Source: Hydrogenophilales bacterium (GTDB lineage Bacteria; Pseudomonadota; Gammaproteobacteria; Burkholderiales; Thiobacillaceae). From it: a stretch of 64,000 nt of DNA. A model generated the notes under the pieces. That model had not been told where the DNA came from and ran no database searches. It worked only from the letters and a program-made list of their open reading frames with translations. A program made the position numbers and the translations under genes. This document shows positions 1 through 64,000 of the stretch, piece after piece; position 1 is the stretch's first letter, and every line of letters begins with the position of its first letter. The stretch is taken from NCBI GenBank assembly GCA_023258975.1, contig JAHFRD010000001.1, positions 62,001-126,000 on the forward strand, in the 5' to 3' direction.

Positions 1-1
1 C

Positions 2-373
2 ACCGTGGTCAATACCTATTATTTCGGCCGTCTGATGGAGAAGAAGCCGAATCTGCCTCTGGCCCTCTTCTGGCCCAACCAGAACCTGAAGAACAAGGCG
101 GCCGGAGTGCATGTAAACGTTTCCGGCGCCGGCGTGACGAAGTACGCGAAACACGAGCGGGAAGCGATCCACCTGCTGGAATGGCTGTCTTCGCCCAAGG
201 CACAGAATCTGTTCGCCGACGTCAACCTGGAATATCCCGCCAACCCGGCCATCCAATGGGATGCCACCGTAGCCGCGTGGGGCAATTTCAAACAGAACCT
301 CATCAATGTCGCCGAGGCCGGAAAACTGCAGGTCAAGTCGGTGATGCTGATGGATCGCGCCGGTTACAAATGA
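2..373 (+). CDS. Fe(3+) ABC transporter substrate-binding protein, C-terminal part
   Basis: The gene runs in from before the window; the last ~123 codons are present and end at a TGA at 371. The fragment reads like the C-terminal lobe of periplasmic ferric-ion binding proteins (FbpA/FutA type), including the N-T-Y-Y stretch near residue 4 of the fragment, where iron-ligand tyrosines lie in this family, and the hinge-proximal segment with the W-L-S-S-P-K-A-Q motif seen in these proteins. It lies 55 bp upstream of a two-domain ABC permease and an ATPase on the same strand, which supports an iron importer operon. The true start, signal peptide and N-lobe cannot be seen. Confidence 0.8.
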   Translation, partial: TVVNTYYFGRLMEKKPNLPLALFWPNQNLKNKAAGVHVNVSGAGVTKYAKHEREAIHLLEWLSSPKAQNLFADVNLEYPANPAIQWDATVAAWGNFKQNLINVAEAGKLQVKSVMLMDRAGYK

Positions 374-428
374 TGCTTACGCAACGCGGTAAAATGCGGA
401 CGTTTCTATCCATTAGTCGGCCTTCGCC

Positions 429-2075
429 ATGACATTGACTGAAAGGGCGCCCGCTTCGGGCGCCTTTTCCTTTTTCTCCGCGCCACGCCTGACAGCGGCG
501 GCCATCGCCGCGCTCACCCTGATTCCGGTACTCGTGGTGGCTTCCGCCTTGCTCGACCCCGACCAGGAAATCTGGGCGCATCTGTGGCGCTACACGTTGC
601 CGGAGTTGCTGGTGAACACGCTTTGGCTGGCGCTGGGCGTCGCTCTCGGCGTCAGCCTGATCGGGGTGGCGCTGGCCTGGCTGACCGCCGCCTGCGAGTT
701 TCCCGGCCGCCGCTTCTTCACCTGGGCCTTGTTGTTGCCGCTCGCCCTGCCCGCGTATGTCACCGCCTTCGTCTGGCTCGGCCTGCTGGATTTTTCCGCC
801 TGGCTGCCCACCTGGCTGCGCGACAACTGGGGCATCGTCCGGCTGCCGCCGGTGCGTTCGCGCGGCGGCGTCATTCTGGTGATGGCGCTGTCGCTCTACC
901 CGTATGTCTACCTCACCGCCCGCGCCGCCTTCCAGGGCCAGGGCCGGCGCCTCATGGAAGCGGCGCAATCCCTGGGTCTGGGCAGGGTGCGCGGCTTCTT
1001 CCGGGTGGCGCTGCCGATGGCGCGGCCGGGCATCGTCGCCGGCCTTTCCCTGGCGCTGATGGAAACCCTGGCGGATTTCGGCACCGTCTCGGTGTTCAAC
1101 TACAACACCTTCACCACCGCCATCTACAAGGCCTGGTTCTCCCTGTTCTCGCTGCCGGCGGCCTCGCAACTGGCCAGCATCCTGATCTTCTTCGTGCTGG
1201 TGCTGGTGCTGCTGGAACAAATGTCACGCCGGCAGCGCAGTTACGCGCTATCGACGCGCGGCGGTGGCGCCTCGGCGCGTATCCGCCTGACTGGGTGGCG
1301 CGCCGGGCTGGCCGCCGGTTTTGCCGGACTGGTGTTCCTGCTCGCCTTCGCCATGCCGTTCACGCAACTGCTGGTCTGGGCGTATCGCGCCATCGGCGGC
1401 GATTTCGACACACGCTATTTCGCCTTCATCTGGCATTCCCTGCTGCTCTCCGGCATCGGCGCCGTGCTGGTCGCCGGCCTGGCGCTGGCCCTGGGCTATG
1501 CGCAGCGCCTGCAACCTTCACCCGGCATGGCCTTCACCGCGCGCCTAGCGGCCATCGGCTATGCCCTGCCGGGCGCGGTGCTGGCGGTGGGTTTCTTCAT
1601 CCCGGTGGCCTGGCTGGACAACCTGATGATCGACCAGATACGCGCCTGGACCGGCCGCGAGAGGGGCCAGATTCTCGGGGGCACGCTGGCGGTGATGCTG
1701 CTGGCCTATTGCGCGCGTTTTCTCGCGGTGGGTTTCGGTTCGGTGGAAGCCGGATTGGCCCGTGTCACCCGCACGCTCGACGAGGCCTCGGAAGTGCTCG
1801 GCGTGACCGGCTTCAGGCGCCTGTTCAACGTGCATCTGCCGATGTTGCGCGCGCCGCTGCTGGTGGCGATGGCGCTGACCTTCGTCGACATCATGAAAGA
1901 ACTGCCCATCACCCTGATGACCCGGCCGTTCGGCTGGGACACCCTGGCCACCCGTGTGTTCGAGATGACCTCCGAAGGCGAGTGGGAACGCGCCGCCCTC
2001 CCCGCCGTGGCCATCGCCCTCGTCGGCCTGTTGCCCATCTTCCTGCTCATCAAACACAGCGATGCTCGCACTTGA
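429..2075 (+). CDS. fbpB: Fe(3+) ABC transporter permease (fused two-domain)
   Basis: 548-residue polytopic inner-membrane protein with two BPD_transp_1 halves, as in FbpB/SfuB/HitB ferric permeases. Hydrophobic spans recur over residues ~20-290 and again ~295-545. Each half has an EAA-type loop that contacts the ATPase: around residue 178 (E-A-A-Q-S-L-G-L-G) and around residue 455 (D-E-A-S-E-V-L-G-V-T-G). The length is usual for the fused permease family. It follows the binding-protein gene and overlaps the ATPase start by 14 nt, so translation is probably coupled. The substrate Fe(3+) is inferred from the whole operon; related thiamine or 2-aminoethylphosphonate permeases share this fold. 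Confidence 0.85.
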   Translation: MTLTERAPASGAFSFFSAPRLTAAAIAALTLIPVLVVASALLDPDQEIWAHLWRYTLPELLVNTLWLALGVALGVSLIGVALAWLTAACEFPGRRFFTWALLLPLALPAYVTAFVWLGLLDFSAWLPTWLRDNWGIVRLPPVRSRGGVILVMALSLYPYVYLTARAAFQGQGRRLMEAAQSLGLGRVRGFFRVALPMARPGIVAGLSLALMETLADFGTVSVFNYNTFTTAIYKAWFSLFSLPAASQLASILIFFVLVLVLLEQMSRRQRSYALSTRGGGASARIRLTGWRAGLAAGFAGLVFLLAFAMPFTQLLVWAYRAIGGDFDTRYFAFIWHSLLLSGIGAVLVAGLALALGYAQRLQPSPGMAFTARLAAIGYALPGAVLAVGFFIPVAWLDNLMIDQIRAWTGRERGQILGGTLAVMLLAYCARFLAVGFGSVEAGLARVTRTLDEASEVLGVTGFRRLFNVHLPMLRAPLLVAMALTFVDIMKELPITLMTRPFGWDTLATRVFEMTSEGEWERAALPAVAIALVGLLPIFLLIKHSDART

Positions 2076-3123
2076 CCGCGTAGCCCAGTCCTATGGCCGC
2101 AAGACGGTGCTCAAGGAACTCTCCTTCCAGCTTGCCTCCGGCCAGATCGGCTGCCTGCTGGGGCCGTCCGGCTGCGGCAAGACCACGGCGCTGCGATTGA
2201 TCGCCGGTTTCGAGAAACTCGACAGCGGCGAAATCCGCATCCACGGCGAGGCGGTCGCCCGTACCGGCTGGACGCTGCCGCCGGAGCGGCGCCAGGTCGG
2301 CCTGGTATTTCAGGATTACGCCTTGTTTCCGCACTTGTCCGTGGCCGGCAATGTGGCCTTCGGCCTGCGCGGCCTGGGCAACGCAGAACGCGATCTTCGC
2401 GTGCGACAAATGCTCAGGCTGGTGGGCCTGTCGAAGGAAGCCGCGTCCTGGCCGCACCAGCTTTCCGGCGGCCAGCAGCAGCGCGTGGCGCTGGCCCGCG
2501 CCCTGGCGCCGAAGCCGCGCCTGTTGCTGCTGGACGAGCCGTTTTCCAACCTGGACGTGGAATTGCGCGAGAAGCTCTCCCTGGAAGTGCGCGACATCCT
2601 CAAACACGAGGGCATCACCGCGCTGCTGGTCACCCACGACCAGCACGAAGCCTTCGCCACGGCCGATGTCATCGGCGTGATGAACGAGGGCGTGATCCAG
2701 CAGTGCGACACCCCCTATGCCCTCTACCACCAACCGGCCAACCGCTTTGTCGCCGACTTCATCGGCCAGGGTGCGCTGTTGCCGGGCAAGGTGCTCAACA
2801 ACCATCAGGTGGAAATCGAACTCGGCGTGCTGGAGGGCGTGGTCGATGGCGATTGCGGCGAGGAAGGCGGCTGCTCCCACTGCGCGCAAGGCTGTGCGGT
2901 GGATGTGCTGATCCGTCCCGACGACATCATCCACGACGACGACAGCCCGCTCCTGGGCCAGGTCGAGCGCAAGGCCTTCCGTGGCGCCGACTTCCTCTAC
3001 ACCCTGCGCCTGCCCGGCGGCGGCCGCGTCCTGGCGCAGGTCGATTCGCACCATAACCACGCCATCGGCGAACACATCGGCATCCGCCTCGGGGTGGATC
3101 ATGTGGTGGCGTTCCGGAAATGA
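2062..3123 (+). CDS. fbpC: Fe(3+) ABC transporter ATP-binding protein with Cys cluster
   Basis: 353-residue ABC ATPase that energises the ferric importer. Visible motifs: Walker A GPSGCGKTT (residue ~34), Q-loop VFQDYALFP (~84), signature LSGGQQQR (~134), Walker B LLLLDEPF (~155) and switch His VTHDQHEA (~190). The C-terminal ~110 residues form a TOBE-type regulatory domain. That domain carries an unusual Cys cluster, C265-x5-C271-x2-C274-x3-C278 with His273, just before the conserved I-R-P-D-D segment. A metal- or redox-sensing role is possible but not shown. The start overlaps the permease gene. Confidence 0.87.
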   Translation: MLALDRVAQSYGRKTVLKELSFQLASGQIGCLLGPSGCGKTTALRLIAGFEKLDSGEIRIHGEAVARTGWTLPPERRQVGLVFQDYALFPHLSVAGNVAFGLRGLGNAERDLRVRQMLRLVGLSKEAASWPHQLSGGQQQRVALARALAPKPRLLLLDEPFSNLDVELREKLSLEVRDILKHEGITALLVTHDQHEAFATADVIGVMNEGVIQQCDTPYALYHQPANRFVADFIGQGALLPGKVLNNHQVEIELGVLEGVVDGDCGEEGGCSHCAQGCAVDVLIRPDDIIHDDDSPLLGQVERKAFRGADFLYTLRLPGGGRVLAQVDSHHNHAIGEHIGIRLGVDHVVAFRK

Positions 3124-3140
3124 GTTCGCGGAGCCGTTCT

Positions 3141-3206
3141 GTAGCGCCGGCATCCTTGCCGGCCCGCGTGGCCAGACAAAGACGCCGGCAGGGATGCCGG
3201 CGCTAC
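3141..3206. repeat. REP-type palindrome, family A
   Basis: Imperfect inverted repeat beginning GTAGCGCCGGCATCCTTGCC and ending with the complementary ...GATGCCGGCGCTAC. The same outer arms (GTAGCGCCGGC / GCCGGCGCTAC) recur at 12228, 21034, 45181 and, degenerate, at 47215. It occupies most of the 109-bp gap between the iron ABC operon and the APH/kinase gene. It is probably a REP/BIME element that also folds as an RNA hairpin; there is no T-tract, so it is not called as a classical terminator. Confidence 0.8.
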
Positions 3207-3232
3207 GGGTCGGCGCACCAGGTCAGCCGCGC

Positions 3233-4747
3233 ATGACGCCCCTGATCGCCACCCTGCTCGACCCCGCCGCTTATTCACACCCGGCGCCGGCACCGCGCCT
3301 GATCGAAACCCATATTTCCTGGGTGATCCTGGCCGGCGACTATGCCTACAAGCTGAAAAAACCGGTGGATCTGGGCTTCCTCGACTTCAGCACGCTGGAA
3401 AAACGCGAACACTGCTGCCGCGAGGAAATACGCCTGAACCGTCGTCTGGCGCCGGACATCTATCTGGACATGGTGCCGGTCGCCGGCACGCCGCCGAAGA
3501 TGGATGGCGGTGGGCCGGTGCTGGAATGGGCGGTCAAAATGCGCGCCTTCCCGGCGGAAGCCACCCTGGATCGCGTAGCGGAAATCCTCCCTGAGCAGAT
3601 CGACGCCATCGCCGACCGAGTGGCCTCTTTTCATGACGACATCGCGCCGGCGCCGATGGACGGCGACTTCGGGACGCCGGAAGCGGCGCGGGCGCCGGTG
3701 GATGAAAACTTCCGGCAATTGCGCGCTTTGCTCCCCACGTCCGACGCCCCGCTCGACTACCTCGAAGCCTGGAGCCACGCCGAAGCCCAACGCCTGGCCG
3801 GCCACTTCGCCGCGCGCAAGCGGCAAGGCTTCATCCGCGAGTGCCACGGCGACCTGCACCTGGGCAACATCGCCTGGGTGAAGGGCAAGCCACTCATTTT
3901 CGATGGCATCGAGTTCAACCCCGGCCTGCGCCACATCGACGTCATCAGCGAGATCGCCTTCCTCTGCATGGATCTCGCGCATCGCGGCCAGTCGCCGCTG
4001 GCCTGGCGTTTTCTCAACCGTTATCTGGAACACAGTGGCGATTACGCCGGATTGGCCGCCCTCCCCTACTACCTGGTCTACCGGGCGATGGTGCGGGCGA
4101 AAGTCGCCGCGATTTTGGCAACATCGCGGGCCAGCCAGGCCGCTGGCGATTTCACGGAAACCACGAGCTACCTGGATCTGGCCCGGCGCATCACGCAACG
4201 CCCCGCCGCCGCGTTGCTGCTCATGCACGGGGTTTCCGGTTCCGGCAAGACCCGGGTTTCGCAATATCTGCTGGAGCGCCTTCCCGCCATCCGTTTACGT
4301 TCCGATGTGGAGCGCAAACGCCTGTTCGGCCTGGCCGCCCTGGCCGACAGCCGCGCGACCGGAGAAAACATCTACAGCCGCGAGGCCGGCGCGCGTACCC
4401 TGGCACGCTTGCTCGATCTCACAACCACCGTGCTGAATGCCGGATTCCCTGTCATTGTCGATGCCACTTTCATCAAGCGCGATTGGCGCGAACCGTTCCG
4501 GAAGCTCGCGGAAGAACGGGCCATCCCCTGGTGGATCGCCGCGCTGGACGCGCCACCCGAGGTATTGCGGCGCCGCGTGGCCGCGCGCCAGGCCGGCGGC
4601 CACGATGCCTCCGAGGCCGGCCCCGACGTGCTTGCCGCCCAGATCGCCGCCGTCGATCCATTCAGCGCGGACGAACTGCCCCATGTCATTCGCCTGAGCG
4701 ACGCGCCGAATCAGGCCGTCAGCCAGTTACAAGCCCTATTGCCATGA
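3233..4747 (+). CDS. Bifunctional APH-like / P-loop ATP-binding kinase fusion
   Basis: 504-residue protein with two kinase-like parts. Residues ~1-320 resemble aminoglycoside phosphotransferase/choline kinase-like proteins: ECHGDLHLGNI at ~203 is the catalytic loop and FDGIEFN at ~223 the metal-binding DG loop. Residues ~330-504 form a P-loop kinase with Walker A GVSGSGKT (~334) and a zeta-toxin/gluconate-kinase-like layout. The family is widespread in Proteobacteria, annotated as bifunctional aminoglycoside phosphotransferase/ATP-binding protein; its substrate is unknown and resistance should not be assumed. I chose the ATG at 3233 because an earlier in-frame ATG would place the start inside fbpC and across the REP palindrome. 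It overlaps feoA by 4 nt (ATGA). Confidence 0.82.
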   Translation: MTPLIATLLDPAAYSHPAPAPRLIETHISWVILAGDYAYKLKKPVDLGFLDFSTLEKREHCCREEIRLNRRLAPDIYLDMVPVAGTPPKMDGGGPVLEWAVKMRAFPAEATLDRVAEILPEQIDAIADRVASFHDDIAPAPMDGDFGTPEAARAPVDENFRQLRALLPTSDAPLDYLEAWSHAEAQRLAGHFAARKRQGFIRECHGDLHLGNIAWVKGKPLIFDGIEFNPGLRHIDVISEIAFLCMDLAHRGQSPLAWRFLNRYLEHSGDYAGLAALPYYLVYRAMVRAKVAAILATSRASQAAGDFTETTSYLDLARRITQRPAAALLLMHGVSGSGKTRVSQYLLERLPAIRLRSDVERKRLFGLAALADSRATGENIYSREAGARTLARLLDLTTTVLNAGFPVIVDATFIKRDWREPFRKLAEERAIPWWIAALDAPPEVLRRRVAARQAGGHDASEAGPDVLAAQIAAVDPFSADELPHVIRLSDAPNQAVSQLQALLP

Positions 4748-5001
4748 CCCAATACAGCACCTTGAGTACCCTGCCCGCCGGCCGTTGCGGCACCATCGTC
4801 CGCGTCGATGCCGATGCCGACCTCGCCGCCCGCATGCGCGCGCTGGGACTCATGCCCGGACGCCGCGTCAAGGTGATCCGACGCTCGCCCTTCCAGGGGC
4901 CGATTCAGGTTCGCGCCGGCCAGACCGACCTGATCATCCGCCGCCGCGAAGCCGCCGCCATCCAGTTGCTGCCCTGCCCGGTCGAAATCGGCTGCGCCTG
5001 A
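4744..5001 (+). CDS. feoA: Ferrous iron transport protein A (FeoA)
   Basis: 85-residue SH3-like FeoA domain, the normal length for a single-domain FeoA. The MRALGLMPGRRVKVIRR segment (residues ~31-47) and the downstream IQVRAGQTDLIIRR segment are the family's hallmark. FeoA is a small cytoplasmic partner thought to modulate FeoB-mediated Fe(2+) import. The start overlaps the preceding kinase gene in an ATGA arrangement and feoB follows after 26 bp, so the three genes probably form one transcript. No feoC is seen. Confidence 0.9.
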   Translation: MTQYSTLSTLPAGRCGTIVRVDADADLAARMRALGLMPGRRVKVIRRSPFQGPIQVRAGQTDLIIRRREAAAIQLLPCPVEIGCA

Positions 5002-5027
5002 CCTCTCACGCCCGACACCCTACGCAT

Positions 5028-6815
5028 ATGAGCAAACGAATCGCCCTGGTGGGCATGCCCAATACCGGCAAATCCACCCTGTTCAACCGCCTCACCGGCG
5101 CCGGCGCGCGCGTCGGCAACTGGCCCGGACTCACCGTCGAACTACTCTCCGCCAAGCTGCTGCTGGGCGATTCGATGGTGGAACTGGTGGATCTGCCCGG
5201 CCTGCACAACCTGCACGGTTTCTCCGAAGACGAGCGGGTGGCGCGGCACTTCATCGAGACGCAGCCGCTCAACGGCATTCTGGTGGTACTCAACACCACG
5301 CAACTGGAACGGCAACTGGCCCTGGTGCTGCAACTCAAGGCGCTCGGCCTGCCCATGCTGCTGGCCCTGAACATGGCGGACGAAGCGCAGCATCGCGGCA
5401 TTCGCGTACATACCGATGCCTTGGAAGACCGCCTCGGCATTCCGGTGCGTCTGGTCAGCGCCAAGCACGGCCGCGGCGTGCCGGAGTTGAAGCAGTCCCT
5501 CACCGACTGGCTGCGCGCGAACCCGAAGCCGACGCAGGCCAGCGCCACCGCGCTCGAGGAAGACGACAGCATCGAGCATTCGGTGGACGACATGCTCAGC
5601 AAGGTTCTGCATATCCCGATCTGCCTTTCGCCCACCCGCACCGACCGCATCGACCGTTTTCTGCTGCATCCCTGGCTCGGCATTCCACTGTTCCTGTTGC
5701 TGATGCTGGGTGTATTCCAGCTCGTCTACGGCATCGGCGCCCCGTTGCAGGATGGGCTGGCCTGGCTGCTCGACGAGGCCAAGACGCGCTGGCTGACCGC
5801 GCTGCTTTCCGGCCTGCCGGGCTGGGCATCGAGCTTTCTCCTGGAAGGGCTGTATGACGGTGTCGGCACGGTGATGTCCTTCCTGCCCATCATCGTGGTG
5901 TTTTTCCTGGCGATGGCGGTGGTGGAAGACAGCGGCTATCTCGCCCGCGCCGCGTTCCTGATGGACGCGCTGATGTCGCGCATGGGACTGGATGGCCGCG
6001 CATTCGTCATGCAGTTGATGGGTTTCGGCTGCAATGTGCCGGCGATGATGGGCACCCGCGTCATCCGCAGCCGTCCGCAGCGCATCGCCGCCATGATGAC
6101 GATTCCCTTCTCGCTGTGTTCGGCGCGGCTCCAGGTGTTTCTCTTCTTCACCAGCGCGGTATTCAGCCCGCGCGCCGCGCCCTGGGTGCTGTTCAGCCTG
6201 TATGTGATGAGTTTTCTCCTGGCTTTTTTTACCGCCTGGATGCTGCGCGGCCGCGCGCGCCGCGCCACCGACCCCCTGCTCATGGAACTGCCGCCTTACC
6301 GGGTGCCCACCCTCGCGGCCCTGACCCGGCAATCGTTCCGCGAATCCGGCCACTTTCTGCGCCAGGCGGGCGGTTTCATCATCCTGGGCGTGGCCCTGGT
6401 CTGGTTCCTCACCCACTTTCCGCTCGATGCCGCCCCGGCCAGCTCCGCCACCCTGGCGGGCCACCTGGCGAGCTGGATGGAACCCTTCTTCACGCCGCTG
6501 GGCATCGACCAACTCCTGTCGATCGCCCTGCTGTTCGGTTTCGTCGCCAAGGAGGTCGTGATCGGCTCGCTCGCGGTCATCTACGGCGCCGGCGGCGACC
6601 AGCTTTCCGGCCTGCTGGCGCAGCGTCTGGACTGGATGCAGGCATACAGCTTCATGCTGTTCACCCTGATCTATACCCCCTGCCTGTCCGCCCTGGCCAC
6701 CCTGCGCCGCGAGGCCGGTGGCAGCCGCTACATGTGGGCCTCGGTGGCCTGGTCGCTCACGATTGCCTGGCTGTTGAGCTTCGCCTTCTATCAGACGGCG
6801 CGGGCGTTGTTCTAG
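5028..6815 (+). CDS. feoB: Ferrous iron transport protein B (FeoB)
   Basis: 595-residue Fe(2+) transporter. The N-terminal G domain has G1 GMPNTGKST (residue ~9), G3 DLPGLH (~58) and G4 NMAD (~118). A linker (~165-215) leads into a membrane domain of about eight helices with the two conserved Gate-type segments (GFGCNVPAMMGTR ~330 and the TPCLSALATLRRE region ~550). It is shorter than the ~770-residue E. coli FeoB, mainly in linker and C-terminus, but no hallmark motif is missing. The ATG at 5028 is the one that yields the normal N-terminus; earlier in-frame starts lie within feoA. Confidence 0.92.
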   Translation: MSKRIALVGMPNTGKSTLFNRLTGAGARVGNWPGLTVELLSAKLLLGDSMVELVDLPGLHNLHGFSEDERVARHFIETQPLNGILVVLNTTQLERQLALVLQLKALGLPMLLALNMADEAQHRGIRVHTDALEDRLGIPVRLVSAKHGRGVPELKQSLTDWLRANPKPTQASATALEEDDSIEHSVDDMLSKVLHIPICLSPTRTDRIDRFLLHPWLGIPLFLLLMLGVFQLVYGIGAPLQDGLAWLLDEAKTRWLTALLSGLPGWASSFLLEGLYDGVGTVMSFLPIIVVFFLAMAVVEDSGYLARAAFLMDALMSRMGLDGRAFVMQLMGFGCNVPAMMGTRVIRSRPQRIAAMMTIPFSLCSARLQVFLFFTSAVFSPRAAPWVLFSLYVMSFLLAFFTAWMLRGRARRATDPLLMELPPYRVPTLAALTRQSFRESGHFLRQAGGFIILGVALVWFLTHFPLDAAPASSATLAGHLASWMEPFFTPLGIDQLLSIALLFGFVAKEVVIGSLAVIYGAGGDQLSGLLAQRLDWMQAYSFMLFTLIYTPCLSALATLRREAGGSRYMWASVAWSLTIAWLLSFAFYQTARALF

Positions 6816-6826
6816 ACGGGCGGGGT

Positions 6827-7528
6827 TCAGGACAACTGCTCGACCAGCAGATGCTCGATGAAGTGTTGCAGCAAATGTCCCTCTTCCGGCGCCAGGGGAG
6901 TGAAGTGGACGCCGTAATGGAAACGCCCCGCCGATATGGCGCGATCCATATCGCCTTGGTTGCGTATCGTCGCGCGCGCGGTCAGGGAACTGGTCAACTC
7001 GGGAAGAACGATGGGGATGACCAGCGTGACTTCCGCGCCCACTTCGTCGAGTAGCCCGGTCAGTTCCAGCCTGGCGCCGTGCTCGCTGATATCACGCATG
7101 ATCGCCAGCGTGGTGGAGCCGTTGGCGCGCAGGACCTCGACCGGCAGGCGGGTTTCCAGGCGCCGGGACTGGCGGATCTGACGGTACTTCACGCCCTCGG
7201 GTATCGCGAAATGCGCATAGGGATAGGGCCGCGAATGCGCGCGCAGACTGCGCGAGGTAAAGGCATAGGCATACATGCCGTGAACCACGCGAAACTTGAA
7301 ACTGTTGCCCGGAGTCATCCATATCCCCTTTTCCCCGACGCTGGGCAGTGTGGTCAGGAAGCTCATGCGGCCATGCGCGCCGATGTAGCTGACATTGAAG
7401 GGCTCGACATCCAACCCCACCGTGGGCTGCACGATCAAGGACTCCCCCTCCTTGAGATGCATGTCGGCGAAATCCGCCTCATGCAACTCCTGATCCGGCT
7501 TCGCGGGTTCAGCCTGGGTCTCATCCAT
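6827..7528 (-). CDS. PilZ-domain c-di-GMP-binding protein (YcgR-like)
   Basis: 233-residue cytoplasmic protein. The N-terminal ~110 residues resemble the YcgR N-terminal module, and the C-terminal half is a PilZ domain. The PilZ c-di-GMP signature is visible as RQSRRLETR (residue ~118) followed by DISEHG (~146), the R-x3-R and D-x-S-x-x-G elements. YcgR-type proteins couple c-di-GMP to flagellar or pilus motility, but no motility genes are in this window, so the target is unknown. The gene converges on feoB with an 11-bp gap and is divergent from ftsK. A GGDEF-EAL protein is encoded at 56.9-59.5 kb. Confidence 0.82.
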
Positions 7529-7745
7529 CTCGCATTACTCCAGATTCAATAACAAGTACCGGCCCGGTGCCGGTCGCCCCTCTCTTCGGCACGAAGCTCC
7601 GATTCTTTAACGCGAAACGCCTTGACCGCCCGGCGGCGCTCCCACGGCGGGCTTCCTGTTACTGCCGCGTCGCCCCGGCTCCTGAAATCGTGGATTTGGC
7701 CGGGCCGGACAAACCCTGGGGCTACAGGCAAACAGACGCATCCTT

Positions 7746-7751
7746 TATAGT
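7746..7751 (+). promoter_or_regulatory. Candidate -10 box for ftsK
   Basis: TATAGT lies 7 bp upstream of the ftsK ATG in a GC-rich background. If used as a sigma70 -10 element, transcription would begin at or next to the ATG, giving a leaderless or very short-leader mRNA. No good -35 box is visible at the right distance (TACAGG at 7723 is poor), so this is weak. Confidence 0.25.
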
Positions 7752-7758
7752 GCGCGCC

Positions 7759-10056
7759 ATGCTTGGAAAGCCCTCTCGGCGCTGCGCCGTCCCCAAATTC
7801 CCCCGTAAGCCTCTGGCCCCACGGGTCGCGCGGCAACTGCGCGAAGCCTGGTGGCTGGCCGCCGTCGGACTGGCGATCTATCTGGGCATGATCCTGCTCA
7901 GTTATCACACCGGCGATCCGGGCTGGTCGCACACCGGCATGGAACGAACCGTGGCCAATACCGGCGGGCATTTCGGCGCCTGGCTGTCCGACCTGCTGCT
8001 CTATCTGTTCGGTTTCTCCGCGTGGTGGTGGGTGGCGCTGTCGCTGTTCCTGGTCTGGTGGGGCTACCGCAACCTCGGCGAGGGAGCGGCCTCCGGCGAG
8101 CATCATCACGGGCTGGGAATCACCCTGATCGGTTTTCTTCTGGTATTGCTGACCAGCAGCGCGCTGGAAGCCCTGCGTTTCCACCGTGGCATTGTCGATC
8201 TGCCGCTGAAACCCGGCGGCGCCCTGGGCGATGCCCTGGCGCGCCTGACGCAAACCGTGTTCGGCTTCGATGGCGGCACCGTATTGCTGCTGCTGGCCTG
8301 GGGCGCGGGCATGAGCCTGTTCATCGGCGTGTCCTGGATCGTCCTCGCGGAAAAACTGGGCATGGGCATCGAAACCGGCTGCGCGCGCGCCTGGGGCGCC
8401 TGGCAGGCCTGGCGTGACCGCCGCGCCGGGCAGGAAGCCGTGAGCGAGCGCGAGGAAGTGGTGAGCAAGGAAAGAAAACGCATGGTCAAGGAGCCGCCGG
8501 TACGCATCGAGGCGCCGACCCGCACCATCGAAAAATCCGAGCGGGTGAACGAGGAGCGCCAGGAACGCCTGTTCCACGACCTGCCCGATTCACAACGTCC
8601 GCCGTTGCGCCTGCTCGACGAGCCGCCGGCCACCACCGCGCAAATCGACCAGGCCGGCCTGGAAGCCACCTCGCGTCTGATCGAACGCAAGCTGCGCGAA
8701 TTCGGCGTCGAGGTGAAGGTGCTGGCCGCCTATCCCGGCCCGGTCGTCACCCGTTACGAAGTGGAACCGGCTTCCGGCGTGAAAGGCAGCCAGATCACCA
8801 ATCTGGCCAAGGATCTGGCGCGCGCGCTGTCGCTGGTCAGCATCCGCGTGGTGGAAACCATCCCCGGCAAGAACTGCATGGGCCTGGAACTGCCCAACAC
8901 GCAGCGCCAGGTGGTGCGCCTGACCGAAATCCTCTCCGCCAAGGTCTACAACGACAATGCCTCGCCCCTGACTCTGGCGATGGGCAAGGACATCAGCGGC
9001 AATCCCATCGTCGCCGACCTGGGCAAGATGCCGCATGTGCTGGTCGCGGGCGCCACCGGTTCCGGAAAATCGGTGGCGATCAACGCCATGATCCTGTCGC
9101 TGATCTACAAGGCCACCCCCGACGAAGTCCGCCTCATCATGGTGGACCCGAAGATGCTGGAGCTTTCCACCTACGAGGGCATTCCGCACCTGCTCGCCCC
9201 GGTGGTCACCGACATGAAACTGGCCGCCAGCGCGCTCAACTGGTGCGTGGGCGAGATGGACAAGCGCTATCGCCTGATGTCCGCCCTCGGTGTGCGCAAC
9301 ATCGCCGGCTTCAACCAGAAGGTGAAGGACGCGATCAAAGCAGGCCAGCCGCTCACCAATCCCTTTTCCATCACCCCGGAAAGCCCGGAGCGTCTGACCA
9401 CCCTGCCCTACATCGTCATCCTCATCGACGAGTTGGCCGACCTGATGATGGTGGCCGGCAAGAAGGTGGAAGAACTCATTGCCCGCCTGGCGCAGAAGGC
9501 GCGCGCCTCCGGCATGCATCTGGTGCTCGCCACGCAACGGCCCTCGGTGGATGTCATCACCGGTCTAATCAAGGCCAACATCCCCACCCGGGTCGCCTTC
9601 CAGGTCGCCAGCCGCATCGACTCGCGCACCATCCTCGACCAGCAGGGCGCCGAATCCCTGCTCGGCCAGGGCGACATGCTGTATCTGCCACCCGGCCACG
9701 GCCACCCGACGCGGGTGCATGGCGCCTTCGTCTCCGACGACGAAGTCCACCGGGTTTGTGCCTGGCTCAAGGAACTTGGGCCGCCGCAATATGACGAAGC
9801 CGTGTTGGCCAACCCCGAGGACGAGGAAGGCGATGACGCGGACGCGAACGACGCCGAGGCGGACGCGCTTTACGACGACGCCGTCGCCCACGTGCTCAAG
9901 AGCCGCCGCGCCTCGATCTCCTCGGTGCAACGGCAACTCAGGATCGGCTACAACCGAGCCGCCCGGCTCATCGAAGCGATGGAACGCGCCGGGCTGGTCT
10001 CCCCCATGCAAACCAATGGCAACCGTGAAGTGATCGCTCCTCGAAATGACAACTAA
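7759..10056 (+). CDS. ftsK: DNA translocase FtsK
   Basis: 765-residue septal DNA translocase that pumps DNA toward dif sites and supports chromosome dimer resolution at division. The N-terminus has about four transmembrane helices (residues ~30-190), then a short charged linker, then the RecA-like motor with Walker A GATGSGKS (~432) and the [13 protein letters not shown] Walker B region (~552). The C-terminal gamma winged helix (residues ~705-760), which reads KOPS, is present ([13 protein letters not shown] segment). The ATG at 7759 was chosen over an earlier in-frame ATG because it gives the usual length and N-terminus. lolA overlaps its 3' end by 11 nt. Confidence 0.93.
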
Positions 10057-10666
10057 ATATCTGCTCCCCCTCCTGTTCAGCCTCTGTACCAGCATGCCCG
10101 CCCTCGCCGATGCCCAGGCGCGGTTGTCCAGCTTCGTCAGCCAGACCAAGGGCCTCAAGGCCCAGTTCACCCAGACCGTATTGGATCGCAACGGACGCAA
10201 GACCCAGGAATCCAGCGGCACCCTGTACTTCTCGCGCCCCGGAAAATTCCGCTGGGTTTACCAGAAGCCCTACGCGCAACTGCTGGTGGGCGACGGCAAG
10301 CGCTTGTGGATCTACGACGAAGACCTCGACCAGGTCACCGTGCGCAAGCTCGACCTCGCCATCGGCGACAGCCCCGCCGCCCTGCTGGCAGGCGAGAACG
10401 ACATCGAAAAACGTTTCCACTTGAAGGACGCTGGCGAGAAAGACGGGCTGGAATGGGTCGAAGCCGCACCGAAATCCAAGGAAGGCAGCTTTGAAATGGT
10501 TCGCCTCGGCTTCAAGGGCGACAACCTGCAAGCGATGGAATTGAAGGACAACTTCGGCCAGACCACCCTGCTGCGTTTTTCCGGCCTGGAACGCAACCCG
10601 TCCCTGGGCGGCAGCCTGTTTCGCTTCACTCCGCCCAAGGGCGCGGACGTAATCAGCGACAAATAG
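10046..10666 (+). CDS. lolA: Outer-membrane lipoprotein carrier protein LolA
   Basis: 206-residue periplasmic chaperone that ferries lipoproteins from LolCDE to LolB. A signal peptide ends near ALADA (residues ~19-23). The mature part matches Lol[11 protein letters not shown], then [16 protein letters not shown] (residues ~56-71) and [20 protein letters not shown], all typical of the family. The start codon lies inside the end of ftsK, an arrangement common in Proteobacteria, suggesting translational coupling. Confidence 0.92.
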
Positions 10667-10827
10667 GCATGCCGTACCTTGCCCATTTCACCAGGAACCA
10701 CAAGCAACCCATTGATTCCTTGGCTTGTGTACCGATCCACTTGTAGCGGCGATTCCCGCTGGCTCCCATCAAGGCTTCGGCGGAGCCTAATCGGCTACCT
10801 TCCCGTGGAACATCCCGCCGGCACACC

Positions 10828-11703
10828 ATGAGTCCCCGTTTTTCTCGTTGCGATTTGCGACCACGGCCCATCGCCCCGCTTTCGAGGAACACCGCGCAAC
10901 TCCTTGATAAGAAAGGAATAGCGGGCGGTTTCACGGCAACCATTCTCATCCTGCTGGCCCTGTTCCTGTCCGGCTGCGCCACCCCTCGAATCGCCCCGAT
11001 CCCGGAGGGCTTCACCCCTCTGGGCCACGATGCCCGGATCTGGCGCCAGACGGACGGAGATGCCTATGCCAAGGAAGTCTCGGCGCTGCTGGATCGGGTG
11101 ATTGCCAAGGTGGAAGCCGTGCATGGACTGCCATTCCTGCGGCCACCGCGTGTCTTCGTGTGCGCGGGCAAGCCCTGTTTCAGGCAACTGATCGCGACCC
11201 CCGGTTACACCGCGGTCGTCCTGCCCGGTGAAATTCTCGCCTTGTCGCCTCGCTTGGAAATGGAAGAGAACGAACGGCTCCCCACCATCCTGGCCCATGA
11301 ACTTTCCCACCTGCACCTGGGCCAGCGCCTCGGCCATTACACCGCCGACATCCCGATCTGGTTCCATGAGGGCCTGGCCAGCCTGGTGGGGGACGGCGGC
11401 GGCGCGGAGTACAGCAGCGACGAGGACGCCTGCAACGCCTGGGATTCCGGACGCCGCATCGACTTCGCGCAACTCGACACCCCGGCCAGGCGCTACCGGG
11501 CCGCGGACTTCAAGATGTCGATCCACCAGTTCTACCGCCAGGCCTGGCGCTTCATGCAGTACCTGCAACGGCGCGACCCCGAAGGGTTCGCCGACATGTT
11601 GTACGCCATTCAGTCCGGCACGGAATTCGTGGAGGCAGTGACTGCCGCCTACCACACCGGCCTGGAACAACTCAGCCTGGAATTCGAGTTCGACAGCCGC
11701 TGA
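10828..11703 (+). CDS. Putative lipoprotein with HExxH metallopeptidase motif
   Basis: 291-residue secreted protein that I do not recognise by name. A hydrophobic stretch ending in the lipobox LFLSGC (Cys at ~49) predicts lipidation; the 30 residues before it make an unusually long n-region, and no later ATG is available. The motif HELSHLHLGQ (residues ~157-166) is a gluzincin-like HExxH, followed ~18 residues later by WFHEGLASL (H-E-G), a plausible third-ligand helix. Two or three cysteines lie in VFVCAGKPCF. It is probably a membrane-anchored zinc peptidase; substrate unknown. It converges on the small repeat protein at 11763. Confidence 0.6.
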   Translation: MSPRFSRCDLRPRPIAPLSRNTAQLLDKKGIAGGFTATILILLALFLSGCATPRIAPIPEGFTPLGHDARIWRQTDGDAYAKEVSALLDRVIAKVEAVHGLPFLRPPRVFVCAGKPCFRQLIATPGYTAVVLPGEILALSPRLEMEENERLPTILAHELSHLHLGQRLGHYTADIPIWFHEGLASLVGDGGGAEYSSDEDACNAWDSGRRIDFAQLDTPARRYRAADFKMSIHQFYRQAWRFMQYLQRRDPEGFADMLYAIQSGTEFVEAVTAAYHTGLEQLSLEFEFDSR

Positions 11704-11719
11704 TACGGTTGCTTGCGAC

Positions 11720-11742
11720 AAAAAAACGGCCCATCGGGCCGC
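11720..11742 (-). terminator. Rho-independent terminator
   Basis: CGGCCC-ATC-GGGCCG type hairpin followed, on the minus strand, by seven T residues. It sits between two convergent genes and fits termination of the minus-strand small protein gene at 11763. Confidence 0.7.
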
Positions 11743-11762
11743 TTCATGCTTCAAATCCGGCT

Positions 11763-12056
11763 TCAATAATTCATTTCCAGCTTTTCATCGCTGCTTTCCA
11801 GGCCGAAGTGGCCACCGTTGCGATACAACGTGCCGCTCCAGGTCCGGGTGGGCGCGGCTTCGGGTTCGCTGGCCTCGTGGCTGGGCGCGCCGGCGATGAC
11901 CGGTTGCTCCTGTTCCAGTTTTACATCGCTGTTGGCATCACCGTAGTAGCCGCCGTTGCGGTACAGGGTGCCGGGATAAGCATCGCTGTCGGCACTGGCC
12001 GGTAGCGAGGTCACAGCGGCAAATCCCAGAGCCAGCAGAGTCAGTGTGGTTTTCAT
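11763..12056 (-). CDS. Small secreted protein with two GTLYRNGG repeats
   Basis: 97-residue unknown protein. A clear Sec signal peptide ends near PASADS (residues ~19-24). The mature ~75 residues are two copies of a unit: GTLYRNGG-YYG-x4-SDVKLE (~29-49) and GTLYRNGG-HFG-x4-SDEKLE (~75-95), joined by a Pro/Ala/Glu linker. There are no cysteines. It is probably a small periplasmic or surface protein; function unknown. It stands alone on its strand, with a terminator behind it and an AT-rich upstream region of ~170 bp likely to hold its promoter. Confidence 0.65.
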   Translation of the reverse strand: MKTTLTLLALGFAAVTSLPASADSDAYPGTLYRNGGYYGDANSDVKLEQEQPVIAGAPSHEASEPEAAPTRTWSGTLYRNGGHFGLESSDEKLEMNY

Positions 12057-12227
12057 GGCAATCTCCTCAAGTAGTGGATCGGATACCCCCTGTTATGCCC
12101 TTGAGGCTAGCCCGTATTTCGAATTGATAAATAGGTCAATGGATATATCCCACTGTTTTTGTATGGTACTACCGGCTTCTCAAATCTCTTTGCAACCCAT
12201 TGATCCGTATGGGGAGGTTATGAACCT

Positions 12228-12295
12228 GTAGCGCCGGCGTCTCGCCGGCTCGCTGTGCCAACCCGATGAACGAGCCGGCGAGACGCCGGCGCTAC
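12228..12295. repeat. REP-type palindrome, family A (perfect 25-bp arms)
   Basis: Arms starting GTAGCGCCGGCGTCTCGCCG pair perfectly over 25 bp with the right arm ending GACGCCGGCGCTAC, around an 18-bp loop. This is the most regular copy of the family seen at 3141, 21034, 45181 and 47215. It lies in the 311-bp gene-free stretch 12057-12367. The rest of that stretch is AT-rich to ~12210 (likely promoter region of the small repeat protein) and otherwise shows no gene. Confidence 0.85.
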
Positions 12296-12367
12296 AGAAG
12301 GCTCAGGCACCCGCCCAAGCGATGCAATCGGCCCGCGAGCGGGGGAACGGTTCGTGGTGCCCCGCCT

Positions 12368-12805
12368 TCACTCCGGCCAGTTCTTGATGTAGCGCTTGAG
12401 CAGAGCGTTTTCGAAGTTGGCTTCCTTGAGGCAGGCGCGGGCTACATCGTGAAAGGAGATCACGCCCACCACCTTGCTTTCGTCCATGACGATGAGGTGG
12501 CTGATGCGGCTCTTGGTCATGGCGTCACGGGCGTAGTCGACGCTGTCGTCCATGCCGGCGACCACCGGTTCCTTTTCCATCAGGGCGCCGACCTTGATCT
12601 CGGCGAGCGAACAGGCGCGCGCTTGCAGGCCGCGCAGGATGTCGCGTTCGGTGATGAAGCCGACCAGTTCGCCGTCATGCATGACCAGCAGGGAACCGAC
12701 ATCGTTGTCCATCATGCGCTTGACCGCATCGGCAGCCAGCGCGTCCGGTTCGGTGGCGAAATTGGCACAATCGCCTTTGATGGTGAGCACTTCACGGATG
12801 AACAT
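12368..12805 (-). CDS. Tandem CBS-domain protein
   Basis: 145-residue cytoplasmic protein made of a CBS pair: repeat 1 about residues 7-62 (GSLLVMHDGELVGFITERD) and repeat 2 about 72-130 (SHLIVMDESKVVGVISFHD). Stand-alone CBS pairs bind adenine nucleotides and act as energy or ionic sensors for a partner; no partner domain is fused here. It is the last gene of a tight minus-strand run with the DJ-1-like and FAD-oxidase genes (25- and 18-bp gaps), which may be co-transcribed. Confidence 0.8.
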   Translation of the reverse strand: MFIREVLTIKGDCANFATEPDALAADAVKRMMDNDVGSLLVMHDGELVGFITERDILRGLQARACSLAEIKVGALMEKEPVVAGMDDSVDYARDAMTKSRISHLIVMDESKVVGVISFHDVARACLKEANFENALLKRYIKNWPE

Positions 12806-12830
12806 GTTTCTCTCCTTGTGATGGGGGCTA

Positions 12831-13382
12831 TCAGGGCCGGACCAGACCGGCTTCCACCTGGTCGCGCGTGGCGCGGCCGACCAGCAATTCGATCAGGGTC
12901 AGCGCGAAATCCATCGCCGTGCCCGGCCCGCGTGACGTGGCGACCTTGCCGTCCACCACCACCGGATCATTCAGGCAGGTGGTGTTCGGCAGGCCCAGTT
13001 TCTCGATGAAACCGGGGTAACTGGTGGCGCGCTTGCCGTCCAGCAGCCCGGCCTGGGCCAGGGCGATGGGCGCGGCGCAAAGGGCCGCCGTGTATTTCCC
13101 GGCCTGGCCGAAGCGCCGCAACAGATTCTGCACACGCGCGTCGTTCTTCAGGTGTTCAGCGCCGGGCATGCCGCCGGGCAGCGCGATCATGTCGAAATCG
13201 CGCGCCATGACCTCATCCAGAGTGGCATCCGGCTGCACCCGCACGCCCCGGCTGCCCGCGATCAACCCGGCATGCAGGCCGGCGGTCACCACCTCGATGC
13301 CGGCGCGGCGCAGCAGGTCGATCAGGGTGACGGCTTCCAGGTCTTCAAAACCCGGCGCCAGGGGAATCAGAACGGTTTTCAT
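12831..13382 (-). CDS. DJ-1/PfpI family protein (YajL/ThiJ-like)
   Basis: 183-residue DJ-1-superfamily protein of usual length. The nucleophile elbow ALCAAP (Cys ~104) and the upstream acid E-D-L-E-A (residues ~13-17) are both present, as in YajL/DJ-1. Family members act as redox-responsive chaperones or glyoxalase/deglycase-like enzymes; the exact activity is debated. It lies between a CBS protein and an FAD oxidase on the minus strand. Confidence 0.85.
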   Translation of the reverse strand: MKTVLIPLAPGFEDLEAVTLIDLLRRAGIEVVTAGLHAGLIAGSRGVRVQPDATLDEVMARDFDMIALPGGMPGAEHLKNDARVQNLLRRFGQAGKYTAALCAAPIALAQAGLLDGKRATSYPGFIEKLGLPNTTCLNDPVVVDGKVATSRGPGTAMDFALTLIELLVGRATRDQVEAGLVRP

Positions 13383-13400
13383 GACTTCCTCCTCGCAGGT

Positions 13401-14600
13401 TCACGCATATTCACGCATATTCAATAACCGATCCGATTCGATCACCGCGCGTTCCGCGCAGTCGCCGATGGAAAGGCCATTGAGATAGTTGCCCACCAGG
13501 GCAAGCGGTTCCCGCTCCAGCATGGCCAGCGCTTCGCCAGCCAGTACCGCATGTTCCACGCCGGGCGCGGGCAGGCGATTGACCGCCTCTTCCACATGCA
13601 GGAAATCGCTGGTTTGCGCGCCCAGTACCTGGGCGATGCGCGCCAGCTTGCCGGAGCGGTCGAGCACGCCGGGGCGGAAATGGAAGGTATAGCCGCGTAG
13701 TCGGTCATGCGGCACCGGGTCGCGCGTCACCACCGACCAGAAACTGTCGTCATCGCCGATCAACCCGGCCAGGGGCGGCAAGGTCGTCTTGCCGGCGGGC
13801 AACACCACGCCCATCGCCTCGCTGGCGACCACGGGAATGCGTGCCAGGCGCCGCGCCACCTCGGGATAGAGGTCGGCCAGCAGGTGCGCGGCCGCGTCCA
13901 CCGGAACGGCCAGGATCAGTTGTGAACAGTTCAAGGAGGCGCCATCCGTCTGAACCCGGAATCCCTCGCCTTCGCGCGTGATGGCCCGCGCCGGGGTACC
14001 GGTCGTCAGCGAATAAGGCGCTTCTTCCGCTAGGGCCTCCAGCAAACCCTGCAGGCCGCCGGCGAAGGTGAATTTGCGTGGCGCCTTCTTCATGCGCGGT
14101 TTCTTGCGGAACAGCCATTCGGCCGGGAAATCGTCGGCGCGCTGCGAGAGCACGGCGGCAAAGGCCGGCGCCAGCAAACGGCGGTAGTTGCCGCGCCCGA
14201 GCAGGCCGGAGAACCATTGCGCGACACCGCGCCCCGCCTTGGCCTTGAACAGGCCGAACGGCAGAAACAGCGCCGCCTCCAGGAAATTCAGACGCGCCAG
14301 GGGCGATTGCAGGCGGTTATCGGCGGTGACGAAGCGGTAACCGACCTTCTCGCGCAACAGCAGGTCCCCCAGCCGGCCGCGGTCGTCCAACGCCTCCAGC
14401 AACGGCGCGTAGGAGTTGTAGGCGGTATGCGCGCCCAGTTCCAGCCAGAAATCGGCTTCCGGCCGCCACGACCGGATGCAGCCGCCGAGACGATCCGCCG
14501 CCTCCAGCACGCGTACCGAGCGCCCGCCGCGCGCCATGCGCGCGGCGGCCACCAGGCCGCTGGCGCCAGCGCCGATCACGATGCAATCAAAATGTTCCAT
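13401..14600 (-). CDS. Protoporphyrinogen-oxidase-like FAD-dependent oxidoreductase
   Basis: 399-residue flavoprotein. The N-terminal dinucleotide fold GAGASGL (residues ~10-16) with the GG-doublet downstream (RLGGCIRSW, ~38-46) binds FAD, and the C-terminal G-N-Y-L-N-G-L-S-I-G-D-C segment (~372-383) closes the FAD site as in the PPOX/amine-oxidase superfamily. This layout resembles HemY-type protoporphyrinogen oxidases, but at 399 residues it is shorter than typical HemY and has no heme genes beside it, so the substrate is uncertain. It is 18 bp upstream of the next minus-strand gene, likely co-transcribed with it. Confidence 0.75.
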   Translation of the reverse strand: MEHFDCIVIGAGASGLVAAARMARGGRSVRVLEAADRLGGCIRSWRPEADFWLELGAHTAYNSYAPLLEALDDRGRLGDLLLREKVGYRFVTADNRLQSPLARLNFLEAALFLPFGLFKAKAGRGVAQWFSGLLGRGNYRRLLAPAFAAVLSQRADDFPAEWLFRKKPRMKKAPRKFTFAGGLQGLLEALAEEAPYSLTTGTPARAITREGEGFRVQTDGASLNCSQLILAVPVDAAAHLLADLYPEVARRLARIPVVASEAMGVVLPAGKTTLPPLAGLIGDDDSFWSVVTRDPVPHDRLRGYTFHFRPGVLDRSGKLARIAQVLGAQTSDFLHVEEAVNRLPAPGVEHAVLAGEALAMLEREPLALVGNYLNGLSIGDCAERAVIESDRLLNMREYA

Positions 14601-14618
14601 TCAGGCTTCCAGAAAAAT

Positions 14619-15032
14619 TCAGTGTGACTCGGTAAAACGGTGGATCCGGCGCATGTCCCTCTTGTTCGGACGTCCGCGAATGCCTGAACCGGGCTCAACC
14701 GCCAGACGCCGCTGTTCGATGGCTTGCAGGCGGGCGGCCAGGCTTGCCTCGTCCTCGGCATAGAGTTCCCGCGCCTCGGGCGCCGGGCCACGCCGTTCCG
14801 ACAACTTGCGCACGGTCACCACCCATTCCAGGTCGTTGATCCGCAGGGACAGCACATCACCCACCCGCACTTCACGGCTCGGTTTCACCCGCTCGCCCTC
14901 CAGCCGCGCCCGGCCACCCTCGATCGCCTCATGGGCGAGGGCGCGCGTCTTGTAGAAACGCGCGGCCCAGAGCCATTTGTCGAGGCGCACACGAACGATT
15001 TCCAACTCTTGAACTGGGTTATTTCGCGACAT
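14619..15032 (-). CDS. hslR: S4-domain RNA-binding protein (Hsp15-like)
   Basis: 137-residue protein with an N-terminal S4 domain: VRLDKWLWAARFYKTRALA (residues ~14-32), then GGRARLEGERVKPSREV. The C-terminus is basic (RGRPNKRDMRRI). In E. coli Hsp15 recycles free 50S subunits carrying nascent chains. The ATG at 15032 gives a normal-length Hsp15; the longer in-frame extension runs back across the divergent lipoprotein gene and is not used. It lies 18 bp from the FAD-oxidase gene on the same strand. Confidence 0.85.
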   Translation of the reverse strand: MSRNNPVQELEIVRVRLDKWLWAARFYKTRALAHEAIEGGRARLEGERVKPSREVRVGDVLSLRINDLEWVVTVRKLSERRGPAPEARELYAEDEASLAARLQAIEQRRLAVEPGSGIRGRPNKRDMRRIHRFTESH

Positions 15033-15086
15033 GGGGCGATGATACCCAGGAAACCCCACCGCCAGACTTTGCCCGGGAGTTTGCCC

Positions 15087-15614
15087 ATGCGACACCTTGT
15101 TCTCGTCTTGCTGCTTCTGGCCGGTTGCGCCGGCACGACCAGGAACGGCCCCGATCCGGGCCGGCTGGTTCTGCTCGCCGCGCAAACCATTCCACCCGAA
15201 TCCGCGACCCTGCGCCTGCAATACGGCAAACCTGTCGCGCGCAATGCGGTGCGGGAGTACGACCCGTTCTGCGTGCTCGAAATCAATACCGTCAGCGACT
15301 CGCCGCAGGGTGTGCGTCCGGATACTTTCCGCGTGACTCGCATCGGCCACAGCATCGGCACCATTGCCGACACCATCGCATTCACGACGTCCCACCCCTC
15401 CCCGATCAAGGTCGGCCTGGCCAGCGATCAGCGTCCCACCCACATCTATTACAAGACCCTGTTCTGGCTGCGCTCCGAACAACAACCGGGCGTGCGCCTG
15501 TTGACCTGCATGAGCAACCAGAACCTGCCCGGTGTCTATCCTTTCATGCGGCATCTCACCCTGCCGGAGATGCGCGAGGCCTTGGGCGCGGACTTCCGTC
15601 TGGAAATACGGTGA
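15087..15614 (+). CDS. Hypothetical lipoprotein
   Basis: 175-residue unknown protein. It begins with a lipoprotein signal, LLLLAGC (Cys ~14), so it is probably anchored in the outer membrane. The mature part has YDPFCVLEIN (~58-67) and a conserved-looking C-terminal YPFMRHLTLPEMREALG segment that I cannot place in a named family with confidence. It starts 54 bp from the divergent hslR gene. Earlier in-frame starts run antisense through hslR and were dropped. Confidence 0.7.
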   Translation: MRHLVLVLLLLAGCAGTTRNGPDPGRLVLLAAQTIPPESATLRLQYGKPVARNAVREYDPFCVLEINTVSDSPQGVRPDTFRVTRIGHSIGTIADTIAFTTSHPSPIKVGLASDQRPTHIYYKTLFWLRSEQQPGVRLLTCMSNQNLPGVYPFMRHLTLPEMREALGADFRLEIR

Positions 15615-15726
15615 TGGAGGAATTGACAGTACTGCCGGCGTCTCGGTAACCCAGGCCGCACGCTCCATCTTTTCGCCCACCGGCGCATCGCGCCGCCAGC
15701 GGTACTCCTACGAGGCCGCTCTCTTC

Positions 15727-15964
15727 AACCTGGAAACGGCAGTTGAACGCGCCCGCTGGTGCGTTCGGGCGGGTGGCTGGCGCGAAGCGACGACGCGGCG
15801 GGCCGGGGCCCGCAAGGAGGAGCGACAAAGCCAGACGCCCGCCCGAACGTGCCAGCGGGTGCGTAGCGGGATCACCCAATGGGTGAGCGTGATCGAAGGC
15901 ACTTTCGCCAGCATCCACGCGGCCTCACGAGGGCGAATGAGCGTTCAACTGCCGTTTCCAGGTT
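15727..15964. mobile_element. MITE-like element with perfect 24-bp terminal inverted repeats
   Basis: Left end AACCTGGAAACGGCAGTTGA plus ACGC (15727-15750) is repeated exactly as its reverse complement at 15941-15964, enclosing 190 bp. Just inside lie second-order inverted arms: CCGCTGGTGCGTTCGGGCGG at ~15753 pairs imperfectly with a matching arm around 15833-15861. No transposase or ORF with family likeness is inside. No convincing target duplication is seen. The whole unit sits in the 415-bp gene-free stretch 15615-16029 between the lipoprotein gene and the SLC13 permease. It could also act as a large RNA hairpin. Confidence 0.6.
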
Positions 15965-16029
15965 CAATCCCTCTGCAAACACCTGGCGACCGCTATAGTG
16001 CCGGCATCGCAACCACAGGATCGCTCACC

Positions 16030-17799
16030 ATGCCTTGGGAAGCCTGGTTCACGCTCGCCATCGTCGCGCTTTGCATCGGCCTGCTGGCCGGCAACCGCTA
16101 CCCGCCCGATGCGGTGATGCTGGGCGGTTTGACCCTGTTGCTGCTGAGTGGCGTATTGACGCCGGGCGAAGCGCTGGCGGGCTTGTCCAACGAGGGTATG
16201 GTGACGGTGGCGGTGCTCTATGTGGTGGTTTCGGGCCTCCAGGAAACCGGCGGCGCGGCCTGGGTTTCCCAGTCGCTGCTGGGGCGGCCACGCTCGGTGG
16301 CGCACGCCCAGATGCGCCTGATGGCACCGGTGTCGGCCCTGAGCGCGTTCCTCAACAACACTCCGGTGGTGGCCATGTTCATTCCGGCGGTGCAGGACTG
16401 GGCCAAGCGCCACGGCATCGCGGCCTCTCATTTGATGCTGCCGTTGAGCTACGCCGCCATCGCCGGCGGCACCTGCACGCTGATCGGCACCAGCACCAAT
16501 CTGGTGGTCAACGGCCTGCTGGTCGGGCAGCCGGGGCAGGCGAGCCTGAGCATGTTCGAGATCGCCTGGGTGGGCGTGCCAACCCTGCTGCTGACCCTGG
16601 TTTTCACCGCCCTGTTCGGGCGGCGCCTGCTGCCGGAGCGGCGCTCGATCCTCAGCCAGTTGGAGAATGCGCGCGAGTACACGGTGGAAATGCTGGTGGA
16701 GCCGCACAGCCCCCTGGAAGGCAAGAACATCGAAGAGGCGGGGCTGCGCCAGTTGCCCGGCATGTATCTGGTGGAAGTGGATCGCGACGGCCAGGTGATG
16801 CCGGCGGTTTCACCCCGAACCACCCTGCGCGGCGGCGACCGGCTGCTGTTCGCCGGGGTGGTGGACTCGGTGCTCGACCTGCAAAAGATACGCGGTCTGA
16901 AACCCGCCACCGATCAGGTTTTCAAGCTGGAATCACCACGCCATCAGCGTTGCCTGGTGGAAGCGGTGATCTCCGAAAGCTTTCCGCTTCTGGGCAAGAG
17001 CATCCGCGAGGGGCGTTTTCGCACTCTCTACCAGGCCGCCATCATCGCCGTGGCGCGCAACGGCGAACGCATCCAGCGCAAGATCGGCGACATCGTGCCG
17101 CGACCGGGCGACACCCTGTTGATGGAGACACACCCCAGTTTTCTGGAACGCTACCGCAACACCCGCGATTTCCTGTTGGTCAGCCGCCTTGACGACTCCA
17201 CGCCGCCGCGCCACGAACGCGCCTGGATCGCGGTCGCGATCATGGCCGGCATGGTGCTGTTGGCCACCCTGGGCTGGTTGAGCATGTTGCAGGCGGCCAT
17301 GCTGGCGGCCGGATTGATGCTGCTCGGCCGCTGCACCACCGCCTCGGCCACCCGCCGCGCGGTGGACTGGCAGGTACTGCTGGTCATCGCCGCCGCTTTC
17401 GGTATCGGCATCGCCCTGGAAAAGACGGGCGCCGCCGGCCTCGTCGCGGGTGGCCTGATCGGCCTGGCCGGGGACGATCCCTGGGCCACGCTGGCGTTGT
17501 TCTTTCTCGCCACGTCCCTGTTCACCAACCTGATTACCAACAATGCCGCCGCCGCCCTGATGTTCCCCATCGCCCTGGCCGCCGCCGCGCGCCTGGATGT
17601 CAGCGTGCTGCCCTTCGCCATCGTCATCATGAAAGCCGCATCGGCCAGCTTCGCCACCCCCATCGGCTACCAGACCAATCTGATGGTCATGGGGCCGGGG
17701 GGCTACACCTTCGGCGACTATCTGCGCATGGGCGTGCCGCTGACTTTCCTGACAGGCGTGTTGACCGTGTTGATCGCACCCCTGGTGTGGCCGTTCTGA
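16030..17799 (+). CDS. SLC13-family permease with two RCK_C (TrkA-C) domains
   Basis: 589-residue membrane protein of the DASS/SLC13 (ArsB/NhaD superfamily) group. N-terminal helices ~5-195 hold the conserved S-x-F-L-N-N-T-P motif (residues ~98-105) and T-C-T-L-I-G-T-S-T-N (~153-162). Two soluble TrkA-C domains follow (~215-300 and ~305-395), then a second membrane half with F-T-N-L-I-T-N-N-A-A (~498). Members carry sulfate, dicarboxylates or other anions; sulfate is attractive in this genome but not shown. The ATG at 16030 was chosen because the longer frame would run back through the MITE-like element. Confidence 0.82.
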   Translation: MPWEAWFTLAIVALCIGLLAGNRYPPDAVMLGGLTLLLLSGVLTPGEALAGLSNEGMVTVAVLYVVVSGLQETGGAAWVSQSLLGRPRSVAHAQMRLMAPVSALSAFLNNTPVVAMFIPAVQDWAKRHGIAASHLMLPLSYAAIAGGTCTLIGTSTNLVVNGLLVGQPGQASLSMFEIAWVGVPTLLLTLVFTALFGRRLLPERRSILSQLENAREYTVEMLVEPHSPLEGKNIEEAGLRQLPGMYLVEVDRDGQVMPAVSPRTTLRGGDRLLFAGVVDSVLDLQKIRGLKPATDQVFKLESPRHQRCLVEAVISESFPLLGKSIREGRFRTLYQAAIIAVARNGERIQRKIGDIVPRPGDTLLMETHPSFLERYRNTRDFLLVSRLDDSTPPRHERAWIAVAIMAGMVLLATLGWLSMLQAAMLAAGLMLLGRCTTASATRRAVDWQVLLVIAAAFGIGIALEKTGAAGLVAGGLIGLAGDDPWATLALFFLATSLFTNLITNNAAAALMFPIALAAAARLDVSVLPFAIVIMKAASASFATPIGYQTNLMVMGPGGYTFGDYLRMGVPLTFLTGVLTVLIAPLVWPF

Positions 17800-17809
17800 C
17801 CCACGAAAA

Positions 17810-18166
17810 TCAGGTCGCGTCCGCTTTCGGCTTGCGGCGGCGATTCCTGAACGATTTCCTGCCCTCCCGCGCTTCTCCACCTTCCCCACCCTCGCCGGGC
17901 CTGGGATTGGGATTGGGGTTCGAATTCGGATTGGGCCTGGGATTGGGCCGCAGGTTGGCGGAAGCGGTATTCGAGCGCGGGCGCGAACGCGGTTGCGCGC
18001 CATCCGCACGAGGCTGCGGCTGCGCGCCATCCGCGCGATTGCCGGGCGCCAGCGAAATTTCCAGCTCGTGCAGTTCATCCCATTCGGCCTCGGTGCGCAG
18101 CCTGTCGGGAATGGCCAGAAGCTCTTGCAGGCGACGGCGTGGGGGGACGGTTTGAGGTTCAGTCAT
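17810..18166 (-). CDS. Hypothetical Pro/Asn-rich low-complexity protein
   Basis: 118-residue unknown. Residues ~1-45 are ordinary (a short acidic helix, R-T-E-A-E-W-D-E-L-H-E-L-E), then low complexity: a repeated ADGAQP unit, and NPRPNPNSNPNPNPRP (~78-93), followed by a Gly/Glu and a very basic C-terminus (RKSFRNRRRKPK). The DNA shows matching short GGATTG repeats at ~17903-17950. It is probably disordered and possibly nucleic-acid binding. The start at 18166 is preferred over one 21 codons upstream. It lies 10 bp from the convergent SLC13 gene. Confidence 0.5.
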   Translation of the reverse strand: MTEPQTVPPRRRLQELLAIPDRLRTEAEWDELHELEISLAPGNRADGAQPQPRADGAQPRSRPRSNTASANLRPNPRPNPNSNPNPNPRPGEGGEGGEAREGRKSFRNRRRKPKADAT

Positions 18167-18209
18167 GGCGGCATTATCCCATCGCGGGAGCGTTGCTAAA
18201 TAACTCGTT

Positions 18210-18776
18210 TTATTTCGGTTCCGGCGCAAAACCCAGGGCGCGCCAGCCGGCGATTCCCAGTTTGGTCAGGGTTTCGATATTGCGCCCGTAGATGGCCTCG
18301 GCGTCGGGATAGGCCGCCACGGCGCGGGAAAGGCTTTCTTCCCGGATCAGGTGCAGGGTCGGGAATGGCGCGCGATTGGTGTAGTTGCCAATATCGTCCG
18401 GTTCGGTATCGGCGAACTGGAAGGCCGGGTGGAAGCTGGCCACCTGAAGCACCCCCTCCAGTCCATGATCTTCCACCGCAGCCTCGGCAATGACCGTGAA
18501 GTCGTTGAAATCATGAAAATCCGGCAACAGGGTCGGGTGGATCAGCAAGGTGGTGTCGATCTCCGACGGGTCGGCCGCCGCCAACAGATCCAGTTCCCGA
18601 TCCAGGTCTTCCAGGAAACCATCCAGGTGCCGCGCCTCACTGACCACGAAGCGCACCTGATTCTTCACGTAGACCGATTTCGCGAAGGGGCACAGATTCA
18701 GCCCGATTACCGCCTTCTCCAGCCACTGCCGCATGGCGTCAATGACTTCCTCTTTGTTCACCACGTTCTGATTCAT
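18210..18776 (-). CDS. DUF1415 family protein
   Basis: 188-residue protein matching DUF1415: the hallmark GLNLCPFAKSV is at residues ~24-34, with conserved LIHPTLLPDFHDFNDF (~84-99) and the APFPTLHLIREESL segment (~143-156). Length is normal for the family; function is unknown. The ATG at 18776 gives the family N-terminus; upstream in-frame starts only add unrelated residues. Confidence 0.85.
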   Translation of the reverse strand: MNQNVVNKEEVIDAMRQWLEKAVIGLNLCPFAKSVYVKNQVRFVVSEARHLDGFLEDLDRELDLLAAADPSEIDTTLLIHPTLLPDFHDFNDFTVIAEAAVEDHGLEGVLQVASFHPAFQFADTEPDDIGNYTNRAPFPTLHLIREESLSRAVAAYPDAEAIYGRNIETLTKLGIAGWRALGFAPEPK

Positions 18777-18787
18777 CTCGATTCCAG

Positions 18788-18990
18788 TCATGAACTTCCA
18801 AAACCTCCGGGGTAACGATGGCGGCCCGCTCCAAGGCACCCGCCGCGACACAGGCCACGACATCGTTCACGCCGATCTGGCCACCCGCGAGGATACGCGC
18901 GGCCACCCCACCATGCCCACACGGGGCGTTGTAGCCCTGAGACCGGGCACTTCTTCCATGCGCGAACAAGGCGCGTAATGGCCGGCTTGT
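18788..18990 (-). pseudogene. Possible MOSC-domain remnant
   Basis: Between DUF1415 and the YkgJ-type gene the minus strand can encode CGHGGVAARILAGGQIGV, which looks like the closing strand of MOSC domains (G-V-x-A-x-V-L-x-G-G-x-I-x-V-G-D). What precedes it sits in another frame, and only ~60 residues are available against ~150 or more for a MOSC domain. It could be a decayed gene end or chance. I am not sure it is real. Confidence 0.2.
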
Positions 18991-18995
18991 CGGCG

Positions 18996-19604
18996 TCAGG
19001 GTTCACGCTTCTCCATCCGCGCCGCCAGATTCTCCCAGGGAATGTCCCGCAGGCTCCGCGCCAGCCGATGCACCTCGCCGGTTTCCACCAGCCGGCGGCG
19101 CTCCAGCCCTTCCTTCACCCCGTGATGGCGCAGCATCTCGCGCAGCGCCTCGTGTTTGTGCTTCACATCCGGATTCAGCACGTCGCCGCGACGGGTATGG
19201 AAGGCATCCTCCCACTCCTCGCACACCGTGGTGAAGACGTTGAACTGGCGGCAGGCCATCGGCCGCAATGGATGGATGGCGCACGCCTCGTCGACCAGAA
19301 ACGGGCAGGCGCCCAACTCGCGATGGCGCGCCAACTGCTGGCTGACCCGTTCGCGTTTCTCCCCTTCCAGTTTTTCCACCGCATACCAATACAGCCCCAT
19401 CAACTCCAGCGGATAGACCGGAATGTCCGCATGGCTGCGGCAGCAACTCGCGCAACCGCGCGCGCAAGCCAGTTTGCGTCCATCGGCCTTGATCGCGGCG
19501 GCCACGCCCTGATTGGTGATGAACTGGATTTCAAGCAGCAAGGCCAGCCAGGGCAGGCGTTTTTCGTCGTCGGGAAAGCGCGAGCGCGCGGGTTGGCTGG
19601 ACAT
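18996..19604 (-). CDS. YkgJ-family cysteine-cluster protein
   Basis: 202-residue protein with the CxxxCxxCC-type cluster of the YkgJ/UPF0153 family: LACARGCASCCRS (residues ~46-58), then ACPFLVDEACAIHPLRPMACRQF (about residues 99-121; cysteines only cited). Spaced cysteines of this kind bind Zn or an Fe-S cluster; the biological role is not established. Length is slightly long for the family because of a C-terminal helical extension. It stands between unrelated minus-strand genes. Confidence 0.82.
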   Translation of the reverse strand: MSSQPARSRFPDDEKRLPWLALLLEIQFITNQGVAAAIKADGRKLACARGCASCCRSHADIPVYPLELMGLYWYAVEKLEGEKRERVSQQLARHRELGACPFLVDEACAIHPLRPMACRQFNVFTTVCEEWEDAFHTRRGDVLNPDVKHKHEALREMLRHHGVKEGLERRRLVETGEVHRLARSLRDIPWENLAARMEKREP

Positions 19605-19725
19605 GCGGGATCAGAAAGAAGGAACGAGGGGCGAGGATAGCAGGACGGCGGGTTGGCGAAGGCATGGGAGCGCATCCAGTACCGCGCTGATGAAGCACAC
19701 GAACGGGCCGGCGGGCGCCCTTCTA

Positions 19726-21027
19726 CTACCTCAAACCAATGACGAAGCGATGCTTGCCTGATGCTGTGCGTGGGATGTCGTCGAGGTAGCGCACTTCCAG
19801 GCGCATCCCCGCCTCCACCTCCCGTTGCAGGCGGGTACGCAGACGAACCAGGGTCTCGGTGCCCAGGGGCGCGGCGGCGACCAGGTTGAGGACGAGTTGG
19901 TCCGGCGCTTCCTGCACCCACTGGTATTGCCGAATCCCGGCCAGGCCATAGAGCAGGCGGTTGAAATAGGCGGGGTGGAAGGTCTTGCCGGCGCGGGTGC
20001 GGATCAGGTCGTTTTGCCGGCACATCCCCATTTCCATGAGCGGAAACGGCGAGCCGCATTCGCATTCACCTTCCAGCAGGCGGCCGGAATCGCCGATGTC
20101 GTAGCGGATGAAGGGCATCAGGCGGTTGGTGAGGGAGGTGACCAGGAAGCGGTCTTCGCCCTCGATCCTTGCGGATTCGAGATGCACCAGATCGGCGAAG
20201 ATGTGCATGCGGCCGTGCCGGCATTCCCAGGCGATGTTCGGCACCTCACGGCAGCCGTATTGGTTGAACACCTTGCAGCCGAAGGCCTGTTGCATCGCTT
20301 CGCGCTGGCTGTCGTCGAGCATTTCGGCGGTGGAATAGACGCCGATCAGGCTTTTCGGCATGGGCAGGCGGCTGGTGATGACGTGGCGGGCGAGTTCGCT
20401 CATCGCCGAGGCGTAGCCGTAGAGCAACGTCGGCCGCCAGGCCTGGATGGTGCGCGCCCAGGTGCTCAGGCTCGCCTCGCTGTATTCAACGGCGGCGATG
20501 GTCTTTTCGGCGGCGATGAGGTCACCCCACCGAGCACTCCAATGAGCGCCCCAGCCACCACCGAACACGCCGCCCTTCACCGTGTCGTGGCGCGCGCCCC
20601 AGAAGTACAGCACCTTCTGTCCCGGCCGCCAGCCGGACATCATGAAGCCGCGCATCATCCCGGCGCGCATCAGCTCGTGCTTGGCCACGTCGTACCAGAA
20701 CGCCAACGGCTGGCCGGTGGAACCGCCAGTGTGGCCGAGTTTCACCTGGGAGCGGTCGGCATCGCGGGCGAGCAGGTCGTCCAGCCTCTCGCGCACGGCT
20801 GTCTTGCCCAGGATCGGCAGGTCTTGGGTAGCGGTCAGCCCGGCGAATCGTTCCGTGTAATACGGCACGTTGCCGACGGCGTGAGCGATGATCGCGGCCA
20901 AGTCCCGACGCTGCTTGTCCAGCAGCGCCTCCCGACTCAGCGCCTGGTTACGCAACAGTTCATCGAGCCGCGCATAACGCTCTGGAAATGGGTGGCGGTG
21001 CAGCCGGTAGCGGAGGGAGGCGAGCAT
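19726..21027 (-). CDS. PaaK/CapK-like adenylate-forming enzyme
   Basis: 433-residue member of the phenylacetate-CoA ligase-like branch of AMP-forming enzymes. The ATP-loop GHTGGSTGQPL is at residues ~98-108, the QYGCREVPNIAWEC region at ~254-267, and RYDIGDSGRL (~300-309) matches the D-x-G-D/R motif; the C-terminal P-R-T-A-S-G-K-H-R-F (~419-428) carries the expected lysine. CapK-type proteins are found in polysaccharide and specialised-metabolite loci. It is the third gene of a minus-strand cluster after the ThDP enzyme and GT-like gene, separated from the latter by a REP palindrome. The acid substrate is unknown. Confidence 0.8.
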   Translation of the reverse strand: MLASLRYRLHRHPFPERYARLDELLRNQALSREALLDKQRRDLAAIIAHAVGNVPYYTERFAGLTATQDLPILGKTAVRERLDDLLARDADRSQVKLGHTGGSTGQPLAFWYDVAKHELMRAGMMRGFMMSGWRPGQKVLYFWGARHDTVKGGVFGGGWGAHWSARWGDLIAAEKTIAAVEYSEASLSTWARTIQAWRPTLLYGYASAMSELARHVITSRLPMPKSLIGVYSTAEMLDDSQREAMQQAFGCKVFNQYGCREVPNIAWECRHGRMHIFADLVHLESARIEGEDRFLVTSLTNRLMPFIRYDIGDSGRLLEGECECGSPFPLMEMGMCRQNDLIRTRAGKTFHPAYFNRLLYGLAGIRQYQWVQEAPDQLVLNLVAAAPLGTETLVRLRTRLQREVEAGMRLEVRYLDDIPRTASGKHRFVIGLR

Positions 21028-21033
21028 GAAACC

Positions 21034-21090
21034 TGTGGCGCCGGCGTCCCGCCGGCTTTTTTAAACAGCCGGCTGGAAGCCGGCGCTACA
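21034..21090. repeat. REP-type palindrome, family A, supplying a stop codon
   Basis: Arms GGCGCCGGCGTCCCGCCGGC and GCCGGCTGGAAGCCGGCGC fold around a short AT-rich loop containing TTTTTTAAA. On the minus strand the element begins T-GTAGCGCCGGC, and the TAG of that conserved end is the stop codon of the GT-like gene (21086-21088). It fills the whole 58-bp gap to the adenylating-enzyme gene. A shortened relative of the copies at 3141, 12228 and 45181. Confidence 0.75.
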
Positions 21091-22900
21091 AAACCCGGCC
21101 ACGAGCCAGCAGATCGAGCGCGGCGTTCCAACCCCGCCGGTCGTCCTGGAAACCGGTGATCGCCGCCGCCTGCCGGGCACGCCAGTCGGCGCGCCGCTCC
21201 ACATCGTCGATGCGCGCGTAACAGGGGGAGTCGGCGCCGAAGTTGCGCGCGAGGTTGTCGGCGAAACGCTCGAAGTTGGCGACCGCGCCGGACAATTCCG
21301 GGGCGCAATTCACCCGCAAGGGGTGCGCCGGATTCATCAGCGCTGAATTGTCACGACTCCGCCACCACTGCGCGGCGTCGTGCAGCCTTTCATTCAATAA
21401 CGTCAGCCGTTCCAGGATGGATTGCTGTTTGATCCGGTATTTCTCCCGCATTTCACCCTGCATGGCCACCAGGGTTTCGCCGATTTCGGACGCAGTCAGC
21501 GCCTCGCCGGGATAGCCCAGCGCCGTCAGGTGTTGCATCGAGAACAGCATCACGTCGCCATGAAACTGCCGTTCGAATTCGCCGCACAGGTCGATGGCGC
21601 GGCTTTCATCGAGCACGCCGGGGCGAAACTCGGATTGCCCGGTCGCCTCCACGGTGCGCTTGTGCAGCATCGGCACATTGGCGGAGACGAAACCGTCGCC
21701 CATCTCGGCTTTGAGCAGGCGCCCCATAGTCGGCCCGGACATGCGCAGGCGCAGCGGGGCGAAGGGAATGAACCAACTCAGCGCCTCAGGCCGGAACACG
21801 TAGTTGCCGGTGTAAATGGTGCGCGCCGGCCGCGCGCTGGCCAGCGCGGCTTCGTACTGGAACCAGGTGATGCGGGTGGGGTGTTCGCCGTGGAAAAAGC
21901 GGTTCAGGCGTTGCGAGAACGACGCGAAGCACGCCGCGTTGTCGGGTTCGCCCGGCAACGGGCAACGGTAACGGTAAGCATCGCCGCTCTGTTTGAAGCC
22001 GAACAGATCGGCCATGTCGTGATAGGCGGCATCCCCGCCGCTCCGGGCGCCGGGCTGACAGTAGGCCGCCCCCGGCTCGACCGCGCCCATTTCCCGCAAA
22101 AAACCGATCACGTCTTCCAGGAAATTGCCGGCCATCACCGCCGGCGAGACGGGCGGGTCGCCAACCACCTTGCCGGTCAGAATCCGGGCATCGGTACGGG
22201 TAAATATTTCGTCCAGGCGATAGAGAAAATTCACCGCGAATACTTCCCGGCCCCCCTCCGGCGTGGCGACCTTGACCTTGAATTCCTGATCGGCGTCGAT
22301 GGTGTAGAACAGCAATCGTTCGGCCGCGTTGCCGGGAAACATCTCGGCGAGCTTCAGGTAGGCGATGTTGCGCATCATCCCCTGGCCCTTGTGGTGGAAG
22401 GCGTCGCGGCGGTGGCCGCCGACGATGGAAGTGGGGGGCTGTCCGGCCAGCGTGTCCATCAACGCCAATTGCTCTTCCAGGCCGAAGTAGTGGGTCGTCA
22501 GCCCCTGGCGGTCGAATTCGACGGCAATTTTCCGGTTCTGTTCGATGGCCGCCGGCTCGCCGGAATCGTCGGCCAGCAGTACGGATACCTTGCGCCAGCG
22601 GCCGTTTTCCCGGCCGCCATAACCATATAGTTCACATAGTTGCAGCAGACTATTCAGACAATCCTTCAGGTGTAGCGGGCTGTCGGCGACCGGGATGACG
22701 ATGACGAAACCGTAGCGCTTGTCTGCTCCCCTGGCGGCGACGCGCTGTTCCAATTCCCGGAACGCGGCCTGGTAGGGCGCCAGCAATGCCTCGTTCAACC
22801 CACCATCCCAGAGCGCCGCTTCCAGTTCTTCGATGGCGCCGCGTTGATCCGCGACCCAGGTGTCCAGTTCAGCGGGCGGACAGGTAGGTTGGGAAGGCAT
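21086..22900 (-). CDS. Glycosyltransferase-like (GT-A fold) protein of unknown role
   Basis: 604-residue protein. After a ~60-residue helical start, the segment GFVIVIPVADSPLHLKDCL (residues ~64-82) and VSVLLADDSGEP (~105-116) look like the nucleotide-sugar fold of family-2 type transferases; FYTIDADQEF (~199-208) offers a D-x-D metal site. The second half is not recognisable to me and has a helical C-terminus. No membrane span is evident. Its 5' end overlaps the ThDP-enzyme gene by 32 nt, implying coupled translation. Its stop codon is donated by a REP palindrome, so the native C-terminus may be truncated. Confidence 0.6.
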   Translation of the reverse strand: MPSQPTCPPAELDTWVADQRGAIEELEAALWDGGLNEALLAPYQAAFRELEQRVAARGADKRYGFVIVIPVADSPLHLKDCLNSLLQLCELYGYGGRENGRWRKVSVLLADDSGEPAAIEQNRKIAVEFDRQGLTTHYFGLEEQLALMDTLAGQPPTSIVGGHRRDAFHHKGQGMMRNIAYLKLAEMFPGNAAERLLFYTIDADQEFKVKVATPEGGREVFAVNFLYRLDEIFTRTDARILTGKVVGDPPVSPAVMAGNFLEDVIGFLREMGAVEPGAAYCQPGARSGGDAAYHDMADLFGFKQSGDAYRYRCPLPGEPDNAACFASFSQRLNRFFHGEHPTRITWFQYEAALASARPARTIYTGNYVFRPEALSWFIPFAPLRLRMSGPTMGRLLKAEMGDGFVSANVPMLHKRTVEATGQSEFRPGVLDESRAIDLCGEFERQFHGDVMLFSMQHLTALGYPGEALTASEIGETLVAMQGEMREKYRIKQQSILERLTLLNERLHDAAQWWRSRDNSALMNPAHPLRVNCAPELSGAVANFERFADNLARNFGADSPCYARIDDVERRADWRARQAAAITGFQDDRRGWNAALDLLARGRVL

Positions 22901-24563
22901 TCTTGTCCAGCATGATTTCGATGAGGTTGATCGAGCCGGTCAGATCGGCCTTTGCGAACAGGTCGTCGAGGTCGGCCTCCTGTTCGATCTTGTAATGATG
23001 GATGCCGAAGGACTGCGCAAGCAGGCGGAAATCCGGGTTGACGAAGTCGCAGTCGATGTAGCGCTCACCGTACAACTGGAACTGGTTCTTGCGGATCAGG
23101 CCCATGCTGGCGTTGTTGATGACCACCACGTTGAGCGGAATGGCGTAGTTCACCGCCGTCATGAGTTCCATGCAGCACATCTGGAAGCCGCCATCGCCGA
23201 GGATGGCGAAAGCCGGGCTGGTTTTTGAGAAAAACCGCGCGCCGATGGCCGCCGGGATCGCGTGGCCCAACGAGGAGATGCCGGAATTCGGGAAATAGTG
23301 GTTGGCGTGCGAAACGTCGAAGTAGCTCTGCGCGAACACGATGTTGTCGTCGAAGATCATCGCGTCTTCCGGAAAGTGCTTGGCCAGGCCGGAGAAGAAC
23401 GCTTCCATGAGGCGGAATTGCGCGCGTTTTTCCGTCTCTTCCTCATCGCTCGGCTGATTCGCCAGGCGCCGATGGCCGGCCAGTTTCTCCAGGCGTGAAT
23501 TGGCCACCACACCGGACAGGCCGCGACTTGCCGCGTCGGATTCCAGCAGTGCCAGCAACTCCGTGAGCACCTCGCGGATGTCGCCGTGAATCGCCACATC
23601 CGCCTTGAATACCTTGTTCAATTGCGAGGCATCGCGGTCCACCTGCGCCACCTTCTTGCCGGCCAGCAATTTGCTGTCCCACAGGTAACTGGTGCGTTCG
23701 TTGAAGCCGGCGCCCAGGAAGATCACCAGATCGGCGTGTTCGACGATATAGCGGTAGGCATCGCCGTTCGAGGTGACGCCCAGGCAGCCCAGCGACCATC
23801 GCGAGCCTTCGCTCACCACGCCCTTGGCCTTGAGGCTGGATGCCACCGGGATGCCCAGCGCCTCGCTCAGGCGTGCGACCACGCCACGCGCTCCGGCCTT
23901 GATCGCGCCATACCCGGCGACGATGACCGGATCGTCGGCCGTCTCGATCAGCCGGGTCAACTCCGCCACCGGCCCGGACTGGGTGGGGATCGCTTCACTG
24001 TGGCGCGGGATATGGAGGCGGTCGAGCACACTCGCGTCGACCAGTTCCTTCTGCACGTTGTAGGGAATGGACAGCAGCACCGGCCCCGGATCGCGCGCGA
24101 ACAGGGCGCGAGTCGCCTGGTTGAGCACCTGGCCGAGGTAATCGGTGCGCTCAATCAGCTTGTGATAGCGGGTGATGCCGCTGAACAGGCTGCCCTGATC
24201 GATCGCCCCGCCCTCGCCCGAGCTTTCCTGCAAGCCGCCCTTGCCGAAGATGTAGGTCGAGGTCTCGCCGGTAATCACCAGAACGGGCAGACGCTCGGCG
24301 TAGGCATTGGCGATGCCGGTCACCAGATTGGTGGCGCCCGGGCCGGCCGTGGCGATGCACGCGGAAATCTTGTGGGAAACCCTGGCGTAGCCGCCCGCCA
24401 TGAAGGCCGCGCCCTGTTCATGCTTGACCAGCACGCTGTGGACCCGCGAGCCATGTAGATGGTCGTAGATCGGCAGGACGTGGGCGCCCGGCATACCGAA
24501 GATGTGTTCGATGCCGAGTCGCTCCAGGTACCGGACGATCAGTTCGCTGACGGAAACTTTCAT
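22869..24563 (-). CDS. Thiamine-diphosphate-dependent enzyme (acetolactate-synthase-like)
   Basis: 564-residue three-domain ThDP enzyme. The N-terminal Pyr domain has GMPGAHVLPIYDHL (~23-36) and the catalytic Glu in VKHEQGAAFMAGGYAR (E49). The middle FAD/nucleotide-fold domain is at ~190-330. The C-terminal PP domain has the ThDP motif opening GDGGFQMCCMELMTA (about residues 455-469) and closing NN. This is the IlvB/oxalyl-CoA decarboxylase/decarboxylase superfamily. It is not adjacent to an ilvH small subunit, and its partners are a GT-like and an adenylating enzyme, so it is probably not the housekeeping acetolactate synthase. It is first in its operon, with 267 bp of promoter-containing DNA before the divergent methyltransferase gene. 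Confidence 0.8.
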   Translation of the reverse strand: MKVSVSELIVRYLERLGIEHIFGMPGAHVLPIYDHLHGSRVHSVLVKHEQGAAFMAGGYARVSHKISACIATAGPGATNLVTGIANAYAERLPVLVITGETSTYIFGKGGLQESSGEGGAIDQGSLFSGITRYHKLIERTDYLGQVLNQATRALFARDPGPVLLSIPYNVQKELVDASVLDRLHIPRHSEAIPTQSGPVAELTRLIETADDPVIVAGYGAIKAGARGVVARLSEALGIPVASSLKAKGVVSEGSRWSLGCLGVTSNGDAYRYIVEHADLVIFLGAGFNERTSYLWDSKLLAGKKVAQVDRDASQLNKVFKADVAIHGDIREVLTELLALLESDAASRGLSGVVANSRLEKLAGHRRLANQPSDEEETEKRAQFRLMEAFFSGLAKHFPEDAMIFDDNIVFAQSYFDVSHANHYFPNSGISSLGHAIPAAIGARFFSKTSPAFAILGDGGFQMCCMELMTAVNYAIPLNVVVINNASMGLIRKNQFQLYGERYIDCDFVNPDFRLLAQSFGIHHYKIEQEADLDDLFAKADLTGSINLIEIMLDKNAFPTYLSAR

Positions 24564-24830
24564 TGCGATGGGTTCATGCGGGTTTTGTTGGGCACGCCGC
24601 GTGGTGCTCAAGCTACGCGACGGTGCTCCATGCTGGCGCGGCGAAAGTGCCGGATTTGAGCACAAGACGCCCCCTACGGGAACCATGCGGCCACGGTGGC
24701 CAATGATCGCGCCAAGCGGGGAGCCGGTGCCCCGGTCTGAGCAAGCAACCGTAATGGCGCGGCGACACAAGTGGGGGCTTGACCACCCCCTGTAGAATCG
24801 CGCCACTTTCCTGATTGCCGGTAACGCCCC

Positions 24831-25847
24831 ATGTCCGATTCCCTTGCCAGCCTGCTGGCCGCCGCGCTCGATGCGCGGGCTGATCTTCTGACTCGCCTGC
24901 ATGGCGAGCAAACCGATGCCTACCGCCTGTTTCACGGCAGTGTGGAAGGAGCACCCGGCCTGACGGTTGATCGTTATGGCGATCTGCTGCTGGTGCAGAG
25001 TTTTCACCAGAGCCTCTCTGGCGACCAGATTGCCGCGCTGGAAGCGTTTTATGCCGACGCCCTGCCCGGCCTGGCGCCGATCTACAACGACCGCAGCCAG
25101 CCCAATTCACGCATCCGCAATCCGCTGACTCCGGAACAGAAAGTCGCGGCCCACCTGCCGCGCCAGACGAGCGAACTGGGCGTGAATTACCGCATCCAGG
25201 CCCGCCATGAAGGCCAGGACCCGTGGTTGTTCCTCGATCTGCGCGCCGGCCGGCGGCGGGTGATGGCAGAGGCCGCAGGCAAATCGCTGCTCAATCTGTT
25301 CGCCTATACCTGCGGGGTCGGCATCGCCGCCGCCAAGGCGGGCGCACGCCTGGTGGTGAACGTGGATTTCGCCGAATCCGGCCTCCGTGTGGGCAAGGAA
25401 AGCGTCCGCCTGAACGAGTTGCCGACCCGGCCGCGCATGGTGCAAAGCGATGTCTTCGCCGCCCTGCGCCAATACTCCGGCCTCGGCCAGCCGAACATGG
25501 TGCGCGGCAAGCGCCTGCCGCCGTTTCCGAAGCTGGAGCCGCAACAGTTCGACCTGGTGTTTCTGGATCCGCCGCGCTACGCAAAAAGCCCGTTCGGGGT
25601 GGTGGACCTGGTCAACGACTATCCCGCTTTGTTCAAGCCGGCGCTGTTGAGCACGGTGGAAGGCGGCACGCTGATCTGCTGCAACAACGTGGCGGAAGTC
25701 GAAGCGGAGGCCTGGCTCAATCAGTTGCGACGCAGCGCCGACAAGGCCGGTCGGCCGATTCGCGAGGCGGAATGGATTGTGCCGGAGGCGGATTTCCCCA
25801 GCCCGGACGGCAAGCCGCCGCTGAAAATCGCGCTGCTGCGGGTTTGA
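24831..25847 (+). CDS. Class I SAM-dependent rRNA methyltransferase (RlmI-like)
   Basis: 338-residue methyltransferase of the RlmI/RlmK family. The SAM site LFAYTCGVGIAAAKAGA is at residues ~155-171 and the catalytic region FLDPPRYAKS at ~243-252, as in m5C rRNA methyltransferases. It lacks the N-terminal PUA domain of full RlmI (~396 residues), so the exact target nucleotide cannot be assigned. It is divergent from the ThDP operon and 35 bp upstream of the RIO kinase gene. Confidence 0.82.
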   Translation: MSDSLASLLAAALDARADLLTRLHGEQTDAYRLFHGSVEGAPGLTVDRYGDLLLVQSFHQSLSGDQIAALEAFYADALPGLAPIYNDRSQPNSRIRNPLTPEQKVAAHLPRQTSELGVNYRIQARHEGQDPWLFLDLRAGRRRVMAEAAGKSLLNLFAYTCGVGIAAAKAGARLVVNVDFAESGLRVGKESVRLNELPTRPRMVQSDVFAALRQYSGLGQPNMVRGKRLPPFPKLEPQQFDLVFLDPPRYAKSPFGVVDLVNDYPALFKPALLSTVEGGTLICCNNVAEVEAEAWLNQLRRSADKAGRPIREAEWIVPEADFPSPDGKPPLKIALLRV

Positions 25848-25882
25848 GCGTATACCGCTGAACTGACCATGAGGAGGCGCCC

Positions 25883-26731
25883 ATGAAAATCCCGAAAAGA
25901 CTCGAACCCCTGCTTGAAGACGGCCTCATCGACGATGTGATCCGCCAACTCATGAGCGGCAAGGAGGCGATGGTTTTTGTCGTCCGCTGTGGTGACGAGG
26001 CGCGCTGCGCCAAGATCTACAAGGAGGCCAACAAGCGGGGCTTCCGCCAGAGCGTCGATTACACGGAAAACCGCAAGGTCAAGAACAGCCGCCAGGCGCG
26101 CGCGATGGCGAAGGGCACGCGCTATGGCCGCGAGGCGCAGGAGGAAGCCTGGCAGAGCGCCGAGGTCGATGCCCTCTATCGCCTCGCCCGCGCCGGGGTG
26201 CGTGTACCGAAGCCCTACAACTTCCATGCCGGCGTGCTGCTGATGGAACTGGTCTGCGACGCGCACGGCAACGCGGCGCCGCGCCTGAACGATGTGGAAT
26301 TCACCCCGGAGCAGGCGCGCGCGCATTTCCAGACCTTGCTGAGGCAGGTGGTGCTGATGCTGTGCGCGGGCGTGATCCACGGCGATCTGTCGGAATACAA
26401 CATCCTGGTCGGCGCCGATGGCCCGGTCATCATCGACCTGCCGCAAGCGGTGGATGCCGCCGGCAACAATCACGCCAAAACCATGCTGGAGCGCGATGTC
26501 GGCAATCTGACCGTCTACTTCGGCCGTTTCGCGCCTGAACTGCTGGCGACAAAATACGCCAAGGAGATCTGGTCGTTATACGAACACGGCGAATTGCACC
26601 CGGATACGCCGCTCAGTGGCCATTTCGCGGAAAGCACGAAGCCGGTGGATCTGCGCGGCGTCATCCGGGAAATCGACGATGCCCGCGCCGAAGAAGCCGC
26701 GCGGCAGTCGCGGATGCGGGAAGCGGAATAA
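25883..26731 (+). CDS. RIO1-like protein kinase
   Basis: 282-residue atypical Ser/Thr kinase. The nucleotide loop is GKEAMVFVV (residues ~26-34) with Lys in CAKIYKE (~43-49). The catalytic loop is IHGDLSEYNIL (~165-175) and the metal-binding loop IIDLPQAVD (~182-190), which matches RIO1 signatures (HGDLSEYN, IDxxQ). A good SD (GAGGAGG) lies before the ATG. Bacterial RIO proteins are found beside RNA helicase or ribosome genes; here an rRNA methyltransferase-like gene precedes it. A strong terminator follows. Confidence 0.88.
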   Translation: MKIPKRLEPLLEDGLIDDVIRQLMSGKEAMVFVVRCGDEARCAKIYKEANKRGFRQSVDYTENRKVKNSRQARAMAKGTRYGREAQEEAWQSAEVDALYRLARAGVRVPKPYNFHAGVLLMELVCDAHGNAAPRLNDVEFTPEQARAHFQTLLRQVVLMLCAGVIHGDLSEYNILVGADGPVIIDLPQAVDAAGNNHAKTMLERDVGNLTVYFGRFAPELLATKYAKEIWSLYEHGELHPDTPLSGHFAESTKPVDLRGVIREIDDARAEEAARQSRMREAE

Positions 26732-26803
26732 TCCTGAAAACAGCAATCGACTACCCCACGCCTTGCCCAACCAGTCGAAGCACACCAGCCGTTCCCGCAC
26801 ATG

Positions 26804-26833
26804 AAAAAAGCCGTCTGGACAGACGGCTTTTTT
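26804..26833 (+). terminator. Rho-independent terminator after RIO kinase
   Basis: AAGCCGTCT-GGAC-AGACGGCTT hairpin with six T residues following on the plus strand and six A residues before it, so it can work in both directions: for the RIO kinase transcript and for the tRNA-Pro gene on the other strand. Confidence 0.85.
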
Positions 26834-26852
26834 CATTGCTACAAGATATTTT

Positions 26853-26929
26853 TGGTCGGGGCGAGAAGATTCGAACTTCCGACCCCCTGCACCCCATGCA
26901 GGTGCGCTACCAGGCTGCGCTACGCCCCG
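26853..26929 (-). tRNA. tRNA-Pro (anticodon GGG)
   Basis: 77-nt cloverleaf with acceptor arms CGGGGCG / CGCCCCG, discriminator A and encoded CCA. The anticodon arm is CCTGC-ATGGGGT-GCAGG, giving anticodon GGG, which reads CCC/CCU proline codons. The T-arm contains GTTCGAATC. The terminator at 26804-26833 lies just downstream. The 108-bp stretch up to the next gene (27038) shows no other feature. Confidence 0.95.
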
Positions 26930-27037
26930 ACGACAAGCGGCGCATTATAGGGGTGTGGGTGGGGGCGGTAAACAGCGGAATGCCGGTCGACGCGGCTTTT
27001 TTTACCAAATTGGCGTTCCTCGCGCGGATGCGGGCCG

Positions 27038-28060
27038 TCATGCCGGCAATGGCAGCCTTTCCATGAGGTAGCAAAGACAATCCTGGCGAATGACGCGGGC
27101 ATCACGGGTGAGCATGGCAGGCATCAACGGGCGGCGCAGGCGGATTTTTCCATCGCTGCAATCGAACAGCAGGCTGCCTACCTCTTTGCCCGCATCGTCC
27201 AGTGCCTGGAGGCGGACTTCATGTCCCCCGTGAATGTGGGCAAGTTGGGCGCCGGGCTGGAGTTCCCGGAAATTCAGATGGTCGAGATCGGACGGGAATT
27301 CGATTTCGCATCCCGCCTCGCCGAAGCTGAAGCGCACGTTTTCCGGCACCTTGACCGTGGCGATGGTGTGGAACAGGTCAATATCCTGCGCATGCACCGG
27401 ATGCGCAGGAAATTCCGACAGATGCAGACAGGCATCCATGTAGGAGGCGGCGTGTTCCACCCCTTGCGCGGTGCCCGGTTTGCCGCATTCCAAGGTGACG
27501 GCGGGGCAGAGTTGGGCGAAAGCGGCGGACTGCACGCCGCGTGGCTGGGTGAAGTAGACGACGGTGCGGGAAAACAGGGTGGCCAGATGCAGCCAATCGG
27601 CATCCAGGCGATTGATACAGCCGTAGTGGGGGTTGAGTCCGGTGTTGTTATGGATGTCGATGCTGGCGAATACGCCGCGTTCGCGCATCGTGTCGACCAC
27701 CTGGCGCGCCATGAGAAATTCGGGTCGATCCGAGTCCATGCCTCCGGGCCAGATGCGGTTGTAATCGGACTGGCCGTCGAGGGCGCGCAGCCCTTGGCGC
27801 GCGGCGGTGATGTTGCCGATGAACAGGGAAAGCGCGCGTGGCGGGCCGGAGCGGGCATATTTCCGCAGCACCTCGCGCGCGGCCAGCCAGCCGGTTGCTT
27901 CGTTGCCGTGCAGCAGGACGGATACGAACAGGGGCGCCACGCGGCGGCCGGGCAGATGGATCAGGGCGGGGCCGGGCAGAGCTTGATGCAACTGATCCGG
28001 GCCCAGTTCGAGCAGGCCGCCGGGAAGATGGTCGTACACCCGCAACATCACACGCTCCAT
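27038..28060 (-). CDS. Succinylglutamate desuccinylase/aspartoacylase-like (M14) hydrolase
   Basis: 340-residue zinc hydrolase of the AstE/ASPA group. Zn site: [10 protein letters not shown] (residues ~49-58, H-x-x-E) and a later IDIHNNTG (~134-141); the family R-N and N-P-x-F-like arginine site is D-Y-N-R-I-W-P (~99-105). It overlaps the upstream GCS2-like ligase by 13 nt from this start; an ATG 13 bp downstream (28047) would start right after that gene's stop and is an alternative. Pairing a gamma-glutamyl/amide ligase-like gene with an N-acyl amino acid hydrolase suggests a shared pathway; substrate unknown. Confidence 0.78.
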
Positions 28061-29496
28061 TCATGTACCGGCGCACCGGAACGCTGGTTTTCCAGATAGT
28101 CGGCCAGCATCTCGGCAACGCCGGCTTCGTCGGCTTCTCCACCCCGCCTGTTCAGGCGGGCCAGTTGCCAGACCGCGCCGGTCTGGCCGTTGCGTACTCG
28201 CGCGGCGACGACACCGAGATGGCGCTCGATCTCGGCACTCTCCAGGCCGAAATCGCGTAGCCCCTGTTCCGCCAGGGGCAGGCCGATGCGCGGCCAGAAC
28301 TCACGCGCCGAGTGGTGTTCGCCATCCAGCCAGAGCAGATCGGCATCCAGCCCATCGCGGGCGGCGGCATAAAAATTGGCGCGGGCGGCGGCGAACGGCA
28401 GACGGCCCTCGGGCGCCTCGGGCATTTCCGCCAGCGCCCGATTCAGACCGAAGTGGCAGGCACAGTTGGCGACCATGTCCGGCACGGTCGGCCCACTCGG
28501 AAAGATGCGTTGTTCCAGCCGGACATGCGCCGCGCCGAGTGGGTCGAATCCGACCAGCGGCCTTACCCAGCGCCAGATGGAACCATTGTGCTGGCGCAGG
28601 TGCGGATAGCGTGAGGCCGGCTCATCCAGGGGCATGGGCAGGAGGATGGGAAACAGGTCGAGATTTTCACGGAACAGTTCCAGCAGGCTGTCGCGGACAT
28701 AGCCCTGGCCGAAACCGACCCGGCGCACGTTGGTATCGGCGAGGCCGGCATAGCCGCCCAGTTCCACGGATTGCTCGAACAGCGGAATGCGCGTCTCGCG
28801 CCAGAGCCGTTTACCGAACAGCAGGGGCGAATTGCCGGACATGCCCAGAAGAGGCGCGCAGGCGATGAGCGCGGCGTTGTAATAGCGCGCGGCGCGCGCG
28901 AAGGGAACTTGCAGGTGGATCTGGAACGAGGTGGTCGCCGCTTCCAGCATCACATCCGGCAGATGGCGTTCCAGGCTTTCCTCGCCCTGAATGTGAATAT
29001 GCAGAGGCGCTCCCTGGCGCTGTTTGAGTACCTGCTCGTTGAGTACGCGATAGCGCTTCATGGCCGACATGTTGGCCAGGGTCAGGTCGCCGGCACGGAT
29101 ATTGGGCAGGATGCCGATCATGGCCAGGGCGGTGTCCATACCGTGCGCGGCTTGCTGGCATTGGTTCCAGGTGCGCGCGAGCCCTTGTTCGAGCGCGTTC
29201 AACACTCCGGAACGCATTGGTTCGGGCGGGCCGTTCAGTTCGACATTGAAGCGGGACAGTTCGGGAACCACCAGGGGATCGTTCAGGCGTTCCAGCAAGG
29301 TGGCGTTGACGGGGTTGGGGAGACCAGCATGATCCAGCAGCCAGGCTTCCAGTTCGAAGCCGACGATGAAACGCGAATCGGCAAAACGGCCGGCGGCGGT
29401 ATCGCGTACCAGCAGGTCGGTTTCCTCCACGAGTCGGCCATGAAATCGCTGGAAATCAGCCGCAGTGAAGTGGGAGCGCGCAATTTCCTGGCCCAT
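28048..29496 (-). CDS. GCS2-family carboxylate-amine ligase (glutamate-cysteine ligase-like)
   Basis: 482-residue protein related to the GCS2/YbdK family of ATP-dependent carboxylate-amine ligases. Recognisable blocks are VGFELEAWLLD (~45-55), SRFNVELNGPPEP (~80-92), and LHIHIQGEES (~162-171). Enzymes of the group join glutamate to cysteine or another amine. It is not a typical GshA, so gamma-glutamyl ligation is likely but the amine partner is not assigned. The ATG at 29496 avoids the tandem repeat immediately upstream; an ORF reaching further back runs through that repeat. It overlaps the downstream hydrolase. Confidence 0.7.
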   Translation of the reverse strand: MGQEIARSHFTAADFQRFHGRLVEETDLLVRDTAAGRFADSRFIVGFELEAWLLDHAGLPNPVNATLLERLNDPLVVPELSRFNVELNGPPEPMRSGVLNALEQGLARTWNQCQQAAHGMDTALAMIGILPNIRAGDLTLANMSAMKRYRVLNEQVLKQRQGAPLHIHIQGEESLERHLPDVMLEAATTSFQIHLQVPFARAARYYNAALIACAPLLGMSGNSPLLFGKRLWRETRIPLFEQSVELGGYAGLADTNVRRVGFGQGYVRDSLLELFRENLDLFPILLPMPLDEPASRYPHLRQHNGSIWRWVRPLVGFDPLGAAHVRLEQRIFPSGPTVPDMVANCACHFGLNRALAEMPEAPEGRLPFAAARANFYAAARDGLDADLLWLDGEHHSAREFWPRIGLPLAEQGLRDFGLESAEIERHLGVVAARVRNGQTGAVWQLARLNRRGGEADEAGVAEMLADYLENQRSGAPVHEWSV

Positions 29497-29506
29497 GGCG
29501 CGGGTT

Positions 29507-29682
29507 AGTTGTACCCCCGGCTCGGGAAAAGCGCCCGAGCCACCCCCCGAGGGGGCCAAGTCAATCTTGGGACGGCCCGGCGATTGACTTGAGAGTTGTA
29601 CCCCCGGCTCGGGAAAAGCGCCCGAGCCACCCCCCGAGGGGGCCAGGTCAATCTTGGGACGGCCCGGCGATTGACTTGAGAG
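29507..29682. repeat. Two tandem 87-bp direct repeats
   Basis: Copy 1 is 29507-29593 and copy 2 is 29594-29680; the two differ at one base (CCAAGTCA versus CCAGGTCA). Each unit contains two hairpins: GGCTCGGG-AAAAGCG-CCCGAGCC and AGTCAATC ... GATTGACT. It fills the gap between merR and the GCS2-like gene on the minus strand. It is gene-free apart from a repetitive chance ORF. A tandem attenuator, transcript-stability element or recent duplication are possible readings. Confidence 0.85.
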
Positions 29683-29697
29683 CGACCGGCGAACATC

Positions 29698-30075
29698 TCA
29701 GGAGCGCAACAGTTCGATGATCTCGACCAGTTCGCGCCTCAAGGCGGCCATGTCCGTGGTTTCGACCGGCTCCGGGGCATCACCAACCACGATGACTTCG
29801 GGTTCCTCCTCGTTGCCCAGGCGGTTGCGCGCGCCACTGATGGTGAAGCCCTGCTCGTACAGCAGTTCGCGGATGTGGCGAATCAGCATGACTTCGTGGT
29901 GCTGGTAGTAGCGCCGGTTGCCGCGCCGCTTGACCGGCTTCAACTGGCTGAATTCCTGTTCCCAGTAGCGCAGCACGTGCGGCTTGACGCCGCACAACTC
30001 GCTCACCTCGCCGATGGTGAAATACCGTTTCGACGGGATGGGCGGCAGTTCAGAGCTGGGCAGGTGTTCCGACAT
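29698..30075 (-). CDS. MerR-family transcriptional regulator
   Basis: 125-residue protein with an N-terminal MerR winged helix: [23 protein letters not shown] (about residues 17-39; motif I-G-E-V-x-x-x-x-G-V) and RRYYQHHEV wing. The C-terminal part is short, with no effector cysteines, as in the small MerR protein commonly placed after ihfA in Proteobacteria. It overlaps ihfA by 26 nt. Function of this family member is not established. Confidence 0.88.
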
Positions 30076-30364
30076 GGGCCGCGGCCTCCTCCACCATCGC
30101 TTTCAGCTTCTGGCTGGCGTGGAAGGTCACCACACGCCGGGCAGTGATCGGCATTTCTTCACCGGTCTTGGGATTGCGCCCGGGGCGCTGCGGCTTTTCG
30201 CGCAACTGGAAGTTGCCGAAGCCGGATAGTTTGACGCTGTCCCCTTTCTCCAGGGCGGTGCGAACTTCTTCAAAGAAGGTCTCCACCATCTCCTTGGCCT
30301 CGCGTTTGTTGAGGCCGACCTTTTCAAACAACAGGTTGGCAAGTTCAGCTTTTGTGAGGGTCAT
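30050..30364 (-). CDS. ihfA: Integration host factor subunit alpha
   Basis: 104-residue HU/IHF fold, DNA-bending subunit. [12 protein letters not shown] at the start, the [25 protein letters not shown] segment (arm region) and [13 protein letters not shown] near residues 80-92 are classic IhfA. The gene follows pheT by 15 bp, the usual proteobacterial order, and overlaps merR. Heterodimer partner IhfB is not in the window. Confidence 0.95.
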
Positions 30365-30379
30365 GCGGGGTTGTCTCCG

Positions 30380-32737
30380 TCACCTGCGCAGGCTGGCATT
30401 GAATTGGTTACCCAAGATGCCGACGATCTCCTGCACGGCCGATTCGATCTCGGTTTCTGTAAGCGTTTTCTCAGTATGTTGTAACAACATCTTGAAAGCA
30501 AGGCTCTTTTTGCCATGCTCAACACCCTGTCCCTGATATACGTCAAACAAGGAAAAATCTGAAACCAGGGTCGGCATGGCGGCGCGCACGGTGTTCAGCA
30601 TGGCCGCGACCGGCTGGTTTTCGTCCACCACGACGGCGATGTCGCGGCGCACCGACGGCAGGCGCGGCACTCCCTGATAGCGCGGCGCGGCGCCGTGGAG
30701 CAATGCGGAAAGATCCAGCTCAAAAAGAATTGGCGCTTTCGCCAGGCCGTGGCTTTGCGTCAGGCGCGGATGTAACGCGCCGAGCCAGCCGGAGGGGGTT
30801 CCGGCAAGGCTGACGCGCGCACACTGGCCGGGATGCAGGGCGGGATGCGTGGCGGGTTCAAAAGTCACGGGCAACGGATACACCAGGGCTTCAACATCGG
30901 CCTTGATGTCGAAGAAGTCGACGCCACGGGTTTTCTCGCCCCACTGCTCGGCGCGCGCGGCGCCATAGGCCAGGCCGGCGGCGCGCAGGGGCTGCGCATC
31001 GGCGGACGCGGCAAGAAACACACGGCCGATTTCAAACAGGCGCAGACGTTCCTGGCCGTGGTTGAGGTTGTGCTTGAGCGTCTGGATCAGCCCCCCCATG
31101 AGGCTGCCGCGCATCACGCCCATCTGGCTGGCGATGGGGTTGAGCAAGGGCAACACCTCACCCGTGGCGCGAAAATCCCTGTCCAGTTCTTCGGAGATGA
31201 AGCTGTAGGTGATGATTTCCTGGTAACCCCTTGCCACCATGAGCTTTTTCAGGTCGTGCGGCACGCGCTTGCCCTCTTCCGCCGCCAGCATGCTGGTCTG
31301 GCCGCGCGGCGCCACCGGGGGAATCGCGTCGTAGCCGTGGACGCGGGCGATTTCCTCGATCAGGTCGACCTCATGGGTGATGTCGAAGCGATGGCTGGGG
31401 ACGGCCACGCTCCAGGCTTCGCCCTCGCCGGCGACCAGGAGTTTCAGGCGTTGCAGAATGCTCTTGATGGTTGCGTCGGGCAGATCGAAGCCGAGCAGGC
31501 GGCGCACCCTGGACGGGCGGAAAGGAATGGGCGCGCGCGCCGGCACGCCGGTGCCGGTCTCGACCACTGGGCCGCATTCGCCACCGCAAATGTCCAGGAT
31601 CAAGCGGGTGGCGCGTTCCATCGCCAGGCGCGGCAGTTGCGGATCGACACCGCGCTCGAAGCGGTGCGAGGAATCGGTGGCCAGGCCATAACGGCGGGCA
31701 CGGCCGGCGATGGCGTCGGGGTCGAAATGCGCGGCTTCCAGGAAGATGTCGGTGCTGGTTTCCCCCATTGCGCTGGCGGCGCCGCCCATGATGCCGGCCA
31801 GGGCCAGGGCGCCGGAATCATCGGCGATGGCCAGGGTGTCTTCGGCCAGGGTGATGGTCTGGCCGTCGAGCAGGGCGAGTTGCTCCCCTGCCCTGCCTAT
31901 GCGCGCGCGGATGCCGCCTTGCAGCTTGCCGAGGTCGAAGGCGTGCATGGGCTGGCCCAGTTCCAGCAATACATAGTTGGTCACATCCACCACCGGGTGG
32001 ATGGCGTGCAGGCCGGAACGCTCCAGGCGCTCGACCATCCAGGCGGGCGTGCGCGCGCCGGTGTCGATGGCGCGGATCACCCGGCCACAATAACGCGGGC
32101 AGGCGGCTTCGGCCTCAATGGCGAGCGGGTGGCTGGCGTCGCTGGTGGCGGCCACCGGCGCGCAATCCACCGCCGTCAGCGGCGCATCCACCAGGGCCGC
32201 CACCTCGCGGGCGATGCCGTGGACGGACAGGCAATCGCCCCGATTGGGGGTGAGCTTGAGGGTGATGAGGTGGTCGTCCAGATTCAGCCATTGCCGCAAC
32301 GGCTGGCCGGCCGGGGCTTCAGTGGTCAGTTCCATGATGCCGGCCGAATCTCCGGAAATACCAAGTTCCTTGTTGGAACAGAGCATGCCGAATGATTCCA
32401 CGCCGCGCACCTTGGCCCGCTTGATCTGGAAGTCGCCGGGCAATACCGCGCCGACCAGGGCACAGGCGGTTTTCAGGCCGGCGCGGGCATTGGGGGCGCC
32501 ACAGACGACGGTGAGCGGTTTCACGCCCCCGACATTCACCTGGCAAACTTGAAGACGGTCTGCATCCGGGTGTTTTTCGGCGCTGAGGATTTCCGCGACA
32601 ACCACTTGATTGAACGCGGGGGCAACGGGCTCCAGGGCTTCCACCTCCAGCCCGGCCATGGTCAGAAGCTGGCCGAGTTCCTGGGTGTTCAGGGCGGGGT
32701 TGACGAGGCTGCGCAGCCAGGCTTCGGAGAATTGCAT
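30380..32737 (-). CDS. pheT: Phenylalanine-tRNA ligase beta subunit
   Basis: 785-residue beta chain of PheRS (alpha2-beta2). The tRNA-binding OB domain is near residues 39-150 (e.g. H-P-D-A-D-R-L-Q-V-C-Q-V), the B3/B4 region and B5 follow, and the C-terminal anticodon-binding ferredoxin-like domain ends the chain (residues ~690-785). Length is normal. The ATG at 32737 gives the family start MQFSEAWLRSLV; the longer frame runs upstream over the repeat at 32756. It co-transcribes with pheS. Confidence 0.95.
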   Translation of the reverse strand: MQFSEAWLRSLVNPALNTQELGQLLTMAGLEVEALEPVAPAFNQVVVAEILSAEKHPDADRLQVCQVNVGGVKPLTVVCGAPNARAGLKTACALVGAVLPGDFQIKRAKVRGVESFGMLCSNKELGISGDSAGIMELTTEAPAGQPLRQWLNLDDHLITLKLTPNRGDCLSVHGIAREVAALVDAPLTAVDCAPVAATSDASHPLAIEAEAACPRYCGRVIRAIDTGARTPAWMVERLERSGLHAIHPVVDVTNYVLLELGQPMHAFDLGKLQGGIRARIGRAGEQLALLDGQTITLAEDTLAIADDSGALALAGIMGGAASAMGETSTDIFLEAAHFDPDAIAGRARRYGLATDSSHRFERGVDPQLPRLAMERATRLILDICGGECGPVVETGTGVPARAPIPFRPSRVRRLLGFDLPDATIKSILQRLKLLVAGEGEAWSVAVPSHRFDITHEVDLIEEIARVHGYDAIPPVAPRGQTSMLAAEEGKRVPHDLKKLMVARGYQEIITYSFISEELDRDFRATGEVLPLLNPIASQMGVMRGSLMGGLIQTLKHNLNHGQERLRLFEIGRVFLAASADAQPLRAAGLAYGAARAEQWGEKTRGVDFFDIKADVEALVYPLPVTFEPATHPALHPGQCARVSLAGTPSGWLGALHPRLTQSHGLAKAPILFELDLSALLHGAAPRYQGVPRLPSVRRDIAVVVDENQPVAAMLNTVRAAMPTLVSDFSLFDVYQGQGVEHGKKSLAFKMLLQHTEKTLTETEIESAVQEIVGILGNQFNASLRR

Positions 32738-32755
32738 ACGAGGGATCTCAGGAAA

Positions 32756-32834
32756 GTAGGAGGCCCACTTGCGGGCCGAATTGCGGGCCGATCCACGGGC
32801 CAACGTGGATCGCGCCGCAAGCGGTCGCTCCTAC
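32756..32834. repeat. REP-like palindrome, family B
   Basis: Outer arms GTAGGAG.. / ..CGCTCCTAC, with GC-rich inner repeats (GCGGGCCGA occurs twice, GGATC and GATCC pair). It lies in the 115-bp gap between pheS and pheT. Related GTAGGAGCGGGC-type palindromes lie at 38991 and 54863. Confidence 0.6.
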
Positions 32835-32852
32835 ACGGGCGGGGGGCATGGC

Positions 32853-33973
<1,121 letters not shown>

Positions 33974-34020
33974 CTCCGGGTGGGGGACAGCGCCAAGACC
34001 CTGGGCTTGACCCCAGCGGC

Positions 34021-34386
34021 TTACGCCTCCAGACCGGCCTTGGCCTGCTCGGCGATCTTGGCGAACGCGGGCTCGTCAAAAATAGCCATGTCGGAGAGAA
34101 CCTTGCGGTCGATCTCGATGCCGGCTTTCTTCAGGCCGTGCATGAACACGCTGTAGGTCATGTCCATCCCAAGGCCGCGAACAGCGGCGTTGATACGGGC
34201 GACCCACAGGGCGCGGAACTGGCGTTTTTTCTGGCGACGGTCGCGATAGGCATACTGGCCGGCCTTCATCACCGCTTCGTTGGCGACGCGGAATACGTTC
34301 TTGCGGCGGCCGCGGAAACCCTTGGCGGCGTCGAGAACCTTCTTGTGGCTGGCGTGCGCGGTTACACCACGTTTGACTCTTGGCAT
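34021..34386 (-). CDS. rplT: 50S ribosomal protein L20
   Basis: 121-residue L20. The start [18 protein letters not shown], a strongly basic N-terminal extension, and [20 protein letters not shown] (a long conserved helix; about residues 45-64) identify it. L20 is an early 50S assembly protein and, in E. coli, represses its own operon through the infC-rpmI region. It follows rpmI by 11 bp. Confidence 0.96.
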
Positions 34387-34397
34387 GCTCTATCTCC

Positions 34398-34595
34398 TTA
34401 TGCGTAGGGCAACATGGCGCGAACGTGACCCACGTCCGAGGCATTGACATCGGACATCCCACGCAATTGACGCTTACGCTTGGTGGTCTTCTTGGTCAGG
34501 ATGTGGCGCATGTAGGCGGACGAGCGCTTGATGCTGCCGCTGCCACGCACGCGGAAGCGCTTGGCGGCTCCGCTCTTGGTCTTCATTTTGGGCAT
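34398..34595 (-). CDS. rpmI: 50S ribosomal protein L35
   Basis: 65-residue L35: [20 protein letters not shown], then [15 protein letters not shown]. Normal size and place, between infC and rplT. The 126-bp gap to infC is where an L20-responsive RNA structure sits in E. coli; I see no clear equivalent fold by eye. Confidence 0.96.
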
Positions 34596-34721
34596 GATTG
34601 CTCCATTTCTTCGATGCCATCAGGCGGCCCCCACCGGGAGCACTTGAACAGCCGAACGGCACTTGTCGGCACGGTGGATTGATGAGGCCCGTGCCCGCCT
34701 CGCGACAACAAAAAATCCGGT

Positions 34722-35240
34722 TTACTTCTTCTTCGGGGCCAGCACCATGACCATCTGGCGGCCTTCCATCTTGGGAAACTGTTCGACCACGCCATGATCG
34801 GCCAGATCGGCTTCCACACGCTTGAGCAAATCAAGGCCGAATTCCTGGTGGGCCATTTCACGGCCACGGAAGCGCAAGGTGATCTTGGCCTTGTCGCCCT
34901 CGCCGAGGAAACGGATCAGGTTGCGCAGCTTGACCTGATAGTCGTTGTCGTCGGTTGCCGGACGAAACTTCACTTCCTTGATCTGGATCTGCTTTTGCTT
35001 GAGCTTGGCCTCATGCTGTTTCTTGCTCTCCTGGTACTTGAATTTGCCGTAATCCATGATTCGGCAAACCGGAGGCTGCGCCTGCGGCGCGATCTCCACC
35101 AGATCCAGTTCAGCCTCTTCGGCCTTGGCCAATGCCTCACGCAGACTGACGATACCCAGCTGCTCGCTCTCCACACCCACCAATCGGATCGGCGATACAT
35201 CAATTTCGCCATTGATCCGGGGTTCTTTGTCCTGTGCTAT
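34722..35240 (-). CDS. infC: Translation initiation factor IF-3 with probable AUA start
   Basis: 172 residues from the chosen start. The product reads (M)[12 protein letters not shown]..., matching Neisseria-type IF3 that begins at the corresponding residue. It has the N-domain ARINGEI-type and [15 protein letters not shown] blocks, linker lysine-rich region and C-domain [16 protein letters not shown], ending MVLAPKKK. The start is an ATA codon at 35240-35238, preceded by AAAGGGG at 6-nt spacing. The only upstream in-frame ATG (35282) lies inside a terminator hairpin stem. IF3 genes classically use non-AUG starts (AUU in E. coli) for autoregulation. AUA specifically is inferred from sequence here. 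Confidence 0.93.
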
Positions 35241-35253
35241 TTCAAGCCCCTTT
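35238..35253 (-). promoter_or_regulatory. infC ribosome binding site and AUA initiation codon
   Basis: Minus strand: AAAGGGG-CTTGAA-ATA. The purine-rich SD is well placed for ATA and 42 nt too far for the upstream ATG. A non-AUG start lets IF3, which rejects such codons, repress its own translation. Confidence 0.65.
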
Positions 35254-35291
35254 AAAAAAAGCGAGGAGCCGATCAGTTGCATCGGCTCCTC
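35251..35291 (-). terminator. Terminator between thrS and infC
   Basis: Minus strand 11-bp perfect stem GAGGAGCCGAT / ATCGGCTCCTC with a 7-nt loop, then GC and seven T residues. It lies 20 bp after the thrS stop and includes the ATG at 35282. It should terminate part of the thrS transcript ahead of infC. Confidence 0.88.
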
Positions 35292-35311
35292 AGGTTATTC
35301 ACTCACCCCAA

Positions 35312-37207
35312 TCACAAACCCGTACGCAGCTTGCCGAGGAAAGTTTCCAGATCCATCTGACCGAGATCCTCGCCACCGCGCTTGCGAACCGCCACCTTGT
35401 TTTCCTGGCGTTCTTTTTCGCCGATGATGATCTGGTAGGGAACGCGCTGCATGGAGTGCTCGCGGATTTTATAGGTGATCTTCTCGTTTCTCAAGTCGGA
35501 AACCGCGCGTATGCCTTGTTTTTTAAGGTTTTGCACGATTCCGGCGGCATATTCCGCCTGTGCGTCGGTGATGTTCATGACCACGACCTGCACTGGCGAG
35601 AGCCAGACCGGGAAATTGCCGGCGTAGTGCTCGATCAGGATGCCGATGAAGCGCTCCATCGAACCCAGGATCGCGCGATGCAACATCACCGGCGGTTTAC
35701 GCGTGTTGTCCTCGTCTACGAACTCCGCTCCCAGGCGAACCGGCAGGTTGAAGTCGAGCTGGATGGTGCCGACCTGCCAGAGGCGGCCGAGCGAATCCTT
35801 GAGGGTGAATTCGATCTTGGGGCCGTAGAAGGCGCCCTCCCCCGGTTGCAGGTCGAAGACCAGACCATTCTGCTCCAGGGCAGCGGCGAGGCCGGCCTCC
35901 GCCTTGTCCCAGGATTCATCCGAACCAACCCGTTTTTCCGGGCGGGTGGAGAGTTTCACCAATACGTCACTGAAGCCGAAATCGGCATACACCGCCTGCA
36001 GCATCTTGATGAAATCCGATACCTCGGGCTGGATCTGGCCTTCGGTACAGAAGATGTGGGCGTCGTCCTGAGTAAAAGCGCGCACCCGCATCAAGCCATG
36101 CAGCGCGCCGGAGGGCTCGTTGCGATGGCAAGAGCCGAACTCGGCCAGGCGCAGCGGCAGATCGCGATAGGAGTGCAGACCGTGGTTGAAAATCTGCACA
36201 TGGCCGGGGCAATTCATCGGCTTCACCGCGTAATCGCGGTTTTCCGAGGCCGTGGTGAACATCTGCTCCCGGTAGTTTTCCCAGTGGCCGGATTTCTCCC
36301 ACAGCGACTTGTCCATGATCGTCGGGGTCTTCACTTCCTGGTATCCGTGCTCGATGAATTTCCGGCGCATGTACTGCTCGATTTCCTGCCATATCACCCA
36401 GCCGTGCGGGTGCCAGAACACCATGCCCGGCGACTCCTCCTGTAGATGAAACAGGTCAAGCTGCTTGCCGAGGCGGCGGTGGTCGCGCTTCTCCGCTTCT
36501 TCAAGTCGATGCAGATAGGCGGCGAGGTCGTCCTTGTGGCCCCAGGCGGTGCCATAGACGCGCTGCAACATCTCGTTCTTCGAATCGCCGCGCCAGTAGG
36601 CGCCGGCCAGCTTCATCAGCTTGAACACCTTGATCTTGCCGGTGGACGGCACATGCGGGCCGCGGCAGAGGTCGATGAAATCGCCCTCGCGATACAGGGA
36701 AATGGTCTGTCCCTGGGGAATGGCGGCGATCAGTTCGGCCTTGTAGTGCTCGCCGATGGACTTGAAGAAAGCCACCGCCTGGTCGCGATCCCACTCCTCG
36801 CGGGTGACCGGAATGTCCTTCTTCGCGAGTTCGCCCATGCGCTTCTCGATCGCCGCCATATCTTCCAGGGTGAAAGGGCGCTTGTAGGAGAAGTCGTAAT
36901 AGAAGCCGTCTTCGATCACCGGGCCGATGGTCACCTGGACGTCAGGGAACAATTCCTTCACCGCGAAAGCCAGCAGGTGCGCGCAGGAATGGCGGATCAG
37001 GTCGACGCCATCGGCATCCTTGTCGGTGATGATGGCGAGCTTGACGTCCTTGTCGATACGAAACGAGGTATCGACCAACTGGCCATCCACCTTGCCGGCA
37101 AGCGCCGCGCGGGCCAGGCCGGCGCCGATGCTCGCGGCCACCTCGGCCACCGTCAACGGCGCGTCGAAAACACGTTCGGAACCATCGGGAAGACGAATCA
37201 CGGGCAT
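35312..37207 (-). CDS. thrS: Threonine-tRNA ligase
   Basis: 631-residue class-II synthetase. N-terminal TGS domain ([14 protein letters not shown], residues 1-60), editing domain with HSCAHLLA (~69-76), catalytic core, and C-terminal anticodon domain. Motif 2 is near [11 protein letters not shown] (~361-371) and motif 3 near [14 protein letters not shown] (~510-523). The ATG at 37207 gives the normal start; an upstream ATG adds only eight residues. It begins 75 bp downstream of tRNA-Val on the same strand. Confidence 0.96.
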
Positions 37208-37228
37208 ATCAGCCACCTTCAGAAACGA

Positions 37229-37250
37229 CAAAAGCCCTCGAAGGGGCTTT
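37229..37250 (-). terminator. Hairpin between tRNA-Val and thrS
   Basis: Minus strand AAAGCCC-CTTCGA-GGGCTTT followed by TGTCGTTTC. A second hairpin (AAGCCC ... GGGCTT, 37254-37275) precedes it. The T-tract is weak, so this could be a tRNA-Val terminator or an RNA-processing/leader structure before thrS. Confidence 0.45.
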
Positions 37251-37282
37251 CGTTAAGCCCCCCGGAGAGGGCTTTGCTGTGT

Positions 37283-37359
37283 TGGTAGGCGCGATTGGAC
37301 TCGAACCAACGACCCCCACCATGTCAAGGTGGTGCTCTAACCAGCTGAGCTACGCGCCT
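37283..37359 (-). tRNA. tRNA-Val (anticodon GAC)
   Basis: 77-nt cloverleaf. Acceptor arms AGGCGCG / CGCGCCT, discriminator A and encoded CCA. D-arm GCTCAGCTGGTTAGAGC, anticodon arm CCACC-TTGACAT-GGTGG with anticodon GAC, and T-arm GTTCGAGTCC. Confidence 0.96.
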
Positions 37360-37600
37360 AAGGTCGGGGCGCATTCTAGTGGGGAAGATTTTTGGAAGCA
37401 ACCCGCCGACGGGATTTCTTTCGCGGGCGTTTGCGCGCCGCAAACCGAAGATATGACAGCCCCGATGCCGCCCCCCTACAATCGGCGCGCGCTTGTGGCA
37501 CCGACATTCCCGCCGACGTTTTTCAACCCCGCCGGCAAGGATGCCGACGCCGAAAACGCGCATGTTTCTTCGGGCCGATTCCAACAATCTCAAACACACC

Positions 37601-38437
37601 ATGACCGCATTCCCGCAAGACGCCATCCTCGCCAATGTCCGTGCCGCACTCGAAGAAGATGTGGGCGCGGGCGATCTCACCGCGCGACTCATCCCCGCCG
37701 AGGCTTCCGCGAACGCGCGTGTCATCACCCGCGAAGACGCGGTGCTGTGCGGCACGGCCTGGTTCGATGCCTGCTTCGCGGCACTCGATGCGGACATCCG
37801 CATCGACTGGCGGGCGCGCGACGGTGAAGCCGTCCACGCGGGACAAACCCTGTGCGAAATCAGCGGCCCGGCGCGAGCGCTGCTCACCGCCGAGCGGCCG
37901 GCCCTGAACTTCCTGCAAACCCTGTCCGGCGTAGCGAGCGAGACGCGGCGCCATGTGCAGGCCATCTCCGGCACCCAGGCACGCATCTATGACACCCGCA
38001 AGACCCTTCCCGGCCTGCGCCAAGCGCTCAAATATGCGGTGAAATGCGGCGGCGGCGAGAACCAGCGCATCGGGCTGTATGACGGAATATTGGTCAAGGA
38101 AAACCATATCGCGGCGGCGGGCGGCATCAAGCGGGCGCTGCAAGCCGCGTTCGCGCTGGCGGACGGCAAGGTCGGCGTACAGATCGAGGTGGAATCCCTG
38201 GCGCAGCTTGACGAAGCCCTGGCCGCCGGCGCCACCCTGATTCTGCTCGACAATTTCGACCTCGCCGGGATGTGCGCCGCCGTTCAGTTGAGCGCCGGGC
38301 GAGCGCAACTGGAAGCCTCCGGCGGCATCACCCTGGAGGGCGTTCGCGCCATCGCCGAAACCGGGGTGAACCGCATTTCCATCGGCGGCCTCACCAAAAA
38401 CCTGCGCGCCATCGACCTTTCCATGCGATTTCTATGA
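37601..38437 (+). CDS. nadC: Nicotinate-nucleotide pyrophosphorylase (carboxylating)
   Basis: 278-residue QPRTase that converts quinolinate and PRPP to nicotinate mononucleotide in de novo NAD synthesis. Family blocks: EEDVGAGDLTARLIP (residues ~14-28), TLSGVASETRRHV, IYDTRKTLPGLRQALKYAV (start ~127) with R and K of the substrate site, YDGILVKENHI (~157-167), and the C-terminal EASGGI (~238-243). The ATG at 37601 was chosen as it gives the family start; upstream ATGs are in a non-homologous stretch. The nudix gene overlaps in an ATGA. Confidence 0.94.
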   Translation: MTAFPQDAILANVRAALEEDVGAGDLTARLIPAEASANARVITREDAVLCGTAWFDACFAALDADIRIDWRARDGEAVHAGQTLCEISGPARALLTAERPALNFLQTLSGVASETRRHVQAISGTQARIYDTRKTLPGLRQALKYAVKCGGGENQRIGLYDGILVKENHIAAAGGIKRALQAAFALADGKVGVQIEVESLAQLDEALAAGATLILLDNFDLAGMCAAVQLSAGRAQLEASGGITLEGVRAIAETGVNRISIGGLTKNLRAIDLSMRFL

Positions 38438-38988
38438 GCCATCCCGCCATGAACTTCTGCTCCCAGTGTGGCACCACGCTGCGCATCGAAATCCCCGCCG
38501 GCGACAACCGCCAGCGCCACGTCTGCCCGAGTTGCGGCGCCATCCACTACCAGAATCCGAAGATGGTGGTGGGCTGCATTCCGGAATGGGAAGACAAAAT
38601 CCTGCTGTGCCGGCGAGCGATCGAACCGAAACACGGCCTGTGGACCCTGCCCGCCGGTTTCATGGAGAACGGCGAGACCACGGCGGAGGGCGCCGCGCGC
38701 GAGACCCTGGAGGAGGCCGGCGCGCGCGTGGAAATGCTGGGCCTGTATTCCATGATCAGCCTGCCGGACATCAATCAGGTCTACCTGGTATTCCGCGCGA
38801 AATTGCTGCACCTGGATTTCATTCACGGCGAGGAAAGCCTGGAAGCGCGGCTGTTCAGCGAGGCCGAAATACCCTGGGCCGACATGGCGTTCCGCACCAT
38901 CCAGCACACGCTGGAACGCTACTTCGCCGACCGCAGGGCGGGGGTTTACGGCTTCCACGAAGGTCAGATTCTTCACAAACCCAGGTAA
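38434..38988 (+). CDS. Zinc-ribbon NUDIX hydrolase
   Basis: 184-residue protein. An N-terminal zinc ribbon is CSQCGTTL (residues ~9-16) plus CPSCGAIHY (~33-41). The Nudix box GFMENGETTAEGAARETLEE plus AG (residues ~76-97) fits G-x5-E-x7-R-E-U-x-E-E-x-G-U. The architecture resembles NudC-like ADP-ribose/NADH pyrophosphatases. Its ATG overlaps the nadC stop, which supports an NAD-linked role. Confidence 0.85.
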   Translation: MSHPAMNFCSQCGTTLRIEIPAGDNRQRHVCPSCGAIHYQNPKMVVGCIPEWEDKILLCRRAIEPKHGLWTLPAGFMENGETTAEGAARETLEEAGARVEMLGLYSMISLPDINQVYLVFRAKLLHLDFIHGEESLEARLFSEAEIPWADMAFRTIQHTLERYFADRRAGVYGFHEGQILHKPR

Positions 38989-38990
38989 TC

Positions 38991-39050
38991 GTGGGAGCGG
39001 GCTGGCCCGCGATATTCCCGCGCCCCAATCGCGGGCCAGCCCGCCCCCAC
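38991..39050. repeat. REP-type palindrome, family B
   Basis: Arms GTGGGAGCGGGCTGGCCCGC and GCGGGCCAGCCCGCCCCCAC frame a short spacer. Same design as 54863. It occupies the gap between the nudix gene and the U32 protein gene. Confidence 0.8.
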
Positions 39051-39067
39051 ATCCCCTTGCCTCCTCG

Positions 39068-40321
39068 ATGAAATCCCCCGAACTTCTCGCCCCCGCCGGC
39101 TCGCAAACCATGCTGGAGACCGCTTTTCGCTTCGGCGCCGATGCGGTCTATGCCGGGCAGCCGCGCTACAGCCTGCGCGCGCGCAACAACAGCTTCCGCG
39201 ACGAATCCGCGTTGGGAATCGGCATTGAGTACGCACATGCGCGCGGCAAACAGTTCTACGTGGTCAGCAACATCTACCCGCACAACGCCAAGGTGAAGAC
39301 CTATCTGGCCGACATGGCGCCGGTCGTCGCGCTCAGGCCGGACGCGCTCATCATGGCCGACCCCGGCCTCATCGACCTGGTGCGCGAGACCTGGCCGGAG
39401 ATGCCCGTCCACCTCTCGGTGCAGGCCAACACGGTGAACTACGCGGCGGTGCGCTTCTGGAAAAAACTGGGGCTGACCCGGGTGATCCTGTCGCGCGAAC
39501 TCTCGCTCTATCAGGTCGCGGAAATCCGCCAGGAATGCCCGGACATGGAACTGGAAGTGTTCGTGCACGGCGCCCTGTGCGTGGCCTATTCCGGCCGCTG
39601 CCTGCTCTCCGGCTACTTCAACCACCGCGACCCCAACCAGGGCACCTGCACCAATTCCTGCCGCTGGGACTTCAAGGTGCACAACGCCGAAGTCGCGCCC
39701 GGTGGCGACGTCTTCCTCATCGAGGAGCGCGAGAAGCGCCAGGGTAGCTACATGCCCATCGAGGAAGACGAGCACGGCACCTACATCCTCAACTCGAAGG
39801 ACTTGCGCGCCATCGAACATGTGCAACGACTGGTCGAGATCGGCGTCGATTCGCTCAAGATCGAGGGCCGCACCAAGTCGCCCTATTACGTCGCCCGTAC
39901 CTGCCAGGCCTATCGCCAGGCGATCGGCGACGCGCTCGCCGGCCGCCCGCTCGATCCACGCCTGGTCGGTGAACTCGATGGCCTCGCCAACCGCGGCTAC
40001 ACCGGCGGCTTCTTCGAACGCCACCCGGATCGCGAATACCAGAACTACCTCAGGGGCCATTCCGAGTCCGGCCGCAGCCTCTATGTCGGCGATGTACTGG
40101 GGTACCACGAGGACGGTCTGGCGGAAATCGAGGTGAAGAACAAATTCGCCGTCGGCGACCGCATCGAAGTCATCCACCCCGACGGCAACCGGGAGATCAT
40201 CATTGAGCGGATGCGCGGCAGGAACGGTGAAGTCGTGACCGTGGCGCCCGGCAATGGCCACAAGGTTCGCATTCCCCTGCCGTCCGGATGCGAGGGGGCA
40301 TTTCTGGCGCGGTTCGTATAG
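39068..40321 (+). CDS. trhP: U32 family protein, tRNA ho5U34 hydroxylation (YegQ/TrhP-like)
   Basis: 417-residue member of peptidase family U32. Start KSPELLAPAGS and FGADAVYAGQPRYSLRARNN (about residues 17-36) are typical. The cysteine set includes FVHGALCVAYSGRCLLSGYF (~166-185) and QGTCTNSCRWDF (~194-205), which matches the YegQ group, and the C-terminal beta-barrel is present. YegQ/TrhP makes prephenate-dependent 5-hydroxyuridine in tRNA; the peptidase name is historical. Confidence 0.85.
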   Translation: MKSPELLAPAGSQTMLETAFRFGADAVYAGQPRYSLRARNNSFRDESALGIGIEYAHARGKQFYVVSNIYPHNAKVKTYLADMAPVVALRPDALIMADPGLIDLVRETWPEMPVHLSVQANTVNYAAVRFWKKLGLTRVILSRELSLYQVAEIRQECPDMELEVFVHGALCVAYSGRCLLSGYFNHRDPNQGTCTNSCRWDFKVHNAEVAPGGDVFLIEEREKRQGSYMPIEEDEHGTYILNSKDLRAIEHVQRLVEIGVDSLKIEGRTKSPYYVARTCQAYRQAIGDALAGRPLDPRLVGELDGLANRGYTGGFFERHPDREYQNYLRGHSESGRSLYVGDVLGYHEDGLAEIEVKNKFAVGDRIEVIHPDGNREIIIERMRGRNGEVVTVAPGNGHKVRIPLPSGCEGAFLARFV

Positions 40322-40349
40322 CACCGGCCGCGCCCCCGCCGGGCCGGCT

Positions 40350-41702
40350 TTACAACCCCCGGAAATACTCCAGCGCCTCGGCCAGGCTCCCTACCCCCTT
40401 CACCTCCATCCCCGCGATCCTGCCTTTGGGCAGGTTGGCTTTTGGGCAGAGCGCCTGGGTAAAGCCGAGTTTGGCGGCTTCCTTGAGGCGTTCCTGGCCG
40501 CGTTGCACCGGGCGGATCTCGCCGGCGAGGCCGATTTCGCCGAACACCGCGAGCTTGTGCGGAATCGGCCTGCCGCGCAGCGAGGAGACCACGGCCATCG
40601 CCACCGCCAGATCGACCGCCGGCTCGGTGATCTTGACGCCGCCCACGGCATTCACGAACACATCCTGGTCGTGGCAGGGAATGCCGCCGTGGCGGTGCAA
40701 TACCGCCAGCAGCATGGCCAGGCGGTTGCCGTCCAGACCCACGGTGAGGCGGCGCGGGTTGGGACTGTGGCTGCTGTCGAGCAGGGCCTGGATTTCCACC
40801 AGCAAGGGGCGCGTGCCTTCCTGGGCCACCACCACGCAGGAGCCGGGCGCCTCGCGTTCGTCACGGTTGAGGAACAGGGCGGAGGGGTTGTTCACGCCCT
40901 TCAACCCCTTGTCGGTCATGGCGAACACGCCCAGTTCGTTGACCGCGCCGTAGCGATTCTTGAAGGCGCGGATCAAACGAAAGCTGGAGCCGGTGTCGCC
41001 CTCGAAATACAGCACGGTATCGACGATATGTTCCAGCACGCGCGGCCCGGCCAGGGTGCCTTCCTTGGTGACGTGACCGACCAGGAAGATGGTGATGCCG
41101 GCCTGCTTGGCGTGCCGCGTGAGTTCCTGCGCGCATTCACGCACCTGGGCGACACTTCCCGGCGCGGATTGCAGTTGTTCCGTGTAGACGGTCTGGATCG
41201 AGTCGATCACCGCGACCTGCGGTTTTTCTTCCTTCAGGGTGGCGAAGATGGATTCCAGACGGATTTCGGTCAGCAAGGGAATGTCCGCGTGCAATCCCAG
41301 GCGGCGACTACGCAGCGCGATCTGGGAAGCGGATTCCTCACCGCTGACGTAGAGCGTTTTCACCCGCGTGCTGAGTTCCGCCAGCGCCTGCAACAACAGG
41401 GTGGATTTGCCGATGCCGGGATCGCCGCCGATCAGCACCACCCCGCCCCCCACCAGGCCACCGCCGAGAACGCGGTCGAATTCCGCCATGCCGGTCGCCA
41501 GACGCGGCGTTTCTACGGCCTGCACGGCGGAAAGGCGCACCACCTGGCCGCTGGCGGCGAGCGCCTGGAAACGGCTGGGCTTGGCTTCCTGGATGGATTC
41601 GGCAAGCGTGTTCCAGGCCAGGCAATGCGGGCACTGTCCCTGCCATTTGCTGGTCTGGCCGCCGCACTGGGAACAGATGTAGGTAGTGTTGGTTTTTGCC
41701 AT
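40350..41702 (-). CDS. radA: DNA repair protein RadA (branch migration)
   Basis: 450-residue RadA/Sms. N-terminal C4 zinc finger CSQCGGQTSKWQGQCPHC (residues ~10-27), Walker A GGDPGIGKST (~92-101), Walker B AVIDSIQT (~170), the RadA-specific KNRYG motif (~252-256) and a Lon-like C-terminal domain. It promotes RecA-dependent branch migration. Normal length. The plus-strand hemerythrin gene is divergent from it. Confidence 0.95.
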   Translation of the reverse strand: MAKTNTTYICSQCGGQTSKWQGQCPHCLAWNTLAESIQEAKPSRFQALAASGQVVRLSAVQAVETPRLATGMAEFDRVLGGGLVGGGVVLIGGDPGIGKSTLLLQALAELSTRVKTLYVSGEESASQIALRSRRLGLHADIPLLTEIRLESIFATLKEEKPQVAVIDSIQTVYTEQLQSAPGSVAQVRECAQELTRHAKQAGITIFLVGHVTKEGTLAGPRVLEHIVDTVLYFEGDTGSSFRLIRAFKNRYGAVNELGVFAMTDKGLKGVNNPSALFLNRDEREAPGSCVVVAQEGTRPLLVEIQALLDSSHSPNPRRLTVGLDGNRLAMLLAVLHRHGGIPCHDQDVFVNAVGGVKITEPAVDLAVAMAVVSSLRGRPIPHKLAVFGEIGLAGEIRPVQRGQERLKEAAKLGFTQALCPKANLPKGRIAGMEVKGVGSLAEALEYFRGL

Positions 41703-41741
41703 GACGCCTTATAGCGGCCTCACAGCGTCGCGGCAACGTCC

Positions 41742-41755
41742 TTGCCCAAGATCAA
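41742..41755 (+). promoter_or_regulatory. Candidate FNR/Dnr-type box
   Basis: TTGCCCAAGATCAA matches TTGAT-N4-ATCAA at eight of ten fixed positions. It lies 58 bp upstream of the hemerythrin start, in the radA/hemerythrin gap. A TTTATT that could act as a -10 lies at 41791. Control by an oxygen- or NO-responsive regulator would suit the genes downstream. Confidence 0.35.
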
Positions 41756-41812
41756 GGAGCCCATTCCGGCACGGCGCCAGCATTGGAGCGTTTATTTCCT
41801 TAGACCAAAGCC

Positions 41813-42253
41813 ATGACCTCCCTCTCCCACTTTCTCTCCACCGACCATAGCCACTGTGACGACCTCTTCGCCGAGGCGGAAAATGCCGTGGTGGCAAAAG
41901 ACTGGACGCGCGCCCAGACGGAATTCCGGCGTTTCCTGGATGAAATGAAGCACCACTTCGCCATGGAAGAAGAAGTCCTGTTCCCGGCCTTTGAAACCCA
42001 TACCGGCATGAGTGGCGGCCCCACTTCCGTCATGCGCGGCGAACATGTTCAGATGAACGAGGTTTTCGCCGCCATGCGGGATGCCCTGGCGCACCAGGAC
42101 GGCAACGGCTATCTTGGCTTCTCGGAGACCCTGCTCATGCTCATGCGCCAGCACAACCTGAAGGAGGAGAACATCCTCTACCCGATGGCGGATCAGGCGT
42201 TGGCGGGACAACAGGATGCCTTGCTGAATCGCATGGAACAAATACCGCATTGA
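41813..42253 (+). CDS. Hemerythrin-domain protein
   Basis: 146-residue four-helix HHE protein with putative di-iron ligands: H11, HHFAMEEE (residues ~47-54), H at ~76 and H at ~112. The single-domain size suits a cytosolic O2/NO/iron-responsive protein. It heads a same-strand cluster with a DUF2249 protein and a membrane protein, the last two overlapping by 4 nt. Confidence 0.88.
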   Translation: MTSLSHFLSTDHSHCDDLFAEAENAVVAKDWTRAQTEFRRFLDEMKHHFAMEEEVLFPAFETHTGMSGGPTSVMRGEHVQMNEVFAAMRDALAHQDGNGYLGFSETLLMLMRQHNLKEENILYPMADQALAGQQDALLNRMEQIPH

Positions 42254-42338
42254 CTGAAGCGGTAAAGCGGGAAGCACTGGAACACGATCTTCTCCGTGGC
42301 CGTGTTGTTTCACGCGGATGAACGACCACCGGAGGCTC

Positions 42339-42572
42339 ATGAAACAGGAAGTGTTGATAGATGGCCGCTGGCTGCCGCCGCCGGAACCGATGGAGAAGGT
42401 GCTGACGGCGCTGGACCTGTTGCGGCCGGGCCAGCACATCCGCTTCCTGTTGCACCGCGAGCCCTATCCCCTATACGGCATTCTGGAAAACATGGGCTAC
42501 ACCCACCGTACTCACCTGCTTGCCGATGGCGGCTATGAGATTCTGATCGAAGCACGCGCGGACGGCTGTTGA
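42339..42572 (+). CDS. DUF2249 domain protein
   Basis: 77-residue protein with a DUF2249-like core: LDGR-type V-L-I-D-G-R-W-L-P-P-P-E-P near the start and H-I-R-F-L-L-H-R-E-P-Y-P-L-Y (residues ~35-48). The fold is SirA/TusA-like, and these proteins often sit near hemerythrin, ScdA/YtfE and denitrification genes. The ATG at 42339 follows GGAGG closely. An ATG 21 bp earlier (42318) is an alternative start. Function is unknown. Confidence 0.7.
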   Translation: MKQEVLIDGRWLPPPEPMEKVLTALDLLRPGQHIRFLLHREPYPLYGILENMGYTHRTHLLADGGYEILIEARADGC

Positions 42573-43828
42573 TGATCGCATCCGGACTTTCCCTGGAGCA
42601 GGCCCCCCCATTTTCCGTCCCGCAGCGTTTTTTCCTCACCGCGCCGCTGTTTCTCGTCGCGGCGGGTCTGGGGGCCGCGTTGTTGCCGGACTGGGCCGTC
42701 TCACCATCGAACTCGGCCACCCTGGCGCTCACTCATCTGGTCACGCTGGGCTTTCTCGGCATGGCCATGCTGGGCGCCATGAGCCAGATGTTGCCGGTGG
42801 TGGCCGGCGCGCCGCTGCCCAACGCCCGTCTGGTCGCCTGGGTGAGCCACCTCGGCCTGTTGTTCGGCACATCCTGTCTGGTGCCGGGCCTCTACAGTGG
42901 CCAGGAGACGCTGCTCATGGCCGGCTCAAGCCTGCTCGGGATGGGCCTGCTGGTCTTTCTCGGCGCGGTCGGCGTGGCCCTGATGCGCGCCCAGGTCGGC
43001 GACACCACCCAGGCCATGCGCCTGGCGGCCTTCACTCTGGGCGTGACCCTGTTCCTGGGACTGGGGCTGGCGAGTTGGCTGATCGGCCTCTGGATGCCGG
43101 ATGCTCCACTGGACTGGCTTGCCAGCCATGTGCTCTGGGGGCTGGGAGGTTGGGTCGGAATACTGGTGATGGGGTCGGCCTGGCAAGTGGTGCCCATGCT
43201 GCAACTGACCCCGCCCTACCCGCCCCGGCTGACGCGCTGGCTGTGGCGGGCCATGCTGGCCGGACTGCCCCTGGCCACCCTGGCGCCGCCACACTGGAGA
43301 GACGTCGGGCAGGGGGTGGTGGCCCTGGCGCTGATCACATTTGCGCTTGCCACCCTGCGCCTGCAAAGCCAACGGAAACGCAAGGTGGAGGATGTGACCC
43401 TGGATTTCTGGCGCGTCGGCATGGGGTGTCTGATTGCCGCCGCCGCGCTCTCAATAGTTCAATTACGGTACGAGCTGCCGGATGCCTGGACGCTGTTCGC
43501 CGGGCTGTTGTTCCTGATCGGCTTCGCGACCTCGGTGGTCACCGGCATGCTTTACAAGATCGTGCCCTTCATGGCCTGGTTCCATATCCAGGCCAAAGTG
43601 GGCTTCAAGCGTGGCCAGCCCAGCATGCGCGATTACCTGCCGGAAACACGCGCTCGCGGCCAGTTCCATCTGCACCTCGCCGCCCTCGCCTGCCTGCTGG
43701 GCGCCCCCTTCCAACCCCGGCTCGCCATTCCCGGCGGATTGCTGCTGGCCGCCTCCGCCGCCTGGCTGGGATGGAACCTCCTGCGAGCGCAGCGCCTCTA
43801 TCAACAGGCGGGCGCGTCTGGCTGCTAG
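42569..43828 (+). CDS. Polytopic membrane protein (NnrS/cytochrome-oxidase-subunit-I-like)
   Basis: 419-residue protein with about 11-12 hydrophobic helices. THLVTLGFLGMAMLGAMSQM (residues ~52-71) and, near the C-terminus, MLYKIVPFMAWFH (~327-339) place histidines in helices, as in heme-copper oxidase subunit I-like or NnrS-like proteins. I could not tell whether heme or Cu is bound. It overlaps the DUF2249 gene by 4 nt. Together with the hemerythrin gene this looks like a NO/low-oxygen-response cluster. Confidence 0.65.
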   Translation: MMIASGLSLEQAPPFSVPQRFFLTAPLFLVAAGLGAALLPDWAVSPSNSATLALTHLVTLGFLGMAMLGAMSQMLPVVAGAPLPNARLVAWVSHLGLLFGTSCLVPGLYSGQETLLMAGSSLLGMGLLVFLGAVGVALMRAQVGDTTQAMRLAAFTLGVTLFLGLGLASWLIGLWMPDAPLDWLASHVLWGLGGWVGILVMGSAWQVVPMLQLTPPYPPRLTRWLWRAMLAGLPLATLAPPHWRDVGQGVVALALITFALATLRLQSQRKRKVEDVTLDFWRVGMGCLIAAAALSIVQLRYELPDAWTLFAGLLFLIGFATSVVTGMLYKIVPFMAWFHIQAKVGFKRGQPSMRDYLPETRARGQFHLHLAALACLLGAPFQPRLAIPGGLLLAASAAWLGWNLLRAQRLYQQAGASGC

Positions 43829-43893
43829 GGGCTTCAAGGCTTATCATGGCGGCCCACCGCCAGGTGAATCTCCCAACTTTCCGAATTTTGCAC

Positions 43894-45150
43894 ATGACAA
43901 CCATGAAATGCGTGGATGACTTCCGCCTCCGCCTCGGCAGCAAGGAACTGGTGCCGATCATGATCGGCGGCATGGGTGTGGACATCTCCACCGTTGAACT
44001 GGCCCTGGAAGCCGCGCGACTGGGTGGCATCGGCCACATTTCGGATGCCATGGTGCCCACCGTCATCGACCGCCATCTCAAGACCCGCTACGTCAAGGAC
44101 AAGCTCAAGCAGTACAAGTCCAACGTGACGAATCTGGCCGACAAGACCCAGGTCAAGTTCCACCTCGGCGAGTTGGAGGAAGCCACACGCCTGCATGTGC
44201 GCCGGGCGATGGACAGCAAGCATGGCGACGGCATGGTGTTCATCAACTGCATGGAAAAACTCACCATGAACGCCCCCCGGGAAACGCTCAAGGTGAGGCT
44301 CACCGCCGCGCTGGATGCCGGCATCGACGGCATTACCCTCGCCGCCGGGTTGCACCTGGGCTCCTTCGGCATGATCGAGGAACACCCGCGCTTCCGTGAC
44401 GCCAAGCTGGGCATCATCGTTTCCAGCCTGCGCGCCCTGCAGTTGTTCCTGCGCAAGAGCGCGCGCAGCAACCGCCTGCCTGACTACGTGGTGGTGGAGG
44501 GCCCGCTGGCCGGCGGCCACCTCGGCTTCGGCATGGACTGGGCGCAATACGATCTGGCCGTCATCGTCGCCGAAATTCAGGCCTGGCTTGCGGCCGAGCA
44601 GCTCGACATCCCCCTGATCCCGGCCGGCGGCATCTTCACCGGTTCCGACGCCACCGCCTTCCTGGAAATGGGCGCCGCCGCCGTGCAGGTCGCCACCCGT
44701 TTCACCGTCGCCAGGGAATGCGGCCTGCCCGACCCGATCAAGCAGGAGTATTACAAGGCTGGCGAGGACGACATCGAGGTCAACGGCATCTCGCCCACCG
44801 GCTACCCGATGCGCATGATCAAGAGCAGCCCGGCCATCGGCGCCGGCACCCATCCCAACTGTGAATCGTTCGGCTACATCCTCGACGCCAACGGCCGCTG
44901 CTCCTATATCGACGCCTACAACCGCGAGGTGGCGGCCCATCCTGGCGAGAAGAAGGTGAAGGTTTTCGACAAGACCTGCCTGTGCACCCACATGCGTGAT
45001 TTCGACCTGTGGACCTGCGGCCATTACACCTATCGCCTCAAGGACACCTCGGTAAAACAGGAAGACGGCAATTACGCCCTGCTCTCCGCTGAACACATTT
45101 TCCACGACTACCAGTTCAGCAAGGACGGCAAGATCGCCCTGCCGGCCTGA
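43894..45150 (+). CDS. Nitronate monooxygenase / FMN-binding (NPD-like) protein with Cys-rich tail
   Basis: 418-residue FMN protein of the 2-nitropropane dioxygenase/FabK-like fold. Blocks: MIGGMGVDIS (residues ~23-32), VVEGPLAGGHLGFG (about 198-211), IPAGGIFTGSDATAFLEMGAAAVQV (phosphate-binding, start ~241) and the catalytic-type H or G pattern. Beyond the usual ~330 residues, a tail carries cysteines C-x-C and a third Cys (T-C-L-C-T-H ... W-T-C-G-H), perhaps for metal binding. It lies just upstream of the PFOR gene, separated by a REP palindrome. The ATG at 43894 avoids the upstream ORF overlap with the membrane protein. Confidence 0.72.
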   Translation: MTTMKCVDDFRLRLGSKELVPIMIGGMGVDISTVELALEAARLGGIGHISDAMVPTVIDRHLKTRYVKDKLKQYKSNVTNLADKTQVKFHLGELEEATRLHVRRAMDSKHGDGMVFINCMEKLTMNAPRETLKVRLTAALDAGIDGITLAAGLHLGSFGMIEEHPRFRDAKLGIIVSSLRALQLFLRKSARSNRLPDYVVVEGPLAGGHLGFGMDWAQYDLAVIVAEIQAWLAAEQLDIPLIPAGGIFTGSDATAFLEMGAAAVQVATRFTVARECGLPDPIKQEYYKAGEDDIEVNGISPTGYPMRMIKSSPAIGAGTHPNCESFGYILDANGRCSYIDAYNREVAAHPGEKKVKVFDKTCLCTHMRDFDLWTCGHYTYRLKDTSVKQEDGNYALLSAEHIFHDYQFSKDGKIALPA

Positions 45151-45180
45151 GCGGGCGCGCCGGAGCCGGCAGGCTGTTTT

Positions 45181-45237
45181 GTAGCGCCGGCGTCTCGCCG
45201 GCGGGGTTGAAAGACGCCGGCAAGATGCCGGCGCTAC
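45181..45237. repeat. REP-type palindrome, family A
   Basis: Arms GTAGCGCCGGCGTCTCGCCG and ...GATGCCGGCGCTAC frame a loop with GGGTTGAAAG. It ends 12 bp before the PFOR start codon, next to its ribosome binding site (AAGGAG). Confidence 0.85.
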
Positions 45238-45249
45238 AAGGAGTCCACC

Positions 45250-48200
45250 ATGCCCCACCCCCGCACGCTGACCATCGACGGCAACGAAGCCGCCGCGCGT
45301 ACCGCCTACCTCTGCAACGAAATCATCGCCATCTACCCCATCACCCCCTCGTCCAACATGGGCGAATGGGCGGACGAATGGGCGTCCCGTGGCCGCCCCA
45401 ACCTCTGGGGCGCCACACCGAAGGTCATCGAAATGCAATCCGAGGGCGGCGCCGCCGGCGCCCTGCACGGCGCGCTCACCGCCGGCGCCCTGGCGACCAG
45501 TTTCACCGCCAGCCAGGGTCTGCTGTTGATGATTCCCAACCTGTACAAGATCGCCGGTGAACTCACGCCCTTCGTGCTGCACGTCGCGGCGCGGACGCTG
45601 GCCACCCATGCGCTGTCGATCTTCGGCGACCATTCCGACGTCATGGCCTGCCGTGGCACCGGGTTTTCATTACTCGCCGCCGGCAGCGTCCAGGAAGCGC
45701 ACGATTTCGCCCTGATCGCCCAGGCCGCGAGCCTCGCCGGGCGCATTCCCGTGCTGCATTTCTTCGACGGTTTCCGCACCTCGCATGAGGTCGCCAAGAT
45801 CGTCGAGGTCGAGCGCGACACGGTGCGGGCGATGATCGACGACGACCTGGTGGCCGCGCACCGTGGCCGCGCCCTGTCGCCGGAACATCCGGTGCTGCGC
45901 GGCACTTCGCAGAACCCGGATGTGTTCTTCCAGTCGCGCGAGCGCGCGAATCCTTTTTACGACGCCTTCCCCGGCATCATGCAGGCGGCGTTCGACCGCT
46001 TCGCCGGCCTCACCGGGCGCCAGTACAAACTGTTCGAGTATGTCGGCGCTCAAGACGCCGAGCGGGTCATCGTGCTCATGGGCTCCGGCGCGGAAACCGC
46101 GCACGAGACGGTGGAGCACCTCACCGCGCGCGGCGAGAAGGTCGGTGTGCTGAAAGCGCGCCTGTACCGCCCCTTCGACCCCGCCGCCCTGATCGCGGCG
46201 ATCCCGGAAACCGCCCGGGCCATCGCCGTGCTGGACCGCTGCAAGGAACCCGGCGCCGACGGAGAGCCCGTGTACAAGGACGTGCTGGGCGCCTTCGCCA
46301 ATGCTTCAGCCGATGGCCTTCGCGCCATGCCGCGCATCCTCGGCGGGCGTTACGGCCTGGCCTCCAAGGAATTCACGCCGGGCATGGTGAAGGCGGTGTT
46401 CGACGCCTTGCGCCCTCTCCCTCCGGGAGAGGGCCGGGGTGAGGGAACGGGCTGGTCTGACGAGACGGGGAAAGCCTCTCACCCCCAGCCCCTCTCCCGC
46501 CCACGGGCGAGGGGAGCGATCCGCCAGTTCACCATCGGCATCCACGACGACGTGACAAACCTCTCCCTGCCCTGGGACGCCACCTTCCGAAGCGACACCG
46601 CGAAGGCGCTGCATCACGCCGTGTTCTGGGGCCTGGGCGCGGACGGCACCGTGTCCGCCAACAAGAACTCGATCAAGATCATCGGCGAGGACACCGACCT
46701 CAACGCCCAGGGCTATTTCGTTTACGACTCGAAAAAGTCCGGCGCGGTCACCGTCTCGCATCTTCGCTTCGGCAAATCGCCGATCCGCTCCGCCTACCTG
46801 GTGGACGAGAACGACGCCGGCTTCGTCGCCTGCCACCAGACCGTGTTCACCGAACGTTACGACGTGCTGAGGCAGGCAAAGCCCGGGGGGGTGTTCCTGC
46901 TCAACACCGCCACACCGCCGGAAACCGCGCTGGACAGCCTGCCGGAAGCCCTGCGCCGCCAGATCGTCGAAAAGAACCTCGCGTTCTGGGTGATCGACGC
47001 CTACAAGGTCGCGGCGGACGCCGAAATGGGCCGCCGCATCAACACCATCATGCAGACCTGCTTCTTCGCCATCTCCGGCATCCTGCCGGCGGAGACGGCC
47101 ATCGCCGCGATCAAGCAGGCGGTGGACAAGACCTATGGCGTCAAAAGCAAACGCCTGGCCGACCTCAACCATCGCGCCATCGACATGACCCTGGCGCATC
47201 TGCACCAGGTCACTGTAGCGCCGGCGTCTCACCCACATCCGGCGTCAAATGCAGGCGAGGACGCCTGCGCTACAAACCCCGCACTTGTAACGCAGGCGTC
47301 CCGCCCGCCCCCTCCCGACTTCGTGCGCGACGTCACGCTGCCCATCTACGCCGGCCAGGGTGACCGCCTGCCGGTGTCGGCGATGCCGGCGGACGGTACC
47401 TGGCCGGTGGGCACGGCGAAATACGAGAAACGCAACATCGCCCTGGAAATCCCGGTGTGGGACGCCGCGCTGTGTACCCAATGCGGCAAGTGCGTGTTCG
47501 TCTGCCCGCATTCCGCCATCCGCGCCCGCGCCTTCCCTGCGGAGGCCGCGAACGGCGCGCCGGAAACCTTCAAGCACGTCCCGGCAAAGAGCAAGGATTA
47601 CCCGGCCGGCACCCACCTCGGCTACCAGGTGGCGCCGGAGGACTGCACCGGCTGCGGCGATTGCGTGGAAGCCTGCCCGATTCACGACAAATCCAACGTC
47701 TCGCACAAGGCGTTGAACATGGTCGCGCTGTTGCCGGAAAACGGGCCGCTACGCACGCGGGAGAGTGAAAACCTGGAATTCTTCCTCGCCCTGCCCGAGT
47801 TCGACCGCGACGCGATCAAGCACACCACCATTCCCGGCTCGATGCTGCTCGACCCGCTGTTCGAGTTTTCCGGCGCCTGCGCCGGTTGCGGCGAGACGCC
47901 CTACATCCGCCTCGCCACCCAGTTGTTCGGCGATCGCATGCTGATCGCCAACGCCACCGGCTGCTCCTCCATCTACGGCGGCAACCTGCCCACCACCCCC
48001 TACACGGTGAACCGCGACGGACGCGGCCCGGCCTGGTCCAACTCACTGTTCGAGGACAACGCCGAATTCGGCTTGGGGCTGCGTTTGGCGGCCGACCAGT
48101 TGATGGGCCACGCGCAAGGCCTGGTGAAGGAAATGGCCGTGGCAATCGGCGGCGACCTCGCCACAGCGCTGATCGACGCGGAACAACGCGAGGAAGCGGG

Positions 48201-48969
48201 CATTCGCGCGCAGCGCCGGCGAGTCACGCTGCTGCTGGAGAAACTGGCCGGCTCGACCCATCCGCGCGCCCGTCAACTCGCGGTGCTGGCGGAATGGCTG
48301 ATTCGCCGCTCGGTGTGGATCATCGGCGGCGACGGCTGGGCCTACGACATCGGCTACGGCGGCCTCGACCACGTCCTCGCCCTGCCCCACGACGTCAACA
48401 TCCTGGTACTGGATACCGAGGTGTACTCCAACACCGGCGGCCAGACTTCCAAGGCCACCCCCATCGGCGCCGTCGCCAAATTTTCGGCCGCCGGCAAGGC
48501 CACGGCGAAAAAGGATCTCGCCAAGCTGGCCTCGGATTACGGCCACGTCTATGTCGCCACCGCCGCCTATGGCGCCAAAGACACCCAAACCCTGCGCGTC
48601 TTCCACGAAGCGGAAAGTTTTGACGGCCCCTCGCTGATCGTCGCCTACAGCCCCTGCATCGCTCATGGCGTGGACCTGCTCCACAACCTGCGGCAACAGG
48701 ACGCGGCGGTGAAAAGTGGGCACTGGCCGCTGTTCCGCTTCGATCCGCGCCGCCTGGAAGCCGGCGACAACCCGTTCAAGCTGGACTCCGCCGCCCCCAG
48801 CCGGCCGATCCGCGAGTTCATGGAAAGCGAAACCCGTTTCGCCATGCTCGGCCGCAGCCACCCGGAAGCCGCCGAACGGTTCATGGCCGAGGCCCAATCG
48901 GTCGCGGACCGCCGCTACCAGAGTTATCTGGCGCTGGCGCAAATCGACCCGCCCAAAAAAGGAGACTGA
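45250..48969 (+). CDS. nifJ: Pyruvate:ferredoxin (flavodoxin) oxidoreductase, fused NifJ-type
   Basis: 1239-residue single-chain PFOR that interconverts pyruvate + CoA with acetyl-CoA + CO2 using ferredoxin. Order of domains: ThDP-binding POR alpha (residues ~1-385, TPSSNMGEWAD ~31-41), gamma domain (~430-640), EKR region, two 4Fe-4S motifs CTQCGKCVFVCPH (~744) and CTGCGDCVEACP (~800), cysteine C-A-G-C-G (~878), and the C-terminal ThDP domain with GGDGWAYDIGYGGLDH (~1025-1040). Two extra segments, about residues 388-425 and 656-685, coincide with palindromic REP-like DNA at 46413-46516 and 47215-47305 and are read in frame. This explains the length above the usual ~1170-1200. It is followed after 2 bp by a DHOD-like gene. 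Confidence 0.93.
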   Translation: MPHPRTLTIDGNEAAARTAYLCNEIIAIYPITPSSNMGEWADEWASRGRPNLWGATPKVIEMQSEGGAAGALHGALTAGALATSFTASQGLLLMIPNLYKIAGELTPFVLHVAARTLATHALSIFGDHSDVMACRGTGFSLLAAGSVQEAHDFALIAQAASLAGRIPVLHFFDGFRTSHEVAKIVEVERDTVRAMIDDDLVAAHRGRALSPEHPVLRGTSQNPDVFFQSRERANPFYDAFPGIMQAAFDRFAGLTGRQYKLFEYVGAQDAERVIVLMGSGAETAHETVEHLTARGEKVGVLKARLYRPFDPAALIAAIPETARAIAVLDRCKEPGADGEPVYKDVLGAFANASADGLRAMPRILGGRYGLASKEFTPGMVKAVFDALRPLPPGEGRGEGTGWSDETGKASHPQPLSRPRARGAIRQFTIGIHDDVTNLSLPWDATFRSDTAKALHHAVFWGLGADGTVSANKNSIKIIGEDTDLNAQGYFVYDSKKSGAVTVSHLRFGKSPIRSAYLVDENDAGFVACHQTVFTERYDVLRQAKPGGVFLLNTATPPETALDSLPEALRRQIVEKNLAFWVIDAYKVAADAEMGRRINTIMQTCFFAISGILPAETAIAAIKQAVDKTYGVKSKRLADLNHRAIDMTLAHLHQVTVAPASHPHPASNAGEDACATNPALVTQASRPPPPDFVRDVTLPIYAGQGDRLPVSAMPADGTWPVGTAKYEKRNIALEIPVWDAALCTQCGKCVFVCPHSAIRARAFPAEAANGAPETFKHVPAKSKDYPAGTHLGYQVAPEDCTGCGDCVEACPIHDKSNVSHKALNMVALLPENGPLRTRESENLEFFLALPEFDRDAIKHTTIPGSMLLDPLFEFSGACAGCGETPYIRLATQLFGDRMLIANATGCSSIYGGNLPTTPYTVNRDGRGPAWSNSLFEDNAEFGLGLRLAADQLMGHAQGLVKEMAVAIGGDLATALIDAEQREEAGIRAQRRRVTLLLEKLAGSTHPRARQLAVLAEWLIRRSVWIIGGDGWAYDIGYGGLDHVLALPHDVNILVLDTEVYSNTGGQTSKATPIGAVAKFSAAGKATAKKDLAKLASDYGHVYVATAAYGAKDTQTLRVFHEAESFDGPSLIVAYSPCIAHGVDLLHNLRQQDAAVKSGHWPLFRFDPRRLEAGDNPFKLDSAAPSRPIREFMESETRFAMLGRSHPEAAERFMAEAQSVADRRYQSYLALAQIDPPKKGD
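46413..46516. repeat. Palindromic repeat inside the PFOR gene (CTCTCCC type)
   Basis: CCCTCTCCCTCCGGGAGAGG is a hairpin with GGTGAGGG beyond it; its partner arm CCTCTCACCCCCAGCCCCTC followed by TCCCGCCCACGGGCGAGGGG completes a large palindromic unit. This is the well-known layout of a GC-rich REP/BIME element. It adds about 35 residues (LRPLPPGEGRGEGTG start) at the boundary of the POR-alpha and gamma domains. Confidence 0.75.
47215..47305. repeat. REP-type palindrome, family A, inside the PFOR gene
   Basis: GTAGCGCCGGCGTCTCACCC at the left and GGACGCCTGCGCTAC at 47259-47273, then GTAACGCAGGCGTCCCGCC. These are degenerate forms of the family A arms seen at 3141, 12228, 21034 and 45181. It encodes about 30 Pro/Ala-rich residues between the EKR region and the ferredoxin domain, so it sits at a second domain boundary. 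Confidence 0.7.
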
Positions 48970-48971
48970 CC

Positions 48972-49985
48972 ATGTCCGATCTCTCCACCACCTACCTGGG
49001 CCTCCAGCTCAAGAACCCGCTGGTGCCCTCGTCCTCGCCCCTGTCCAAAAAACTGGATGCGGCGCTGAAGCTGGAAGATGCCGGCGCGGCGGCGCTGGTC
49101 GCGCACTCGCTGTTCGAGGAGGAGTTGCACGCCGAGGCGAACATGGCCGACCGTTTCCTCCTCCACGGCGAGATCGGCCACGGCGAGGCGGACAGCTTTC
49201 TGCCCGATCACGGTGGCTACCAGAGCCATCTCGACCAGTATCTGGAACACATCGCCCGGCTAAAAACCCGCCTCTCCATTCCGGTCATTGCCAGCCTCAA
49301 CGGGGTTTCCCTCACCGGCTGGGTCGATCTCGGCCGCGAAATCCAGCAAGCCGGCGCCGATGCCCTGGAACTCAACGTCTATCACGTCGCCGCCGACGCC
49401 CATTTCTCCGGCGAGGCGGTGGAAGCGCGCTATGTCAGCCTGTTGAGCGAATTGCACGGTGTGGTGAATCTGCCCGTCAGCATGAAGCTGTCACCGTTCT
49501 TCTCCTCACTGCCGCATCTGGTCAAACACCTGGAAAGGGCCGGCGCGCGTGGTGTATCGCTGTTCAACCGTTTCTACCAACCGGACATCGACCTGGAAAC
49601 CCTGAAAATGGTGGACACCCTGCATCTGTCCACGCCCGAGGAAGCCCTGCTCAGAATCCGCTGGATCGCCATCCTGCGCGGCCAGACCACGCTGACCCTG
49701 GCCGCCACCGGCGGCGTGCATGGTTACGAGGAAGCGATGAAACTCCTCCTCGCCGGCGCCGACGTGGTGCACCTGGCTTCCTGCCTGCTGCTACACGGCC
49801 CGGAACGACTCACGCGCATCCTCACCGACATGGCGCTCTGGATGAACGAACGCGAATACACCTCCGTCACCCAGCTCAAGGGCAGCATGAGCCAGAAGAA
49901 CCTGCCCGACCCCAGCGCGGTCGAACGCGCCAGTTATATTCGCGTCCTGGACAACTACACTCCCGCGCGCGGCGCCCCAGCCTGA
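48972..49985 (+). CDS. Dihydroorotate-dehydrogenase-like (DHOD-fold) protein
   Basis: 337-residue FMN TIM-barrel protein resembling class 1 DHODs/PreA: YLGLQLKNPLVPSSSPLS (residues ~9-26), ASLNGVSLTGWVDL (~113-126), ALELNVYH (~137-144), LSMKLSPFFS-like (V-S-M-K-L-S-P-F-F-S, ~177-186), and the phosphate site ATGGVHGYEEAMKLLLAGAD (~247-266). It directly follows PFOR, a frequent pairing in genomes, so it may not make orotate. The electron acceptor or substrate is unknown. Confidence 0.8.
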   Translation: MSDLSTTYLGLQLKNPLVPSSSPLSKKLDAALKLEDAGAAALVAHSLFEEELHAEANMADRFLLHGEIGHGEADSFLPDHGGYQSHLDQYLEHIARLKTRLSIPVIASLNGVSLTGWVDLGREIQQAGADALELNVYHVAADAHFSGEAVEARYVSLLSELHGVVNLPVSMKLSPFFSSLPHLVKHLERAGARGVSLFNRFYQPDIDLETLKMVDTLHLSTPEEALLRIRWIAILRGQTTLTLAATGGVHGYEEAMKLLLAGADVVHLASCLLLHGPERLTRILTDMALWMNEREYTSVTQLKGSMSQKNLPDPSAVERASYIRVLDNYTPARGAPA

Positions 49986-50016
49986 ATCCTTTTACCACCC
50001 AGCCAAGACCGAAAAA

Positions 50017-50619
50017 ATGATAGAAAACCCAGCACAATTCAATCAAGCCATGACCCTGTTCGACGCCGCCAATGCCGCGGATCCCAACCAGGATGAAGGC
50101 CAACCCAAGGAACTGCTCTACGCCCAGCGCATGACGGAAATGCTGCGGCGCTTCGCCCCGGATGCGCCGGAAGCGGCACAACTGGCGGTGCGCGCGCAGC
50201 ACATCCAGCGCTGGACCGTGCCGCGCAATACCTACCCGATGACCAAGGAAGGCTATTTCGCCTGGCGCACCGGCCTCTACAAGTACCACGCCGACACCGC
50301 CGGCGAACTGATGCGCCAGGCCGGTTATGACGACGCCATGATCGAGCAGGTCAAGAAGGCCGTGGGCAAGCGCGCGCTCAAGGTCAACCCCGACACACAA
50401 CTCATGGAAGACGTCGCCGACCTCGTCTTCATCGAGTACTACATGCTCCCCTTCGCCGGCGCCAAGCCCGACTACGACGAGGAAAAGTGGCTGGAGATCA
50501 TCCGCAAGACCTGGAAGAAGATGTCCGACGCCGGCCGCGCCTTCGCCCTTTCCGGCAAGATCAAGCTACCGGAACCCCTGCTGCCGCTAATCACCAAGGC
50601 GATCAGCAGCTTGGGTTGA
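50017..50619 (+). CDS. DUF4202 family protein
   Basis: 200-residue protein matching DUF4202. The HIQRWTVPRNTYPMTKEGYFAW segment (about residues 67-88; motif H-I-x-R-W) and YKYHADTAGELMRQAGYD (~92-109) look like a helical HD-like fold with paired His/Asp. It comes 31 bp after the DHOD-like gene on the same strand. DUF4202 proteins recur near sulfur-metabolism genes in some sulfur oxidisers, but I cannot confirm a function. The 100-bp gap after it holds an imperfect hairpin between convergent genes. Confidence 0.8.
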   Translation: MIENPAQFNQAMTLFDAANAADPNQDEGQPKELLYAQRMTEMLRRFAPDAPEAAQLAVRAQHIQRWTVPRNTYPMTKEGYFAWRTGLYKYHADTAGELMRQAGYDDAMIEQVKKAVGKRALKVNPDTQLMEDVADLVFIEYYMLPFAGAKPDYDEEKWLEIIRKTWKKMSDAGRAFALSGKIKLPEPLLPLITKAISSLG

Positions 50620-50719
50620 ACGGGCAGGAGCGGATTCCCGAGGAAGGCCGGCACCACCCTGTCGGGTGGCTGCCGGTTGGGGCCTGTATCGGGGGTTCGT
50701 ATCGCCGTGAGCGACAGAT

Positions 50720-51085
50720 TCAGTGAACGCTGCCGAAAGAAGGGTCGGCGTTGCCCGCCGGGGTCGGCAGGCCGGATAGGCGGCACCCCTGAGTGACGGG
50801 GCCGCGCGGGAACAGTTGATAGAGGTATTTGCGTCCACCCTGCTCGATGTAGGCCTCTTCCATGTTGCGCAGCAGGCTGCGCGCGTTGGCTTCGGGCCCA
50901 CACTCGGCGTAGTGGTCGCGCAGGTAGCAGATCACGTCCATACGCGCGTCGGACAACTCCAGACCTTCCTCATGCGCGGCCTGGCGCGCCATGTCTTCGC
51001 TCCAGGGTTCCAGATCATTGAGATAGGCGTCCGCATCACAGGGCGCCATGCCTTCAGCATTGACCAGTTTGTTGATGTCCAGCAT
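50720..51085 (-). CDS. DsrC/TusE-family protein lacking the C-terminal cysteine
   Basis: 121-residue DsrC/TusE/DsvC-family protein. The family block W-S-E-D-M-A-R-Q-A-A-H-E-E-G (residues ~28-41) and the C-terminal L-F-P-R-G-P-V-T-Q-G-C-R-L-S-G-L-P-T-P-A-G (~90-110) are recognisable. The upstream Cys (Cys-B) is present at ~100, but where family members end G-C-V or similar the protein continues N-A-D-P-S-F-G-S-V-H, so the C-terminal Cys-A, which carries the sulfur-relay trisulfide, is absent. It may therefore be a regulator or a divergent sulfur carrier rather than a canonical DsrC/TusE. The start at 51085 has an AGGAG SD 6 nt upstream. Confidence 0.8.
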   Translation of the reverse strand: MLDINKLVNAEGMAPCDADAYLNDLEPWSEDMARQAAHEEGLELSDARMDVICYLRDHYAECGPEANARSLLRNMEEAYIEQGGRKYLYQLFPRGPVTQGCRLSGLPTPAGNADPSFGSVH

Positions 51086-51259
51086 TTCCGTTCTCCTCGA
51101 ATTGGCTATCGGGCCTCCATGCAACCTCGGCCTGCTTAATGTCTAGCAAATTACTCAGGTAATGCAACGTGAAGGCCGCGAGCGTGGGTGGCATGATGGG
51201 TGGCGGCTCTGGATGAAATCCTCGGCTTCCCGGCGTGACCGCCCTGATCCGCCCAGGAG

Positions 51260-51736
51260 TCAGCCCGCGCGCCAGTGCCCCGACTTGCCGCCCAGTTTCT
51301 CCAGCAGGCGCACCGATTCGATCACCATGCCGCGATCGACCGCCTTGCACATGTCGTAGACGGTGAGAAGGGCGACGCTGGCGGCGGTGAGGGCTTCCAT
51401 TTCCACGCCGGTGCGGCCCACGGTTTCCGCCGTCGCGGCGCAGTCTATGGCCGAAGCGGCTTCGTCGAGGGTGAAGTCCAGGGTCACCCTGGTGAGGGCG
51501 ATGGGGTGGCACAGCGGAATCAGGTCGGGGGTGCGTTTGCTGGCCATGATGCCGGCCAGACGCGCGACGCCGATCACGTCGCCCTTTTTGGCGGAGCCAT
51601 CGCGGATCATCGCGAAGGTGGCCGGCATCATGCGGATACGGCCGGTGGCCACCGCCACCCGGCGGGTTTCCGATTTCTCGCCGACGCCCACCATCACGGC
51701 GCGGCCCTGCTCATCAAAATGCGTGAAGTCGCTCAT
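51260..51736 (-). CDS. moaC: Cyclic pyranopterin monophosphate synthase MoaC
   Basis: 158-residue MoaC, the second step of molybdopterin synthesis. [13 protein letters not shown] (residues ~73-85), [24 protein letters not shown] (start ~105) and KAVDRGMVI (~130-138) are diagnostic. Length is right. It stands alone on its strand between dsrC-like and bepA-like genes, 42 bp divergent from the latter. No moaA is in view. The 174-bp gap to the DsrC-like gene shows nothing else. Confidence 0.94.
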
Positions 51737-51777
51737 GGTGGAGGAACCAGTGCAAAGGGGCCGTTATCATACCCGCC

Positions 51778-53202
51778 ATGAAAGCCCCCAAGCCCTCTCT
51801 ACTCGCCGCCCTCCTCCTCGTCTTCAGCATCCAGTCCGCGCATGCCGCCGGCCTGCCCGATCTGGGCGATGCCAGCCGCGTCGCGCTTTCCGAATCCCAG
51901 GAAGATCAGATCGGCCGGGAAATCATGCGCCAGGTGCGCAACGACGCCGATTACCTGAACGATCCGGTGCTGGAAGATTACCTGGCCAACCTGGGCGACA
52001 AGCTGGCCTCCGCTTCACCCGAACCGGGGCGGCGTTACGAATTCTTTCCGGTGCGCGACCCCAGCATCAACGCCTTCGCCCTGCCTGGCGGCTACATCGG
52101 CGTGCATACCGGGCTGATTTCCGCCGCGCGCAACGAATCCGAACTGGCCGGCGTGTTGTCGCACGAAATCGCCCACGTCACCCAGCATCACATCGCCCGC
52201 ATGGTGGGCTCGCAGAAGATCGGCGGCATCGCCACCCTGGCGGCGCTGGCCGTGGCGATTCTGGCGGCGCGATCCAACAGCCAGGCGTCAGAGGCGGTCA
52301 TCGCCACCGCGCAGGCGATGAACATCCAGCACCAACTCGATTTCACCCGCGAACATGAACGTGAAGCGGATCGCACCGGCCTCCAGATATTGAGCGATGC
52401 CGGATTCTCGCCGCAGGGCATGGCGACCTTCTTTGAACGCCTGCAAGCGCAAGGCCGCCTGTACGAAAACAACGCGCCGGCCTACCTGCGCACTCACCCG
52501 CTGACGTTCCAGCGCATCGCCGACATGCAGAACCGGGTAGCGCAGATGCCCTATCGCCAGCATGTGGACAGCCTGGAATTCCTGTTGGCGCGGGCACGCA
52601 TTCAGGCCAATGAAGGGGAAGCGGCCGATGCGCTGCGCCGCTTCGAGGCCCAGACGCGGGCCAGCCCGGATCCCGCCGCCTGGTATGGCCTGGCCAGCGC
52701 GGCCCTGCGCGCCGGCAAGACGGAACGCGCGCATGCCGCCCTGGCCAGGCTTGACGCAGACAAGGTCGCGTCGCCCGTGGTGCTGGCGCTCAAGGCGGAG
52801 CTGGCCCTGAGCGAGCGGCGGCCGCAACAGGCAATCGACCTGCTGGCCAACGCCATGCACACACACACCAGCTACCGGCCGCTGGCCTATCTCTATGCCC
52901 GCGCCCTGCTCGCCGCCGGCAAACCGCGCGAGGCGCTCATCTTCATCGGCGAACAGCAACGCACCTGGTTTGCCGACGCGCGCCTCTATGGTCTCCTGGC
53001 GGAGGCCCATCAGGCACTGGGCGAGCTGACGCAATCACACCTGGCGCAGGCCGAGTCCTACGCCCTGCAGGATCGCCAGGGCGCGGCCATCGAACAACTT
53101 CAACTGGCTCAGAAAAGCGGTGGCGCGGATTTCTACACGCTCTCGATCATCGACGCCCGCCTGCGCGAGATGAAACAGCGGCAGCAGGCCGCGAAGCCAT
53201 AG
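51778..53202 (+). CDS. M48-family metalloprotease with TPR repeats (BepA-like)
   Basis: 474-residue periplasmic protein. A Sec signal ends near IQSAHAAG (residues ~17-24). The zinc site is HEIAHVTQHH (~129-138; HExxH) with the later E-R-E-A-D-R-T-G (~196-203) supplying the third ligand. The C-terminal half (about residues 260-470) is a set of TPR repeats. The order resembles BepA/YfgC, which quality-controls outer-membrane barrels such as LptD. The SD region is weak. Confidence 0.85.
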   Translation: MKAPKPSLLAALLLVFSIQSAHAAGLPDLGDASRVALSESQEDQIGREIMRQVRNDADYLNDPVLEDYLANLGDKLASASPEPGRRYEFFPVRDPSINAFALPGGYIGVHTGLISAARNESELAGVLSHEIAHVTQHHIARMVGSQKIGGIATLAALAVAILAARSNSQASEAVIATAQAMNIQHQLDFTREHEREADRTGLQILSDAGFSPQGMATFFERLQAQGRLYENNAPAYLRTHPLTFQRIADMQNRVAQMPYRQHVDSLEFLLARARIQANEGEAADALRRFEAQTRASPDPAAWYGLASAALRAGKTERAHAALARLDADKVASPVVLALKAELALSERRPQQAIDLLANAMHTHTSYRPLAYLYARALLAAGKPREALIFIGEQQRTWFADARLYGLLAEAHQALGELTQSHLAQAESYALQDRQGAAIEQLQLAQKSGGADFYTLSIIDARLREMKQRQQAAKP

Positions 53203-53296
53203 GAGGGCCCGCTCGCGGCCCGAATCAAGGGGAATCGGTTGTGTACGGCTGAACCGAAGGCTTCGGTCCGCGAGCCCTCCCACGACCGCCAAGTCA

Positions 53297-53325
53297 TTGT
53301 CCGGGCTTTGGTAGCAACATACTTT
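53297..53325 (+). promoter_or_regulatory. Candidate sigma70 promoter upstream of soxX
   Basis: TTGTCC at 53297, a 17-bp spacer, and TACTTT at 53320, in an AT-rich stretch of the 271-bp gap before soxX (53203-53473). Close to it is an inverted repeat (GCTCGCGG ... CCGCGAGC) at 53210-53270 that could end the upstream transcript. Visual call only. Confidence 0.35.
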
Positions 53326-53473
53326 TTCACCGCTTATATCGTACCAATGAGAGCAATTCGCATTGCATGAGGTGTCCCGTCACACCTATTCTTCGGCCGC
53401 GCTTAGAAAAAATCCCGTTTGAAATATATCGAATGGATTACGAGTTCAATCGACCCACTAGGAAGGAGACCAC

Positions 53474-53815
53474 ATGCGGAAACGCGCTTCCATCATCACC
53501 GGGGTGCTGGCCACCCTGCTCGCCGCTTCGGCTTTCGCCGCCGAAACCGGCAAGGACATCGCCTTCAACCGTTCCAAGGGGAACTGTCTGGCCTGCCACG
53601 CCATGCCCACCTTGCCCGATGCCGAACAACCCGGCGAGAGCGGCCCGCCCCTGATCGCCATGCAGGCCCGTTTCCCCGACAAGGCCGTGCTGCGCGCCAA
53701 GATATGGGATGCCACCGCAAGCAATCCGCAGAGTTTCATGCCACCGATGGGTAAGCATCAGGTGCTGACCGAGGGGGAAATCGACAAGGTCGTCGAATTC
53801 CTCTACGGCCTGTAA
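53474..53815 (+). CDS. soxX: Sulfur-oxidation cytochrome SoxX
   Basis: 113-residue periplasmic monoheme cytochrome c. Signal peptide to about residue 22 (SAFAAE). Heme motif CLACH at residues 38-42, and the SoxX block MQARFPDKAVLRAKIWDATA (start ~61) followed by the Met-ligand region SFMPPMGKHQ (~87-96). With SoxA it forms SoxXA, which couples thiosulfate to a cysteine of SoxY. SoxA follows after 47 bp. Good SD GGAAGGAG. Confidence 0.95.
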   Translation: MRKRASIITGVLATLLAASAFAAETGKDIAFNRSKGNCLACHAMPTLPDAEQPGESGPPLIAMQARFPDKAVLRAKIWDATASNPQSFMPPMGKHQVLTEGEIDKVVEFLYGL

Positions 53816-53862
53816 CCGGCCTGTAACCCAACCATCACTCATCTCAGTTTCTGGAGAACGGC

Positions 53863-54705
53863 ATGAAGAAAATCGCGAAGAAAACCCTTATGGCTCTCGC
53901 CGGCCTGGGCGTAATGATGGGCGCGGTGTCCGCCAACGCGGGCCCGGAAGAAGATCGGCTGAAACTCGTCAGTCATTTCAAGCACAAGTTCCCCGATCTC
54001 AAGCAAGAGGACTACGTCTACAGCGCGCTGGCGTTCGACCCGGATGCCAAGTCCCAATACAACAGCATCATGGAATTTCCACCTTACCTGGGCGTGCTGG
54101 AGAAGGGCGAGAAGATGTGGAAGACCCCGCTCAAGAGCGGCAAGACCTACGCCGACTGCCTGCCCAACGGCGGCAAGATGATCGCCGGCAACTACCCCAT
54201 GTTCGACAACGCCAGGGGCAAGGTCGTGACGCTGGAAGACGCGATCAACGACTGCCGCGTCGCCAACGGCGAAGATCCCTACAAAATCGGCGATGACAAC
54301 ACGATGGGCACGCTCGGCGCCTACATGCGCACGCTGTCCGACGGCATGAAGATGAACATCAAGGTCGAAGGCGAAGGCGCGTTGAAAGCCTACGAGGACG
54401 GCAAGCGCACTTTCTATCAGCGGGCCGGCCAACTCAATTTCTCCTGCGGCAGCTGCCATGTGGATAACGCCGGTGTGCGCATTCGTTCGGAACTCCTGTC
54501 GCCCGTCGTCGGCCAGGCCGTGCATTGGCCGGCGTTCCGCGGCGGCGACAAGCTGACCACCCTGCAGGATCGTTACGAAGGTTGCCAGAAGAACGTGCGC
54601 CACGTGAACGACAAGGCCGGTGGCGCCCGCTACAACAATCTGGAGTACTTCCACTCCTACATGAGCAACGGCCTGGAAATGAAGTCGTCCGTGTTCCGCA
54701 AGTAA
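53863..54705 (+). CDS. soxA: Sulfur-oxidation cytochrome SoxA (mono-heme type)
   Basis: 280-residue periplasmic protein. A signal peptide ends near SANAG (residue ~26). A single c-heme motif CGSCH is at residues 195-199; the N-terminal position where diheme SoxA carries a second CxxCH has only C99 and C131, probably a disulfide. The active-site cysteine, ligand to the heme and persulfide bearer, is C241 in RYEGCQKN. This is the usual mono-heme SoxA pattern. A terminator follows the gene. Confidence 0.95.
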   Translation: MKKIAKKTLMALAGLGVMMGAVSANAGPEEDRLKLVSHFKHKFPDLKQEDYVYSALAFDPDAKSQYNSIMEFPPYLGVLEKGEKMWKTPLKSGKTYADCLPNGGKMIAGNYPMFDNARGKVVTLEDAINDCRVANGEDPYKIGDDNTMGTLGAYMRTLSDGMKMNIKVEGEGALKAYEDGKRTFYQRAGQLNFSCGSCHVDNAGVRIRSELLSPVVGQAVHWPAFRGGDKLTTLQDRYEGCQKNVRHVNDKAGGARYNNLEYFHSYMSNGLEMKSSVFRK

Positions 54706-54726
54706 ACATGGCGTGAACATCTTTGA

Positions 54727-54752
54727 AAATCCGGGCAACTGCCCGGATTTTT
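54727..54752 (+). terminator. Rho-independent terminator after soxA
   Basis: AAATCCGGGC-AACT-GCCCGGATTTTT, an 8-10 bp stem with five T residues. It separates soxXA from soxB. Confidence 0.85.
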
Positions 54753-54862
54753 AATCCTGGAAGCCGCGGTTGGTCATACGCAAAATGCTCGAAAGCTGCG
54801 TGGACAAAGGCATGGCCGGTGATTATCCGCTCCACCTGCGGGGTGAGTGGAAACGTCACCCC

Positions 54863-54920
54863 GTAGGAGCGGGCTTGCCCGCGATAGAACGCTGCCATTC
54901 GCGGGCAAGCCCGCTCCTAC
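54863..54920. repeat. REP-type palindrome, family B
   Basis: Perfect arms GTAGGAGCGGGCTTGCCCGC and GCGGGCAAGCCCGCTCCTAC around an 18-bp loop. It lies in the 349-bp gene-free stretch between soxA and soxB (54706-55054), together with the terminator at 54727. The ~130 bp right before soxB holds no other clear feature beyond a short repeated GAACCAGCC. Confidence 0.85.
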
Positions 54921-55054
54921 GGCACCTGCAACTGCGGGAAATAGGTTAATTGAACCAGCCGAACCAGCCGAACTGGCCCATCACTACCATTTACCGCCCA
55001 GCCAGGGCGCCGCGACAATGCGCGCTGCCCAGATGCCCTCCCGGAGACCCATCC

Positions 55055-56776
55055 ATGTCCATGAATCGCCGCGAATTCCTGCAAGTCCTCGCCGCCGCCG
55101 CCGCCGGGGGGTTCGCCCTGGATAGCGGCCAGGCCCTGGCCGGCAATGTTCCCGCCAACTACTACGACATTCCCGCGTTCGGCAACGTCTCGCTGATGCA
55201 CATGACCGACTGCCACGCGCAGTTGAAGCCCATCTACTTCCGTGAACCCAACGTCAACCTCGGTGTCGGCGCCTCGGTCGGCAAGGTGCCGCACCTGGTC
55301 GGCGAGCATCTGCTCCGCGCCTACCACATCCAGCCCGGCGGCATCGACGCCCACGCCTTCACCTACCTCGACTTCACCGCCGCCGCCCGCACCTACGGCA
55401 AGGTCGGAGGCTTCGCCCACTTGAAGACCCTGGTCGACAAGGTGCGCGGCTCGCGCCCCGGCTCGCTGTTGCTGGATGGCGGCGACACCTGGCAAGGTTC
55501 CGCCACCGCCCTCTGGACCAAGGCCCAGGACATGGTCGATGCCTGCATCGCCCTCGGCGTCGATGTCATGACCCCGCACTGGGAGATGACCTTGGGCGCG
55601 CAGCGTGTCCAGGAAATCGTCAATGGCGACTTCAAGAAGGCCGGCATCGATTTCGTCGCCCAGAACGTGGTCACCAACGACTTCGGCGACCAGGTGTTCA
55701 AGCCCTACGTCATCCGCAACATCAACGGCATTCAGGTCGCCATCATCGGCCAGGCCTTCCCCTACACCCCCATCGCCAACCCGCGTTACATGGTGCCGGA
55801 CTGGTCTTTCGGCATCCGCGACGATGGCATGCAGAAGTTCGTCGATGAGGCGCGCGGCAAGGGTGCCCAGGTGGTCGTGGTGCTATCGCACAACGGCATG
55901 GACGTGGACATCAAGATGGCCAGCCGCGTCACCGGCATCGACGCCATTTTCGGCGGCCACACCCACGACGGCGTGCCGCAGCCGATCCAGATCAAGAACG
56001 CCGGCGGCATGACCCTGGTCACCAACGCCGGCTCCAACGGCAAGTTCCTCGGCGTCATGGACTTCGACGTCAAGGGCGGCAAGGTCAAGGGCTGGAAATA
56101 CCGCCTGGTGCCGGTGTTCTCCAACCTGCTTAACCCCGACAAGAAGATGGAGGCGCTGATCCACAAGATCCGCGCGCCATTCGAGCACAAGCTCTCCGAG
56201 AAGCTGGCCGTCACCGAAGACCTGCTGTATCGCCGCGGCAACTTCAACGGCACCTACGACCAGTTGATCTGCGACGCGCTGATGAAGGTGAAGGGCGCCG
56301 ACGCCGCCTTCTCGCCGGGCTTCCGCTGGGGCACCAGCCTGCTGCCGGGCGACGTTATCACCATGGAACAGTTGATGGATCAGGTGGCCATCACCTACCC
56401 CGCCACCACGCTCAACGTCATGACCGGCGAGACCATCAAGACCATCATGGAAGACGTCTGCGACAACCTGTTCAACGAAGACCCCTACTACCAGCAGGGC
56501 GGCGACATGGTGCGCGTGGGCGGCGTCCAGTACTCGGTCACCCCCAACGCCCACATCGGCAAACGCATCAACGACATGATGCTCAACGGCAAGGCGGTCG
56601 ACCCCAACAAGAAGTACAAGGTCGCCGGCTGGGCGCCGGTGGGCGAAGGCGTCAAGGGCGCCCCGATCTGGGACGTGGTGGCCGAATACCTGCGCGACGT
56701 GAAAGTGGTCAAACAGGTCAAGCTGAACCAGCCCAAGGTCATCGGCATGGGCAACAACCCGGGCATGGTGCTGTAA
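55055..56776 (+). CDS. soxB: Thiosulfohydrolase SoxB
   Basis: 573-residue SoxB, the dinuclear-manganese enzyme that releases sulfate from SoxY-bound thiosulfonate. An apparent Tat signal NRREFLQVLAAA is at residues ~4-15. Metal sites: MTDCHAQL (~49-56), GGDTWQGS (~142-149), TPHWEMTLG (~171-179), N and GGHTHDGV (~304-311). C-terminal nucleotidase domain ends at ~573. The ATG at 55055 gives the RR motif; an earlier in-frame ATG only adds an unrelated extension. It probably has its own promoter, since a terminator and REP separate it from soxA. Confidence 0.95.
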   Translation: MSMNRREFLQVLAAAAAGGFALDSGQALAGNVPANYYDIPAFGNVSLMHMTDCHAQLKPIYFREPNVNLGVGASVGKVPHLVGEHLLRAYHIQPGGIDAHAFTYLDFTAAARTYGKVGGFAHLKTLVDKVRGSRPGSLLLDGGDTWQGSATALWTKAQDMVDACIALGVDVMTPHWEMTLGAQRVQEIVNGDFKKAGIDFVAQNVVTNDFGDQVFKPYVIRNINGIQVAIIGQAFPYTPIANPRYMVPDWSFGIRDDGMQKFVDEARGKGAQVVVVLSHNGMDVDIKMASRVTGIDAIFGGHTHDGVPQPIQIKNAGGMTLVTNAGSNGKFLGVMDFDVKGGKVKGWKYRLVPVFSNLLNPDKKMEALIHKIRAPFEHKLSEKLAVTEDLLYRRGNFNGTYDQLICDALMKVKGADAAFSPGFRWGTSLLPGDVITMEQLMDQVAITYPATTLNVMTGETIKTIMEDVCDNLFNEDPYYQQGGDMVRVGGVQYSVTPNAHIGKRINDMMLNGKAVDPNKKYKVAGWAPVGEGVKGAPIWDVVAEYLRDVKVVKQVKLNQPKVIGMGNNPGMVL

Positions 56777-56802
56777 GGCGCTTTTCGCCCGCGCCCGGAA
56801 AT

Positions 56803-56833
56803 GACGCAAGCCCGCGTCTCGCGGGCTTGCGTC
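56803..56833. terminator. Terminator after soxB, probably bidirectional
   Basis: GACGCAAGCCCGCG-TCT-CGCGGGCTTGCGTC hairpin, a perfect 14-bp stem; the plus-strand T-tract is weak (GTTTCC). Located between the convergent soxB and GGDEF-EAL genes. Confidence 0.7.
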
Positions 56834-56872
56834 GTTTCCGGGCCGCCACACCAAGAGCGGAACGTTGCCCGG

Positions 56873-59476
56873 CTATGCCTGCCCGAGGCCCATCCAGGCA
56901 TCGAATTCCGCGATCGGCAACGGCCTGCTGAACAGATAACCCTGGTAGTTGGTGCAACCGTATTGATCGAGGCGCTCCAGCTGCGCCTCGGTTTCAACGC
57001 CTTCGGCGATGACGTTGAGCCCCAGGGTGTGGCCCATGGTGATGATGATCTGGACGATGGCGGCGTCATTGGGGTCGGTCGCCAGATCGAAGACGAAGGA
57101 GCGGTCGATCTTCAACTGATCCAGCGGCAGACGCTTGAGGTAGGACAGCGAGGAAAAACCGGTGCCGAAATCATCCATCGAAAAGCCGATGCCCAGTGCT
57201 TTCAATGCCTGCATCCGGGCGATGGTTTCCGCCACGTTGTCGATCACCAGGCTCTCGGTCAACTCGATCTTCAAACGGGCCGGATCGGCGCCGGTTTCCA
57301 ACAACACTTGCCGCACATCGGCGACGAAGCCCTGCTGGCGGAACTGGCGCGCACTGACATTGACGGCCAGGCACAGATCGCGCGTGGCGGCGTGTGCCGA
57401 CCACGCCTTGATCTGAGCGCAGGCGGTTTCCAGCACCCAGCGGCCGATGGGCAGGATCAACCCGGTTTCCTCCGCCAGCGGGATGAAGATATCCGGCGCC
57501 ACCATGCCGCGGCGCGGATGCCGCCAGCGCAACAACGCCTCGGCCCCGATGACGCGGCGCATGCTGTCGACCTGTGGCTGGTAATGGAGTCGCAACTGTC
57601 CACGCCGCTCCGCCAGGCGTAAATCGGCCTCCAACGCGCTGCTCTCGTCCAGCGCGGACTGCATGTCGGGGTCGAAGAAACGCAGACAATTGCGCCCGGC
57701 GCCCTTGGCCTGGTACAGGGCCAGATCGGCCTGCTTGAGCAGGGTATCGACCGACTCGCCGTGGTTGTGAAACAGGGTGATGCCCACGCTGGCGGTGCAG
57801 TGGAAATCGCGGCCGTCCAGGTCGTAGGGGCGCGCCAGCGCCTCGCGCACCTTCTCGCCCACCAGCCGCGCCTGGACAGCCGCTTCCGTGGCTTGCGCGC
57901 TCAGGTCTTCCAATACCACCACGAACTCGTCGCCACCCAGGCGCGAAATGGTGTCGCCCAGGCGCGAAATCGTGTCACCCTCGCGCACGCCGCTGTTCAG
58001 GCGCCTTGCCACTTCGGCCAGCAACAGATCACCGACCGCATGGCCGCGGGTGTCGTTGAGGTTCTTGAAATTATCCAGATCGAGGAACAGCACCGCGCCG
58101 TGGCGCCCACTGCGCGCGGCGCTGGCCAGCGCCTGGCCGAGACGATCGAGCAGCAGGCGGCGGTTGGGCAGGTGGGTGAGCGCGTCGTAATAGGCCAGAC
58201 GATGAATCTCGGCCTGCGCCTCCTTGTTCTGGGTGATCTCGGAAAAAGTACCGACGTAATGCGTTGTTTCCCCAACCGGGTTTGTTACGGCGGAAATGGT
58301 CAACCATTCCGCGTACACCTTGCCGGTCTTCCGCTTGTTCCACATCTCGCCCTGCCAGTAGCCCCCCTCTCTCAAGGTTCGCCACATCTGGTCGTAGAAG
58401 CTCTTGTCGTGGCGCCCGGAGCGCAGCAGGGCCGGGGTCTGGCCGATGGCCTCCTCGGCGCGGTAGCCGGTGAGGCGGGTGAAGGCGTGGTTGACGCGCA
58501 CGATGACGCCGTGGCTGTCGGTCACCATCATGCCCTCCTGCGACTCGAAGGCGATGGCGGCGATGCGCAATTCCTCATTGGCGCGGTGGCGCTCGCTGAC
58601 GTCAAGAATGATGGCCAGGAACATGGGGGGAGCCGTCGGCATGAGCTGCAAGCGCACTTCCACCGGATACGTTGAACCATCCTTGCGGCAATGATGCGTC
58701 TCAAACAGCAGGGAATCCTGTTCACCACTTCGCAGCGGGGCTATCAAACACTCGAATTGCTCTCTGGTGTAGCCCGGCTTCAGATTCAACGGGGTGAATT
58801 GCCTCAACTCCTCGATCGAATAGCCCAGGTTCTTCAACGCGCCTTCACTCACATCCAGAAAAAGCAGGGTTTCGGAGTCGAACAGGTAGATTTCGTTGAA
58901 GGAGCCTTGCAATAAGCGGCCGAACCGCAGCGCCAATTGCTCCGCTTTCCTCTGGGCGCAAATATTGGTGAGGGTGACGCGCACGCCCCGCGCGGCGCCC
59001 GCCAGAGGCAGGCAATCCAGATGCGCGGGGAAAACAGAGCCGTCGCCGCGCCGCATGGCCAGGTCACAACTCTGCTTGTCACTTTGGCGGGCGACAAGCA
59101 GGAACTCCCGCTGCCAGCGCTCCCCATCCTCGGACGCGACATAACGCGAAAAACGGCGTCCAAGCAGGCGTTTGCGCTCCTCGCCCAGCAACGTGGCGCC
59201 GGTGAGATTGATCTGTTCGATCAGACCGCTACGCGAGAGGGTGACGTAGCCCACCGGCGCGAACTCATAGAGATCGACATAGCGATCCCGCGATTCCTCC
59301 AACTCGATCTGTGCCTGGCGCAAAGACTCGTTCTGCATCTCCAGTTCGACCTGATGCACCTGGAGTTCGTGCAGGAGTTCCTCGACCGGCCGGGTGGTTT
59401 CCGGAACCGGCACATGATCGAGGCGCGCCTCGGCCGTGGCGCGCAGCGCGTTCGGTTTGGGCCCTCTTTTGCTCAT
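56873..59476 (-). CDS. PAS-PAS-PAS-GGDEF-EAL c-di-GMP enzyme
   Basis: 867-residue protein. A helical start with L-H-E-L-Q-V-H-Q-V-E-L-E, then three PAS-like modules, a GGDEF diguanylate cyclase domain (about 420-600) and an EAL phosphodiesterase domain (~605-860). The active-site GGDEF is intact, the EAL motif is present as EALLRW, and the DDFGTG motif carries the second Asp pair. Just before GGDEF is a 7-residue tandem duplication (GDTISRL GDTISRL), giving RLGD at exactly 5 residues before GGDEF, where the inhibitory RxxD site lies. The ATG at 59476 was preferred over one 40 codons earlier. Signalling input is unknown; a PilZ effector is at 6827. Confidence 0.88.
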   Translation of the reverse strand: MSKRGPKPNALRATAEARLDHVPVPETTRPVEELLHELQVHQVELEMQNESLRQAQIELEESRDRYVDLYEFAPVGYVTLSRSGLIEQINLTGATLLGEERKRLLGRRFSRYVASEDGERWQREFLLVARQSDKQSCDLAMRRGDGSVFPAHLDCLPLAGAARGVRVTLTNICAQRKAEQLALRFGRLLQGSFNEIYLFDSETLLFLDVSEGALKNLGYSIEELRQFTPLNLKPGYTREQFECLIAPLRSGEQDSLLFETHHCRKDGSTYPVEVRLQLMPTAPPMFLAIILDVSERHRANEELRIAAIAFESQEGMMVTDSHGVIVRVNHAFTRLTGYRAEEAIGQTPALLRSGRHDKSFYDQMWRTLREGGYWQGEMWNKRKTGKVYAEWLTISAVTNPVGETTHYVGTFSEITQNKEAQAEIHRLAYYDALTHLPNRRLLLDRLGQALASAARSGRHGAVLFLDLDNFKNLNDTRGHAVGDLLLAEVARRLNSGVREGDTISRLGDTISRLGGDEFVVVLEDLSAQATEAAVQARLVGEKVREALARPYDLDGRDFHCTASVGITLFHNHGESVDTLLKQADLALYQAKGAGRNCLRFFDPDMQSALDESSALEADLRLAERRGQLRLHYQPQVDSMRRVIGAEALLRWRHPRRGMVAPDIFIPLAEETGLILPIGRWVLETACAQIKAWSAHAATRDLCLAVNVSARQFRQQGFVADVRQVLLETGADPARLKIELTESLVIDNVAETIARMQALKALGIGFSMDDFGTGFSSLSYLKRLPLDQLKIDRSFVFDLATDPNDAAIVQIIITMGHTLGLNVIAEGVETEAQLERLDQYGCTNYQGYLFSRPLPIAEFDAWMGLGQA

Positions 59477-59731
59477 TCGTGACTCCGATTCAATATGGGC
59501 GGGCCTGGTACAGCGCGCCATCACCGCGTTGCAATCATCCGTACCATGTCCTTGTGGCGATTCACCCGACCTTCCTCTCAACGGAGGCCGGGACACCCGA
59601 TCACGCGGAGAAACATCCTGATACCCATTCCAGGCCAGGTTATTCCTGAATTGGCCGTGTTATCGGTTTACCGGGGAATACCTCGAGGAAATGGTTATGA
59701 CCACGAGAACTGGAAGGTTGTGCGCGCCGCA

Positions 59732-62626
59732 CTATCGTTCCTCCTCCATCGCCAGCAGGATCAGCGGCATGGCGCCCATATTCGTGACAAGGCGGCGGGC
59801 GTTGAGCAGCATCCTGCACCGGCCGATGGCGGGGAATTCGTGTTCCACCGCGTAGCTCTCGAAGCTCTGGTCGCGCGGCAGGACGACTTCCAGCAATTCG
59901 CGCAGGCGCGGGATGTCCCACTGGCCGTTGCCCAGTTCGTACAGCGCTTGCCCGACGGTATTGCCCGCCGTGGTCTTGAAGCGTTGGTAAAAGGCGCGGC
60001 TGGCGCGCACCACGCGCAGGCCGCCGTCCAGCACCACCAGGGGTTCGCGCACGGTATCGACGATGGCGTCGGCCAGTTCGCGCGCTTCCCGCACCGCCGT
60101 TTCGGCGACGACGCGCGTGCTGATGTCGGTGAAGGTGAGCACCACGCCCTCGATCACGTTGTCCAGGGTGCGGTAGGGCTGGATGCGCGCCAGATAGACG
60201 GCGCCGCCGACGGTATGAACCTCGCGTTCGCTGGGCACCAGGGTATCGAGCACCACACTGGCCTCGGCCAGCAGGTCTTCGCCTTCGAGGTCGGATTTGA
60301 TGTCGGATAGCGAGCGCCCCACGTCGGTCGCCACGAGTCGGTAGGCCCGCGCCGCCTCGCGGGTGAAACGGCGTATCTGGAGATGCGGGTCGAGGAAGAT
60401 GGTGCCGACCTGGATGTTGTCGAGCAGGTTCTTCATGTCGTTCTGCATGCCGGCCAGTTGCTCAATCTTGGCCTGCAGTTCGGCGTTCACCGTGATGAGT
60501 TCCTCGTTCACCGATTGCAATTCCTCCTTGGAGGTCTCCAGTTCCTCGTTGGTGGATTGCAATTCTTCGTTGGTGGATTGCAACTCCTCGTTGGTGGATT
60601 TGAGTTCCTCGTTGGAGGCTTGTTGCTCCTCGATGGTGGCTTGCAGGTTTTCCTTGGTGTATGCCAGTTCCCGCTCCAGTTCCTCGACGCGCGGCGAGGC
60701 GCCGGCGGCGGCGCGTTTGCCGCGCGCGGGTTTTTTGTGGCTGGGATGCGGCAGATCCTGAAATGTGATGAGGAGCAACCCCTCCCCGGTATCCGGGTCG
60801 GGCAGCGGGCGAACACTGAGGCTGACGGGCTGGAAATCGCCGTTGGTCTTGACCAGTACCTCGCGGTTCAGGGTGGGCTTGGACTCGGCGCCCGGCAAGG
60901 AGGCGCGCAGTTGCAGTTGCAGGCCCTCGCGCGCCATGTCGATTACATTCAGGCTGGCCTGGCCGGGCGCCGGGCGCAGGTATTTGCCGGTATCGCCATG
61001 CACGAACAGGAGGTTGCCCTTGAGATCGGTGACCACCGAGGCGGGCGCATAGGACTGAAGCAGCACGCGCCGGGTGAGCTCCGCGAAATTCGTTTCCTTG
61101 GCCTGTTTCACGGTTTCCTCCGCAGCCTTGCCGCCACTGGCCACCGCCCAGGACAGGCCGCCGGCCATCACCGCGCGGGTGGAGGCCGCCGAGTGGGTGG
61201 CGCGGTAGAACTTCCACTTGCGGCTCAGGGCCATGAACAGTTCGGGGTGGTTGCCGATGCTCTCCGAGGGCGACAGGAACAGCACGCCGCCGGATTTCAA
61301 GGCGTAATGGAAGGCCGGCAGCAGGCGGTGTTGCAGTTCCGGTTCCAGATAGATCATCAGATTGCGGCAACTGAGCAGGTCGAGCCGGGTGAAAGGCGGA
61401 TCCTTGATGACGTTCTGAATGGCGAACACCACCATCTCGCGGATTTCCTTCTTCACACGGTAACCGGCGTCTTCCTTGAGGAAGTAGCGGCGCAGTCGTT
61501 CCGGCGTCACATCGGCGGCGATGTTGGGCGGGTACAGGCCGGCGCGGGCGAGCGCGATGGCGTCGTCGTCGAGGTCGGTGGCATAGAGCTGAACCTTGAA
61601 TTCCTGGTGGTGCTTGTCCCACCACTCGTCCATGAACTCGCGCAGCAGGATGGCGATGGAATAAGCCTCCTCGCCGCTGGCGCAGCCGGCCACCCAGACG
61701 CGAAACACGTAGCCCTCCGGCTTGTCGGCGAACAATTGCGGCAGGATGTCCTGCTTGAGGGTGGCGAACGCCTCCGGGTCGCGGAAGAAGTTGGTGACGT
61801 TGATGAGCAGTTCCTTGAACAGAATCTGCAGTTCAGCCGGATGCTCCTTCAGGTAGCGGGCATAGAGATCGCTGTCGTTGAGGTCGTGCTGCGCCATGCG
61901 CCGCTCGATGCGGCGGCCGATGGTGCTTTTCTTGTACAGCGAGAAATCGTGGCCGGTGCCGGCGCGCAACAGCATCAGGATGCGGTTCATGCCGCCGGCC
62001 GGGGTAGCGGGCGGCATGGCCTGTTCCCGAGGCGTCGGCGACGCGGCCAGGCGCGGAAGCGCTTCCGGCATCCTGTCCGGCGCCAACACCTGGGTGGCGT
62101 AACCGGCCTGCAGGGCGCTGCTCGGCATGCCGTCGTATTTCGCCGTGGCCGGTTCCTGCACCAGAGTGACGCCGCCGGCGCCGAGGATGGCGCGCAAGCC
62201 CAGAGTGCCGTCGGTGCCGGTGCCGGAGAGGATGACGCCGATGGCGCGCTCACCCTGATCCTCGGCCAGGGAACGCAGGAAGGCGTCGATCGGCATGCGC
62301 TGCCCGCGCGGCGCCTCCGGCACGGAGAGTTGCAACACGCCGTGGAAGATCGCCATGTCGCGGTTGGGCGGCAGGACATAGACATGATTGGCCGCCACGG
62401 GCGTCTGATCCAGCGCCTCCACCACCGGCATGGGTGTGCTGCGTTGCAGGATTTCCGTGAGCAGGCTGGCGTGATCCGGATCGAGATGCGGCACCAGCAC
62501 GAAGGCCATGCCGCTGTCGGCCGGCACGTTGCGGAAAAACTGCTCGAACGCTTCCAATCCGCCGGCGGACGCGCCCAATGCGACGATGGGAAAGGGAGTG
62601 GAGGGAGTTTGGGTCTGTGCGGCCAT
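59732..62626 (-). CDS. CheB-CheR fusion with PAS domain (chemotaxis methylesterase/methyltransferase)
   Basis: 964-residue chimeric protein. N-terminal CheB-type methylesterase with VALGASAGG (Ser20) and GTGTDGTLG (~135-143, Asp). The CheR methyltransferase follows with its helical N-domain and SAM fold (about 220-490; VWVAGCASGEEAYS ~309-322). After a PAS-like module comes a coiled coil (about residues 660-720) of NEELKST / NEELQST repeats, then a final PAS domain. No receiver domain or other che gene is nearby, so this is likely an orphan sensory regulator, not the classical adaptation pair. Confidence 0.87.
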   Translation of the reverse strand: MAAQTQTPSTPFPIVALGASAGGLEAFEQFFRNVPADSGMAFVLVPHLDPDHASLLTEILQRSTPMPVVEALDQTPVAANHVYVLPPNRDMAIFHGVLQLSVPEAPRGQRMPIDAFLRSLAEDQGERAIGVILSGTGTDGTLGLRAILGAGGVTLVQEPATAKYDGMPSSALQAGYATQVLAPDRMPEALPRLAASPTPREQAMPPATPAGGMNRILMLLRAGTGHDFSLYKKSTIGRRIERRMAQHDLNDSDLYARYLKEHPAELQILFKELLINVTNFFRDPEAFATLKQDILPQLFADKPEGYVFRVWVAGCASGEEAYSIAILLREFMDEWWDKHHQEFKVQLYATDLDDDAIALARAGLYPPNIAADVTPERLRRYFLKEDAGYRVKKEIREMVVFAIQNVIKDPPFTRLDLLSCRNLMIYLEPELQHRLLPAFHYALKSGGVLFLSPSESIGNHPELFMALSRKWKFYRATHSAASTRAVMAGGLSWAVASGGKAAEETVKQAKETNFAELTRRVLLQSYAPASVVTDLKGNLLFVHGDTGKYLRPAPGQASLNVIDMAREGLQLQLRASLPGAESKPTLNREVLVKTNGDFQPVSLSVRPLPDPDTGEGLLLITFQDLPHPSHKKPARGKRAAAGASPRVEELERELAYTKENLQATIEEQQASNEELKSTNEELQSTNEELQSTNEELETSKEELQSVNEELITVNAELQAKIEQLAGMQNDMKNLLDNIQVGTIFLDPHLQIRRFTREAARAYRLVATDVGRSLSDIKSDLEGEDLLAEASVVLDTLVPSEREVHTVGGAVYLARIQPYRTLDNVIEGVVLTFTDISTRVVAETAVREARELADAIVDTVREPLVVLDGGLRVVRASRAFYQRFKTTAGNTVGQALYELGNGQWDIPRLRELLEVVLPRDQSFESYAVEHEFPAIGRCRMLLNARRLVTNMGAMPLILLAMEEER

Positions 62627-62727
62627 GAAAATCTCCTGATGCGCTGCCGCGCATGCTACGGGATTTCATCCCCCCTTCGCGTTCCCGCCCCCCCCCAAAG
62701 GAACTGGCCGAGCCGGCGTGAAACCGG

Positions 62728-63153
62728 CTATTTGACCAGCGTCACCGGCACGGCCACCAGATGCAGCACCTTGGTGGAGACGGAGCCGAGTAGCAAATCC
62801 GCCAGCAAGCCCATGCCACGCGCTCCCATGACGATCTGGTCGCAGCCGCAAGCCGCAGCGGTTTCCGCGATGGTTTGCGCCACCTCGCCCACGGCGCTGT
62901 GCCGTTCATGGCGGATGCCGGCGGCTTCCAGAACGGCCCCGGCCGCGCGCATGGCTTCCTCGGCCTGGCCCGCCACCAGCGCGTCGATCTCGCTTTCACT
63001 GAGAAAGCGTTTGACTTCCCATGCGCCAACTTCCGGATGGACGTAGAGCAGATGCGCTTCCAGCGCGCCCACCATTTTGGCCAGGGCGGCGACATGGCGC
63101 GCGGCTTTCTCGGAACTGGCGGAACCGTCCACGGGTATCAATATTTTGTACAT
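62728..63153 (-). CDS. Universal stress protein (UspA family)
   Basis: 141-residue USP. The start MYKILIPVDGSASSEKA and the ATP-binding GARGMGLLADLLLGSVS (G-x2-G-x9-G-S; about residues 113-129) are visible, so an ATP-binding USP is likely. It starts 100 bp from the divergent ion-transporter gene. The ATG at 63153 is the family start; the longer frame adds an unrelated segment. Confidence 0.9.
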   Translation of the reverse strand: MYKILIPVDGSASSEKAARHVAALAKMVGALEAHLLYVHPEVGAWEVKRFLSESEIDALVAGQAEEAMRAAGAVLEAAGIRHERHSAVGEVAQTIAETAAACGCDQIVMGARGMGLLADLLLGSVSTKVLHLVAVPVTLVK

Positions 63154-63254
63154 GGCGAAAAAACCTCTCGGGTGGGTGGAATGAAACACTTGATAAATAC
63201 CCATGTTGCATCGCAATATAATCGTACATCACTATTCGGATACAGACCCATTTC

Positions 63255-64000
63255 ATGCTCACTCCCGCCCGTTTCGCGGCCGCCACGCTCGCGATCCTGA
63301 TTCCGCCTTCCCTGGCCTCGGCCGCCGATGGCCCCGCCGTGATGGGAATTCCGGTGGATTTCGTTCTGTTCGCCATGACCCTCCTGGGCGTGGCGTTGTT
63401 TCACCATCACACCCTGGCGGTGGCGTTGACCGGCCTCTTCGCCATCACCCTCTACAAGCTCGGCTTCACCGGCATCCACGGCGTTGCCGGCCTGCCCGGG
63501 CTGGCGCGACACCTGGGCCACGAATGGGTGACGCTCGCCAACCTGCTCGGCCTGTTATTGGGCTTTTCCATTCTGGCGCGCCATTTCGAGGACAGCCGCA
63601 TTCCCGAGATACTGCCGCGCTACCTGCCGGACGACTGGAAGGGTGGTTTCGTCCTGCTGGTGATGGTGTTCGTGATTTCCTCCTTTCTCGACAACATCGC
63701 GGCGGCGCTGATCGGCGGCACCGTGGCGGCGAGCGTGTTCCATCGCCGCGTGCACATCGGCTACCTGGCGGCCATCGTCGCCGCCTCCAACGCCGGTGGT
63801 TCCGGTTCGGTGGTGGGCGATACCACCACCACCATGATGTGGATCAAGGGCGTCGCTCCGCTCGACGTGGTTCATGCCTACGCGGCAGCGATCCCGGCCT
63901 TGCTGATCTTCGGCGTCATCGCCGCCAGACAGCAGCAGGCCCATGCGCCGATCCAGAAGGACGCCGACGCGCGCGCCCAGGTCGACTGGGCCTATGTGCT
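63255..64000 (+). CDS. Ion transporter permease (ArsB/NhaD superfamily), 5' part only
   Basis: The first ~248 codons are present and no stop occurs before the window end. The protein starts with a possible cleaved signal (LAIL-IPPSLASAADG) and continues as hydrophobic helices. A conserved NhaD/CitM-like pattern is SSFLDNIAAALIGGTVA (residues ~149-165) and the region around GDTTTTMMW (~193-201). It resembles Na+/H+ antiporter NhaD-type or citrate/anion permeases; the substrate cannot be set from the partial sequence. Confidence 0.75.
   Translation, partial: MLTPARFAAATLAILIPPSLASAADGPAVMGIPVDFVLFAMTLLGVALFHHHTLAVALTGLFAITLYKLGFTGIHGVAGLPGLARHLGHEWVTLANLLGLLLGFSILARHFEDSRIPEILPRYLPDDWKGGFVLLVMVFVISSFLDNIAAALIGGTVAASVFHRRVHIGYLAAIVAASNAGGSGSVVGDTTTTMMWIKGVAPLDVVHAYAAAIPALLIFGVIAARQQQAHAPIQKDADARAQVDWAYV

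Follow-up and report, generated by a model that had tools for sequence, protein, structure and literature searches.

The pyruvate:ferredoxin (flavodoxin) oxidoreductase (PFOR) gene described here stays open across two palindromic repeats of different kinds. How does an enzyme come to hold such repeats within its reading frame, and why at these places? We examined the gene in the 64-kb stretch of DNA that was analyzed (the window), in its own genome (G000), and in relatives.

Two palindromic repeats lie in frame in the PFOR gene

The predicted protein scored 1636 bits against TIGR02176 (curated cutoff, 911.35), and its Pfam domains follow the order expected of a PFOR (POR_N, PFOR_II, POR, EKR, Fer4). 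The initial annotation had reported an uninterrupted reading frame containing two palindromes, and we recovered the frame, its length, and both palindromes at the positions that it gave (Table 1). It had assigned the second insert to the boundary between EKR and the ferredoxin domain. Pfam instead places PFOR_II at residues 270-356, POR at 463-646, EKR at 687-731, and the start of the ferredoxin domain at 734, so that insert 2 falls between POR and EKR. Upon alignment to the solved PFOR 6cin, the match halted at window residue 392 and restarted at residue 425.

Table 1. Positions of the PFOR gene, of the repeats in and around it, and of the candidate class A transposase gene
Feature	Position	Strand	Remarks
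Class A repeat pair	3141..3206	.	Elsewhere in window
Class A repeat pair	12228..12295	.	Elsewhere in window; 27-nt arms, 100% complementary
Class A repeat pair	21035..21089	.	Elsewhere in window
Class A repeat pair	45181..45237	+	Just 5' of PFOR; end abuts AAGGAG (45238-45243), 6 bases before ATG
PFOR gene	45250..48969	+	1239 aa; ORF open throughout
Class D palindromic repeat (CCCTCTCCC..GGGAGAGGG plus second arm)	46413..46516	+	In frame; linker 1, between PFOR core domain II and POR (gamma)
Class A (GTAG-tagged) repeat, three arms	47215..47305	+	In frame; linker 2, between POR and EKR; arms at 47215-47228, 47260-47273, and 47287-47300
RAYT inside family-4 uracil-DNA glycosylase (UDG) gene	L213:288-1703 (G000 contig C14)	-	Also in L214, L215, L216, and L217

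We defined linker 1 as the span between window residues 380 and 430 and linker 2 as that between residues 640 and 700. Compared with the PFOR of L018, linker 1 of the window shows a net gain of about 31 residues. Linker 2 has 61 residues, a net gain of about 14 over the median of 84 other PFORs (47). The total is about 45 residues, not the roughly 70 counted in the initial annotation, because part of the old linker was lost. Both inserts fold more strongly than their shuffled versions (z = -3.25 and -5.58, compared with 0.65 for another stretch of PFOR). A predicted structure of residues 360-760 was weak overall (mean pLDDT, 63; pTM, 0.65), with a confident POR core and most of both inserts at pLDDT <50 and without regular structure; since other stretches scored equally low, it supports little.

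The inserts belong to repeat families of the genome

We then looked for both repeats in the window and in the 3.6-Mb genome. With 1 mismatch allowed to the class A core (GTAGCGCNGGCNTC), the window holds 11 class A arms, compared with 0.48 expected from shuffles. They form five loci, including the PFOR insert and one pair directly upstream of PFOR, which adjoins a likely ribosome-binding site. The exact core occurs 234 times in G000 (reversed-pattern control, 4). Class A has the features of GTAG-tagged REPs, with GTAG at one palindrome end, paired arms, and a high copy number. It is also mostly intergenic: in 788 kb of G000, 28 of 42 loci were intergenic, 6 lay at gene edges, and 8 in called genes, a split that rests on a crude gene caller.

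The class D pattern (CCTCTCCCN{2,10}GGGAGAGG) matched 19 copies in G000 (reversed-pattern control, 0), so both classes are multicopy in their own genome. The window copy, read by eye, begins GC-CCTCTCCCTCC.. and has neither the GTAG nor the CGTC tag; class D is therefore called a palindromic repeat here and not a GTAG/CGTC REP. Both classes had been said to lie between genes elsewhere in the window. This is true of class A, found at four other loci, but class D occurs once in the 64-kb window even with 2 mismatches allowed, as PFOR's own copy, which rules it out as a neighbor repeat of the window.

Chance likeness between inserts and repeats was ruled out by these copy counts together with the controls. 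Reversed patterns of five classes gave 0 matches, except for class D in G015 (one match per strand), and the shorter class A pattern gave 0 to 4 per strand. Nor do the repeats appear to be shaped for translatability: among seven copies, 2 to 6 of the 6 frames were open, which is not above composition shuffles (lowest P, 0.053). Judged from the sequence, both PFOR inserts are copies, predicted to be translated, of the genome's own repeated palindromes.

The window contains two further repeats of other kinds. Positions 29507-29680 hold two 87-bp tandem units that are 99% alike, and on the minus strand 21-nt tandem repeats at 60458-60667 encode NEELQ-type coiled-coil repeats in an ORF that is presumably CheB/CheR-like.

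The two linkers carry different repeats in relatives

We searched 121 genomes (the window's own and 120 relatives) and found PFOR or kin in 81. The PFORs that we read were that of the window, 29 loci from the genome search, 80 named loci (some of them duplicates), and 20 further stretches; a few were incomplete. The best close matches were records labeled Zoogloea, Thiobacillus, and Burkholderiales, plus a proteobacterium record, which puts the window's genus close to the Rhodocyclales.

Linker 1 measures 20 to 21 residues in the 84 other PFORs. In close relatives it reaches 57 residues, and linker 2 reaches 69. Lengthening of linker 1 was seen in 10 of 34 close PFORs versus 0 of 84 others, and that of linker 2 in 20 of 34 versus 4 of 84; L022, the frame of which is broken, was left out of the length count. 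Gains of at least 5 residues in the 34 close PFORs were confined to these two linkers, besides three rows at the C terminus. Linker 2 of L037, with 52 residues and no recognizable repeat, indicates that length alone does not mean a repeat.

Paired palindromes of six classes were seen in the linker DNA: A (GTAGCGCNGGC), B (CCCCCTTTnnnAAAGGGGG), C (GTCATTCCGGC..GCCGGAATCCAG), D, E (GTAGGTCGGCAA..TTGCCGAC), and G (GTAGCCCGGATG..AATCCGGG). In linker 2, where classes were assigned by eye, 20 PFORs have a clear class: A in six (the window, L010, L012, L018, L019, and L020), B in three (L011, L021, which also has D, and L025), C in five (L014, L022, L023, L036, and L070), D in three (L027, L030, and L155), E in two (L028 and L032), and G in one (L029). 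Remnants were seen in L024, L034, and L164. Within the window's genus, 20 genomes have a readable linker 2, of which 16 contain a clear repeat, 3 a remnant, and 1 (G003) none; the G003 genome has zero matches to any of the six class patterns. Linker 1 carries class D, whole or partial, in the window, L010, L011, L012, L014, L022, and L027, and an imperfect palindrome recognized by eye (class F) in L013, L015, and L016. The PFOR of L022 (G015 contig C25:50002-55530) is out of frame, with the break inside the class D insert of linker 1, and this break may be a sequencing error.

Among the nearest relatives of the window PFOR, linker 1 is short or has another palindrome and linker 2 contains palindromes; the refuting case named in the initial annotation, the same extra residues without palindromic DNA, was not seen. 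The earlier proposal that the linkers tolerate extra residues and that REP insertion lengthens proteins is supported by the existence of close relatives with short linkers and by the restriction of internal gains to the two linkers. Overall, the observation in the initial annotation is partly confirmed and its interpretation partly supported.

Two cyanobacterial records also drew our attention. In a Nostoc record (L148, 6551-6607), linker 2 of PFOR has two GACGCGATTAATCGCGTC palindromes, a palindrome that is present in L148 only among 292 loci, and in another Nostoc (L121) it has a tandem heptamer. The Nostoc PFOR linkers are possibly an independent cyanobacterial case.

Linker content turns over and follows each genome's repeats

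To follow linker 2 through descent, we used a quick maximum-likelihood tree of 52 PFORs with the linker columns removed (24 of 49 inner branches starred, 14 open). Linker 2 changed state at least 13 times on this tree when the 3 remnants were left out and 17 times when they were counted as their class; among the 20 clear rows, its class changed at least 9 times. Several sisters differ, namely L010 (A) and L011 (B), L030 (D) and L032 (E), and L021 (B plus D) and L022 (C), on branches with SH-aLRT values of 98 to 99. Such class changes between sisters rule out one ancestral insertion for all. The window, L010, and L018 have one common three-arm class A arrangement in linker 2, which shows the insertion to be inherited and makes events fewer than genomes. 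In linker 1, the class D copies of the window, L010, and L011, with just 57 to 67% likeness over the part aligned (flanks included), also speak against a single insertion.

We counted the six classes in 28 genomes, chosen from the 121 and from two more to which named loci had led, using patterns that were composed after the linkers had been viewed and that differ in sensitivity. In 14 of the 20 genomes scored, the class with the most copies among the six was the one found in linker 2, and 19 of the 20 carry their linker 2 class beyond the PFOR copies. When classes were shuffled among the 20 genomes, the observed agreement was reached in 0 of 20000 permutations, and in 4 of 20000 without the A clade (14 genomes); as the genomes are related, these counts overstate independence. 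Two genomes speak against a strict link with abundance: G002 has class E in its linker and no further class E match by pattern, and G070 has 42 class C and 14 class D matches and a repeat-free linker 2.

The PFOR core is under purifying selection, with dN/dS values of 0.083 to 0.166 (8 pairs). Between the inserts of L010 and L018, a +1/-1 pair of indels shifts the middle frame, which is restored downstream, indicating that the frame is held and not the peptide sequence.

Repeats of the same classes occur in other genes

The initial annotation had assumed that REPs almost always avoid coding DNA. We surveyed the six classes in 788 kb of G000 plus 220 kb of G020 (1.008 Mb in all) and found 80 repeat loci. 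According to a crude codon-usage gene caller, 52 of them were intergenic, 11 at gene edges, 13 in genes with a two-sided coding signal, and 4 in genes with a weaker signal. Thus, 17 of the 80 loci lie inside called genes, although single-arm class A matches may be due to chance (control, 4 in the 3.6-Mb genome). With 88 to 90% of the sample called coding, intragenic repeats are depleted but not rare. The PFOR linkers account for 4 of the 17; the other genes include those for a GGDEF protein, an RND pump, a radical SAM protein, HypF, and glycerate kinase. The inserted residues are missing from solved homologues of glycerate kinase and HypF.

Filling of the same site is no peculiarity of PFOR, as shown by glycerate kinase and PgeF (Cu-oxidase_4), which we examined in 26 genomes. 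One place in glycerate kinase holds class A twice in G000, class D in G020, and a single class A arm in G006, and 16 other aligned genomes have three residues there. In PgeF, class B occurs in four genomes (G000, G020, G018, and G015), G011 carries a different GTAG-tagged palindrome, and G030 has a stretch resembling class D. The glycerate kinase gene of G000 (L203:17184-18491, contig C5) includes a 56-residue class A stretch, and its coding signal is lost close to the C-terminal end; this predicted gene either is broken or contains a sequence error.

A candidate transposase for class A sits inside a uracil-DNA glycosylase gene

All 7 A-rich genomes contain one type of REP-associated tyrosine transposase (RAYT) that was absent from the 9 other genomes searched. 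It is flanked by class A arms in G000 and in other A-rich genomes. An NCBIfam run, on L213 and L214 only, gave matches to NF047646 of 78.6 bits in G000, just below the cutoff of 80, and 82.7 bits in G011. The protein contains the sequence MPNHVHLLL, which we take to be its HUH motif. The RAYT lies in frame in the UDG gene, after a short N-terminal piece and ahead of the catalytic domain, and is surrounded by in-frame class A arms. We read the UDG part in 5 of the 7 A-rich genomes; L218 and L219 reach contig ends first. The dN/dS values were 0.059 to 0.25 for the RAYT part and 0.10 to 0.19 for the UDG, and in G000 the RAYT is more diverged at synonymous sites than its UDG. Our literature search returned no paper joining a tyrosine transposase, a uracil-DNA glycosylase, and REP.

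Tolerant linkers as proposed recurrent targets of mobile repeats

The inserts in PFOR are members of repeat families and lie in frame, the same places are occupied again and again by different classes, and the core of the protein is under purifying selection. With different palindrome families at the same spots and the frame nearly always kept, the linkers behave as reusable parking places for selfish DNA. We propose, with a probability of roughly 0.8, that non-autonomous palindromic repeats moved into PFOR, that frame-keeping, stop-free copies between domains survived, and that the tolerant linkers were hit repeatedly as their content turned over. Repeat families of several unrelated classes would spread through genomes and land widely. 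Copies in genes would mostly vanish, and the survivors would be those located between domains that keep the frame and are read through without a stop. In PFOR, the POR/EKR linker and, less often, the linker between domain II and POR would be the tolerated places, and each lineage would display the class active in its own genome. Class A may be moved by its RAYT, the candidate mover, and the other classes are presumably mobile as well. The linker sequence is probably neutral, and older copies would decay or be displaced by insertion plus deletion, perhaps between palindrome arms.

The linker DNA might instead be a mechanistic hotspot for insertion, through microhomology, secondary structure, or replication strand, with protein tolerance secondary. 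By eye, inserts begin within a few codons 3' of conserved HQV codons; in several rows, the class D repeat of linker 1 begins just after GCCTTGC/GCCCTGC-like codons. Exact insert starts nevertheless differ between rows, and unrelated classes (GTAG-tagged, CGTC-like, and untagged) share the place, as they also do in glycerate kinase and PgeF; such sharing implicates the protein and not one transposase. We consider such a hotspot unlikely.

A bolder alternative is that palindromes at the POR/EKR boundary, whatever their family, are favored and not just tolerated: the hairpin would act in translation or on the DNA, and lineages would swap repeats such that the hairpin stays while sequence and peptide change. 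We find this quite improbable. Much the same can be said, with slightly less credence still, of the general idea that an mRNA hairpin or DNA palindrome between domain-coding segments is useful, for instance in pausing translation for folding, and that any class serves. The replacement of classes at one place and the strong folding of both inserts fit this idea, as do the copies of L022 and L023, which match the class C pattern without mismatch, and that of L032, which does so for class E. It accords poorly with the window class A copy, decayed in its first pair, with the internal indels of L012, with the open PFORs of G003 and several others that have a repeat-free linker, and with the lack of a long linker in at least 79 of the 84 other PFORs.

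An assembly artifact is barely conceivable: carriers are mostly multicontig genomes and the named close matches with inserts are MAGs, but in all 20 rows (save for the other linker of L022) the repeat has in-frame PFOR homology on either side, a false join within a repeat would not leave PFOR on both sides, and the same arrangement recurs in separate genomes.

If mobile repeats did enter tolerant linkers in this way, the locus would amount to a natural replicate experiment on the entry of selfish repeats into proteins, with one enzyme, two linkers, many lineages, unrelated families, and empty sites. It shows which protein positions accept 15 to 35 foreign residues, with the frame rather than the sequence being kept. 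The amino acid sequence of a linker can be set by whichever repeat families inhabit the genome.

Comparison with known systems

A literature search on PFOR or nifJ with palindromes, which covered few subscription papers, gave nothing relevant by title and abstract. As in other REP/RAYT systems (NF047646, Y1_Tnp), class A repeats flank the RAYT gene; the difference is that the class A RAYT sits in frame inside a uracil-DNA glycosylase gene.

Rickettsia palindromic elements (RPEs) are described, in the parts of two reviews available to us (PMC10969869 and PMC2229807), as translated in frame inside many conserved genes, and a guanylate kinase with an insert is reported there to be active. The PFOR inserts appear to resemble RPEs as palindromic repeats in frame in a conserved gene, in mode of occurrence only. 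According to the same parts of these reviews, RPEs measure ~100 to 150 bp and belong to one genus of intracellular bacteria, whereas the repeats here are shorter and of REP type, come from several families, occur in betaproteobacterial relatives, and replace one another at the same site.

The closest likeness is with the intragenic GTAG/CGTC REPs of Di Nocera et al. 2013 (PMC3733652). Its main text reports that these REPs, often dimers, occur in frame inside ORFs and are thought to be tolerated in linkers, and that different REPs lie at about the same recB site in two Xanthomonas species. The main text has no pyruvate, nifJ, or ferredoxin (its ORF list is Additional file 3). GTAG-tagged palindromes in frame within ORFs are common to both systems, but the copies of classes B and D that we read have neither tag. 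Intragenic REPs in frame and one species pair sharing a site (recB) are thus already in print, and recurrent multifamily turnover at one protein site adds to them: compared with what that main text describes, no fewer than six classes fill one enzyme site here, across a genus and its kin, and the class is tied to each genome's repeat load.
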